Source of the DNA: an uncultured SAR116 cluster alpha proteobacterium
GTDB taxonomy: Bacteria; Pseudomonadota; Alphaproteobacteria; Puniceispirillales; Marisalimonadaceae
Assembly (NCBI GenBank): GCA_902595145.1
Contig: CACJOU010000010.1
Span: 1 to 45,021 of the forward strand
Direction of reading: 5' to 3'
DNA: 45,021 bases
Shown here: piece by piece, positions 1-45,021 of the stretch
Layout of the letters: every line of letters starts with the position of its first letter
Position numbering within the stretch: position 1 is the first letter of the stretch
Notes under the pieces: model-generated
Databases searched by the model: none
Seen by the model: only the letters and a program-made list of their open reading frames with translations
Told to the model about the DNA's origin: nothing
Program-made: the position numbers and the translations under genes

Positions 1-624
1 ACATTAGCTGAACAATATTTAGATTTTTTAGATCAAATTATAAAAAAGGATATTGATATTGCTGCAGAATATTTAGTTATGGGAGCCTGGTTAGCTTTTT
101 TGAAATCAAAACTTTTATTGCCCGATGATAATGAAGAGGAGTCGATGACTTCAGAAGAAATGTCTGAATTGCTAGAATTTCAAATCAAAAGGTTAGAAGG
201 AATGCAAAAAGTATCAAAGATTCTTCTTAAAAGGCCTACTTTAGGAACACATTTTTTTAAAAGAGGAAACCCAGAAATTTTTGGTATAAATCAAAAAAAC
301 CAATATAATACAAGTTTATATGATTTGATTAAAACTTATGGTGAAATTATTACGTTCAACAATAATAAATCTATTACTATTGCAGATACTCAATTATATT
401 CAGTTGAAGACGCATTAAATACTCTTAAGAGTTTTTTTAAACACTCAAAAGAATGGAAAGATCTTTTAGATTTTATTCCAAATAATCTAAGAAATAAATT
501 AGAAAGGAAATCAGTTTTGGCCTCTCATTTCGTTGCCTCTCTGCAACTTGTTAAAGAAGGTAATTTGCAATTAAGGCAAGATAATTTTAATGGTAACATT
601 TTATTACATTCAAAAATAAATTAA
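1..624 (+). CDS. scpA: Segregation and condensation protein A, ScpA (5' partial)
   Basis: This is the kleisin-like subunit of the SMC-ScpAB condensin, which bridges SMC heads and acts in nucleoid compaction and chromosome segregation. The reading frame is open from base 1, so the start lies outside the window; the first in-frame ATG at 79 is internal. The visible protein begins with a run matching the ScpA segment that precedes the hallmark helix (DIAAEYLVMGAWLAFLKSKL, ending with LLLPDD), and continues to a C-terminal winged-helix-like tail ending at residue 207 of the visible part. It is followed 38 bp downstream by scpB on the same strand, the standard pairing. Identification rests on the motif and this neighbour. 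Confidence 0.93.
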   Translation, partial: TLAEQYLDFLDQIIKKDIDIAAEYLVMGAWLAFLKSKLLLPDDNEEESMTSEEMSELLEFQIKRLEGMQKVSKILLKRPTLGTHFFKRGNPEIFGINQKNQYNTSLYDLIKTYGEIITFNNNKSITIADTQLYSVEDALNTLKSFFKHSKEWKDLLDFIPNNLRNKLERKSVLASHFVASLQLVKEGNLQLRQDNFNGNILLHSKIN

Positions 625-662
625 AATTTATTATAATTTAAATCTTAGTTTTAGGTAAAATT

Positions 663-1253
663 ATGAAAAAATTAAATGAAAAGAAAAATGAAAATTATGA
701 TTTTCTATTAAAGCAAAAAATTGTGGAAGCTGTAATTTTTTCTTCTTCTGATCCAGTCCCTTATGATGAATTATTAAAACGAATAAAAGATAAAAATATA
801 TTAAATGAAATCTTAGAAAACTTGGAAAAAAAATACTCCTCAAGCGGAGTTAATTTATATGTAATTAATGATTCATATGCATTTAGAACTTCTTTGGATG
901 TTTCTGAGTTTTTAAATATCGAAAAAATTGTTCCAAAACCATTGTCACGTGCGGCAACTGAAACTCTAGCAATTATTGCTTATCATCAACCCATTACACG
1001 ATCAGAAATAGAAAATATACGTGGAGTTTCACTTAGCAGAGGCACCCTTGATGTTTTATTAGAATTACAATGGATTCGACCTGGTCATAGGAAATTAACT
1101 CCAGGAAATCCACTTACATGGAAAACTACAAATTTGTTTTTAGATTATTTTAATCTTAAAAATATCAAAGATCTCCCGGGGATTGAAGATCTTAAAAATT
1201 CAGGCTTACTTGATAAAAATAAAGTTATTTTTAATGATCAATCTGTTGATTAA
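663..1253 (+). CDS. scpB: Segregation and condensation protein B, ScpB
   Basis: ScpB forms a dimer of winged-helix proteins that binds ScpA and regulates the SMC complex. The 196-residue length fits the family. The signature segment TLAIIAYHQPITRSEIENIR lies at residues 101-120, followed by GVSLSRGTLDVLLE, which is the second winged-helix domain; residues 15-90 form the first. The C-terminal stretch LPGIEDLKNSGLLD is also typical. It directly follows scpA with 38 bp between them, so co-expression is likely. The ATG at 663 is preceded by a weak AGG-like ribosome site. The identity is secure. Confidence 0.95.
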   Translation: MKKLNEKKNENYDFLLKQKIVEAVIFSSSDPVPYDELLKRIKDKNILNEILENLEKKYSSSGVNLYVINDSYAFRTSLDVSEFLNIEKIVPKPLSRAATETLAIIAYHQPITRSEIENIRGVSLSRGTLDVLLELQWIRPGHRKLTPGNPLTWKTTNLFLDYFNLKNIKDLPGIEDLKNSGLLDKNKVIFNDQSVD

Positions 1254-1281
1254 ATGTAAATTAATTATTGGGATTTAAATA

Positions 1282-2358
1282 TTGTTAGAGTTTTCAAATA
1301 TCTCACATAAATATGACAAAAAAATAATATTGAATGACTTTTCTATGAAACTTGAAGCTGGAGAAGTGGTTTCATTGTTAGGCCCTTCTGGATGTGGAAA
1401 AACAACATTACTTAAATTAGCAAGTGGAATAGAAAAACTTCAAAAGGGTGAAATTAAATTAAATGATAAAATTGTTTCCTCTTTCAATTTTCATTTAAAT
1501 TCAGATAAAAGACAAATAGGATATGTTTTTCAGGATTGTGCGTTGTTCCCTCACTTAACTATTATGGAAAATATTTTCTTTAGTATTAAAAAAAATGACA
1601 TAGAAAAAAGTTCACAAAAAATTCAGAACTTAATGGATGAAATTGATATTTCTAATCTGGCTAATAATTATCCTCATGAATTGTCAGGCGGTCAACAACA
1701 ACAAGTTGCATTAGTTAGAGCCATGGCCTCTGATCCTAAAATTATTTTTTTAGATGAACCTTATTCAAATTTAGATTCCAGATTAAAAGAAAAAATTAGA
1801 GATCAAATGTTACATATTTTAAGAGAATATAAAATTTCAGCTTTATTAGTAACTCATGATCCAGAGGAAGCTATGTTTATGTCTGATAAAATTGGTATCT
1901 TAAATAATGGATGTATTGAACAATTTGGAAGTCCTATTGATTTATATTTACGACCAAAATCAGCTTTTGTAGCAGAGTTTTTTGGAGAAATAAATATACT
2001 TGAAGGAACTGTTAAAGAAGGTACTGTAAGCACCGTACTTGGTACTTTCAATTGTTCTCAAAGGTTTAATAATAAGAAGGTAAAAATTGTTATTAGAGAT
2101 GAAGCAATAAAATTATTTTCGGCAAATAAAATTAATATAAATTCAAAAGATAAAAAAAATTTTATAAAATCTTCTTATTATGGATATGTTATGGAAGCAA
2201 GATTGCTTGCTGGTTCAAGTTTGGTTCATTTATCATTAAAAGTTGATAAATTAAATATTCATATTCATGCTAGAATTCCTGGACTTAATTTTTTTAAAGT
2301 TGATGAAAAAGTAATTGTTGAAACCGATCCAACACAAATTTTTATCTTTGAGCAATAA
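1282..2358 (+). CDS. ABC transporter ATP-binding protein, Fe3+/polyamine (FbpC/PotA-like) type
   Basis: This 358-residue ATPase belongs to the importer group that energises Fe3+, polyamine or similar solute uptake. It shows Walker A GPSGCGKT at residues 34-41, Q-loop Q84, signature LSGGQ at 134-138, Walker B IIFLDEP at 154-160 and switch H192. A C-terminal extension of about 130 residues resembles the TOBE regulatory domain of this group. The start is TTG at 1282, since no in-frame ATG lies nearby. No permease or binding-protein gene is adjacent: it sits alone between scpB and tatA, in a block that is otherwise housekeeping. The substrate therefore cannot be assigned, and it may serve a permease encoded elsewhere. 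Confidence 0.88.
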   Translation: MLEFSNISHKYDKKIILNDFSMKLEAGEVVSLLGPSGCGKTTLLKLASGIEKLQKGEIKLNDKIVSSFNFHLNSDKRQIGYVFQDCALFPHLTIMENIFFSIKKNDIEKSSQKIQNLMDEIDISNLANNYPHELSGGQQQQVALVRAMASDPKIIFLDEPYSNLDSRLKEKIRDQMLHILREYKISALLVTHDPEEAMFMSDKIGILNNGCIEQFGSPIDLYLRPKSAFVAEFFGEINILEGTVKEGTVSTVLGTFNCSQRFNNKKVKIVIRDEAIKLFSANKININSKDKKNFIKSSYYGYVMEARLLAGSSLVHLSLKVDKLNIHIHARIPGLNFFKVDEKVIVETDPTQIFIFEQ

Positions 2359-2438
2359 ATAATTTTTGTATATAAAAAAATATAAATTACATGTAATGTG
2401 TTTTATTTTAAAAGTATTTTAAATAGGAGATTTAGATC

Positions 2439-2690
2439 ATGGGTGCATTTAGTATTTGGCATTGGATTATTGTATTAATTGTTGTTCTAATTTTATTTGG
2501 CGGAAAAGGTAAATTGTCAAGTATAATGGGTGACTTTGGAAAAGGATTAAAAAATTTCAAAGATCAGGTTAAGTCTAATAAAGAAAATGATGAAGAAATA
2601 GAGGTTATTGCTGAAACTAAAACCAAGCCTAAAAAAAAGACTGTTAAAAAAACAGCAAAAAAGAAACAAGCTGTTAAGAAGAAATCATAG
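2439..2690 (+). CDS. tatA: Twin-arginine translocase subunit TatA
   Basis: TatA is the pore-forming subunit of the twin-arginine export system, which moves folded proteins across the inner membrane. The 83-residue protein has the family N-terminus with [17 protein letters not shown] (residues 6-22): a short membrane helix ending in the conserved FG hinge, then an amphipathic helix ([15 protein letters not shown]). The tail is very lysine rich (about 20 residues of K/T/A repeats). An AGGAG ribosome site lies just upstream of the ATG. It begins a tight tatA-tatB-tatC cluster. Upstream, at 2386-2397, is a perfect 12-bp palindrome. Confidence 0.95.
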
Positions 2691-2705
2691 GTAAAGAATT
2701 ATCTG

Positions 2706-3068
2706 ATGCTTGATATTGGTTTTCCAGAATTTCTTTTAATTTCTTTTGTGCTGCTTATAGTAGTTGGTCCAAAAGATTTACCAAAAGTTCTAAGGTCAAT
2801 CACATCTTTTTTAAGAAAAATAAAATCAATGGCTTCACAATTTCATTCAGGAATTGATGATTTAGCCAATGAAGCTGAAATTTCCGATTTAAGAAAAGAA
2901 GTTAATAATATAGATAAAAATTCCTTAATAGAAGACCATGTAGGTGAAATTAAAGAATTAAAAGATGATGTTAATATAAAATCAATCAAAAATGATGTTG
3001 ATGATATAAAAAATGCGAATAATGAAAAAATTGATAAAAATTCCAAATCAAAAGTTAAAAACTTATAA
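2706..3068 (+). CDS. tatB: Twin-arginine translocase subunit TatB
   Basis: TatB forms the substrate receptor complex with TatC. This 120-residue protein starts MLDIGFPEFLLISFVLLIVV, with the TatB-typical glutamate at position 8 in the membrane helix and a GP hinge at 21-22. An amphipathic helix follows, then a charged, lysine/aspartate-rich tail with probable coiled-coil character. It lies 15 bp after tatA and 14 bp before tatC, so the three are surely one transcript. TatB rather than TatA is chosen because of E8, the GPKDLP segment and the gene order. Confidence 0.93.
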   Translation: MLDIGFPEFLLISFVLLIVVGPKDLPKVLRSITSFLRKIKSMASQFHSGIDDLANEAEISDLRKEVNNIDKNSLIEDHVGEIKELKDDVNIKSIKNDVDDIKNANNEKIDKNSKSKVKNL

Positions 3069-3082
3069 TTTTAAATAATAAT

Positions 3083-3862
3083 ATGACTAAAGCCAAAAAT
3101 CCTGAACAAAACATGACATTATTGGATCATCTTATTGAGCTAAGAAATAGACTATTAGTATCATTTTGTGCATTTTTATTTTTATTTTTCCTGTGCTTCA
3201 TTAAATTTACGGATGACAATCAAAATCTTGCAGATATTGTTTATATGTTTTTGCAAGCTCCACTTGCTTCTCAAATACTTGAAAATGGTGGAAGAATGAT
3301 ATTTACTGCCTTGCATGAAGGTTTTTTTACACAGGTTAAAGTTGCTTTTTTTATATCTATATGTGTGTCTTTACCTATATTTTTAATTCAAATATGGAGA
3401 TTTGTTGCCCCAGGTTTATATCAAAATGAAAAACAAGCCTTTCTTCCTTTTCTGTTGGCTACTCCTATTTTATTTATAGCTGGTGCAGCTATGGTATATT
3501 ATATTGTTATACCTCTTGCGTGGGACTTCTTTCTTTCTTTTCAAGTTAATAGTGTTGATGGTTCACTTCCTATAGAACTAGAACCCAGAATATCAGAATA
3601 CCTTTCATTAATTATGAAGCTCATTTTTGCTTTTGGATTATGTTTTGAATTACCAGTCATTTTATTATTGTTAGTTAAAACAGGTATTATAACACCAGAT
3701 GATCTAGCAAGTAAAAGAAAGTATGCAATCTTAACCGCTTTTGTTATTGCGGCAATTCTTACACCGCCAGATGTTATATCACAAATTTTACTGGCATTAC
3801 CAATTATCGCTTTATACGAATTATCTATAATTTTTTCAAAATTTCTTAGTAAAAGTAAGTAG
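3083..3862 (+). CDS. tatC: Twin-arginine translocase subunit TatC
   Basis: TatC is the six-helix inner-membrane receptor that reads the twin-arginine signal peptide. The 259-residue protein carries the N-terminal cytoplasmic motif LLDHLIELRNRL with the conserved glutamate E19, the segment WRFVAPGLYQNEKQ of the first cytoplasmic loop, and FGLCFELPVILLLLVKTGI in a late helix, all diagnostic of TatC. It lies 14 bp after tatB and 12 bp before serS. The length is normal and the identity is secure. Confidence 0.96.
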   Translation: MTKAKNPEQNMTLLDHLIELRNRLLVSFCAFLFLFFLCFIKFTDDNQNLADIVYMFLQAPLASQILENGGRMIFTALHEGFFTQVKVAFFISICVSLPIFLIQIWRFVAPGLYQNEKQAFLPFLLATPILFIAGAAMVYYIVIPLAWDFFLSFQVNSVDGSLPIELEPRISEYLSLIMKLIFAFGLCFELPVILLLLVKTGIITPDDLASKRKYAILTAFVIAAILTPPDVISQILLALPIIALYELSIIFSKFLSKSK

Positions 3863-3874
3863 AAGAGTTCTTTG

Positions 3875-5164
3875 ATGCATGATATTAAATTTATAAGAAA
3901 CAATCCTAAAAAATTTGAAAAACAAATGTTTCGTAGAGGTTTAAATATTGATTCATCCTCAATTCTCGACATTGATAAAGTCATTAGAAAAAAACAATCT
4001 GAAATACAAGTTCTACAAGAACAAAGAAATAATAGTTCAAAAGAAATTGGAAAGCAAATATCTGAAGGTAAAGACGCATCAGAATTAAAAAAAAATATTT
4101 CTAATTTAAAGTCTAAATTAACAAAAATAGATCAAGAAATAAAAAATTGTTCTAGGGAACTAAATGACATTTTAAAAGTACTACCTAACAGTTTAGATGA
4201 TGATGTTCCTGATGGAGAAAATGAAAATGAAAATGAATTAATTAAGGAGTGGGGAACTAAACCTAAATTTTCTTTTGAACCTCTTGATCATGTAGAGATT
4301 GGTGAAAAACTTAATCAACTTGATTTTAAGACTGGTGTTAAGATATCAGGATCAAGGTTTGTTTTATTAAGAGGAAAAATAGCTTTGCTAGAAAGAGCGC
4401 TATCTTCATTTATGATAGACACTCATATGAATAATTTTGGTTTTGAAGAAATTTCTCCTCCCTATATAGTAAGAGATGAAGCATTATATGGCACTGGTCA
4501 GCTTCCTAAATTTACAGACGATTTATTTTGTACAACAGACAAAAGATGGTTGATTCCCACAGCTGAAGTGCCTTTAACTAATATTGTGAGGGATGAAATT
4601 CTTGATAAAAGTAATTTACCATTAAGATTTGTTGCCAATACTCCTTGTTTCAGATCAGAAGCTGGAGCAGCTGGTACTGATACTAGGGGTATGATACGTC
4701 AACACCAATTTTCTAAAGTGGAAATGGTTTTTATAACAAGTCCAATTAATTCAGATGAAGAATTGAAAAACTTAGTTTTTTGTGCAGAAACTATTCTGAA
4801 AAAATTAGAACTACCATATAGAATTATGAAGTTATGTTCAGGAGATGTTGGGTTTTCAGCTAAGAAAACATTTGACTTAGAGGTTTGGCTTCCTGGACAA
4901 AATTCGGGGAAAGGTATGTATAGGGAAATTTCATCTTGCTCTAATTGTGGAGATTTTCAAGCAAGGAGAATGAATGCTAAATTTAAAGATAAAGAAACAA
5001 ATAAAATTGATTTCTTGCATACACTTAATGGTTCCGGTTTAGCAATTGGTAGAACAATAATTGCCATATTAGAAAATTATCAACAAAGTGACGGATCTGT
5101 AGTTATTCCTGAAGTTCTTGTACCCTACATGAAGGGAATTAAAAAAATTGAAGCATTAAATTAA
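3875..5164 (+). CDS. serS: Seryl-tRNA synthetase
   Basis: This class II aminoacyl-tRNA synthetase charges tRNA-Ser (and tRNA-Sec where present). Residues 35-100 form the long antiparallel coiled-coil arm that grips the tRNA. Class II motif 2 is visible as FRSEAGAAGTDTRGMIRQHQ starting at residue 259, and motif 3 as LNGSGLAIGRT near the C-terminus. The frame also allows TTG at 3872, but ATG at 3875 gives the family-typical start MHDIKFIRNNP, so it is preferred; an AGAAG-like ribosome site lies upstream. A glutamate/asparagine repeat after the arm comes from three tandem GAAAAT units (4217-4234). It is transcribed with tatC and surE, the latter 4 bp downstream. Confidence 0.96.
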   Translation: MHDIKFIRNNPKKFEKQMFRRGLNIDSSSILDIDKVIRKKQSEIQVLQEQRNNSSKEIGKQISEGKDASELKKNISNLKSKLTKIDQEIKNCSRELNDILKVLPNSLDDDVPDGENENENELIKEWGTKPKFSFEPLDHVEIGEKLNQLDFKTGVKISGSRFVLLRGKIALLERALSSFMIDTHMNNFGFEEISPPYIVRDEALYGTGQLPKFTDDLFCTTDKRWLIPTAEVPLTNIVRDEILDKSNLPLRFVANTPCFRSEAGAAGTDTRGMIRQHQFSKVEMVFITSPINSDEELKNLVFCAETILKKLELPYRIMKLCSGDVGFSAKKTFDLEVWLPGQNSGKGMYREISSCSNCGDFQARRMNAKFKDKETNKIDFLHTLNGSGLAIGRTIIAILENYQQSDGSVVIPEVLVPYMKGIKKIEALN

Positions 5165-5168
5165 AAAC

Positions 5169-5930
5169 ATGAACAAAAAATTGAATAATATTCTTATTTC
5201 CAATGATGATGGATATGAATCTGTTGGTTTGAAAGTTCTATTAAATATTGCTAAACAACTAGCAGATAATGTTTTCATAGTATCTCCAAAAATAAATCAA
5301 TCAGCAAAATCAAAATCTATTACAATAAAACAAAATATTAACTTCAGAGAAATGTCAAAAAATTTTTGGATTATTGATGGCACACCAACCGATTGTATGA
5401 TATTCGCTCTCAATCATTTATTTAACAAAAACAAACCTGATTTAATTCTTAGTGGTATAAATGCTGGAAGTAATATTGGAGACGAAGTTTCTTATTCAGG
5501 TACTGTTGCTGCAGCATGGGAGGGTGCAGTGAGGGGAATAGATTCAATTGCGTTAAGTCAATACGGTGGTGATGATAAAATTAACTCTTATGAGTGTTCA
5601 CAAGCCAGAGGTGTTGACATCATAAACTATTTACTAAAAATCAAATCGCAAACGCCTAGATTTTATAATGTAAATTTTCCATTTATAATTTCATCTAATT
5701 TAGAAAATGTTAGAAGCTCATTCACAACTTTAGCATCCCAAAAAATTGCTGATGAAATTTTATTTGATAATGATTTTAGTTCCTTCATGATAGGGCGAAT
5801 GATTAATGATCAAAGTTCATTAATCAACACTGATTTAGAATGTTTAAAAAAAAATAAAATCTCAATAACACCATTATCCTTAAATTTAAGTAATAATGAA
5901 TTTTTAAAAAAAATGAACCATGATATTTGA
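5169..5930 (+). CDS. surE: 5'/3'-nucleotidase SurE
   Basis: SurE is a metal-dependent nucleoside monophosphate phosphatase. Residues 8-20 carry the N-terminal motif ILISNDDGYESVG with the metal aspartates D13 and D14; a serine in QSAKS and the asparagine in SGINAGSNIGDEVSYSGTVA complete the metal site. The 253-residue length fits. It starts 4 bp after serS, and its last 11 bases overlap the start of pcm, which suggests translational coupling. The surE-pcm-nlpD order is found widely in Proteobacteria and associates these genes with stationary-phase or damage responses. Confidence 0.95.
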   Translation: MNKKLNNILISNDDGYESVGLKVLLNIAKQLADNVFIVSPKINQSAKSKSITIKQNINFREMSKNFWIIDGTPTDCMIFALNHLFNKNKPDLILSGINAGSNIGDEVSYSGTVAAAWEGAVRGIDSIALSQYGGDDKINSYECSQARGVDIINYLLKIKSQTPRFYNVNFPFIISSNLENVRSSFTTLASQKIADEILFDNDFSSFMIGRMINDQSSLINTDLECLKKNKISITPLSLNLSNNEFLKKMNHDI

Positions 5931-6564
5931 AAGCACAATTCAAAAAGCTAATCTAATTATGAAATTAAGATCTATGGGAATTTCTTCAAAAAATGTTTTA
6001 TCTGCAATTGAAAAAATTCCTAGAGAAATTTTTCTTCCTTCTAACCTTAAAGATTATGCATATGAAAATAATCCTCTGCCGATTGGTTTTGAACAAACAA
6101 TAAGTCAGCCATATATTGTTGCCTTAATGACTGAATCTTTATCTCTAAAAGGAAATGAGGTAATTTTAGAAATAGGAACTGGTTCTGGTTACCAAACATC
6201 TATCTTATCAATTTTATCTAGAAGAGTATATTCAATAGAAAGAATCCGTCCCTTATTAGTAAACGCAATTAGTTGTTTTAAAAAACTAAAGTTAACAAAT
6301 ATTATTTGTGAATGTGGAGATGGATTTTTGGGATGGTCAAAATTAGCACCATTTGATCATTTAATAATAACATGTGCAGTAGAAAAAATTGATAATAGAT
6401 TATTAAATCAGGTTAGATTTAATGGTACGTGTGTGGTGCCAGTAGGATCTGTTTTAAAAGGACAAAGATTAAAAAAAATAACTGTTAAAAATAACAGAGA
6501 AAACGATATTTGGGAAGATCTTGGTCAAGTCAACTTTGTTCCATTAATAAGTGATAATTATTGA
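5920..6564 (+). CDS. pcm: Protein-L-isoaspartate O-methyltransferase
   Basis: Pcm methylates L-isoaspartyl residues in aged proteins and starts their repair, using S-adenosylmethionine. The 214-residue protein has the substrate motif QTISQPYIVALMTE at residues 59-72 and the SAM-binding motif I VILEIGTGSGYQTS at 81-94, followed by the conserved YSIERI strand. Its ATG overlaps the end of surE by 11 bases, so translation is probably coupled. Length and motifs are canonical. Confidence 0.94.
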   Translation: MIFESTIQKANLIMKLRSMGISSKNVLSAIEKIPREIFLPSNLKDYAYENNPLPIGFEQTISQPYIVALMTESLSLKGNEVILEIGTGSGYQTSILSILSRRVYSIERIRPLLVNAISCFKKLKLTNIICECGDGFLGWSKLAPFDHLIITCAVEKIDNRLLNQVRFNGTCVVPVGSVLKGQRLKKITVKNNRENDIWEDLGQVNFVPLISDNY

Positions 6565-6595
6565 AATTTGTTTGATTTTAATCTAAGTCTAAAAA

Positions 6596-7519
6596 ATGAA
6601 GGTGTTTAAATTGAACAAAAGTTATTACATCATTTTAATTTTTCTTGTGTTTGGGTGTCAAAGTAATAAGCTTTACGACGGTTTAAAAAAAGAACTTGCT
6701 CCTGAAAAAGAAGCTAAAATTTTTAATAAAACTTCTAGTTCAAATTACATGAGTATTCCATTAAATGGTATGGTAATTGTTAAAGAAAATGATACAATTT
6801 ATAGTATTGCCAACAAATTTAAAGTAATTCCAAAAGATATAATTGAAGATAATAATCTTTCAAAACCTTATGAATTAAAACCTAATCAAGTTTTATTTTT
6901 AAGACATGAAAATATTTATATTGTAAAAGAGAATGATACTATTGAAAAAATTTCAAAAAGATTTGCCGTTAAAAAAACAGAAATTATTAAATTAAATAGA
7001 CTTAAAACTCCTTTCAATTTAGTTGTAGGTAACAAAATCTTAATTCCATTGCTTAAAGATTTTTCAGTTGTTGACTTAATTATTAATGAAAAAGTATATG
7101 ATAAAAAACAAATTACTAAAAATGAATATAATTCTAACAATAACAAAATTAAAAATGCACCTGTTTTTTTATGGCCAGCAAAAGGAGAAGTTATAAAAAA
7201 TTTTGGTAGATTTGGTAAAGGACAGCATTATGATGGTATTGATATTATGTTTGGTAAAAACAAACCTATTTATTCAGCCTATGATGGAACGGTTGCATTT
7301 GTAGGGTCACAAATTAAAAAGTTTGGTAATTTAATAATTGTAAAACATAATCAGTCTTGGGTAACTGCATATTCCAATTTAGGCAAGTATAGTGTTAAGG
7401 TTGGTGACAAAATAAAAAAACAACAAATAATTGCGTATACGCCTGAGAACAAAAATTATTTTCACTTTCAACTAAGGCACAACAGAAATCCAGTTAACCC
7501 ATTGAGTTATTTAAATTAA
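6596..7519 (+). CDS. nlpD: NlpD-like lipoprotein: two LysM domains and a degenerate LytM (M23) domain
   Basis: This is a predicted outer-membrane-associated lipoprotein that binds peptidoglycan and, by analogy with NlpD, activates N-acetylmuramoyl-L-alanine amidases rather than cutting cell wall itself. A lipobox LVFGC places the lipidated cysteine at residue 21. LysM repeats lie at about 60-103 and 108-151, and the M23 domain at about 190-307. The expected zinc and catalytic histidines are mostly replaced: Y212 stands where the first His belongs (D216 is kept), N261 in the YxHL position, and Y288 in the HxH position (H290 is kept). This pattern matches inactive LytM activators. It follows pcm, the usual place for nlpD/lppB, and its stop codon overlaps the minus-strand ATPase gene. 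Confidence 0.9.
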   Translation: MKVFKLNKSYYIILIFLVFGCQSNKLYDGLKKELAPEKEAKIFNKTSSSNYMSIPLNGMVIVKENDTIYSIANKFKVIPKDIIEDNNLSKPYELKPNQVLFLRHENIYIVKENDTIEKISKRFAVKKTEIIKLNRLKTPFNLVVGNKILIPLLKDFSVVDLIINEKVYDKKQITKNEYNSNNNKIKNAPVFLWPAKGEVIKNFGRFGKGQHYDGIDIMFGKNKPIYSAYDGTVAFVGSQIKKFGNLIIVKHNQSWVTAYSNLGKYSVKVGDKIKKQQIIAYTPENKNYFHFQLRHNRNPVNPLSYLN

Positions 7520-8379
7520 TAGATTTTAATATTTTGTCTGCTTGCTAAATCTTGAATAAATTGCCAAGCTACTCTTCCTGATCTGGCACCTCTAGTTATT
7601 GACCATTCAAGTGCCTCTGATTTAAGTTCTTCTTTTTTTATAGATATTTTGAATTCATAAGCATATGCTTCGACTATAGAAAGAAATGTATCTTGATCCA
7701 TATTATGGAACCCAATCCATAATCCAAATCTATCGGACAAAGAGACTTTCTCTTCAACAGATTCTGAAGGATTTATAGCTGTAGATCTCTCATTTTCCAT
7801 CATGTCTCTTGGCATTAAATGTCTTCTATTTGACGTTGCATAAAAAATTACATTATTCGGCTTTCCTTCGATACCTCCATCAAGTGCAGCCTTTAGGCTT
7901 TTATAATTATTTTCACCAGCATCAAAGGACAAATCATCACATAACAAAATAAATCTATAATTTTTGTGTTGAGATAAAAGTAATAAAAGTTCAGGAAGTT
8001 CCGATATATCTTCTCTATGAATTTCAACTAATTTTAAAGTTTTAGATTTTGTTTTTTCAATAACCTCCTTATGAACAGCTTTAACAAGAGAAGATTTACC
8101 TGTTCCTCTTGCACCCCACAACAAAGCATTATTTGCACTCAAATTTTTGGAAAAATTTAACGTGTTGTTTAAAAGAATTTCTTTCTGGTTATCAATGCCT
8201 TGAAGAAGGAAAATAGAAATACGGTTTATATTTTCGACAGGTCTAATTAAACCAGATTTGGATTCAAAAATAAAACCTTCACTTTGATCCAAATTATTAA
8301 TTTTTTTATCAGGTGGAGCTAATCTTTCTAAAGCATTAGCAATTCTCTCTAAAATAGAATTAGTAGTATTATCAAACAT
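7516..8379 (-). CDS. DUF815 family AAA-type ATPase
   Basis: This 287-residue P-loop ATPase matches the DUF815 family, whose physiological role is not established. Walker A GARGTGKS lies at residues 89-96, Walker B RFILLCDDLSF around 142-152, a sensor-1 like ATSNR at 181-185 and a possible arginine finger in SDRFGLW (215-221). The family's conserved N-terminal segment with GFIFESKSGLIRPVENI is present. It is convergent with nlpD, sharing the TTAA tetranucleotide at 7516-7519 that encodes both stop codons, and divergent from yajC. It commonly neighbours yajC-secDF in alphaproteobacteria, which suggests conserved linkage but not a proven functional tie. Confidence 0.87.
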   Translation of the reverse strand: MFDNTTNSILERIANALERLAPPDKKINNLDQSEGFIFESKSGLIRPVENINRISIFLLQGIDNQKEILLNNTLNFSKNLSANNALLWGARGTGKSSLVKAVHKEVIEKTKSKTLKLVEIHREDISELPELLLLLSQHKNYRFILLCDDLSFDAGENNYKSLKAALDGGIEGKPNNVIFYATSNRRHLMPRDMMENERSTAINPSESVEEKVSLSDRFGLWIGFHNMDQDTFLSIVEAYAYEFKISIKKEELKSEALEWSITRGARSGRVAWQFIQDLASRQNIKIY

Positions 8380-8502
8380 TATAAAAGGCCTAAATAATTA
8401 AATATTGTAATATATATAATTTTAAAATTTTATCTATGGTCTTTCTTAGTTTTTTTATATATAAGTTGTTATCTTTATTTAAAGTTTACGATGGAGTTAC
8501 TT

Positions 8503-8859
8503 ATGATTTCAAGTGCATTTGCTCAATCAGCAGCTGGAGGAGCTGGAAGTTTTTCATTACAGGGGCTTCTACCATTTATTTTAATTTTTATAATTTTTTA
8601 TTTTTTACTTATAAGACCTCAACAAAAAAGAGTTAAACAACACAAACAAATGGTCGAGAGTTTAAAGAGAGGTAATAAAGTTTTAACTGCAGGAGGAATA
8701 TTGGGTGTAGTTACAAAAGCTATCGATGGATCAGAAACTGTAAGTGTGGAAATTGCTTCAGGGGTAACTGTTGAACTTGCAAGACAAATGATATCAGAAG
8801 TTCGCGGTGATCAAAAGATAAAACCTGAAGATAAAAAATCAAATTCTAAGAAAAAGTAA
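8503..8859 (+). CDS. yajC: Preprotein translocase accessory subunit YajC
   Basis: YajC is the small accessory subunit of the SecDF-YajC complex that assists Sec export. The predicted 118-residue protein has one membrane helix at about residues 20-38, ending in the hallmark LLIRPQQKRVKQHKQM, followed by the KRGNKVLTAGGILGVVTK soluble domain. ATG at 8503 is preferred over the in-frame ATG at 8491 because GGAG at 8493-8496 sits six bases upstream of 8503 and would otherwise be inside the coding region. It precedes secD and secF in the standard order. The C-terminal tail is lysine rich. Confidence 0.94.
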   Translation: MISSAFAQSAAGGAGSFSLQGLLPFILIFIIFYFLLIRPQQKRVKQHKQMVESLKRGNKVLTAGGILGVVTKAIDGSETVSVEIASGVTVELARQMISEVRGDQKIKPEDKKSNSKKK

Positions 8860-8892
8860 TAAAAAACTTTTATTTTTTTATAATGTTTTGAG

Positions 8893-10461
8893 ATGAAAAG
8901 TTTATCGAAAATAAGATTAATCGTAATAATTACAAGTGTAATTATTGGTATGGTCTATGCTTTACCAAACTTTTTTAATACGTCTCAACAAATACAATCA
9001 TTCAACTTTTTACCAGGAAAAAAAATAAATCTTGGTCTTGACTTACAGGGTGGTTCATACTTGTTACTCAAAGCCGATATGGAAGTGGTTTTTGCTGAAA
9101 AACTCGACTCTCTTTTATCAGATATTAGATCTTCACTTAGGAAATCAAAAATTGGTTATAAAAAGTTAAGAATACAAAATGATATTATTTCATTTCAAAA
9201 ACGTGGAGAAACTTCAAATGAAAAAATCAAATCAATTTTATTTTCATTAGATAAAAACCTAATTTTAGAGAATAAACTTGATTCTTTTTTTATAAAATTT
9301 TCAGATCAAAATAAAAAAAATATTACAAAAACCACAATGGCTCAGGCCATTGAAATAGTTAGAAGAAGAATAGATGAAACAGGAACAAATGAGCCTAGCA
9401 TACAACAACAAGGTGCTGATCGTATAATTGTCCAACTTCCTGGCTTGGATGATCCAAGTCGTATTAAAAAATTATTAGGTAAAACTGCAAAATTAACGTT
9501 TCAATTAGCTCATCCAACTATATTCCCTGATGATTTAGATAAAAATTCAAAAGCACCTCCTGGTTATGTTAAATTACAAGAAGATAAAAATCCGGATCGT
9601 TTTTACATGATAAATAAAAGAATTATGGTTTCCGGTGAAATGCTGAAGGATGCAAGCCCAACATTTGATAGAAACAACAGCCCATCAGTTTCATTTCAAT
9701 TATCTCCTTTAGGTGGAAAGAAGTTTGGAAGAGTTACTGGGAAACACGTAGGTAGAGCATTTGCAATAGTACTAGACGGAAAAGTTGTTAGTGCTCCAGT
9801 AATACAAACACAAATATTTTCAACTGGGCAAATTACAGGTGCTTTTTCAGTACAAGAAACTAATGATTTAGCACTAGTTCTTAGATCAGGTGCATTGCCT
9901 GCTCCAATGGTTATTCTTGAAGAACGTTCAGTAGGTCCAGGTCTTGGAAGTGACTCTATCTCAGCAGGAAAAATTGCAAGTGTTTTTGGTTTAATTGCAG
10001 TAATGGTTTTTATGTTAATAACTTATGGTATTTTTGGAGTTTTTGCTAATGTTGCACTTATCTGTAATATTATTTTTATAATTGCATTATTAAGCCTTAT
10101 TCAAGCAACTCTTACATTACCCGGCATTGCTGGAATAGTTTTGACTATGGGAATGGCTGTAGATGCAAATGTTTTAATTTTTGAGAGAATAAAAGAGGAA
10201 TTTAATTCAGGTAGAAATATTCTTGATGCAATCGAGGCTGGATTTCAAAGGGCTATTTCAACTATTGTAGATGCTAATTTAACAACTTTGTTTGCTGCTT
10301 TAGCTTTGTTTTCATTCGGAAGTGGTCCAATTAAAGGATTTTCAGTGACTTTAATGATTGGTATAGCAACTTCAATGTTTACTGCAATTCTCATTACAAA
10401 ATACATAGTTTTTTTATATTCAAAGAAAAAAGGTATTAATAGTGTTTTCTTACAGGGCTAA
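8893..10461 (+). CDS. secD: Protein translocase subunit SecD
   Basis: SecD is an RND-type inner-membrane protein that uses the proton gradient to pull exported proteins through SecYEG. The 522-residue length is normal for alphaproteobacteria. The N-terminal helix is followed by motif GLDLQGGSYLLL at 48-59, the periplasmic domain contains RRRIDETGTNEPSIQQQGAD, and the C-terminal membrane domain carries GMAVDANVLIFERIKEE, the conserved functional motif. It lies 33 bp after yajC and 3 bp before secF, so the three form one operon. Confidence 0.96.
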   Translation: MKSLSKIRLIVIITSVIIGMVYALPNFFNTSQQIQSFNFLPGKKINLGLDLQGGSYLLLKADMEVVFAEKLDSLLSDIRSSLRKSKIGYKKLRIQNDIISFQKRGETSNEKIKSILFSLDKNLILENKLDSFFIKFSDQNKKNITKTTMAQAIEIVRRRIDETGTNEPSIQQQGADRIIVQLPGLDDPSRIKKLLGKTAKLTFQLAHPTIFPDDLDKNSKAPPGYVKLQEDKNPDRFYMINKRIMVSGEMLKDASPTFDRNNSPSVSFQLSPLGGKKFGRVTGKHVGRAFAIVLDGKVVSAPVIQTQIFSTGQITGAFSVQETNDLALVLRSGALPAPMVILEERSVGPGLGSDSISAGKIASVFGLIAVMVFMLITYGIFGVFANVALICNIIFIIALLSLIQATLTLPGIAGIVLTMGMAVDANVLIFERIKEEFNSGRNILDAIEAGFQRAISTIVDANLTTLFAALALFSFGSGPIKGFSVTLMIGIATSMFTAILITKYIVFLYSKKKGINSVFLQG

Positions 10462-10464
10462 AAA

Positions 10465-11412
10465 ATGAAATTATTAAGGCTTATACCAAATAATACAAAT
10501 TTTGATTTTTTGCGTATAAAAGTTATTGCTTTCTTTTTTTCTTTAATAATTTTATCCGGAACTTTTATCAGTTTAATGGTTAATAACTTAAATTATGGAA
10601 TTGATTTTAAAGGAGGAATACTACTTGAATTAAGAAGTAAAAACTCTAATTCACCAAATATCAATGAGCTAAGAGAAAAAATATCTACCTTAAATGCAGG
10701 TGAAGTATCGATTCAAAATTTTGGTAAAGATACTGATTTTTTAGTGAGAATTCAAAAGCAAGAGGGTAATCAAAAAGAACAAATAATTATGATTGAAAAA
10801 GTGAAGTCTCTTACAGATAAAGATTACACTGTTAGAAGATCTGAGTTTGTAGGTCCGGTTGTTGGGGATGAATTGAAGACTGCTGGAATATATGCTATAA
10901 TATTAGCTTTAATATCAATAATGATTTACATATGGTTTAGGTTTGAATGGCAATTCTCTATTGCAGCAATTTTAGCTTTAATTCATGATGTTTTAACAAC
11001 TGTCGGTCTTTTTTCTATATTACAGCTAGAATTTAATTTAGCTACAATAGCTGCTATTTTAACAACCGCTGGTTACTCAATTAATGACACTGTTGTGATC
11101 TTTGATCGTGTTAGAGAAAATTTAAGAAGATATAAATCAAAAACTCATTATTTCATTTATAACAAATCAATTAATGAAACACTTTCTAGAACTGTTATTA
11201 CTTCAGTAACAACATTATTGGCATTGTTTATTATTTTCTTTTTTGGTGGTGCGGTTTTATCTGATTTTGCTCTTGCAATGATTTGGGGCGTGATTATAGG
11301 TACTTTTTCATCTATTTTCGTAGCAGTGTCACTTTTGACTTACTTTAATATTAACAAAGGTGAGAAAGTTGATGATCGTACAAATGTACCAGAATACGAG
11401 AGAGAAAACTAA
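10465..11412 (+). CDS. secF: Protein translocase subunit SecF
   Basis: SecF is the partner of SecD in proton-driven protein translocation. The 315-residue protein has an N-terminal helix, the motif YGIDFKGGILLEL at about 44-56, and the six-helix RND-like region with GYSINDTVVIFDRVREN. The start ATG lies 3 bp after the secD stop. Its stop codon overlaps the stop of the convergent trmFO gene through a shared CTAA. Length and motifs are canonical. Confidence 0.96.
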   Translation: MKLLRLIPNNTNFDFLRIKVIAFFFSLIILSGTFISLMVNNLNYGIDFKGGILLELRSKNSNSPNINELREKISTLNAGEVSIQNFGKDTDFLVRIQKQEGNQKEQIIMIEKVKSLTDKDYTVRRSEFVGPVVGDELKTAGIYAIILALISIMIYIWFRFEWQFSIAAILALIHDVLTTVGLFSILQLEFNLATIAAILTTAGYSINDTVVIFDRVRENLRRYKSKTHYFIYNKSINETLSRTVITSVTTLLALFIIFFFGGAVLSDFALAMIWGVIIGTFSSIFVAVSLLTYFNINKGEKVDDRTNVPEYEREN

Positions 11413-12758
11413 AAATTAACTTTTTTAATCCAATCTTTAAATGAGTTAATCGCAGTATTAGATAGAATTTTTTTCTTTTCTCTTCCTTTGATATGTTTTT
11501 TATTTTTTAAATCTAAATTTATGTCTGGCATTAGTCCAAAATTTATATTCATAGGTTGAAATGTATCTGGGTTTGCATACATCGTGATATGTTTTAATAA
11601 TGCACCATGTGCAGTGTTTTCAGGAGGTAATTTTAATTTCTTGTTTTTTAAATCATATGCTGCAACAATACCAGCCATAAATCCAATAGCTGATGACTCA
11701 ACATACCCTTCAACCCCTGTTATTTGCCCTGCAAAAATAATATTTTGAGAGCTTTTAAGTCTTAAAAATGGGTCTAAAAGTTTAGGCGATTTTATAAATG
11801 TATTTCTATGGAGCCCACCAAGTCTTGCAAATTCTGAATTTTCAAGCCCCGGGATAGTTTTAAATATTTCTTTTTGTGCACCATGTTTCATTTTTGTTTG
11901 AAAACCAACAATATTATATAAGGTACCAGATTTATTGTCTTGTCTTAACTGTACAACAGCGTATGGTTCTTCTTTTTTATAAGGATTTTTTAATCCAACA
12001 GGTTTCATTGGCCCATATCTTAATGTTTCATCACCTCGTCTAATTATTTCTTCTATAGGCATACAACCTTCAAAAAATGGAGTATCTTCGAATTCTTTAA
12101 ATTCCATTTTTGGAGCTTTTTTTATTTTCTCTATAAATTTATAATATTCTTCTTTTGATAAGGGACAATTTATATAATCATCTCCATTTCCCTTATCATA
12201 TCTAGATTGTTTCCAAGCTACTGACATATCAATTGTTTCTTCATAAACAATAGGGGCAATTGCATCATAAAAAGCTAGAGAATTTTCAGAAGTTTTGATT
12301 TTGATGCTTTCAGTCAATGTCTTGGAAGTCAATGGTCCTGTTGAAACTATTATTTTTTGATTCTTAAATTTATTAAGGCTTGTTACTTCTTGATTTATAA
12401 TATTAATATTTGGAATTGACTTAATAGTTTTATTAACTTCTTTTGAAAAATTATCTCTGTCAACTGCTAAGGCAGAACCAGCTGGTACTTTATTATGATC
12501 GGCACATTTCATTATCAAGGAGTCTGCAATACGTAATTCTTCATGTAAAACTCCAACTGCGTTATATTCTTTATCATCAGAACGAAAAGAATTAGAGCAA
12601 ACCAGTTCAGCTAAATATTTTGTTTGATGAGCTTCTGTTTTTACTTTTGGTCTCATTTCATACAAATCTACATTTATATCAAACTTAGAAATTTGATATG
12701 CGGCTTCACATCCAGCTAAACCTCCTCCAATAATTACAATTTTGTTAATATTGGTCAT
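11409..12758 (-). CDS. trmFO: Folate/FAD-dependent tRNA (uracil-54) C5-methyltransferase TrmFO
   Basis: TrmFO makes 5-methyluridine at position 54 in the T-loop of tRNA, using methylenetetrahydrofolate as carbon donor and FAD as reductant. The 449-residue protein starts with a Rossmann fingerprint IIGGGLAGCEAA at about residues 9-20, followed by the family stretch LAELVCSNSFRSDD, and ends with LGRLHRNTF-type and GQITGVEGYVES motifs typical of GidA-related TrmFO. It lacks the larger MnmG C-terminal extension, which separates it from gidA. It starts 1 bp after the uvrA stop on the same strand, so the two are likely co-transcribed. Confidence 0.94.
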   Translation of the reverse strand: MTNINKIVIIGGGLAGCEAAYQISKFDINVDLYEMRPKVKTEAHQTKYLAELVCSNSFRSDDKEYNAVGVLHEELRIADSLIMKCADHNKVPAGSALAVDRDNFSKEVNKTIKSIPNINIINQEVTSLNKFKNQKIIVSTGPLTSKTLTESIKIKTSENSLAFYDAIAPIVYEETIDMSVAWKQSRYDKGNGDDYINCPLSKEEYYKFIEKIKKAPKMEFKEFEDTPFFEGCMPIEEIIRRGDETLRYGPMKPVGLKNPYKKEEPYAVVQLRQDNKSGTLYNIVGFQTKMKHGAQKEIFKTIPGLENSEFARLGGLHRNTFIKSPKLLDPFLRLKSSQNIIFAGQITGVEGYVESSAIGFMAGIVAAYDLKNKKLKLPPENTAHGALLKHITMYANPDTFQPMNINFGLMPDINLDLKNKKHIKGREKKKILSNTAINSFKDWIKKVNF

Positions 12759-12759
12759 T

Positions 12760-15633
12760 TTATGCTTTTTTATTTAATAATTTTTTTAAAAAGATACCAG
12801 TATGACTTTTAGCTTCCTTTGATACTTCTTCAGGGGTTCCTTGGGCAACAACATATCCACCTTTATCCCCACCTTCAGGGCCTAAGTCTATTATATGATC
12901 AGCAGTTTTAATAACATCTAGATTATGTTCAATTACGATCATTGTATTTCCATTATCTACTAATTCTTGCATAACTTCTAAAAGCTTTTTAATGTCATGA
13001 AAATGTAGTCCGGTAGTAGGCTCATCTAAAATATATATAGTTCTACCAGTACCTTTTCTTGATAATTCTTTTGCAAGTTTAATTCTCTGGGCTTCTCCAC
13101 CTGATAGAGTTGTAGATCGTTGTCCAATTTTAATATAGTCTAATCCAACTCTCTCTAAAGTTTCTAATTTTTCATAAATTAAGGGAACAGCCTTAAAAAG
13201 CTCAGCACCCTCTTTGACAGTCATATCAAGAACATCTGATATGGATTTATCTCTCCATTTTACCTCAAGAGTTTCTCTATTATATCTTTTTCCTTTGCAT
13301 TGATCACATTTAACATACACATCTGGTAAAAAATGCATTTCAATTTTCAAAACACCGTCACCCTGACAAGCTTCACACCTTCCACCTTTAACATTAAATG
13401 AAAAGCGACCTGGTAAATATCCTCTTGATTTAGATTCAGGCAATCCTGCAAACCAATCTCTGATGTGATTAAAGGCTCCAGTATAAGTGGCTGGATTTGA
13501 TCTAGGTGTTCTTCCAATTGGAGATTGATCTATATCAATTATTTTATCAATCTGTGAAATTCCATTAATTGATTTGTATGGAGCAGGAACAGAACTGTTT
13601 CCATTTAGGATTTTTGATAAACTTTTTTGTAATGTTTGTATAACTAAAGTTGATTTTCCTCCACCAGAAACTCCAGTCACACAAGTTAGTATTCCAAGTG
13701 GAAACTCTACATCTATATTTTGAAGATTATTACCAGAAGCTCCTCTAATAATAATATGTTTATTAGGATTGACGCTTCTTCTTTTTTTTGGGACAGCAAT
13801 TTTTTTTATTCCAGCAAGGTAATTACCAGTTATACTTTCTTTTTTCTCTTTAATTTCTTCAGGAGTTCCTTGTGCAATAATTTTACCTCCATTAATTCCC
13901 GCACCAGGGCCAATATCAATAACGTGATCTGCAATAAGTATGGCCTCTTCATCATGTTCTACTACGATTACTGTGTTCCCAAGGTCTCTTAATTTCTGAA
14001 GTGTATGTAGTAATCTTTCATTATCTCTTTGATGTAAACCAATACTTGGTTCATCCAATACGTATAAAACTCCTGAAAGACCTGATCCAATTTGACTTGC
14101 TAATCTAATTCTCTGACTTTCTCCACCTGATAATGTTCCACTATTTCTTGAAATTGACAGATAAGATAACCCAACACTTGTTAAGAAGCCTAATCTATCG
14201 TTTATTTCTTTTAAAACTTGTTTTGAAATTGCTAGTTCTTGCTCATTAAGTATATTGCTAAGATCTAAAAACCATTTTCTAGCTTCTTCGATTGTAAATC
14301 TTGAAACATCTGCAATGTCCATTTTATTAATTTTAACAGCAAGAGTTTCTAATTTTAACCTTTTGCCATTACATTTTTCACAATCTTTATGAGATTGAAA
14401 TCTTCCTAACTCTTCTTTAACCCACTTACTTTCACTTTCTTTTAATCGTCTAATTAAATTTGGAATAATGCCTTCAAATATCTTATTAGAACGAAAAACC
14501 CTGGTTCCATCATTATAAACAATTTCAATTTTTTCGTCACCTGATCCATATAATAATTTTTCTTTTATGTTGTTAGAGAGATCTGAAAACTTGTTATCAA
14601 TATCAAATTTATAATGTTTGCCTAAAGATTGAAGTGTTTGTATATATAATTTACTCGTATTCAAAGCCCATGGAGCAATTGCACCCTCTCTTAAGGTAAG
14701 ATTTTCATCAGGTACTACTAAGTTGACATCAAAAGCAACAGCGTTTCCTAGACCATCGCATTTATCACATGCTCCTGCGGGATTGTTAAAAGAAAATATT
14801 CTTGGTTCAATTTCATCAATTGTAAAACCACTAACAGGACAAGAGAAATTTGAGGAATAAACTTCTTTTTTATTACTATCAATGTCTAGAACATATAATA
14901 ATCCATCAGATAACTGTAATGAAATTTCTATAGAGTCAGCTAATCTTTGAAGTAGATCTTTGTTTTCTTGTTCGGTTGACTGAGTTATTACTAATCTATC
15001 CACCACAACTTCTATGTCGTGTTTCTTATATCTATCAAGTGTTGGTAATTCTTCTATATCATAAAATTCATTATTTATTCTTAGTCTTTGGAAGCCTTTT
15101 TTTCTTAATTCTATAAATTCTTTTCTGTATTCACCTTTTCTTCCGCGTACTATTGGAGCAAGTAGATAAATCTTTGTTTTATCATCTTTTTTGAAAATCT
15201 TATCTACCATTTGGCTAACTGTTTGGCTTTCTATTGGTAATCCAGTAGCTGGAGAATATGGTATACCAACTCTTGCCCAAAGAAGTCTCATGTAATCATA
15301 TATTTCAGTTACAGTACCTACAGTTGATCTTGGATTCTTGTTTGTTGATTTTTGTTCAATTGAAATTGCAGGTGACAACCCTTCAATAGCTTCAACATCC
15401 GGTTTTTGCATCATTTGTAAAAATTGTCTCGCATAAGCTGAAAGAGACTCTACATATCTTCTTTGACCTTCTGCATAAATTGTATCAAAAGCTAAGGAGC
15501 TTTTTCCAGATCCTGAAACACCAGTCATTACAATTAATTTATTTTTAGGGATATTAATATCAACATTTTTTAAATTGTGCTCGTTGGCACCGCGAACTTT
15601 AAGAAACTGATTAGCCTCATGCCTATTTTGCAT
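12760..15633 (-). CDS. uvrA: Excinuclease ABC subunit A
   Basis: UvrA is the damage-recognition ATPase of nucleotide excision repair. The 957-residue protein has two ABC modules. Walker A of the first is [15 protein letters not shown] from residue 37, with [18 protein letters not shown] downstream; the second has [11 protein letters not shown]. Cysteine-rich zinc modules appear as [16 protein letters not shown] and the CEACQGDG...CDQCKGKR pair. Both signature motifs ([12 protein letters not shown] and [12 protein letters not shown]) are present. It is divergent from ssb, a conserved arrangement. No alphaproteobacterial LexA box (GAAC-N7-GAAC type) is visible in the 144-bp gap, so SOS control is not supported here. 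Confidence 0.97.
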
Positions 15634-15777
15634 TTTTTATAATATCCTTTTAAATTAAATTAAACCTTCCATTTAGTTAACTTTGAAGTGATAAATGTCA
15701 ATCAAAAAGATAAAATTTTATTTTTTTTTAACTAAATGATAGTTTATAATACAACTTATACTTTATGGAGATATAAT

Positions 15778-16242
15778 ATGAGTGGAAGTGTAAATAAGGT
15801 CACTTTAGTAGGAAATTTAGGTCGTGATCCAGAAGTTAGAGCAATGCAAAATGGAGACAAAATTGTTCAATTAAGTGTTGCTACTTCAGATAGGTGGAAA
15901 GATAAAAGTTCAGGCGAACAAAGAGAGAGAACTGAATGGCATCGTGTTGTGATATTTAATGACGCTTTAGGAAAAATTGCAGAACAATACCTTAAAAAAG
16001 GAAGTACTGTATATTTAGAAGGACAACTCCAAACAAGGAAATGGACTGACCAGCAATCTGGCCAAGAGAAATACACTACTGAGGTTGTTCTTCAAAGGTA
16101 TAGAGGAGAATTAACTTTATTAGGTTCAAGACCTGAAAATCAATTAAGTAATGATCAACAAAATGTCGAAATAGATCAATCTAATCAAACATCAATATCA
16201 GAAGATATTGCGTCCGATTTAGATGATGAAATTCCATTTTAA
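15778..16242 (+). CDS. ssb: Single-stranded DNA-binding protein
   Basis: SSB coats single-stranded DNA in replication, recombination and repair. ATG at 15778 is chosen over an upstream ATG at 15736 because GGAG at 15767-15770 lies seven bases upstream and it gives the family-typical start MSGSVNKVTLVGNLGRDPEV. The 154-residue protein has an OB-fold through about residue 115, a short glutamine/asparagine-rich linker and the acidic C-terminal tip DLDDEIPF that docks partner proteins. A perfect TATAAT at 15745-15750 is a likely -10 element. It is divergent from uvrA and precedes gyrA. Confidence 0.96.
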   Translation: MSGSVNKVTLVGNLGRDPEVRAMQNGDKIVQLSVATSDRWKDKSSGEQRERTEWHRVVIFNDALGKIAEQYLKKGSTVYLEGQLQTRKWTDQQSGQEKYTTEVVLQRYRGELTLLGSRPENQLSNDQQNVEIDQSNQTSISEDIASDLDDEIPF

Positions 16243-16341
16243 ATTGGTTTAGTCATATAATAGATATTGTTATGTAGATAAAAACAATATACAATATATA
16301 GATTATTATTATTTTATTATAACTCATAATTGGAGTTTTTT

Positions 16342-18936
16342 TTGTCAAAAGAAAAAGACAATCCTTCTAGTCAATCTTTGATTTCTATTACAGATGAAAT
16401 GAAAAAATCATACCTTGATTATGCAATGAGTGTGATTGTATCAAGGGCTTTGCCAGATGTAAGAGATGGTCTTAAACCAGTTCATAGGCGTATATTATAC
16501 GCAATGATTGAAGGTGGTTATGATTGGTCAAAGCCATATAGAAAATCTGCTAGAGTTGTCGGTGATGTAATGGGTAACTATCATCCTCATGGTGACACGG
16601 CAATATATGATTCTATGGTAAGAATGGCACAAGAATTTTCCATGAGACTTATGCTTGTTGATGGTCAAGGAAACTTTGGATCTATAGATGGCGATCCACC
16701 TGCAGCAATGAGATATACAGAATCTAGACTTGCAAGATCTTCTGAAAGTTTATTAAGAGATATTGATAAAGATACAATTGATTTTATTCCTAATTATGAT
16801 GAATCTCAATTAGAGCCATCTGTTTTACCTGCGGAATTCCCAAATATGCTTGTAAATGGTGCTGGTGGTATTGCAGTTGGTATGGCTACAAATATTCCAC
16901 CACATAATCCAGGTGAAGTTATACGTGCATGCAAAGCACTTATAGAAAATCCAAATACAACTTTAGAAGAATTAATGGAGATTATTCCTGGCCCTGACTT
17001 TCCTACCGCAGGCTTAATTATGGGTAGAGCTGGTATTAGAGAAGCCTTTAGAACGGGAAGGGGTAGTATAATTATGCGATCAAAAGCAGAAATTATACAG
17101 TCAGGTAAAAATCTTGATCGAGAAACTATAATTATATCTGAAATCCCATTTCAAGTAAACAAAGCCCTTGTATTGGAAAAAATAGGAGATCTAATTAGAG
17201 ACAAAACTATCGAAGGAATTTCTGATTTAAGAGATGAATCTGATAGAAATGGAATGAGAATTGTTATTGAAATTAAAAGAGATGTTCAAGGTGATGTTGT
17301 GTTAAACCAATTGTGGCGCCATACAAGATTGCAAACAAGTTTTCCTGTAAATATGTTAGCTTTGGATAATGGACAACCAAAGCAAATGGCTCTCATCGAA
17401 ATCCTCAAAGCTTTCATAGATTTTAGATTTGAGGTAGTAACAAGAAGAACTAAGTTTTTACTCAACAAATCCAGAAACAGAGCCCATGTTTTAGCTGGAT
17501 TAATGGTGGCAATAACTAGTATTGATGAAGTTATTGAGCTAATAAAAGCCTCTTCTGACCCAGATAATGCCAGAAAAGAATTATGCGCAAAATCTTGGCC
17601 GGCAAAAGAAGTTGCACATTTTATAAAATTAATTGATGAGCCAGACCATCAAATCATTGATGACCATTATAAATTATCAGTAACTCAAGCCAAAGCTATT
17701 CTAGAATTAAGATTGCAACGACTTACTGGAATGGAAAGAACAAAATTAGAAAAAGAAACAGAAGAATTATCTAATCAAATAAAAGAATATTTAATTATTC
17801 TTTCTGACAAAACTAAACTTACAGATTTAATACAAAATGAACTTAATGAAGTCTTAACTAAAATTGAAGATCCTAGAAGAACTGAAATAAGTGACAGTGT
17901 TGTTGACCATGACGACGAAGATCTGATTCAAAAAGAAGATATGGTTGTAACAGTTAGTCATAGAGGATACATAAAAAGGGTTTCTTTATCCACTTATAGA
18001 GCACAAAGAAGAGGTGGAAAAGGTAGAGCAGGTATGAAGATGAGAGATGAAGATACTGTCACCTCACTATTTGTAACGAATACGCACACACCAATTTTAT
18101 TCTTTACATCATCAGGTATGGTTCACCAACTAAAATGCTATAAATTACCTGAATCTGCACCTCAAGCTCTTGGTAAGCCAATGATTAATCTACTTCCAAT
18201 AGAGCAAGATGAAAAAATACATACTGTTATGCCTATGCCAGAAAATGAAGAGACATGGCAAAATTTACAAATTATCTTTGCTACCAAAAATGGAAATATT
18301 AGAAGAAATCAATTGAGTGATTTTACTAACATTCGACAAAATGGAAAAATTGCTATGAAACTTAATGAAAATGATGAATTGGTTTCTGTTATTCCGTGTA
18401 CTGATAAAGATAATGTATTATTAGCCACTAGGTTAGGTAAAGCAATAAGGTTTGATGTTAATGATGTAAGGGTTTTTGTAGGAAGGGGTTCATCAGGAGT
18501 AAGAGGAATAAAATTAAGATCTAATGATTATGTTGTATCAATGTCATTAATATCTAAGTTGGAAAGACGATATATTCTATCTGTTACTGAAAATGGATTT
18601 GGTAAAAGAACTCCGATTGAAGATTACAGAATGACTAATAGAGGCGGTCAAGGCGTAGCAAATATAGAGTGTTCTAATAGAAATGGACCAGTAGTTGCAT
18701 CATATGTGGCTTCTGAGGACGATCAGATAATGCTTGTGACTAACTCAGGAAAACTTATACGTATTCGTGTTCATGGAGGAGAAGGGGACTCTATTAGAGT
18801 AGCAGGAAGAAAAACACAAGGTGTAAGACTTTTTGATGTTGATGATGAAGAAAAGGTAGTTTCTGTTGCATTGTTAACCGAGAGTGATGAAGAAGAAAAC
18901 ACTGACGAAAATGACAATGAAGTTGCAACTGATTAA
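16342..18936 (+). CDS. gyrA: DNA gyrase subunit A
   Basis: GyrA is the DNA-cutting subunit of the type II topoisomerase that introduces negative supercoils. TTG at 16342 is chosen because GGAG at 16332-16335 lies six bases upstream; an in-frame TTG at 16330 would precede that site. The 864-residue protein has the catalytic tyrosine Y125 in AAMRYTE, the quinolone-pocket segment [12 protein letters not shown] (residues 81-92, with T86 and D90 at the positions of E. coli S83 and D87), and the GyrA box QRRGGKG at 555-561, which distinguishes it from ParC. The C-terminal tail is acidic. The ssb-gyrA-coaD order is conserved in alphaproteobacteria. Confidence 0.97.
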
Positions 18937-18979
18937 TTGTAATATTAGAGTATCAATAGATATTTAAAAAGAGTTTTTG

Positions 18980-19483
18980 TTGAAAAGAATTGCGCTATAT
19001 CCTGGAACTTTTGACCCTGTAACAAATGGTCATTTAGATATAATTTATAGAGCAAGCTCATTATGTGATTTACTTATTATTGGTGTTGCAGAAAATATTG
19101 GGAAAAATCCTTTTTTTAAAATTTCTCAGAGAAAATCTTTAATTCAAGATGCTATTAATGAAAATTTTAAAAGTTCAAAAAGAATATTAGGTGAAATTAG
19201 AGTTGAAAGTTTTGATAACCTTCTTATTGACTTTGCTAGAGCTAATTCTGCAACAATGATAATTAGAGGTCTTAGAGCTGTTTCTGATTTTGATTATGAA
19301 TTCCAAATGGCAGGAATGAATGCAAGGTTGGCAAATGATATAGAAACTATTTTTTTGACTGCTTCTGAAACTCATCAATTTGTTGCATCAAGGTTTGTAA
19401 AAGAAATAGCCCTTTTAGGAGGTGATATTTCTTCGTTTGTTCCATCAAATGTTAATGTTGCAATGAAGGATAAAAAAAATTAA
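18980..19483 (+). CDS. coaD: Phosphopantetheine adenylyltransferase
   Basis: CoaD transfers AMP to 4'-phosphopantetheine in the penultimate step of coenzyme A synthesis. The 167-residue protein has the nucleotidyltransferase motif YPGTFDPVTNGHLDII (residues 7-22, TxGH type at 15-18), the loop IIRGLRAVSDFDYE and the C-terminal ETHQFVASRFVKEIALLGGD. Two tandem TTG codons occur at 18977 and 18980; the second gives the family start MKRIALYPG and better spacing (six bases) from AAAGAG at 18968-18973. It lies 43 bp after gyrA and is probably in the same transcript. Confidence 0.94.
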   Translation: MKRIALYPGTFDPVTNGHLDIIYRASSLCDLLIIGVAENIGKNPFFKISQRKSLIQDAINENFKSSKRILGEIRVESFDNLLIDFARANSATMIIRGLRAVSDFDYEFQMAGMNARLANDIETIFLTASETHQFVASRFVKEIALLGGDISSFVPSNVNVAMKDKKN

Positions 19484-19551
19484 AAAAATTCTTTTTTTTT
19501 AACATAAAACTTGATTCTAATATCATTATCAAATAGTTTCATGAAGTCTTA

Positions 19552-19627
19552 GGGCGCGTAGCTCAGTTGGTAGAGCAATTGACTTTTAATCAATGGGTCA
19601 CAGGTTCGAATCCTGTCGCGCTCACCA
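19552..19627 (+). tRNA. tRNA-Lys (anticodon TTT)
   Basis: A complete cloverleaf can be drawn. The acceptor stem is GGGCGCG (19552-19558) pairing with CGCGCTC (19617-19623), including one G-T pair. The D-arm is GCTC...GAGC, the anticodon stem ATTGA/TCAAT encloses loop CTTTTAA with TTT at 19585-19587, and the T-arm is ACAGG-TTCGAAT-CCTGT. The discriminator is A at 19624, and CCA is encoded (19625-19627). It stands alone between coaD and a minus-strand cyclase gene. I see no integrated element or repeated 3' half nearby that would mark it as an attachment site. Confidence 0.97.
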
Positions 19628-19650
19628 CCTTCCTTGAAATGGAATGTGGT
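19624..19650 (+). terminator. Hairpin overlapping the tRNA-Lys 3' end
   Basis: ACCAC-C-TTCC and GGAA-T-GTGGT form a stem of nine pairs with one central mismatch and a seven-base loop. The left arm contains the discriminator and CCA of the tRNA. There is no strong T-run after it, so it may be a weak terminator or a 3' processing structure. Confidence 0.4.
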
Positions 19651-19668
19651 AGTACAAATTTGGCAAAG

Positions 19669-20859
19669 TTATTTTACATTTACTAAAATTGTATCCATCA
19701 ATCCTTTACCTCTTATTTCTATAGATTTTTCTTCAGACTTTTCTTCTTTTTTATTCAATAAATCATATGTAGCTTTGGTCATATGAATACAGTCTGGTGA
19801 TCCATAACTCTCTAGTCTAGCAGCCGTATTAATTGTGTCACCCCATACATCAAATGCAAACTTTGACTTTCCAATTACTCCAGACACTGCTGGTCCAGAA
19901 TTTAGACCAATTCTTAACTTTATTGGATCTCCATTATGATCATAAAATGTTGAAGATATTTTTACCATTTCTTTAGCAAGATTAAATAAAATCAAAACAT
20001 GATCTTTTCTAGCAACTGGCATACCAGCAACAACCATATATGAATCTCCAATAGTTTTAATTTTCTCAACACCATATGACTCGGTCAAATCATCAAACTT
20101 TGAAAACATATCATTCAAAAAACCAACAATTTTTTCTGACGAAGTTTTTTCAGACATAACTGTAAAACTAACAATATCTGCAAATAAAACTGAAATTTCA
20201 GGATTATCCATAGATATTAACTTGCTATCTTTTTTTAATTGATCAGCAATAGATTTTGGTATTATGTTGTGTAATAATTTTTCAGATCTATTACGTTCTT
20301 GTTCAAGAAAGATTGAATACATTCCCATTGGTAAACCTAAGACTAATAAACTTCCTAATATATTACTAATACCTAATATTGATTCAGTTACCTTTTCAAT
20401 TTGATAAACTGGTCTTAAATCATATAAAAATAAAAACATATAACAGTAGACTAAAATAAAAATGACAGCCAAAAATATTTTTAGACGAAGGTCTAATGGC
20501 ACAGCAATAATTAATATTGCTAGATTAATATACCAAAGATGAAAAAAAGAATTCCATCCTAGTAAATATGTAAAAGCTGTTGCTGATGCAACACCCGCTA
20601 AACAGGATATTATGACCCCAGATTTTGCAAATCCTATTGTGTGCAAAATGAAACCAAAGCCAACAAATGATGCAAAGAAAACCTCTGAAAAAACTATTGG
20701 TTGCCAATTTTCTATTGTTAAAATTAATAGTAAGTCTCTACCAAGTAAACCAAAACCACCAGCAATAAAACCTAGTTGCATTGCGAGAAATGCTGGTTTC
20801 CATTTATCTGGATATCTCGATGGAGGAACAGTTAATAATTCTTTTATAATTTTTTTCAT
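19669..20859 (-). CDS. Membrane-bound class III adenylate cyclase
   Basis: This 396-residue protein is predicted to make cyclic AMP from ATP at the inner membrane. About six membrane helices fill residues 22-185. A linker NIIPKSIADQLK (198-209) of the kind preceding class IIIa catalytic domains follows, and the cyclase domain spans about 220-396. Metal aspartates D228 and D272, ATP-selecting pair K268 and D337 (in FDVWG) and transition-state N344 and R348 are all present, so it should be active and adenine specific. The membrane part may sense a ligand or lipid; this is inference. It diverges from a second cyclase gene across a 288-bp gap. Confidence 0.88.
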   Translation of the reverse strand: MKKIIKELLTVPPSRYPDKWKPAFLAMQLGFIAGGFGLLGRDLLLILTIENWQPIVFSEVFFASFVGFGFILHTIGFAKSGVIISCLAGVASATAFTYLLGWNSFFHLWYINLAILIIAVPLDLRLKIFLAVIFILVYCYMFLFLYDLRPVYQIEKVTESILGISNILGSLLVLGLPMGMYSIFLEQERNRSEKLLHNIIPKSIADQLKKDSKLISMDNPEISVLFADIVSFTVMSEKTSSEKIVGFLNDMFSKFDDLTESYGVEKIKTIGDSYMVVAGMPVARKDHVLILFNLAKEMVKISSTFYDHNGDPIKLRIGLNSGPAVSGVIGKSKFAFDVWGDTINTAARLESYGSPDCIHMTKATYDLLNKKEEKSEEKSIEIRGKGLMDTILVNVK

Positions 20860-21036
20860 GCAATAATAGCTTAAAATTTATTTTAAATATAAAAATATAT
20901 TTTTTTTATTATTTACAATCGATTTTATTTTACTTGATATTTTTGATTAAATTTTTTGCAAATAATCTGAATTTAATATATTTTTGTTGGTGTGTTGTCA
21001 TAAATCCATAAAAACTTTAAATCACTTTCTTTTTTG

Positions 21037-21063
21037 TGACATTTTAGTATCCAAAAAATGTCA
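21037..21063. repeat. Perfect 9-bp inverted repeat in the divergent cyclase promoter region
   Basis: TGACATTTT (21037-21045) and AAAATGTCA (21055-21063) are exact reverse complements separated by nine bases. A further TTGTCA lies at 20995-21000. The site is 85 bp upstream of the cyclase-TPR gene and about 180 bp upstream of the membrane cyclase gene, a good position for a shared operator. The rest of the gap (20860-21147) is A/T-rich with no gene. Confidence 0.5.
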
Positions 21064-21147
21064 TTCAAATAATCAAATGAAATTTAATCTTAATAAATTA
21101 TTTGTTATTGATTGTTATTCAATTAATTTCATGCTTAATATAATCTA

Positions 21148-23046
21148 ATGATTTCATCAGACATAGACCGTAAGATAGCTGCAATATTTGCCACTGATGT
21201 AGTTGGTTATAGCAAGCACATGGAAAAAGACGAGGATTCTACTCTGGCTAGTCTTAATGACTGTAATAAGATCATAGAACCCCTTATAAAAAAACAAAAA
21301 GGCCGAATATTCAACACAGGAGGAGATTCTGTATTTGCTGAGTTTCCAAGTGCTGTTGCTGCTGTTAACACAGCTGTAGAGTTTCAAAAACAAATTAAAG
21401 CTCGTAATGATAAAGATTCAACAGAAGTAAAGCTAGAATACCGTATAGGTATCAATATGGGAGATGTTGTAAAACAGGGTGATGCTAACCTCATGGGAGA
21501 TGGTGTTAATGTAGCAGCTAGATTAGAAGCTTTAGCTCAGCCAGGCGGTATAACTATTTCAAAGAATGTTTATGATCTTGTTGCTAACAAAACAAAGTAT
21601 GAGTTTAATGATTTAGGAATACAGAAAGTAAAGCTGAATCAGTTCCATGCTTATGACCTATTGTTAGACCCATCACAAAAGAGAAAGCTTAAGACACAAT
21701 CATCTAATACAAAGTTAATAGCCATGATAGGAGGTGCAATAGCTGCTGTCTTCATAGGACTATTCTTCTCTGGGGTTTTAGATACAGAAACTAAATTAGA
21801 TAGTAGTAAGATAGTTATACTGCCATTTAAAAGTCTCAGCGAAACAAAAAAAGAAAAGCTATTGGCTCTAGGAATATCACAAGATTTAGGTAGCAAGCTT
21901 ACAAAGTCATCTAAATCATTAAATATATTAAATTTAAAAAAAATACCAAAAGATCTTAAAGAAGTTTCTAAATCTACAAATGCCTCTTATTTAGTCGATG
22001 GTAACATCATGCAGATTGATAACATGCTAAGAGTTAAGGTCGATCTTATAGATGGTAAGAACATATCAAATATTTGGTCAGAGACATATGATAGGGACTT
22101 AACAGGTAAAAATATATTTAAACTACAAGATGAGATTATTAAACAAATTATAAATGAACTGGTGGGATCAGGTGCCGTGTTGTCGAAAGATATCAACCAA
22201 AAGATAGCATCTTCTTCAACTGATGATATATCAATTTATGAATGTATAAATTTTGCTAGAGGAGCAGTTACTCCATCATTGAATCCAAAAGCAATTGAGT
22301 GTTTAGAAAAATCAATTAGAAAAGATCCTAATTACGCTGATGCATGGATATGGTTGGCTGATCGAAAACGGGCACAATATTCTTCATTTTCAATGACTGA
22401 CGAATTCAAATATATGCTTGAAGATGCATCTGAAGAGATTGATCAAGGTCTAATTTTAGATCCTGAGCACGCGTTTGGTTACTCTGCAAAATTACAAATC
22501 GAATTTTATAATAATAATTGGCAAGAAATGTTTAATGTTGCTGAAAAAGCTTACAAACTAGCTGGAGATAGACCTCATTTACTTGGTAAGATTGGGTATA
22601 GTTTGGCTTATGGTGGAAATTGTGAAAAAGAGGATATATTTAAGAGTACAGAAAAATTCAAAACTGTAAAAAAGGATAGGTGTCAATTTCAAAGAGGATG
22701 TTGGGAAATTGGAAAAAAAGCTTATGAATTGGATACTGGAAATTATGCTACCTGGGATAATTATCTTTTAGCTCAGTGTTATCAAACAAGTGAAGAAAGA
22801 GCCAAAGTCATAGATGTTTTAGAACCTTTACAGCACAAAAAATTTGTTTGGTGGAATCTTCATTTAGGTTTGGCATACAACTCATTAGACAAATTTGATA
22901 TAGCAAAAAAACATTTAGATTTTGTTAAAAAGTTTTTAAAGGAAGATCATTTATCAAAAATAAAGTTTGCTTTAACTAAGCAAAATCAACATCTCAATAC
23001 ATATCCGTACATTACAAAAACTCTAAAAAAATACGGTTTCGAATAA
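21148..23046 (+). CDS. Class III cyclase - TM - TolB-like - TPR fusion protein
   Basis: This 632-residue protein joins an N-terminal class III cyclase domain (about 8-172), one membrane helix (190-210), a TolB-like/FlgO-type segment (about 221-345, beginning IVILPFKSL) and a C-terminal helical TPR-like region (about 360-630). The architecture is common in rhizobia and related alphaproteobacteria. Metal aspartates D17 and D60 and transition-state N121 and R125 are present. The two residues that normally choose the base are both asparagine (N56 for Lys, N114 for Asp/Thr), so the product and even activity are uncertain. The cyclase would be cytoplasmic and the TPR part probably periplasmic. It is divergent from the membrane cyclase. 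Confidence 0.85.
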   Translation: MISSDIDRKIAAIFATDVVGYSKHMEKDEDSTLASLNDCNKIIEPLIKKQKGRIFNTGGDSVFAEFPSAVAAVNTAVEFQKQIKARNDKDSTEVKLEYRIGINMGDVVKQGDANLMGDGVNVAARLEALAQPGGITISKNVYDLVANKTKYEFNDLGIQKVKLNQFHAYDLLLDPSQKRKLKTQSSNTKLIAMIGGAIAAVFIGLFFSGVLDTETKLDSSKIVILPFKSLSETKKEKLLALGISQDLGSKLTKSSKSLNILNLKKIPKDLKEVSKSTNASYLVDGNIMQIDNMLRVKVDLIDGKNISNIWSETYDRDLTGKNIFKLQDEIIKQIINELVGSGAVLSKDINQKIASSSTDDISIYECINFARGAVTPSLNPKAIECLEKSIRKDPNYADAWIWLADRKRAQYSSFSMTDEFKYMLEDASEEIDQGLILDPEHAFGYSAKLQIEFYNNNWQEMFNVAEKAYKLAGDRPHLLGKIGYSLAYGGNCEKEDIFKSTEKFKTVKKDRCQFQRGCWEIGKKAYELDTGNYATWDNYLLAQCYQTSEERAKVIDVLEPLQHKKFVWWNLHLGLAYNSLDKFDIAKKHLDFVKKFLKEDHLSKIKFALTKQNQHLNTYPYITKTLKKYGFE

Positions 23047-23047
23047 T

Positions 23048-23299
23048 TTTATAAATAGGAAATTTAACGGTCATATCTGTCGATTATCTGAAGGAATATT
23101 TGGTGGATTTTTTGGATGGCCTAATCTTACTTTAACACCTAACCAGGAATTTATGGGTTTAAAAACTATAAAAAAATCCTCTGATATGAGAGTAATAGAT
23201 ATTTATAGAAGAGAAGGTAATAAATTAGCAGAAAATTGGGTATTTATTGACTTTTTACATTTCTGGAAAATGCAAGGTATAGAAATCTTAAAATGCTAG
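23048..23299 (+). pseudogene. 3' remnant of a SnoaL-like (NTF2-fold) ester cyclase family gene
   Basis: A frame without start codon runs from 23048 to TAG at 23297-23299 (83 codons). Its translation contains NGHICRLSEGIFGGFFGWPN, then DMRVIDIYRREGNKLAENWV followed by FIDFLHFWKMQG, which resembles the C-terminal half of SnoaL-like polyketide-cyclase/ester-cyclase proteins. The first in-frame ATG lies in the middle of the domain, and the frame runs back into the 3' end of the cyclase-TPR gene rather than to a promoter, so the 5' portion has been deleted. Several family positions are still intact, which suggests the loss is recent. Family assignment is by recalled motif pattern only. Confidence 0.65.
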
Positions 23300-23325
23300 A
23301 ATAATAAAATTTTACCTCTGTCTCA

Positions 23326-24144
23326 TTAGAAATTAGGTATGAATGTATTTATAGGCTCATTTATACCTTTTGCTTTAATTTGATCATATTGTTGACAATT
23401 TATGTAACCCTTAATAAGTTTTTTTGTTACATCTGAAATTAAAATTTTACCTGCGGGAGAATTGCTTTCTAATCTAGAAGCAAGATTTACGGCACCTCCA
23501 ATTACCGTATAATCAAGTCTTTTTTCACTTCCAAAATTACCAACTGTACATTCTCCTGAATTAATACCAATCCTAATATTAAGAGGGTAAGGAAGGTTAA
23601 AATCTTTCACAAATATTTTCGATAACGTTTTCATAGTATTTTGCATTTCTATGGCCATTTTTACACAATTTAATGCGTCCTTTTCTTTGCCTTCACTTTC
23701 TGGATCACCAAAAAAAATCATTATAGAATCACCAATATATTTATCGATAGTACCACCAAAACTAAGAGCTATTTCAGACATTTTCGTGAGATACAAATTT
23801 AGCATTTCTGTAAGTGGAGCGGAATCCATTTTATCAGAAATTTCAGTAAATGATATTATGTCTGAAAAAAATACTGTTAAGAATTTTTTTTCACTTTCAA
23901 TTGAAACTTTTTTTTCACCACTAAAGATTGAGTCATACAATTGTGGTGAAAGATATTTAGATAATTGGCTTGCAATTTCCTCAATTTCTTTACTTTTTTC
24001 ATTTGCTAATTCTTCAGCATTTTTTGCGATTTGTTTTTGTTTATCAAGTTCAGATGCTAAATTACGACGAAGTTTTGATTCTAATTGCAATTTTGCAATT
24101 TGCATTTTAAGTGTTCTTATTTCTTTATTCAATTCGTCAGTCAT
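23326..24144 (-). CDS. Soluble class III (IIIb-type) adenylate cyclase with N-terminal coiled coil
   Basis: This 272-residue protein has no membrane segment. Residues 4-60 are charged heptad-like helix, probably a coiled coil for dimerisation, followed by the catalytic domain at about 85-272. Metal aspartates are D95 (FFSDIISF) and D139 (KYIGDSIM); the base-selecting pair is K135 and T213, the class IIIb arrangement seen in bicarbonate-responsive cyclases; transition-state residues are N220 and R224. All catalytic positions are filled, so it is predicted to be an active adenylate cyclase. Bicarbonate control is inference from the class only. It is convergent with the SnoaL remnant and lies 33 bp downstream of a minus-strand small-protein operon. 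Confidence 0.87.
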   Translation of the reverse strand: MTDELNKEIRTLKMQIAKLQLESKLRRNLASELDKQKQIAKNAEELANEKSKEIEEIASQLSKYLSPQLYDSIFSGEKKVSIESEKKFLTVFFSDIISFTEISDKMDSAPLTEMLNLYLTKMSEIALSFGGTIDKYIGDSIMIFFGDPESEGKEKDALNCVKMAIEMQNTMKTLSKIFVKDFNLPYPLNIRIGINSGECTVGNFGSEKRLDYTVIGGAVNLASRLESNSPAGKILISDVTKKLIKGYINCQQYDQIKAKGINEPINTFIPNF

Positions 24145-24177
24145 GAAATGTATTTATTTTAACTTATTTCAAGATAT

Positions 24178-24501
24178 TTAGGTTTCGAATGGGTTTACAA
24201 GCTTTTCATCTGAAATGTTATCTGATGTTACATATCTTTGCATTTCACTTGGCATAGTGACGATTAAATCGTTTAAACCAGCTTTCTCAAGTACATCAAT
24301 AATTGATTGTTCATCTTCAGCAAACCAATGACAGAAAAAAAAGTCATCTTTACCCATCCAATGTTGAAGGGTTTCAGCTTTGTCACTTTTCAATCCTGCA
24401 AAAAACTCTCTAACAGTCATTTCACTTTGTTGTGCTAACACATCTTTTATTGTGTCAGTATTTGACCATGTGTGTGTGCATATATAATGCTTTTTAGACA
24501 T
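24178..24501 (-). CDS. Hypothetical small protein (107 aa), third gene of a small-protein operon
   Basis: I do not recognise this family with confidence. The 107-residue protein has no signal peptide or membrane helix. It begins MSKKHYICTHTWSNTDTIKD and contains a W/F/C-rich strand FFFCHWFAEDEQSIIDVLEK, a pattern resembling the strand-helix of small ferredoxin-fold, dimeric alpha/beta-barrel proteins such as DUF4242. It lies 62 bp downstream of the 86-aa gene on the same strand. The cyclase gene follows 33 bp downstream on the same strand, so read-through into the cyclase is possible. Confidence 0.7.
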   Translation of the reverse strand: MSKKHYICTHTWSNTDTIKDVLAQQSEMTVREFFAGLKSDKAETLQHWMGKDDFFFCHWFAEDEQSIIDVLEKAGLNDLIVTMPSEMQRYVTSDNISDEKLVNPFET

Positions 24502-24563
24502 TTTAAATACCTTTCTTAAAATATATTTAAATATTATCTTATATCTGAATATGATTAAAATAT

Positions 24564-24824
24564 TTATTTTTTTATAACCGAGCCCTCTTGAATAGAAACC
24601 TTTGCCATAGCCTGTTCACCTAGACCTTGAAGTGCTTTCATAGTTTCAATTTTTTTTCCTGCAACAGATATATTTTCAAAAACCTCTATGATGAACCCAC
24701 TATTGTCTCCAGTTTTAAATAACATTCTTTTATATTTTTCTTCTTCTATGTTTGAAGCTATTGCTTCTACAACTGCCCATAAAGAGGGAGCTAGAAGTGT
24801 AAAATTTATATTTCTTCCATACAT
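24564..24824 (-). CDS. Hypothetical small protein (86 aa), second gene of a small-protein operon
   Basis: No family is recognised. The predicted fold reads as strand (NINFTLLA), helix (SLWAVVEAIASNIEEEKYKR), strand (GFIIEVFENI) and helix (KKIETMKALQGLGEQAMAKV), which would suit a small ferredoxin-like or alpha/beta-barrel protein. It starts 2 bp after the stop of the GYD gene, so the two are certainly co-transcribed and probably translationally coupled. There is no signal peptide. Codon usage looks like that of its neighbours. Confidence 0.72.
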   Translation of the reverse strand: MYGRNINFTLLAPSLWAVVEAIASNIEEEKYKRMLFKTGDNSGFIIEVFENISVAGKKIETMKALQGLGEQAMAKVSIQEGSVIKK

Positions 24825-24826
24825 TT

Positions 24827-25174
24827 TTATACCTGTGATGCTTGTTTTGCAGAAACATAATTAGCCATTTTATTAGATCCATTTTCAAAAATTTCTTTCC
24901 AATCTGATGCTTCAAAAGCTCTATACCAATTAAATGTATTAAAGGATCCACTTGCATATATTAAATTTGCTACTGCTGCTATGTCTTCATCTTTTTCAGC
25001 CATTACTACACACATAAAATCAAATTCTGGATGATTAAGATATAAAAATTCCACATATTTTGCTCCAAATGCCTTTGCCAAAGGTTCAGTTATTTCCCTT
25101 CTATTTTGAGGTTTATTTAGCATAGATGCTGCTGTTTCTTGTGAAGTTTTACCTGTAATTATATATTTTTTCAT
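24827..25174 (-). CDS. GYD-family small protein (115 aa)
   Basis: This 115-residue protein resembles the GYD domain family (small dimeric alpha/beta-barrel proteins of unknown function). The match is the start KKYIITGKTSQETAASMLNK, the RREITEPLAKAFGAKYVEFL segment, the HPEFDFMCVVMAEKDED strand-turn that corresponds to the G-x-YD motif, and the final ASGSFNTFNWYRAF. It is the first gene of a three-gene minus-strand operon and diverges from the aldehyde dehydrogenase gene across 158 bp of A/T-rich DNA. Function is unknown; a role in handling a reactive small molecule would be inference. Confidence 0.78.
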   Translation of the reverse strand: MKKYIITGKTSQETAASMLNKPQNRREITEPLAKAFGAKYVEFLYLNHPEFDFMCVVMAEKDEDIAAVANLIYASGSFNTFNWYRAFEASDWKEIFENGSNKMANYVSAKQASQV

Positions 25175-25332
25175 ATTTGTTTTGACCTTTAACTAGTTTC
25201 TAAAAAAGTTTTCAATAGTAATATTATGATAACAATTTTAATCTAAATGCCAAATTTTATGTTTACATAACTGCTAATTTAAAATTACTATCTAATATTA
25301 ACATTTAAAAAAAAAGGGGGAGGAAAGTATTT

Positions 25333-26823
25333 ATGGCTTTCAAATATAAAGAAAAATATGGAAATTATATTAATGGAAAATTTGTTGATCCTATTGATGG
25401 ACAATTTTTTGATAATATAACACCTATTAATGGTAAGGTTTTATGTAAAATCGCTAGATCAAATGAAAAAGATATTAATTCAGCTTTAGATGCAGCTCAC
25501 GCTGCAAAAGACGATTGGGGTAAAACTAGTGTTACAGAAAGAAGTAACATGCTTATCCAAATTGCTCAAATTATAGAAGATAATCTTCCTATGCTTGCTG
25601 AAGCTGAAACCTGGGACAATGGAAAAGGTATAAGAGAAACTACAGCTGCTGATTTGCCGTTGGGTATTGATCACTTTAGATATTTCGCAAGTGTGATTAG
25701 AGCACAAGAGGGAACACTTGCTGAGCTTAATGATGATACTGTTTCTTATTTAATACCTGAACCTTTAGGTGTCGTTGGGCAAATTATACCTTGGAATTTT
25801 CCATTATTAATGGCAATTTGGAAATTAGCACCAGCACTTGCAACTGGAAATTGTGTTGTTTTAAAACCTGCAGAACAAACTCCCGCATCTATTATGGTTC
25901 TCATGGAGCTGATTGGACATTTGATACCTCCAGGAGTAGTCAATATCGTTAATGGATACGGTTTGGAAGCAGGTAAACCTCTAGCATCTAGTACAAGAAT
26001 AGCTAAAATAGCTTTTACTGGAGAAACTACAACTGGAAGAATGATTTTACAATACGCAAGTCAGAATTTAATACCAAGCACATTAGAGCTTGGAGGTAAA
26101 TCTCCTAACATCTTCTTTAAAGATATTGCAGAAGCTGATGATGATTTCTTCGATAAATGTATTGAAGGTTTCGTCATGTTTGCCCTAAATCAAGGTGAGG
26201 TCTGTACATGTCCAAGTAGAGCTCTAATTCATGAAGATATATATGATAAATTTATTGCTCGTTGTATTGAAAGAACTAAAGCTATTGTTCAAGGAGATCC
26301 ATTAGATTCTAATACTATGATTGGAGCTATGGCCTCTGCTGAACAGTATGAAAAAGTCAAGTCATACTTAGATCTTGGGAAGAAAGAGGGCGCGGAAGTA
26401 CTTATAGGTGGTGATGTTGCTAAAATGAGTGGTGAAATGGCAAATGGTTATTATATCCAGCCAACCATCTTTAAAGGCCACAATAAAATGAGGATATTTC
26501 AAGAGGAAATCTTTGGACCAGTTGTGTCTGTCTGTACATTTAAAACAGATGAAGAGGCTCTAGAGATTGCTAATGACACTCTTTATGGTCTAGGTGCTGG
26601 AATTTGGACAAGAGATCTTAATACTTCTTATAGATTTGGTCGTGCAATAAAAGCAGGTAGAGTATGGACAAACTGTTATCATGATTATCCAGCTCATGCC
26701 GCTTTTGGTGGTTATAAACAATCAGGTATTGGTCGTGAAAACCACTTAATGATGTTGAATCACTATCAACAAACAAAGAATCTATTAGTAAGTTACAGTC
26801 CAAAAAAACTTGGCTTCTTTTAA
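25333..26823 (+). CDS. NAD(P)-dependent aldehyde dehydrogenase (ExaC/AldB-like)
   Basis: This 496-residue enzyme oxidises an aldehyde, probably acetaldehyde or another short aliphatic one, to the acid. Catalytic Cys291 lies in [11 protein letters not shown], general base Glu252 in LELGGKSPN, and N155 in the PWNFP oxyanion motif. The C-x-C form of the active-site motif (C291/C293) is typical of the AldB/ExaC group. A very strong purine-rich ribosome site (GGGGGAGG, 25317-25324) precedes the ATG, which suggests high expression. It is followed by an intergenic terminator-like hairpin and the DUF779 gene. It shares the 158-bp gap with the divergent small-protein operon. Confidence 0.93.
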
Positions 26824-26835
26824 AAAAAAAATCAA

Positions 26836-26864
26836 AGGGCGCATTTAATTTTGCGCCCTCTTTT
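26836..26864 (+). terminator. Intrinsic terminator between aldehyde dehydrogenase and DUF779 genes
   Basis: AGGGCGCA (26836-26843) and TGCGCCCT (26852-26859) form a perfect 8-bp GC-rich stem with an 8-base loop, followed by CTTTT. It lies in the 55-bp gap between two co-directional genes, so some transcripts should end here while others may read through. Confidence 0.8.
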
Positions 26865-26878
26865 ATGAGGTAATATTA

Positions 26879-27211
26879 ATGTTAGATCAAGTAGAGGCTA
26901 CTGACGCAGCTTTAGAATTAATAGAAGAAATAAAAAAAGATTATGGTGATGTCATTTTTCATCAATCAGGTGGATGTTGTGATGGCTCAGCGCCTATGTG
27001 CTTCCAAAAAGGTGATTTTTTAATAGCTGACCATGATGTTCAAATGGGTGAAATAGGAGGTGTCCCTTTTTATATTGGAGGACTTCAGTTTGAGGCTTGG
27101 AAACATACCAGACTTATAATTGACGTTGTTGAAGGACAAGGTGGAATGTTTTCTCTAGATAATGGTAGAGGAAAGAGATTTATTACAAGATCAGAATTAT
27201 GTTCAGTTTAA
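26879..27211 (+). CDS. DUF779 family protein, aldehyde dehydrogenase partner
   Basis: This 110-residue protein belongs to DUF779, a family of unknown function that is often encoded next to acetaldehyde-type dehydrogenases. The signature is the cysteine-rich HQSGGCCDGSAPMCFQKGDF (about residues 28-47), then GGVPFYIGGLQFEAWKHTRL and a C-terminal GKRFITRSELCS. The clustered cysteines could bind metal or a thiol adduct, but this is not established. It starts 55 bp after the dehydrogenase with a GAGG ribosome site at 26867-26870, behind a terminator-like hairpin, and is convergent with the dsrE-like gene. Confidence 0.88.
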   Translation: MLDQVEATDAALELIEEIKKDYGDVIFHQSGGCCDGSAPMCFQKGDFLIADHDVQMGEIGGVPFYIGGLQFEAWKHTRLIIDVVEGQGGMFSLDNGRGKRFITRSELCSV

Positions 27212-27230
27212 GTATGAAAGAAATTGATAA

Positions 27231-27593
27231 TTAATATACAAATGTTCTATCCGCTTCTAGAGATAAGTTAAGTAACGTCTTTGGCAAAACTTTCCTAGAA
27301 TTGGTATCTTTTAAATCTTGATCTGTAACACCTCTTATCTCACACGAAATAGCAGAAACATATATTGGAACTCTACTTTGTTTTAGTATATCAAAATGTT
27401 CCTTTAATTTTCCTGTTCCTAAACCCACTAAATTTTCAAGAACTGGCGTTCTCATTAAACTCACTGCATCAGCATTTAAGAAGACTGTCACTTCGTGACC
27501 TTCTTCAACAGCAGTTCTAGCTAGCATAAATCCTAACGATGCTTTTGTTGGATTACCTGTTCCATTTGTGATGTTGAACAAAATTTTAGCCAT
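27231..27593 (-). CDS. DsrE-like protein
   Basis: This 120-residue protein fits the DsrE/DsrF-like superfamily of small sulfur-handling proteins. It starts with the strand AKILFNITNGTGNPTKASLG, has EGHEVTVFLNADAVSL in the typical second strand-helix, and ends with a single conserved-position cysteine, C84, in YVSAISCEIRGV, where DsrE and TusD carry the active cysteine. Only one cysteine is present. No dsr, tus or sox gene is nearby, so a direct role in sulfur transfer is uncertain. It is convergent with the DUF779 gene. Confidence 0.8.
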   Translation of the reverse strand: MAKILFNITNGTGNPTKASLGFMLARTAVEEGHEVTVFLNADAVSLMRTPVLENLVGLGTGKLKEHFDILKQSRVPIYVSAISCEIRGVTDQDLKDTNSRKVLPKTLLNLSLEADRTFVY

Positions 27594-27730
27594 TGTTAAC
27601 CTTACTAATATTTAACAATCAATAAGTATTTCTACATTCTTTAATAAAATAAAAGATCTTATATTAGTAATTACAAAAGTGGTTAATTTTTAATCAAAAA
27701 AATCTTGTTCATAAATTGGGAGTTTTTAAC

Positions 27731-28555
27731 TTATTGATTCATTACAAATCCACCATTAGGTGAAATTGTTTGCCCAGTAACAAATTTTGATTCATCTGAA
27801 GCAAGATATACAGCAGCCCAAGCTATATCATCAGCTGTGCCAAATTTTTTCATTGGAGTGACAGATTTTACCATTTTTTTCACATCACCTAAACTACTAG
27901 TCATGTCTGTGTCGATATAACCAGGTGCAATTGCGTTGACCCTTATATTTCTTGATGCTAATTCTCTAGCTGTTGCTCTTGTAAATCCAAGAATAGCTGA
28001 CTTTGCAGCAGAATAATGAGGAGATGAAGGACCACCCGTTGTCCCTAAAACAGATCCCATATTTATAATAGAAGCCTGAATTTGGTTATTCATTATTTTG
28101 AGAGCCTCTCGAGTGCAGAAAAAAGTTCCATTCAAATGAATTGAAATCATTTTATGCCATTCTTCATCTGACATATTTACTGTTACATCAAAATGACTTT
28201 TAATTTTACCTGTTTCTACAAATTCTTTACTTTGTAAATTATTAACTTTTATTCGATCAGTAAGTAAATCTTCCCTATCCTCAAATCCGTTTATGCCAGC
28301 ATTATTTACAAGAATATCTAATTGTTTATGCTCTGAGTGTACTTTTTTAAATATTTCTAATACGTTCGAGGAGTCCGAAACATCCATATAATATGCACTT
28401 CCATTTAGTTCCTTAGCTGTTTTTTTTGCATCATTAATATTAATATCGCACAAGATGACATTTGCTCCTTCATTAAAAAAATGACTTGCTATTGAAGCAC
28501 CTAAGCCTCTTGCGCCACCTGTAATTAGTGCAACTTTATTTTTTAATCTATCCAT
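27731..28555 (-). CDS. SDR-family NAD(P)-dependent oxidoreductase with an insertion
   Basis: This 274-residue classical short-chain dehydrogenase has the cofactor motif TGGARGLG at 12-19, NNAG at 84-87, catalytic S168 and the Y181-x3-K185 pair. Asp37 after the second strand (ILCDIN) favours NAD over NADP. Compared with a standard classical SDR, about 30 extra residues are inserted after NNAG (roughly 92-125), giving a longer substrate-side loop. The substrate is not predictable. It is divergent from the MaoC-like gene. Confidence 0.9.
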   Translation of the reverse strand: MDRLKNKVALITGGARGLGASIASHFFNEGANVILCDININDAKKTAKELNGSAYYMDVSDSSNVLEIFKKVHSEHKQLDILVNNAGINGFEDREDLLTDRIKVNNLQSKEFVETGKIKSHFDVTVNMSDEEWHKMISIHLNGTFFCTREALKIMNNQIQASIINMGSVLGTTGGPSSPHYSAAKSAILGFTRATARELASRNIRVNAIAPGYIDTDMTSSLGDVKKMVKSVTPMKKFGTADDIAWAAVYLASDESKFVTGQTISPNGGFVMNQ

Positions 28556-28658
28556 AATTCATTAAATCCTTTGTATAAACCCGACCATAAAAATTAAATA
28601 AAATAAAGAATTATTTTGAAATCTTGCTATTTAAAAATTTGAGATATATTTTGTTAAT

Positions 28659-29132
28659 ATGTCAATAATACATAAATCAACAGTTAGTAAATATTTCGAA
28701 GATTTTTCTATTGGTGACAAATATGTATTACCATCAAGGACCCAAACGAGTGCAGTTTTTTCAATGTTTCAAGGTGCTTCAGGTGATAATGATCCGATCC
28801 ATTATGATAAAGAGTTTTGTAAACACAGAGGGCACCCAGAAATGTTAGCTCATGGAATGCAAGTTTTTATTCAAACCGCAGCTGGAGCAGGGTCTTTTCC
28901 TTCAGAAATACGTGATAGTTTATTAGGATTAGTAGAGTTTTCTGGTAAAATGTTGAAACCTGTCTATAGAGAGGACACATTATATCCTGAGTTATTTATA
29001 ATAAAACTTATTGAACAAAATACGACTGGTATAATTGAAATGAAAGCAATGGTTCATAATCAAAATAAGATTTTAGTATTTGAAGGTTGTCACAAATACT
29101 TACTTAAGAAAAAAATGCCCTATGTTAAATAA
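28659..29132 (+). CDS. MaoC-like hot-dog dehydratase
   Basis: This 157-residue protein has the hydratase motif SGDNDPIHYD at 41-50, with D43 and H48 in the catalytic positions of MaoC/R-specific enoyl-CoA hydratases, followed by HPEMLAHGMQVFIQ of the hot-dog central helix region. It likely hydrates or dehydrates an acyl-CoA or a related thioester, but the exact substrate cannot be read. Its last 11 bases overlap the start of the trypsin-like protease gene. It is divergent from the SDR gene, so the two may belong to one pathway, which is inference. Confidence 0.87.
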   Translation: MSIIHKSTVSKYFEDFSIGDKYVLPSRTQTSAVFSMFQGASGDNDPIHYDKEFCKHRGHPEMLAHGMQVFIQTAAGAGSFPSEIRDSLLGLVEFSGKMLKPVYREDTLYPELFIIKLIEQNTTGIIEMKAMVHNQNKILVFEGCHKYLLKKKMPYVK

Positions 29133-30249
29133 AAAGTTTAGATTTTTTATAAAAGTAATTGTATTTATTGTTTTTTTTATTCCTTATTTTGCTTTTTCAA
29201 ATTCAAAAAAATGTGAATATGATAAAAAAATTTGTGATATACTAAATCATGTAGTTGGTATTAAAACTCCAATGATGGTTGCAAGTGGTACCTTGATTAA
29301 TGACGAATTAATAGTCACTAATAGGCATGTAGTAGAAGATCATGAGCAGTTTATCATTAGATTTAATGATGGTAGGATAAAAAAAGCCTTTCCTTTACCT
29401 CACAACTTTCCTGCAGATTTAGCAATTCTAACTTTGAATAAAGAAACTAATATTTCAAATCAATTTGTACAATCATCTGAAATAAATGGGATGATTAGAG
29501 TTATAGCTTTTGATCAAGGAAGAAAATCAAATCGTATTTATGATAAAGGTAAAATAATTTCCTTTACCGATATAAAAACTTTTCCTCAATCTAGAATACA
29601 TACTGATGCAAAAAGTCTTCCTGGTAATAGTGGTGGAGCTGTAGTTGATGACACTGGAAATTTAGTTGGTATTTTGGCTTCAGGAGATGGAAATATTAAT
29701 GAAATCATTCCTATTTCATTAGTTAATGAAGTTATAAAAAATACTAGTAAGCAACACAAAGAAAACTTCTTTAAAATTGGTAACAATATTAGGTTATGTG
29801 CAGACAATCTTGAAGAGGCTCAATATATTCAAAAAAACCTAAACGATAAAATAGCAAATAACATAGATAATTATTGTTGGAATTCTAAGAACAAACAACT
29901 TATTGATCAAGCTGGTCAAACTTTTGGAAGGTTAGGGGATCTCAATAAGGCAAGAAAATTTCTTGAGAAGAGCTTGACACTTGACCCTTCTAGCCCAAAC
30001 TCTCTTATTTCTTTAGCTATTGTATATCACATACAAAGAGATTTAGAAAAAGAAAGACCCTTAATATTAAAATTGCTTAAGCTTACACCTGAAAATCCAC
30101 AAGTTTTGAGGCTGGGTGTTCAGGTTGCTGGCATCTTAAAAGATAAAAACATGTCTGATAATGTTTTAGAACTTATGTCTAAGTATAATAAAGATGCTTT
30201 ACCACTTGCAAAAAAATTTATTGAAAATGCTTTTAAATCTAATCAATAA
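29122..30249 (+). CDS. Exported trypsin-like serine protease with TPR-like C-terminus
   Basis: A signal peptide (residues 1-26, hydrophobic core FIKVIVFIVFFIPYFAF) leads a chymotrypsin-fold protease. The triad is visible: H69 in VTNRHVVE, D99 in PADLAILTL and S170 in LPGNSGGAV. There is no PDZ domain; instead residues about 255-375 form paired helices of TPR type. ATG at 29122 is chosen because it gives a clean signal peptide; an earlier ATG at 29080 lies deep inside the MaoC gene. It overlaps the MaoC gene by 11 bases and, convergently, the subtilisin-like protease gene by 11 bases. A periplasmic quality-control or processing role is inference. Confidence 0.85.
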   Translation: MLNKKFRFFIKVIVFIVFFIPYFAFSNSKKCEYDKKICDILNHVVGIKTPMMVASGTLINDELIVTNRHVVEDHEQFIIRFNDGRIKKAFPLPHNFPADLAILTLNKETNISNQFVQSSEINGMIRVIAFDQGRKSNRIYDKGKIISFTDIKTFPQSRIHTDAKSLPGNSGGAVVDDTGNLVGILASGDGNINEIIPISLVNEVIKNTSKQHKENFFKIGNNIRLCADNLEEAQYIQKNLNDKIANNIDNYCWNSKNKQLIDQAGQTFGRLGDLNKARKFLEKSLTLDPSSPNSLISLAIVYHIQRDLEKERPLILKLLKLTPENPQVLRLGVQVAGILKDKNMSDNVLELMSKYNKDALPLAKKFIENAFKSNQ

Positions 30250-31495
30250 GGTAATTGTCTAAAGGGTCAGGAATCCAGCCATATTTTGTTATTTTTTTTC
30301 CTTTTTGTATAGCTCTTTTCTTTAAAAAACTTAATATATCATCTATGGATGCTTTTGAATTTTTATCAATGTATCTTGAAACTAAAGCGACTAATCTTGG
30401 AACTGCATAACTTGTGCCGCCAGTTGAAGCTCTTACCCCTCTATGATCGATTACTTCTACGCGTTCTGCTGGCAAGATAAAATCAACCGAAGATCTTCCA
30501 TAGTTAGATCCTCTCCCAAGCCTGCCTGTTTGATCTGAAGATGTTACTGTAATAATGTTGTCTAAGTCTAATGAAGCGGGGTATATAGGTTTTTTATCGA
30601 TATTAAAACCATTATTTCCTGCAGAAACAATAATAAGAATATCTTTATTCTTTTCTAAAGCCTCTTTAAAGCAAACCCAATCTAAAATATTGTCTGAACC
30701 CATTGATAAACTTACAAGCTTAATTGAATTTTCAGCAATATGGTCTATCAAATCTTTAAATTTGCACATATCATTAGCTGGAAACCTATATGGCGCTATC
30801 TTAGATTCAGGAGCCTCTTTTGATAATACACTAAATACAGTTGTGCCGTGGTGTCTGGGATAAAAGGGGTTTTGCCTTGGATCACTATCAAATGGTTTAT
30901 TATCATTATCCCAAAAATCATATCCAATTATTTTTTTATTTTTAGTTGCTATATTTTTTTTAAATTTTTCTATTGTATAATTTATACCAGTATCAATTAA
31001 ACCAATTATATTTTTATTACTTTCATTATTTATAATGGGTAAATCTGGATTTAGAAATTTTGTTTCTATTATGTTATAATTAGACATATCCACTGAATTT
31101 ATTTTAATTGGAATATCTTTTTTGTCATAAATCAATACTCTAGCACTTTTAATTTTACAATTCTTGTTAGAGCGTAATTCTAAGATGGGCTTATTTAAAA
31201 GACTATAAAAAGTAAAAATAAGTTTTTGGATTTCCTTTTTTCTAACAAATGATTGTAATTTTAATTTTATTTTTTTATTATTATTTATAAGTAATTGATA
31301 ATTATCCCTTTTTTCTGTTGTAATCCATTCGTCTTCAATATTTTTGTTCGTAATATTAGAGACTAATTTAGAACAAAATTGATCATGATAATTTTTAACT
31401 TCATAAAGCTCATAATCATTTGTGTTACCAAAGCTTATCCTGGGTAAAAGTATTATAAAAATGCTTAAAATCAAAAATTTATTTATTAATATCAT
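30239..31495 (-). CDS. Subtilisin-like serine protease (S8 family), exported
   Basis: This 418-residue protein has a signal peptide (1-23), an unusual N-terminal region of about 140 residues that may act as a propeptide or binding domain, and an S8 catalytic domain. The triad is D168 in IIGLIDTGI, H216 in RHHGTTV and S362 in GGTSYAVP; N294 in SAGNN supplies the oxyanion hole. All catalytic residues are intact. Its C-terminus overlaps the trypsin-like protease gene by 11 bases. It begins 3 bp after the SDR gene upstream on the same strand, so it is probably the last gene of an ABC-ATPase/permease/GST/SDR/protease transcript. Confidence 0.87.
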   Translation of the reverse strand: MILINKFLILSIFIILLPRISFGNTNDYELYEVKNYHDQFCSKLVSNITNKNIEDEWITTEKRDNYQLLINNNKKIKLKLQSFVRKKEIQKLIFTFYSLLNKPILELRSNKNCKIKSARVLIYDKKDIPIKINSVDMSNYNIIETKFLNPDLPIINNESNKNIIGLIDTGINYTIEKFKKNIATKNKKIIGYDFWDNDNKPFDSDPRQNPFYPRHHGTTVFSVLSKEAPESKIAPYRFPANDMCKFKDLIDHIAENSIKLVSLSMGSDNILDWVCFKEALEKNKDILIIVSAGNNGFNIDKKPIYPASLDLDNIITVTSSDQTGRLGRGSNYGRSSVDFILPAERVEVIDHRGVRASTGGTSYAVPRLVALVSRYIDKNSKASIDDILSFLKKRAIQKGKKITKYGWIPDPLDNYLID

Positions 31496-31498
31496 TTT

Positions 31499-32260
31499 TT
31501 ATTTTCTTAGAGAAGGAAGTCCAACCCCAGTAGCTTCAAAACCTCCATCTACAGCTAAAATTTGACCAGTAATGTATGATGCTTTTTCAGATGCTAAAAA
31601 GTAAATAGCATTAGCTATTTCATATTCGGTTCCATATCTATTTAATGGAATTGCATCATGGTATGCATCTATTATGTCTTGAGTATGAACTTTCATGGCA
31701 AGTTTTGTTTTTACTGGTCCGGGTGCAACACAATTAACTCGGATTCCATATTCACCTAATTCAGCAGCCTGTTGCTTCGTGAGTTGTATTATGGCAGCTT
31801 TTGAAGTTCCATATGCAACTCTTAATGTCGACGCTCTAAGTCCAGATATAGATGCTACATTGATAATGCTTCCTTTAGTGGTTTTTAGATAATTGATTGC
31901 TTTTTGTGTGCACATAAAAGCACCATCTAAATTTGTTTTCATTACTTCATTCCATCGTTTAAAGTCTGTCATCTCTATTGAACCAAAATCTGCAACACCT
32001 GCATTGTTAACTAAAACATCTACTCTGTCATGCCATTCAAGAATTTTCTGATACATCATTTCTACGTTGTTAAAATCTGAAATATCATAACAAAATGATT
32101 TCATTGAATTATTTGCTAAAGATAAATTTGAAAGCTCGTTTTTATCTCTATCAACTATTGCTACTTTATAATCATTTTGACTAAATAATTTTGCAGTTGC
32201 TAGACCAATTCCCCTTGCAGCACCTGTTACTATAGCTAATTTTTTCTTTGTTGATTCCAT
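31499..32260 (-). CDS. SDR-family NAD(P)-dependent oxidoreductase
   Basis: This 253-residue classical short-chain dehydrogenase has TGAARGIG at 12-19, NNAG at 85-88, catalytic S137 and Y150-x3-K154. Asp37 in IVDRD favours NAD, and the C-terminal YITGQILAVDGGFEATG is standard. The length is normal, unlike the longer SDR at 27731. It lies 19 bp after the GST gene and 3 bp before the subtilisin-like protease on the same strand. The substrate is unknown. Confidence 0.9.
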   Translation of the reverse strand: MESTKKKLAIVTGAARGIGLATAKLFSQNDYKVAIVDRDKNELSNLSLANNSMKSFCYDISDFNNVEMMYQKILEWHDRVDVLVNNAGVADFGSIEMTDFKRWNEVMKTNLDGAFMCTQKAINYLKTTKGSIINVASISGLRASTLRVAYGTSKAAIIQLTKQQAAELGEYGIRVNCVAPGPVKTKLAMKVHTQDIIDAYHDAIPLNRYGTEYEIANAIYFLASEKASYITGQILAVDGGFEATGVGLPSLRK

Positions 32261-32279
32261 AATCTACTAACTTAAGAAA

Positions 32280-32924
32280 TTAATCGTTATCTAACAAAGG
32301 GTTTGATGGTCTTTTTTCTAAGTCGGATTTCCACCGATAAACGTTTTTATACTTTTGTCCAAAATCAATTTTTAACATATTAGATAGATTAAACATAAAA
32401 TGGCTAGTTATATCAGCTATGGTAAATTTATCGCCTAAAAGAAACTTATTTTTAGATAGATGTGGTTCGATCCTATTTAATAAAATATCAAACATCTCAA
32501 TTCCACGCTCTACTATTTCTGGAGACTGAGTGATGCTAGTTCGAGTTCCTGGAACAACCTTTCCCTTAAAAAATGATGTTTTATTTCGTACAGAATGTAA
32601 TAGTGGTAAAAACCCATCTAACTCAATTCTTCTATTCCACATATCAATAATTGCTCGTTCTTCTGTATCAATTCCAAATAATTTTGAGCTGTTAGATTGT
32701 TCATCCAAATAACGACAAATTGAAATTGTTTCTGTAATTATTGTCCCATTTTCTAACTCTAAAAAAGGAATACAATTAAAAGGATTCATTGAATTATATG
32801 GTTCCTTGAATAATTCATCTTCTCTAACATTTACTGAAATTGTTTCTAATTTTAATTTTTTTTCTCTTAAAAACATTTCAACTCTTAGAGCATTTGCAGC
32901 TGGTGCAAAAGTGTACAATTTCAT
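32280..32924 (-). CDS. Glutathione S-transferase family protein
   Basis: The 214-residue protein has an N-terminal thioredoxin-fold domain (1-76) with the cis-proline P53 in IPFLELENG and the glutathione-binding ETIS segment (E65-S68), then an all-helical C-terminal domain with NKFLLGDKFTIADITSHFMF. It matches bacterial cytosolic GSTs. It sits between the ABC-2 permease (41 bp upstream) and an SDR gene (19 bp downstream) in a minus-strand run, suggesting a joint detoxification or small-molecule processing role, which is inference. Confidence 0.88.
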   Translation of the reverse strand: MKLYTFAPAANALRVEMFLREKKLKLETISVNVREDELFKEPYNSMNPFNCIPFLELENGTIITETISICRYLDEQSNSSKLFGIDTEERAIIDMWNRRIELDGFLPLLHSVRNKTSFFKGKVVPGTRTSITQSPEIVERGIEMFDILLNRIEPHLSKNKFLLGDKFTIADITSHFMFNLSNMLKIDFGQKYKNVYRWKSDLEKRPSNPLLDND

Positions 32925-32965
32925 TAAAAAAATCCTTTCATTTGAATATTGATAAAAATTATAGA

Positions 32966-33727
32966 TTAATTTTTAATTTTATATCCTGTTTTAAATATGT
33001 ACCAAATTATGCTTATACAAATACTTGTAAAAATTAACATAAATATAATACTAGTAAAAATAGGAACATCACCCACACCAAAAAAAGACCATCTAAAACC
33101 TGAGATTAAATAAACAATTGGGTTTAGTAGAGCAAAATTTTGCCAAAATTGGGGAAGCATATCTATTGTGTAAAAACTACCTCCTAAAAAAACTAAAGGT
33201 GTAATAATAAGCATTGGGACAATATTCAGCTGCTCAAAATTGTCTGAGACTATACCAATTATAAATCCTAAAAGGCTAAACGTCATACAAGTGATTAATA
33301 AAAAACAAAGCATAAAAAAGGGATATTTAATATCTAAGTCTACAAATAGATAAGATGTGCACAATATTATTAAACCAATAGAGAATGCTTTTGTAGTTGC
33401 AGCACCTACATATCCAATAACTATTTCTACAAAAGATAATGGGGCAGATAATAGTTCATAAGTTGTTCCAATAAATTTCGGAAAGTATATACCAAATGAG
33501 GCGTTGTTTACGCTTTGCATTTGTACAGTTAACATTATAAGTCCAGGTACAATAAATGCTCCATAAGAAACATTACTAATATTATCCATTCGTGATCCAA
33601 TTGCGGCACCAAATACAATAAAGTAAAGAATTGTAGATAAAACTGGTGATACAAGACTTTGTATAAGAGTTCTAAATGACCTATTCATCTCATATCTGTA
33701 AATTGCATGTATGCCGCGAATATTCAT
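32966..33727 (-). CDS. ABC-2 type transporter permease
   Basis: This 253-residue inner-membrane protein has about six hydrophobic helices and the ABC-2 family layout, with an N-terminal amphipathic segment (RGIHAIYRYEMNRSFRTLIQ) and central FGIYFPKFIGTTYELLSAPL, followed by LLGFIIGIVSDNFEQLN. It starts 3 bp after the ATPase gene on the same strand, so the two form one exporter. Related pairs are called YadH/YadG or NodJ/NodI and export lipid-like or unknown compounds; the substrate here is not known. Confidence 0.9.
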   Translation of the reverse strand: MNIRGIHAIYRYEMNRSFRTLIQSLVSPVLSTILYFIVFGAAIGSRMDNISNVSYGAFIVPGLIMLTVQMQSVNNASFGIYFPKFIGTTYELLSAPLSFVEIVIGYVGAATTKAFSIGLIILCTSYLFVDLDIKYPFFMLCFLLITCMTFSLLGFIIGIVSDNFEQLNIVPMLIITPLVFLGGSFYTIDMLPQFWQNFALLNPIVYLISGFRWSFFGVGDVPIFTSIIFMLIFTSICISIIWYIFKTGYKIKN

Positions 33728-33730
33728 AAA

Positions 33731-34651
33731 TTATTCCTTAATTATTTTTACAAAAATTTCTTCTAATGATGTTTCTTCTGTTTGGATGTCGAAAAGATTA
33801 ATCCCAATTTTGTTCATATCTGATAGCAATGATGTAATTCCAGTTCTTTCTTTGCCAGTGTTATAATAATAAAGAAATGATTTACCTTCATCTATTAATT
33901 TCAAATTATATTTTTTTAGTTTTATAGGAATAATATTTAGAGTTTTCTTCAACTTAACTTTGAGTGTTTTTACACTCATTCTTTTTATTAATTCCTTTTT
34001 TTCTTCTATCAATAATAGTTCACCGTGATTGATTATGCCAATTCTGTCAGCAATCATTTCGGCTTCTTCAATATAGTGGGTAGTTAAAATTATCGTTACA
34101 CCTTCGTTTTTTAACTCTTTTATAATACTCCACATATCCTTTCGCAATTCAACATCAACTCCTGCTGTTGGTTCATCTAAGAATAGTATTTGTGGATTAT
34201 GGCTTAAGGCTTTTGCAATCATAACTCTTCTTTTCATGCCACCTGACAATGATTTTATAATATTATTTTTTTTGTCATAAAGTTGTAACTTAGTCAGAAG
34301 TTTTTCAATATATTCATTATCATCTTTTTTCCCAAACAATCTTCTAGAAAATTTAACGGAATTTATTACTTTTTCAAATGGCTCAAGTGCTAGCTCTTGA
34401 GGCACTAAACCTATAAGTTCTCGCGTTTTCCTATAATCTTTAATTACGTCTAATCCCTTTACTTTGATTAGACCTGAAGTAATTGACGAGAGGCCGCAAA
34501 TAGTTGATATAAGCGTAGTTTTTCCCGCACCGTTTGGGCCAAGTAAGGCTATTATTTCACCTTGTCTAATTTTTAGGTTTAAGTTTTTTACTGCAGTAAA
34601 ATTATTGTCATATTTTTTTACAAGATTTTGAACATTTATTATTTCTGACAA
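33731..34651 (-). CDS. ABC transporter ATP-binding protein (DRA/YadG-like)
   Basis: This 306-residue ATPase powers the adjacent ABC-2 permease. Walker A GPNGAGKT is at 38-45, Q-loop Q85, signature LSGGM at 135-139, Walker B ILFLDE at 155-160 and a switch histidine in LTTHYIEEAEMIADRIGI. A C-terminal extension after about residue 225 is typical of exporter ATPases of the drug/NodI group. It is the first gene of the minus-strand run ATPase-permease-GST-SDR-protease and diverges from a small plus-strand gene across 159 bp of A/T-rich DNA without other features. Confidence 0.92.
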   Translation of the reverse strand: MSEIINVQNLVKKYDNNFTAVKNLNLKIRQGEIIALLGPNGAGKTTLISTICGLSSITSGLIKVKGLDVIKDYRKTRELIGLVPQELALEPFEKVINSVKFSRRLFGKKDDNEYIEKLLTKLQLYDKKNNIIKSLSGGMKRRVMIAKALSHNPQILFLDEPTAGVDVELRKDMWSIIKELKNEGVTIILTTHYIEEAEMIADRIGIINHGELLLIEEKKELIKRMSVKTLKVKLKKTLNIIPIKLKKYNLKLIDEGKSFLYYYNTGKERTGITSLLSDMNKIGINLFDIQTEETSLEEIFVKIIKE

Positions 34652-34810
34652 TTTGTTTTCCAGTAATTTGCTGTATGTAAAATTTTAAAGAGTTGTATTT
34701 AAATAAATAATACTAAATAATTGAATATCAACAAAATGGTAAATTTCAAAATTTTATATTTTTAAATTAAACATATTGTAATAACTTTTAAACAACTATG
34801 AAGGATTCTC

Positions 34811-35104
34811 ATGTTAGTAAAAATGGAAATTGATCTGGCGAAAGGTTTTGCGCCTTGGAAAGAAATGTTTATACAAAATGAACATAGATTAAATGCTCAT
34901 GGAGGTAAATTAGTGTTTGCAGGTACGCCAAACGATAATGACAACAAATTGACTGTAATTATGGATTTTGAATCTATGGAATCACTAAAGAATTTTGGCA
35001 GTGACGAAGAATTGACCAAGACCAGGGTTGAAGCAGGTGCTATGGTTGAGACTGGAGTTATGACAATTATGAATGAAGCATCTTTTATAAGCACCAAGTC
35101 ATAA
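34811..35104 (+). CDS. Hypothetical small protein (97 aa), probable dimeric alpha/beta-barrel fold
   Basis: No family is assigned with confidence. The 97-residue protein lacks a signal peptide or membrane helix. It begins MLVKMEIDLAKGFAPWKEMF, has a strand NKLTVIMDFESMESLKNFGS and a helix rich in acidic residues, and the strand-helix-strand-strand-helix pattern suggests a ferredoxin-like fold as in YciI- or DUF3764-type proteins. An AAGGA ribosome site lies nine bases upstream of the start. It is convergent with the second GST gene. Confidence 0.68.
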   Translation: MLVKMEIDLAKGFAPWKEMFIQNEHRLNAHGGKLVFAGTPNDNDNKLTVIMDFESMESLKNFGSDEELTKTRVEAGAMVETGVMTIMNEASFISTKS

Positions 35105-35127
35105 ATAAAAATTGAAATATATTTATT

Positions 35128-35841
35128 TTAAATTGGACAATCTTTGAATTTTGATCCAACTGTCTCAATAATTTTCGGTAATTTTTCAACTTCATCACAT
35201 ATTTTTAATATGTTAGGGTAGTTTATAAATGGCTTACCTTGACAAGCTTCTCTTAAAATTTCAAAACCACCCGTGTGTTCTACAGTCCTTATACAAGTAT
35301 AAATAAATATATCAGCATATGAGCATGAATTACCAGTGACAAAAGGAGCTAAGTTTTTGTCTTTTATGTGATTTTCTAAATATTGTAATCTTTTATGATG
35401 TAATTTTGTAAGATTAGAAATTCCTAATTCCTTGCCACCTTCAGCTAATGTGTCTGTTAATCTTAAATTTCTCCAAAAAGTTTCATTATGGCCAGTAATA
35501 ATGTCATGAAATGGAGATAATACAAATGAGTAATAATCTTGTGCCCAAGACCAATACATAGCAGATAATGCTGCATTTTCAGTTGAAGTAGGCGTTAGAG
35601 GGCCTGGATATTTATTAGTTAAATACTGAACTATGGCCAATGAATCATTTAATTCTATTCCATTAGAATTGTCTTTTAACCATGGTATCGTTCCAAAAGG
35701 AGCCTGCGTATCTTTATCAAAGTCTTCACCCATAGGTTTACTCATAAGCAAATTAACTTTTATGTTATGCATTGCACAAATAATATTTATTTGAAGGCCC
35801 CTTCCTACAATCGGAAGATAAACAAGATTAATGTCAGTCAT
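35128..35841 (-). CDS. Glutathione S-transferase-like protein
   Basis: This 237-residue protein has the thioredoxin-fold N-terminal domain with LVYLPIVGRGLQINIICAMH (a sigma-class-like opening), cis-proline P53 in GTIPWLKD and NDSLAIVQYL in the glutathione-binding position, where D66-S67 replace the usual ES. The C-terminal helical domain includes CSYADIFIYTCIRTVEHTGG. It is monocistronic on the minus strand, between the small alpha/beta protein and the sirtuin-like gene, which it faces divergently across 110 bp. Confidence 0.82.
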   Translation of the reverse strand: MTDINLVYLPIVGRGLQINIICAMHNIKVNLLMSKPMGEDFDKDTQAPFGTIPWLKDNSNGIELNDSLAIVQYLTNKYPGPLTPTSTENAALSAMYWSWAQDYYSFVLSPFHDIITGHNETFWRNLRLTDTLAEGGKELGISNLTKLHHKRLQYLENHIKDKNLAPFVTGNSCSYADIFIYTCIRTVEHTGGFEILREACQGKPFINYPNILKICDEVEKLPKIIETVGSKFKDCPI

Positions 35842-35951
35842 TTTTTAAACTCCAATATTTTTTATAATAAGATTTTTGCAGATTTGGAAAAAAAAGCAAT
35901 AAATTGATTAGTTAGTTGTATCAAATACAGAATTAATGATAAGGCTTAATA

Positions 35952-36710
35952 ATGATAGATGAACTCTATATTACTGGGGCTGGTGTTAGTGCAAGTAGTG
36001 GTATACCAACATTTAGAGGAAATGATGGTTTTTGGACTGTAGGAAGCGTTAATTACACACCTCAAGAAATGGCTACTAGGTCCATGTATGAAAATTATCC
36101 AGCGGACTTTTTATTATGGTATTTCAAAAGATTTGCTTCTTACAGAGATGTTAAACCAAATTTAGCGCATTATTGGCTAGCTGACAAAAAATTAATAACT
36201 CAAAATATTGATGGTTTAGACGGTAAGGCTGGAAATAAAGACTACATATCTATTCATGGAAGATTAGATAAAGTTGTTTGCTATAAAAATGAATTGGAAG
36301 AGCAAGTGCCATTTGATGCAAATTGGAATGAAATAGATTTATCTTTAAATCCAAGTGATGAAGTTTTAAAAAAGGAATTGTTGAAAAAGTTTAAAATCAA
36401 ATTTTATAATGGTCATTTTATACCCCAAAACGGTGTATCCTTAAAACCATATGTATTGTTATTTGATGAAATTTATACAGATTTATATAGAATTTCAGAA
36501 GCTGAAGATTGGATGAACAAAGCACAAAAAATAATTTTTATAGGTACGTCATTTAGCGTTAACATTACTTCTATTGCATTAAGAAGTGCAATATCCAGAG
36601 GGATAAAAATAGATATAGTAGATCCCAACCCAATCAAGATTAATTATGATAAAGTAAATTACCACCAAATGAATGCTGAAGAATATTGTAATTTTAGAAA
36701 TTTAAATTAA
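35952..36710 (+). CDS. Sirtuin-like (Sir2 family) NAD-dependent protein lacking zinc cysteines
   Basis: This 252-residue protein has the NAD-binding Sir2 motifs GAGVSASSGIPTFRG at 9-23 and QNIDGLD at 84-90, the catalytic-position histidine H102 in IHGRLD, and FIGTSFSV at 196-203. The four cysteines of the canonical zinc module are missing: only C110 and C246 are present and no CxxC pair is seen. The LLFDE segment at 169-173 replaces the family's VxFGE. It may be a deacylase, an ADP-ribosyl transferase or another NAD-consuming enzyme. The start at 35952 gives a very short N-terminus before the first strand, as in the family. It is convergent with the thioesterase gene. Confidence 0.78.
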   Translation: MIDELYITGAGVSASSGIPTFRGNDGFWTVGSVNYTPQEMATRSMYENYPADFLLWYFKRFASYRDVKPNLAHYWLADKKLITQNIDGLDGKAGNKDYISIHGRLDKVVCYKNELEEQVPFDANWNEIDLSLNPSDEVLKKELLKKFKIKFYNGHFIPQNGVSLKPYVLLFDEIYTDLYRISEAEDWMNKAQKIIFIGTSFSVNITSIALRSAISRGIKIDIVDPNPIKINYDKVNYHQMNAEEYCNFRNLN

Positions 36711-36713
36711 ATG

Positions 36714-37151
36714 TTATTTATTAATAGGAATCCATGTTGCACTTGCATAAGCAGCTAATCTTTGATCTTCTCTATATAAGTGAGATTGTAAAAAAACAAT
36801 TGTTTTACCTTTTTTGATAAAACTTCCTTCGCATCTGACTTGCCCTCCATTGATTGGAAGAAGGTATTTTACATTCATTTCTAATGTTGCTCCAGCACCC
36901 ATTTTATGATGTAATAAATGGCCCATAGATACATCTAAAGCGGTAGCTATGACACCACCATGAAGAGTTCCTTGAGGATTGAACATAGGACTTTTGGCTT
37001 CAAATGAGACTATACACAAATCATCTTTATAAGTAGTTTGAAAACCGAGAAACCTTGAAAGATAAAAAGAGCCAAAATCTTGTTCATCAGAACTATCTGC
37101 ATCTGAAAGCATCTTGGCACCTAATTGTTTTATTTTTGCAGAATTATCCAT
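36714..37151 (-). CDS. PaaI-type hot-dog thioesterase
   Basis: This 145-residue protein has the PaaI/YdiI family motif NPQGTLHGGVIATALDVSMG (58-77), with N58, the HGG turn at 64-66 and D73 in catalytic positions. It should hydrolyse an acyl-CoA, often an aromatic or beta-keto type. It lies 48 bp downstream of the mandelate-racemase-like gene on the same strand, and both follow the monooxygenase gene, suggesting one catabolic unit. It is convergent with the sirtuin-like gene, 3 bp apart. Confidence 0.9.
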   Translation of the reverse strand: MDNSAKIKQLGAKMLSDADSSDEQDFGSFYLSRFLGFQTTYKDDLCIVSFEAKSPMFNPQGTLHGGVIATALDVSMGHLLHHKMGAGATLEMNVKYLLPINGGQVRCEGSFIKKGKTIVFLQSHLYREDQRLAAYASATWIPINK

Positions 37152-37199
37152 AAAATTTTCCTAAAATAATTAATTATTGAAAGAACAATTTATAATTTT

Positions 37200-38288
37200 T
37201 TAGTTGATAAGAAATTTTGTTAACTTATCAAAATCAAAAATTATACCATGTCCAGGCATTTCAGAAGCTTGGGTAAAACCATCTTTAACTTTAAGTGGAG
37301 ATTCAATGAATTCGTCAATTCTCCATGCATGGAATTCCAAATAAGACGCATTAGGGCATGATGCGAGTAGATGTACATGTAATTCATGAACTCCATGAGA
37401 ACATATTGGTAAATTATTTATTTCAGCCAATTTTGCTACTTTCATGAAAGGTGTAATGCCTCCACAAGTTGTTAAGTCAGGTTCAAGAAAATCAACACCA
37501 CCGACATTAATAAGTTGATTAAATTCAGAAAGAGTATGAAGATTTTCACCCGCAGCAATTGGGATTTTTCCTAAAGATCTTAAGTGAGCATAACTTACAA
37601 AATCATCTGGTTTTATTGGCTCTTCAAGCCAAACTAGATTAAATTTTTCTATCTCTTTAAAAGCTATTACAGCTTGATCAATTCTCCATGCCTCATTAGC
37701 ATCTGCCATTAACATTATATCATCTGGTAAATGAGTTCTCATGGCATCTAATCTTTTAATATCCTCAGATAAATGTTCTCTACCTAGCCTCATTTTGATT
37801 GATCTGAAGCCTTTATCAAGAGACTTAGAAGCTCCGTTAAGCAATTTTTCTATTGTAAAATTTAAATCAATATTTCCTGCATAAGCTAATACTTCTTTTT
37901 TAAAGCCACCAAGCAATCTCCATAATGGTTCATTTAAGCATTTACCTTTAAGATCCCAAAGTGCAACATCAACAGCAGCAATAGCAAAACTTACAGGCGC
38001 ACCCCTCCCGGCATAGTGGGTGGCTTTCCACATTTCTTTCCATAGTAATTCAATTAATCTAGGATCCTTGTTCAAAATTATAGGTATAAAACTATTTTTT
38101 ATAATTGAAGCAATTGCTAAACCTTGATTTTCGTGAACAGTAATATACCCAATACCATGCCCCCCGTCATCATTTATAATTTTACAGATGACTAAATCAA
38201 ATGCTTTCATGACACCTGCGGCAAAAGCTTCAACAGGTTCAGGCAAAGGTATTTTGTATGTGTTTACTTCAATTTTTGATATTTCCAT
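37200..38288 (-). CDS. Mandelate racemase/muconate lactonizing enzyme superfamily protein
   Basis: This 362-residue enolase-superfamily enzyme has a capping domain (1-125) and a barrel. Metal ligands are D196 (MADAN), E222 (WLEEP) and E248 (AGEN). The general acid/base positions are K165 in IKMR (a KxR rather than KxK pair) and the D271-H298 dyad, as in the mandelate racemase subgroup. It probably dehydrates or racemises an acid sugar or related hydroxy acid; the substrate cannot be read. It begins 23 bp after the monooxygenase gene stop on the same strand and precedes the thioesterase. Confidence 0.88.
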   Translation of the reverse strand: MEISKIEVNTYKIPLPEPVEAFAAGVMKAFDLVICKIINDDGGHGIGYITVHENQGLAIASIIKNSFIPIILNKDPRLIELLWKEMWKATHYAGRGAPVSFAIAAVDVALWDLKGKCLNEPLWRLLGGFKKEVLAYAGNIDLNFTIEKLLNGASKSLDKGFRSIKMRLGREHLSEDIKRLDAMRTHLPDDIMLMADANEAWRIDQAVIAFKEIEKFNLVWLEEPIKPDDFVSYAHLRSLGKIPIAAGENLHTLSEFNQLINVGGVDFLEPDLTTCGGITPFMKVAKLAEINNLPICSHGVHELHVHLLASCPNASYLEFHAWRIDEFIESPLKVKDGFTQASEMPGHGIIFDFDKLTKFLIN

Positions 38289-38311
38289 TTTATTTCCCTA
38301 TCAAATAAGAA

Positions 38312-39925
38312 TTATAAAAACTCAAACCCTTCATAATTGTTTTTTATTTTTTCATCACAAATACTTTTATAATTTGCAACTCCACCGACATAGGGCATAA
38401 AATTCCTCGATTTTCCTATTATATTATCACCATTATACCAAGAATGAGCTAATGGGTATAAAGTTGAGTTTGCAACTTCATTATTATGATTAACCCATTC
38501 ATTCTGACTATTTAAATTTGCTGAAACAGTATTGAAGTTATTTTTTTGCTTATGAACGATCAAATTATGAACAAAGTCAACATGTTGCTCTATTGATAAT
38601 ATCATCTGACTTTTTACGCCCGGGCTTTGTGGTCCTGTAATCATAAAAAGATTAGGGAAGTTTGATACCATTATACCTAAATATGTTTTTGGGCCTTTGT
38701 CCCATATTGATTTTAAGCTTATATCATTTTCATTTCTGATATCTATTGCGTTAACTGCACCAGTCATTGCATCAAAGCCTGTCGCGAAAACTAAATCGTC
38801 AAATAAGTATTCGGTATTATTAGTAATTAATCCATTATAAGTAATTTTCTCAATTGGATTATTTGAAACATCAATTAAAGATACATTTTCTTTGTTATAA
38901 GTTTCAAAATAGTTGCTATCTAAACATAGTCTTTTTGTTCCAATTGGATGATTGTTGGGGCAAAGTAACTCAGCAGTTTTTTTGTTTTTAACAATTTTTC
39001 TAATTTTATTACGTACAAACTCTGCAGCTGTTTCATTTGCTTTCTCATCAGTTAATAGATCAGTGAAAGCAAACAACATGGCTTGACCACCTTCTTGCCA
39101 AGCTTTTTCATAAATACCATTTCTTTCATTTTCACTTACATCAAAAGCAGATTGCGTCGGTGGTTGATATTTAGCTATTCCAAAAGAAGAATTTTTCGCA
39201 AGATCTCTATATTTTTTATAGTTTTTCTTATATTCATCTCTTCGATCATCCGGCAGATCTCTGTGTCTTGCTGGTAAACTAAAGTTTGGAGTGCGTTGGA
39301 AAACTAATAACTGTTGTGCAGTTTCTGAAATTATTGGAATTGATTGAACTCCAGATGAGCCCGTACCAATGATACCAACTTTTTTTCCTTTAAAATTTGG
39401 CATTTCTTTTGGCCAAGCACCAGTGTGGTAGATATTTCCTTTAAATTCATTTATTCCAGGAAAATGAGGTGTGTTTGGAGTAGATAAATTTCCAGTTGCT
39501 AAAATTAGGTTTTTAGAAGTGATAACTTCATCTTTATCAGTTTTTATTAACCAATTTTGATACTTTTCATTAAAATTAGCTTTTGTTATTTTTGTATTAA
39601 AATTTATTTTATCCCTTAAGTTAAATTTTTTACTGACATATTGAGCATATTTTAAAAGTTCTGGTTGAGTTCCATATTTTTCTTTCCAATTCCACTCTTG
39701 TTGTAATTCTTCTGAAAATGAATATGAATAATCCATACTTTCAATATCGCATCTTGCTCCAGGATATCTATTCCAATACCAGGTTCCTCCAACATCATCT
39801 GCTTGTTCGTAAATTTCTGCTTTAAATCCATCAGATAGCTGTTTATGTAAACTATACATTCCTGCAAAACCAGCCCCAACAATTAATGTATCTAAAGATT
39901 TAGTAGTATCCAAATAAGCCTCCAT
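38312..39925 (-). CDS. FAD-dependent Baeyer-Villiger-type monooxygenase
   Basis: This 537-residue flavoprotein inserts one oxygen atom next to a ketone or oxidises another carbonyl compound using NADPH and O2. Two Rossmann motifs are present, GAGFAG at 17-22 (FAD) and GTGSSG at 187-192 (NADPH), and between them lies FKGNIYHTGAWP at 161-172, the type I Baeyer-Villiger fingerprint FxGxxxHxxxWP. The conserved GGTWYWNRYPGARCD at 46-60 supports the assignment. It is the first gene of the minus-strand monooxygenase/enolase-superfamily/thioesterase run and diverges from the Hsp20 gene. The natural substrate is unknown. Confidence 0.92.
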   Translation of the reverse strand: MEAYLDTTKSLDTLIVGAGFAGMYSLHKQLSDGFKAEIYEQADDVGGTWYWNRYPGARCDIESMDYSYSFSEELQQEWNWKEKYGTQPELLKYAQYVSKKFNLRDKINFNTKITKANFNEKYQNWLIKTDKDEVITSKNLILATGNLSTPNTPHFPGINEFKGNIYHTGAWPKEMPNFKGKKVGIIGTGSSGVQSIPIISETAQQLLVFQRTPNFSLPARHRDLPDDRRDEYKKNYKKYRDLAKNSSFGIAKYQPPTQSAFDVSENERNGIYEKAWQEGGQAMLFAFTDLLTDEKANETAAEFVRNKIRKIVKNKKTAELLCPNNHPIGTKRLCLDSNYFETYNKENVSLIDVSNNPIEKITYNGLITNNTEYLFDDLVFATGFDAMTGAVNAIDIRNENDISLKSIWDKGPKTYLGIMVSNFPNLFMITGPQSPGVKSQMILSIEQHVDFVHNLIVHKQKNNFNTVSANLNSQNEWVNHNNEVANSTLYPLAHSWYNGDNIIGKSRNFMPYVGGVANYKSICDEKIKNNYEGFEFL

Positions 39926-39977
39926 AATAATTTTAAATATTAGGTCTTGAAAAAAAGATTTTCAACATTAAATAACA

Positions 39978-40003
39978 CTTGTGATGCCATAATGGGTCAT
40001 AAT
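39978..40003 (+). promoter_or_regulatory. Possible heat-shock (sigma-32-type) promoter of the Hsp20 gene
   Basis: CTTGTG (39978-39983) is separated by 14 bases from CATAAT (39998-40003). This partly matches the sigma-32 pattern CTTGAA...CCCATnT. Transcription would start around 40010, just before the first stem of the RNA thermometer candidate. Confidence 0.35.
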
Positions 40004-40012
40004 TTATAAAAT

Positions 40013-40066
40013 AACATCGCCATTATTGGGATGTTGAAAATTAACTCGCTTTATAAGGAGATAAAA
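40013..40066 (+). promoter_or_regulatory. ROSE-like RNA thermometer in the Hsp20 leader
   Basis: Two hairpins fill the leader. The first pairs AACATC (40013-40018) plus CCA with TGG plus GATGTT (to 40035), with one bulged G and a 4-base loop. The second pairs CTC-G-CTT (40045-40051) with AAGGAG (40055-40060), with G48 bulged and a 3-base loop, so the whole Shine-Dalgarno sequence is masked. UCGCU opposite AGGA with an unpaired G is the hallmark of ROSE elements in alphaproteobacterial small heat-shock genes, which melt on warming and permit translation. Confidence 0.75.
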
Positions 40067-40489
40067 ATGACTATTTTACCAACTCTTGCTTTAAGATCAT
40101 TTGTAGGTTTTGACAACCTTTTTAATGAATTAGAAAGCATTTCTAACCAAAAACAAAGTTCTTTTCCTGCTCACGATATAATTAGAATATCAGATGATGA
40201 GTATGAAATTACATTAGCTGTTTCAGGCTTTAATAAAAAAGACTTAAGTATTGATGTCCACGATGGTGTTCTTACAATTAAGGGAAATGGTGGATCTGAA
40301 GTTCAAGACGATAGCTTGCAATATATATATAAGGGTATTGCAAAAAGATCTTTTGAACAAAAATTTAGATTAGAACAATACGTAGATGTTAAAGAAGCCA
40401 AATTGTCTAATGGTTTATTAACTGTGTCACTTCTAAGAGAAGTGCCAGAAGAGAGAAAGCCAAGACAAATAACTCTAAAAACTGCTTAA
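40067..40489 (+). CDS. Small heat-shock protein, Hsp20/IbpA family
   Basis: This 140-residue chaperone holds unfolding proteins under heat stress. Residues about 34-125 form the alpha-crystallin domain with VSGFNKKDLSIDVHDGVLTI and the hallmark AKLSNGLLTVSLLREVPE (about 111-128); an I-x-L-type motif (ITL, 135-137) near the C-terminus suits oligomer contacts. ATG at 40067 is chosen over the ATG at 40031 because AAGGAG at 40055-40060 lies six bases upstream and the shorter form matches the family start. Expression is probably controlled by the leader RNA structure at 40013-40060. Confidence 0.93.
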   Translation: MTILPTLALRSFVGFDNLFNELESISNQKQSSFPAHDIIRISDDEYEITLAVSGFNKKDLSIDVHDGVLTIKGNGGSEVQDDSLQYIYKGIAKRSFEQKFRLEQYVDVKEAKLSNGLLTVSLLREVPEERKPRQITLKTA

Positions 40490-40498
40490 TTAACTTTG

Positions 40499-40527
40499 GG
40501 TTAGGGCACATGCCCTAACCTTCATTT
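40499..40527 (+). terminator. Intrinsic terminator after the Hsp20 gene
   Basis: GGTTAGGGCA (40499-40508) and TGCCCTAACC (40511-40520) form a perfect 10-bp stem (the innermost pairs probably open to give a 4-6 base loop), followed by TTCATTT. It lies 10 bp after the Hsp20 stop codon. Confidence 0.75.
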
Positions 40528-40543
40528 CAAGGTATAATTAATA

Positions 40544-40762
40544 ATGGAATTCTTATTAATATGGGTATTAGGAAATGATGTAATTGATAGTGGTCTTAGA
40601 TATAAGAATGCTGCAAAATGTTTTTCAGAATCCCAAAATGCCGCTGCTGAAATGAGGGAAGTTGGTCTCTCTGCACCAAAATTCACATGTTTGCCAGTTT
40701 CGAAAGGTAAAGAATTTAAAATATATAGAAATAATGACCAAAGTCCTAGATTTCCATTTTAG
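40544..40762 (+). CDS. Hypothetical protein (72 aa)
   Basis: This 72-residue protein is not recognised. It starts with a short hydrophobic stretch (MEFLLIWVLGND), too short for a membrane helix, then a helix-rich middle (NAAKCFSESQNAAAEMREVG) with two cysteines in the whole protein and a C-terminal basic stretch. An AAGG ribosome site lies at 40529-40532, 11 bases upstream of ATG. It follows the Hsp20 terminator, so it needs its own promoter or read-through, and is convergent with another small hypothetical gene. It could be spurious. Confidence 0.5.
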   Translation: MEFLLIWVLGNDVIDSGLRYKNAAKCFSESQNAAAEMREVGLSAPKFTCLPVSKGKEFKIYRNNDQSPRFPF

Positions 40763-40764
40763 AT

Positions 40765-40980
40765 TTATTCGTTAAATTTTTTTTCTATAATTTTTCTTAT
40801 TTTTTCTATTTCTTTTGTCTGTTTATCAATACCTAAATTTTTTCTAATAAATCCATAAATCCATATAATTAATATTACAAAAATTAAACCAAATAAAATC
40901 TCAATCATTAAAAATAAAAAATTTATTTTTGCCTGAAAAATTTCTAGCGTTGAATTAAGGGGTTTTAATAAGTCTTTCAT
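40765..40980 (-). CDS. Hypothetical membrane protein (71 aa)
   Basis: This 71-residue protein has one strong membrane helix (about residues 20-44, FLFLMIEILFGLIFVILIIW) followed by a highly charged lysine/glutamate-rich cytoplasmic tail of helical character. No family is recognised. It is convergent with the 72-aa hypothetical gene, 2 bp apart, and divergent from the TRAP receptor gene across 82 bp. Membrane topology and intact frame support a real gene. Confidence 0.6.
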   Translation of the reverse strand: MKDLLKPLNSTLEIFQAKINFLFLMIEILFGLIFVILIIWIYGFIRKNLGIDKQTKEIEKIRKIIEKKFNE

Positions 40981-41062
40981 TTACATATCTAATATTTAAT
41001 TAATTGCTTCCAAATTATAATTTAATAATATAGTTTTTTGTACAAAAATATGGGAGGAATTT

Positions 41063-42016
41063 ATGAAAGTTATAAAAATATTAATTTTATCCGTGATATC
41101 TGCATTTTTTTCAAGCGCAGTTTTATCAGAAACAAGAATAACTTATAAATCAGCAAAATCCACTTCATCTTATTACCAGATGGCTGTGCAAATTGCCGAT
41201 ACTATGAAAAAATCAACTAATGGCAAAATGATTTTGACTATTGAAGAAAGTCAAGGCTCTGTTCAAAATGTAAAAGAAGTTGCAGCAAGGACTGGAAATT
41301 ATGTATTTACTACACCGCCTGTCTTAGTGAAATTAGCTATAGCAGAAAAAGCTATGTTTAAGGGGAAAGGTAATCCCAACTATAAAAACATAAGAGCTTT
41401 GTTTCCAATTCCTTCCTTAACAATGCATTTTGTTATGTCAAAGAAGTCAGGCGTAAAAAATTTTTCAGACATGGCTGGTAAAACAATATTATTAGGAAAG
41501 GGATCTTTTGGAGCTAAAGAAGGTGCAAAATATATTAAAAAATTTGGTTTAGAAGGAAAAGTTAAATTAGCTCAAGTAGAACTTTCTAACGCTGTGCCAG
41601 CTCTTAAGAATGGACAAATTGATGGATTTGTTACAGCTGGCTCTTATCCAGCCCCTAATGTTATAGAAGCTGCGGCGTCTATGGGAGTGAATGTAATATC
41701 CCTTACAGATGATCAAATTAAATCATTTAAAAGAACAAAACTAACAATACCCTCCGGCACCTATAAAGGTCAAAATAGTGATATTACAACAACTTCATTG
41801 CCAGTTGTTGCATATGCTACAACAAATATGAGCAAAGACGTAGCCTATAATCTTACTAAAGCTTATTGGGAAAATAAAGGCAAATTGGGAGAAGCTGCAA
41901 AGTGGTGGAATGGAGTAACTCCTGAAATGATATCTAATGTATCAACTAAAGTACACTCAGGTGCAGTGAAGTATTACGAAGAAAGAGGGGTAAAGTTGGC
42001 AGATCATCATAAATAA
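41063..42016 (+). CDS. TRAP transporter solute receptor, TAXI family
   Basis: This 317-residue periplasmic binding protein belongs to the TAXI group of TRAP transporters. A signal peptide occupies residues 1-22 (core IKILILSVISAFFSSAVLS). The mature part starts TRITYKSAKSTSSYYQMAVQ and contains GKTILLGKGSFGAKEGAKYI and VPALKNGQIDGFVTAGSYP, typical TAXI segments. A strong GGGAGGA ribosome site (41051-41057) precedes ATG. It is followed 6 bp later by the fused permease gene. The ligand is unknown; characterised family members bind compounds such as glutamate. Confidence 0.92.
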   Translation: MKVIKILILSVISAFFSSAVLSETRITYKSAKSTSSYYQMAVQIADTMKKSTNGKMILTIEESQGSVQNVKEVAARTGNYVFTTPPVLVKLAIAEKAMFKGKGNPNYKNIRALFPIPSLTMHFVMSKKSGVKNFSDMAGKTILLGKGSFGAKEGAKYIKKFGLEGKVKLAQVELSNAVPALKNGQIDGFVTAGSYPAPNVIEAAASMGVNVISLTDDQIKSFKRTKLTIPSGTYKGQNSDITTTSLPVVAYATTNMSKDVAYNLTKAYWENKGKLGEAAKWWNGVTPEMISNVSTKVHSGAVKYYEERGVKLADHHK

Positions 42017-42022
42017 TATTAT

Positions 42023-43774
42023 ATGACGCTTAATTATAAAATGTGGATTGTCTTTGGGTTTATTTCTATAGCCTTCCACATTTACCTTATTTTTTCTGGA
42101 TTAGTTCCTAATTTAATTTCAAGGCCATTACATTTTGCTTTAATTTTGCCTTGGATTTTCCTTTATAATAATGGAACAAAATTTCAATTTTTAATTAACG
42201 TTTCCATTGTCATTACAGGAATAACATCATGTCTATATATTGCCATTTTTTCAAATCAGTTAATGGATCAATATGGATTTTTAGAAAATAAATTTCAATT
42301 AATTGTCTCTTTAATATTAATTTTAATTGTATTAGATGCTGCAAGAAGATCAGTAGGATGGCCGCTGCCTATTGTAAGTTTTTTAGCGTTATTATATGGA
42401 GTTTTTGGAGAACATATACCTGGTGAGTTTGGTCATCCAGGACTGCCTTTAAATAGCTTTTTGGGAACACTTACAATTGCTGAAGGTGGGTTATGGGGCC
42501 CGTTAACGGGTGTTTCTGTGTCTATAGTGTCAATATTTGTTATATTTGGCTCTTTTTTAAATTCTGGTGAAGCTGGTTCAGGTTTCATGAATATTGCAAC
42601 CGCTTTTGCAGGAAAATTAAAAGGAGGAGCTGCAAAAGTTTCAGTAATTTCATCTGCTCTTTTTGGTTCTATTTCAGGTTCAGCATCTGCAAATGTTGCT
42701 TCTACCGGTATGGTCACCTTGCCAGCAATGATAAAGTTAAACTATCCTAAGAGGTTGGCTGCATCTGTAGAGGCTGTAGCATCTTCAGGAGGTCAGATTA
42801 TGCCACCCTTAATGGGTGCAGGTGCATTTGTAATGGTAGAATTAACTGGCGTCCCATATGATAAAATTATTATTGCGGCTCTTTTGCCAGCTATTCTTTT
42901 CTTTTTTGCAGTTTGGGTTGGCATTAATTTTTATTGTAAAATTTATAATTTAAAACCAATGAAAAAAGATAATCTACCAGATATTAGGACAGTAATTATA
43001 ACTTCATTATTTTTTTTAATTCCGTTTTCAATATTACTTTCTCTAATGTTTTCGGGTTTTACGCCTCAATATTCTGCTTCAATATCAATATTAGCCGCAT
43101 TTATATTACTATTTTTTAATATAAAAAATATTTTTAATTTTCAGTTAGGTGCAAGTAGATTTTTTGAAGCTTGTGTTGCTTCTGGGCGTCAGATTTCTCT
43201 AATAGGTTCAATAATAATATGTGCTTCAATTATAATTGGTGTTTTGTCAATGACAGGTTTAGGAGTAAAACTTACTTCTTTAATTATATCTTTATCAGAT
43301 AATAATATTTGGCCTGCATTAATTTTAACTGGCATTGCTTGCTTGTTATTAGGTATGGAGGTACCTACTACTGCAGCTTATGTAATATGTGTTTCTGTAG
43401 CTGGTCCAGCTTTGGTTGACATGGGACTTGAGCTTCTCCAAGTTCATTTATTTGTGTTTTGGTTTGCTTTATTGTCAACCATTACACCACCTGTTTGTGG
43501 AACAGTTTTTATTGCTTCAGGAATGGTGTCTGAAAACTGGTTAAAAGTTTCTTTGACATCAATGAGTCTAGGAATCGGATTATACTTTATTCCATTAGCG
43601 ATGATAGCAAACGAAGCAATAATTAAAATAAACGCTGATTTTATTTCATCATTAGTAGCGTTTGTTAAGATTGCTTTAAGTTTGGTTATGCTGTCTTATG
43701 CTTTTATCAGTAATAACTTAATTATATACAAAATAATGGCATTTTGTTTAGGTATGTTTGTAATGTTTTTATAA
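42023..43774 (+). CDS. TRAP transporter fused permease (4TM-12TM)
   Basis: This 583-residue inner-membrane protein is the sodium-driven permease partner of the TAXI receptor. The small (DctQ-like) and large (DctM-like) subunits are fused, the usual form for TAXI systems. Hydrophobic helices run through the whole length. The core contains GSISGSASANVASTGMVTLP and EAVASSGGQIMPPLMGAGAF, the family's conserved transport motifs, and GMEVPTTAAYVICV in the second half. It starts 6 bp after the receptor gene. It is convergent with the methyltransferase gene, 1 bp apart. Confidence 0.93.
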   Translation: MTLNYKMWIVFGFISIAFHIYLIFSGLVPNLISRPLHFALILPWIFLYNNGTKFQFLINVSIVITGITSCLYIAIFSNQLMDQYGFLENKFQLIVSLILILIVLDAARRSVGWPLPIVSFLALLYGVFGEHIPGEFGHPGLPLNSFLGTLTIAEGGLWGPLTGVSVSIVSIFVIFGSFLNSGEAGSGFMNIATAFAGKLKGGAAKVSVISSALFGSISGSASANVASTGMVTLPAMIKLNYPKRLAASVEAVASSGGQIMPPLMGAGAFVMVELTGVPYDKIIIAALLPAILFFFAVWVGINFYCKIYNLKPMKKDNLPDIRTVIITSLFFLIPFSILLSLMFSGFTPQYSASISILAAFILLFFNIKNIFNFQLGASRFFEACVASGRQISLIGSIIICASIIIGVLSMTGLGVKLTSLIISLSDNNIWPALILTGIACLLLGMEVPTTAAYVICVSVAGPALVDMGLELLQVHLFVFWFALLSTITPPVCGTVFIASGMVSENWLKVSLTSMSLGIGLYFIPLAMIANEAIIKINADFISSLVAFVKIALSLVMLSYAFISNNLIIYKIMAFCLGMFVMFL

Positions 43775-43775
43775 A

Positions 43776-44507
43776 TTACTTCGGAGATAAATGCCACCAT
43801 TTGCCGATATAACTCCTACCTTCGCTAGAAAGGAGATTTCTATCAATGTCATTTAATTTATGAAGTTCAGAAATGTTTTCGAAATTTTTATTGTTGTCTA
43901 TGATAATAGATACATTAAAAATTTTTTTTGATCTTTCTAGCAATTCAATTTCTAAATTTTTTTTATTATTTTTGTGTATTTCTATTATGATATTACTATT
44001 TCTAACTTTTTTAAGTATTTCTTCAGTAAAAAAATCAAACTCTCCACCTTCAATATCACATAAAATAGTAGTTTTTGAAAAATCAATATCTGATGGTAAT
44101 GAAGAAAAGAAATTATCTTTAGTTACTTTACCCATTATTGATAGGTTGTTTTTGACATTATTAATTTTTGCGGTTAGATGTAAGTTATCTCTACTTTTTT
44201 TTGTTTCTTCAAAGGCATAACAATATTCACAAATTTTAGATTTCAAGCAACCTATAGCAAAAAATCCATCAGCAGCGCCAATATCAATTAATATTGGTTT
44301 ACTTATATCTTTTAATTTCTGTTGTATCTTATTTTCATAAATGCCATAAATTTTTGATCCTATATCTCCTTTACCCCATGAAATTTTGTCATTCATTTTT
44401 AAATTTTTAAAAATTCCATACTGCACTATAAAATTATGTTTTCTTGCATGTTCATAACTTAATATGGACCAGTATTTTTTAGTAAATTTATAATATAATT
44501 TTTTCAT
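43776..44507 (-). CDS. FkbM-like SAM-dependent methyltransferase
   Basis: This 243-residue protein has a SAM-binding motif ILIDIGAADGFFAIG at 72-86 and a second Rossmann strand with CYAFEETKKSRDNL; TTILCDIEGGEFDFF is the FkbM-type post-motif with the conserved IEGGE segment. The substrate is unknown; FkbM relatives methylate sugars or natural products. The N-terminal 70 residues are not recognised. It lies 16 bp downstream of the minus-strand hydratase gene stop, so the two may be co-transcribed. The gene is very A/T rich and lysine/asparagine rich. Confidence 0.8.
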   Translation of the reverse strand: MKKLYYKFTKKYWSILSYEHARKHNFIVQYGIFKNLKMNDKISWGKGDIGSKIYGIYENKIQQKLKDISKPILIDIGAADGFFAIGCLKSKICEYCYAFEETKKSRDNLHLTAKINNVKNNLSIMGKVTKDNFFSSLPSDIDFSKTTILCDIEGGEFDFFTEEILKKVRNSNIIIEIHKNNKKNLEIELLERSKKIFNVSIIIDNNKNFENISELHKLNDIDRNLLSSEGRSYIGKWWHLSPK

Positions 44508-44523
44508 TTTATTTTATAATATT

Positions 44524-45021
44524 TTAGTTTGTAAAATTTATTGAACATTCACCTAATTCATCTATTTTAGCTTTTATTGTGCAAGGTTTGTTTATCCACA
44601 ATAAAGGAGTAATGCTTCCAAGGCTAATTATTTCACCTTTATGTATAGTCCTTTTCAATGCTAATTTTTTTTGAAAATACCATTTAAGAGCATTTAGAGG
44701 GTCACCTAAAATACTATCAGAAGAACATGAATAAATTTCTTTGTTATTTAAAAATAATCTTCCAATAAATTTTGAGTAATTACTAAATTTATTTCTTATT
44801 TTTTTACCTAAAATAATTGAATTGCCGAGACTTCCATCAATAATTACATGCTCTATTGTATTTTTTTTTATTTCAACAAATCTATCTTCAACAATTTCAA
44901 GTGACAGACCACAGTAATCAATTAAGTTATCAATTTTTTCTTTGGAAATCTGATCTTGATTTATAATATCTTTGGCAATTTTAACGTATATTTCACATTC
45001 AACCCCGACTTTAATAAAATT
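44524..45021 (-). CDS. 2-keto-4-pentenoate hydratase family protein (5' partial)
   Basis: An open frame without stop runs from the right window edge to TAA at 44524-44526 (165 codons), so the start lies beyond the window. The translation contains VECEIYVKIAKDI, then LSLEIVEDRFVEI, IIDGSLGNSIILGKKI and the C-terminal HKGEIISLGSITPLLWINKP followed by AKIDELGECSINF, which is the pattern of MhpD/2-oxopent-4-enoate hydratases (fumarylacetoacetase fold). It probably hydrates an unsaturated 2-keto acid or decarboxylates a related acid. It lies 16 bp upstream of the methyltransferase on the same strand. No aromatic ring-cleavage partner is visible within the window. Confidence 0.82.
   Translation of the reverse strand, partial: NFIKVGVECEIYVKIAKDIINQDQISKEKIDNLIDYCGLSLEIVEDRFVEIKKNTIEHVIIDGSLGNSIILGKKIRNKFSNYSKFIGRLFLNNKEIYSCSSDSILGDPLNALKWYFQKKLALKRTIHKGEIISLGSITPLLWINKPCTIKAKIDELGECSINFTN

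Follow-up and report, generated by a model that had tools for sequence, protein, structure and literature searches.

Comparative evidence for a three-hairpin, ROSE-like leader and probable RNA thermometer upstream of an IbpA-type hsp20 gene in the SAR116 cluster

The window—the whole stretch of 45,021 nucleotides that was analyzed—carries an hsp20 gene of the IbpA type, which is directly preceded by a structured leader and a promoter-like signal (Table 1). Among the NCBIfam models, the IbpA model is closest to the encoded protein (E 1e-34), at 119.5 bits against a cut-off of 212, which is not reached. Of 35 loci from named genomes, 30 bear an hsp20 with 71–99% identity, 22 of these 30 being labeled SAR116 and 8 being more generally named; the window is accordingly assigned to a bacterium of the SAR116 cluster. 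Directly 3' of hsp20, a strong hairpin, GGTTAGGGCA-CA-TGCCCTAACC, is found at 40499–40520, and similar ones follow hsp20 in several relatives. Further downstream lie a small ORF of 72 aa (40544–40762) with no Pfam match at E ≤ 0.001, to which a similar stretch can be seen by eye in several relatives, and, at 41063–43774, genes for an NMT1-like periplasmic binding protein and then a DctM-type transporter subunit (TRAP/TAXI type).

Table 1. Features of the hsp20 leader and gene, in window coordinates
Feature	Coordinates	Strand	Description
Putative sigma-32-like heat-shock promoter	39946–39973	+	−35 CTTGAAA 39946–39952, 13-nt spacer, −10 CATTAAAT 39966–39973
Hairpin 1 (missed in the earlier note)	39979–40002	+	stem UUGUGAU/GUCAUAA, bulged G39986, CC(A)/(U)GG
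Hairpin 2	40013–40035	+	AACAUC/GAUGUU, bulged G40019, CCA/UGG
Hairpin 3, presumed thermosensor	40045–40060	+	anti-SD CUC-G-CUU against whole SD AAGGAG, G40048 bulged
Shine–Dalgarno (SD) AAGGAG	40055–40060	+	6 nt before hsp20 ATG; assigned from sequence
hsp20, IbpA-type small heat shock protein	40067–40489	+	140 aa; PF00011 E 2.0e-17, over cut-off

The earlier note on this DNA had described two hairpins, and both are found as drawn. The nine pairs of hairpin 2 are formed by AACATC (40013–40018) with GATGTT (40030–40035) and by CCA (40020–40022) with TGG (40027–40029), with G40019 as the single bulge. Hairpin 3 indeed pairs the complete AAGGAG, CTC (40045–40047) facing GAG (40058–40060) and CTT (40049–40051) facing AAG (40055–40057), while G40048 is left unpaired. 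The proposed minimal length of about 50 nt does not hold, as a third conserved hairpin at 39979–40002, behind the promoter-like signal, extends the element to about 82–88 nt. Because hairpin 1 adds this upstream length, the leader would be of ordinary ROSE size, counted from the putative transcript start. Within the 1.42-Mb genome of origin (72% complete), the pattern CTYGCTTN{2,8}AGGAG matches only once—in this leader—and a reversed control pattern not at all.

Two further sequence features of the leader were considered. An in-frame ATG inside hairpin 2 (40031–40066) might cause gene-finding programs to call a protein of 152 aa. In our family alignment—the window and 30 further leaders in one MAFFT alignment (n = 31)—an ATG stands at this place in 2 of the 31 leaders, and in 21 of the 31 the final 36 nt are free of in-frame stops. 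An 11-bp inverted repeat (ATTTTCAACAT at 39958–39968 and ATGTTGAAAAT at 40031–40041) was rejected as a competitor of hairpin 2: the promoter contains its left arm, and relatives, e.g., L011, do not preserve the repeat.

The distribution of the anti-SD motif was followed in 110 hsp20 leaders, made up of 30 returned loci and 80 further places taken from a longer match list, whose other places were left out. The pattern UYGCU...AGGA is present in 88 of these 110, versus 42 of 11000 shuffles. Among the 22 leaders without it, 19 show no SD recognized by our script and belong to more distant hsp20s (32–46% identical); for six of these (L059, L063, L065, L067, L109, and L110), the gene is the only hsp20 found in its genome. 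In the other three, the motif is altered (L037 and L054) or the leader is cut by a contig end (L052). The script found neither an SD nor a ROSE motif before the distant hsp20s L108–L111, L050, L053, L059, and L062–L068, and in L108–L111 the hsp20 start lies, by eye, directly behind the stop of another reading frame. A related assembly with 5% contamination holds a further hsp20 (L107, G029:C3), whose apparent two-hairpin ROSE-like leader stands behind a promoter-like site, CTTGAAAA.

The earlier note had made its reading depend on a transcript that does not start downstream of 40045. A promoter-like signal at 39946–39973, upstream of all hairpins, points to a start at about 39979–39981 and, thus, to a leader of about 86–88 nt. 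The −10 element in the window is poor when set against the E. coli sigma-32 consensus. In another family of the order, locus L041 has the same spacing, CTTGAAA-N13-CCCCATAT, which is near that consensus, with hairpin 1 equally distant; the corresponding −10 places read CCCCATAT in L042 and CCCTATAT in L043, and the distance to hairpin 1 is again the same. All family leaders but L026 (30 of 31) contain CTTGA or ATTGA. Among the 88 leaders that carry the anti-SD motif, 15 contain neither within 150 nt, and some matches of this simple scan are not promoters. The promoter is overlapped by a perfect inverted repeat, TTGAAAA-N5-TTTTCAA (39947–39965)—perhaps a regulator site—whose form TTGA-N11-TCAA is retained in several relatives, e.g., L015, L021, and L037.

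The pairing itself is borne out by compensatory changes. Across the 31 family leaders, 96.0% of 742 cells (one pair in one leader) are standard pairs, and two-sided change is seen in 11 of 24 pairs, amounting to 77 cells. Sliding the partner by one to three columns leaves at most 48.4% of cells paired, 6 pairs with two-sided change and 15 two-sided cells, a comparison that in cells paired is itself favorable to the drawn structure, which was drawn from the same 31 sequences. None of 500 shuffles reaches the observed pairing, the number of two-sided cells or the covariation score. The counts of two-sided pairs and of pair types discriminate less because shuffles do reach them (58 and 8 of 500, respectively). 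RNAalifold, unaided, returns the same three hairpins with one end pair different. The three hairpins differ in how the changes are distributed. In hairpin 1, seven of nine counted pairs change on both sides, the most of the three, and the two pairs at its outer end are not formed in 16 and 9 of the 31 leaders. In hairpin 2, 99.3% of cells are paired and four of nine pairs change on both sides. Hairpin 3, with 99.5% of cells paired and one pair failing in one leader, has no two-sided change because its 3' arm is the SD.

The behavior of hairpin 1 bears on the notion of a minimal ROSE of about 50 nt, in which only two hairpins would be transcribed and the upstream hairpin would lie outside the transcript. 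Two-hairpin ROSE elements do exist: the Pseudomonas ibpA leaders, with 61–62 nt and two hairpins, were shown to function in 2013 (PMC3669281), so that the earlier note's interest in a ROSE with only two hairpins is outdated as well, and the leader of L107 in the related assembly G029, before another hsp20, is apparently of this form. Yet it is hairpin 1 that carries the most two-sided changes, and it begins at the expected sigma-32 transcript start; we consider the two-hairpin reading very unlikely.

A second family of 16 leaders, chosen for a hairpin 1 visible by eye and aligned apart, gives a similar result: 96.7% of 367 cells are paired, and 7 of 23 pairs change on both sides (28 cells), versus at most 53.8% of cells, 3 pairs, and 5 two-sided cells in the slid versions. 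Seven of 500 shuffles reach seven two-sided pairs, and none reaches 28 two-sided cells. Leaders with other upstream hairpins, e.g., L038, L044, L058, and L060, were left out of this alignment. Conserved pairing in related leaders, on which the earlier note had staked its reading, is thus borne out by compensatory changes in both the 31 and the 16 leaders.

A covariance model built from the 31 family leaders was run on 136 genomes of the order and has a match at E ≤ 1 in 59 of them and none in 77, the 31 strongest matches being the training leaders. A further 22 genomes of the order, outside the family, match at E < 0.02, and in 20 of these the match ends at most 5 nt from an hsp20 start codon. 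In the remaining two, the match either lies at a contig edge, where hsp20 is uncheckable (G101), or ends tens of bases upstream (G075). Genomes that bear hsp20 and are without a match (e.g., G087, G112, and G124) are in keeping with their different upstream hairpins. Applied to a set of 84 loci, the model yields 32 matches at E ≤ 5. It finds neither the RF00435-like leaders L076, L078, L089, and L097 nor the E. coli ibpA leader, and therefore describes a local variety. Its sole match in the E. coli K-12 sequence L179 is weak (L179:2401–2480, minus strand; 14.4 bits, E 0.097) and ends 2 nt before the start of ibpB, not ibpA. A second match in the genome of origin (G000:C4, 21.7 bits, E 0.48) lies by eye inside a reading frame and was dropped. 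When the search was widened to 337 genomes of the class, it gave ten matches at E ≤ 0.1 beyond the order, of which five stand before hsp20, one before rpoH, and four in terminators or coding sequence, as judged by eye except for rpoH. A pattern search across the class hit 102 of 385 genomes, and many were hit by the reversed-pattern controls, too; two of its rows lie before rpoH (G338 and G229).

The Rfam covariance search that the earlier note had suggested gave nothing over cut-off: RF00435, RF01832 (ROSE_2), and RF02523 (ROSE_3)—the last of which represents the short Pseudomonas ibpA ROSE-like thermometers—were each run on 151 genomes, and none of these exceeds the cut-off of any of the three. 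For the window, the scores are 13.8 bits with ROSE_3 (cut-off 43) and 13.3 bits with ROSE_2 (cut-off 65), with RF00435 unlisted, and in a scan of 11 related loci none is over cut-off. Of the three models, ROSE_2 alone exceeds its cut-off among 14 control genomes (in a single one), which leaves RF00435 and ROSE_3 without a positive control there; the E. coli ibpA control reaches 100.4 bits for ROSE_2. Matches below cut-off do fall on the hsp20 leader, e.g., in G029 (25.0 bits, ROSE_2) and G086 (28.6 bits, ROSE_3), and four more distant alphaproteobacterial leaders score 27–31 bits for RF00435. The lack of an Rfam match over cut-off would fit an ordinary leader with chance hairpins and no regulation, as would the folding z of the 88-nt leader, which is only −2.27—a modest value, with 6 of 200 shuffles folding equally well or better. 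However, the compensatory changes in two sequence sets are strong counter-evidence, and the model found the hsp20 leader in genomes outside its training, which makes chance hairpins a very improbable explanation.

In PMC3669281, PMC11342760, and PMC10474464, the ROSE-like class is described by a U(U/C)GCU stretch that pairs imperfectly with the SD and leaves a bulged G, and by melting of this SD hairpin, through which warming increases translation; PMC10474464 gives a 5'UTR of 60 to over 100 nt with two to four stem–loops. In the window, a UYGCU-type core with a bulged G is paired imperfectly to the SD beside the start codon, and three hairpins span 39979–40060, a size within that range for the putative transcript start. 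A small heat shock gene—the typical, not obligatory, context—stands by its position directly behind the leader that presumably controls it. The element, hence, carries the sequence features of the ROSE-like class as given in these papers, yet by score it is no member of an Rfam family.

Comparison with individual systems gives a mixed picture. Rhizobial ROSE (RF00435) is also found before a small heat shock gene, has the UYGCU–SD pairing with bulged G, and its model likewise begins with a hairpin of the form stem-bulge-CC-loop-GG; in contrast, the present leader is AT-rich, has three hairpins and a much shorter SD hairpin, and remains below the cut-off of that model. With Pseudomonas ibpA it shares a short SD hairpin that reaches barely beyond the core and a stable hairpin upstream, but it has three hairpins and about 88 nt instead of 61–62 nt. 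The E. coli ibpA leader (ROSE_2, RF01832) has the CUCGCU...AGGAG core and an IbpA-type gene in common with it, whereas the upstream hairpins are unlike by eye. ROSE-G (PMC12857270) resembles it in the bulged G of the anti-SD strand. What marks ROSE-G, namely CUGCU facing another bulged G on the SD side, is not found here: the core is UCGCU, and all AAGGAG bases are paired.

Taken together, the earlier proposal of a ROSE-type element before hsp20 is sustained by motif, gene context, compensatory changes, and the presence of the same leader in relatives. The leader is very probably a three-hairpin, ROSE-like translational RNA thermometer acting on an IbpA-type gene; judged from sequence, it would be a real but largely expected RNA thermometer, with a presumed temperature response. 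It is proposed that the heat-shock promoter starts the mRNA at about 39979–39981 and provides heat-induced transcription, to which the leader would add translational control. At low temperature, hairpin 3 would hide the whole SD in a short stem weakened by the bulged G. Upon warming, hairpin 3 would open first and allow ribosomes to start hsp20, whereas hairpins 1 and 2 most likely fold first, prevent misfolding of the leader, and protect its 5' end. Hairpin 3 is expected to open first because it is the weakest predicted stem: the energies at 37 °C are −6.0, −10.0, and −2.2 kcal/mol for hairpins 1, 2, and 3. The melting step is proposed because ROSE elements tested elsewhere melt in this way (PMC3669281).

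The predicted SD openness in ViennaRNA rises slowly, from 0.07 at 15 °C to 0.18 at 37 °C and 0.31 at 50 °C, a series that serves as description only because the program misjudges a known ROSE control, the E. coli ibpA leader, whose openness falls with warming. With the same reservation as to this control, omission of the bulged G lowers the predicted openness at 37 °C from 0.18 to 0.06. For the transcript with 18 nt of coding sequence, a best fold with the complete set of hairpins is predicted at only two of nine temperatures, 25 and 30 °C; other pairings take the place of hairpin 3 at 4–20 °C and of hairpin 1 at 37–50 °C. From 37 °C upward, the start codon is predicted to pair with the 3' arm of hairpin 1; this pairing was rejected, since by eye it is without counterpart in L031 and L032.

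All three hairpins share one core, stem-Y-G-C-Y-loop-R-G-R-stem, in which the first G is unpaired. This bulged G is retained in hairpins 1, 2, and 3 in 31, 30, and 31 of the 31 family leaders—while neighboring pairs change—and in 16, 16, and 15 of the 16 leaders of the second family. A scan upstream of the anti-SD motif, with leaders cut 4 nt before the motif and C-G required as the first pair past the bulge, finds a bulged-G hairpin in 75 of 88 leaders from 25 of 28 genera (genus labels copied by hand, with L107 counted in its genus; a label of its own would give 26 of 29), and at least two such hairpins in 46 leaders. The same scan with an A, C, or T bulge gives 3 of 88 each, and shuffles give 2–3% for every bulge. 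Without the C-G requirement, bulges of G, A, C, and T are found in 82, 32, 19, and 12 of 88, a contrast that is smaller but stays. These counts are not independent because the leaders are related, 31 of the 88 belonging to one family. In some leaders (L057 and L069), the SD hairpin is almost duplicated by the upstream one.

The bulged G of the SD hairpin is named in the literature, e.g., in the ROSE-G work (PMC12857270), and the function of the upstream ROSE hairpins is described as incompletely understood in PMC3669281, in which the word bulge does not occur. A discussion of an upstream bulged-G core was not found in the literature searched, made up mostly of non-subscription papers later than the older ROSE work. 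That the upstream hairpins share the bulged-G core of the thermosensor appears to be new. A speculative and rather doubtful interpretation is that these hairpins mimic the thermosensor—with their Y-G-C-Y/R-G-R core and near-invariant bulged G—as a repeated recognition unit. Its ligand would most likely be the small heat shock protein, or else a different regulator, and the leader would then read both temperature and free chaperone.

A related possibility shifts the weight away from melting: the leader might be mainly a binding site for Hsp20, which when free would repress its own translation and in heat would be titrated by unfolded proteins, with the melting of hairpin 3 being additional or secondary. 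E. coli IbpA binds the ibpA 5'UTR and represses its own translation, for which Arg93 is needed (PMC10474464), and an Arg occupies the corresponding alignment position in all 88 Hsp20s whose leaders carry the anti-SD motif; the repeated bulged-G core, too, resembles a repeated recognition unit. However, 17 of the 22 Hsp20s lacking the motif have this Arg as well, so that it is not diagnostic, and E. coli ibpA itself is by eye without bulged-G upstream hairpins. We hold a leader that is mainly a binding site to be possible but on balance improbable; autoregulation by Hsp20 as such is compatible with the thermometer reading.

Leaders with the same core also occur before another heat-shock gene. 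Three ROSE-like two-hairpin leaders with bulged-G cores (L190, L191, and L192, in G338, G469, and G229, respectively) stand directly before rpoH. In a survey of four genomes of one alphaproteobacterial family, three close matches (62–100% identical) and, in the fourth, only a distant one were obtained; the rpoH leaders of all three close matches have CTTGCTT...AGGAG ahead of the start codon and, further upstream, a hairpin with a bulged G. The 31-leader model found one of these three (G338, ending 3 nt before the start) and not the other two. For the RpoH-type sigma factor of G338, the best NCBIfam model is sigma-32 (E 2.1e-56), with 191.5 bits versus a cut-off of 241 on a stretch of 150 aa. 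The rpoH thermometer of E. coli is of another kind. A ROSE element before rpoH is not mentioned in the titles and abstract openings of the papers listed, a part of those matching.

For the SAR116 cluster, a search of mostly non-subscription literature for RNA thermometers returned a single paper, by its title about hydrothermal vents, and searches of the same literature for Puniceispirillum with thermometer and for SAR116 with small heat shock protein returned none. The leader described here extends ROSE-like thermometers, by comparative evidence, to this cluster of AT-rich ocean bacteria, in which the Rfam ROSE models have 0 of 151 genomes over cut-off, and the 31-leader model offers a way of finding such SAR116 leaders. 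The shared core, whose bulge is retained while flanking pairs change, makes the question of the upstream hairpins testable by simple mutants. If these hairpins do mimic the thermosensor, the RNA code would extend, in the one family with this arrangement before rpoH, to control of the heat-shock sigma factor.
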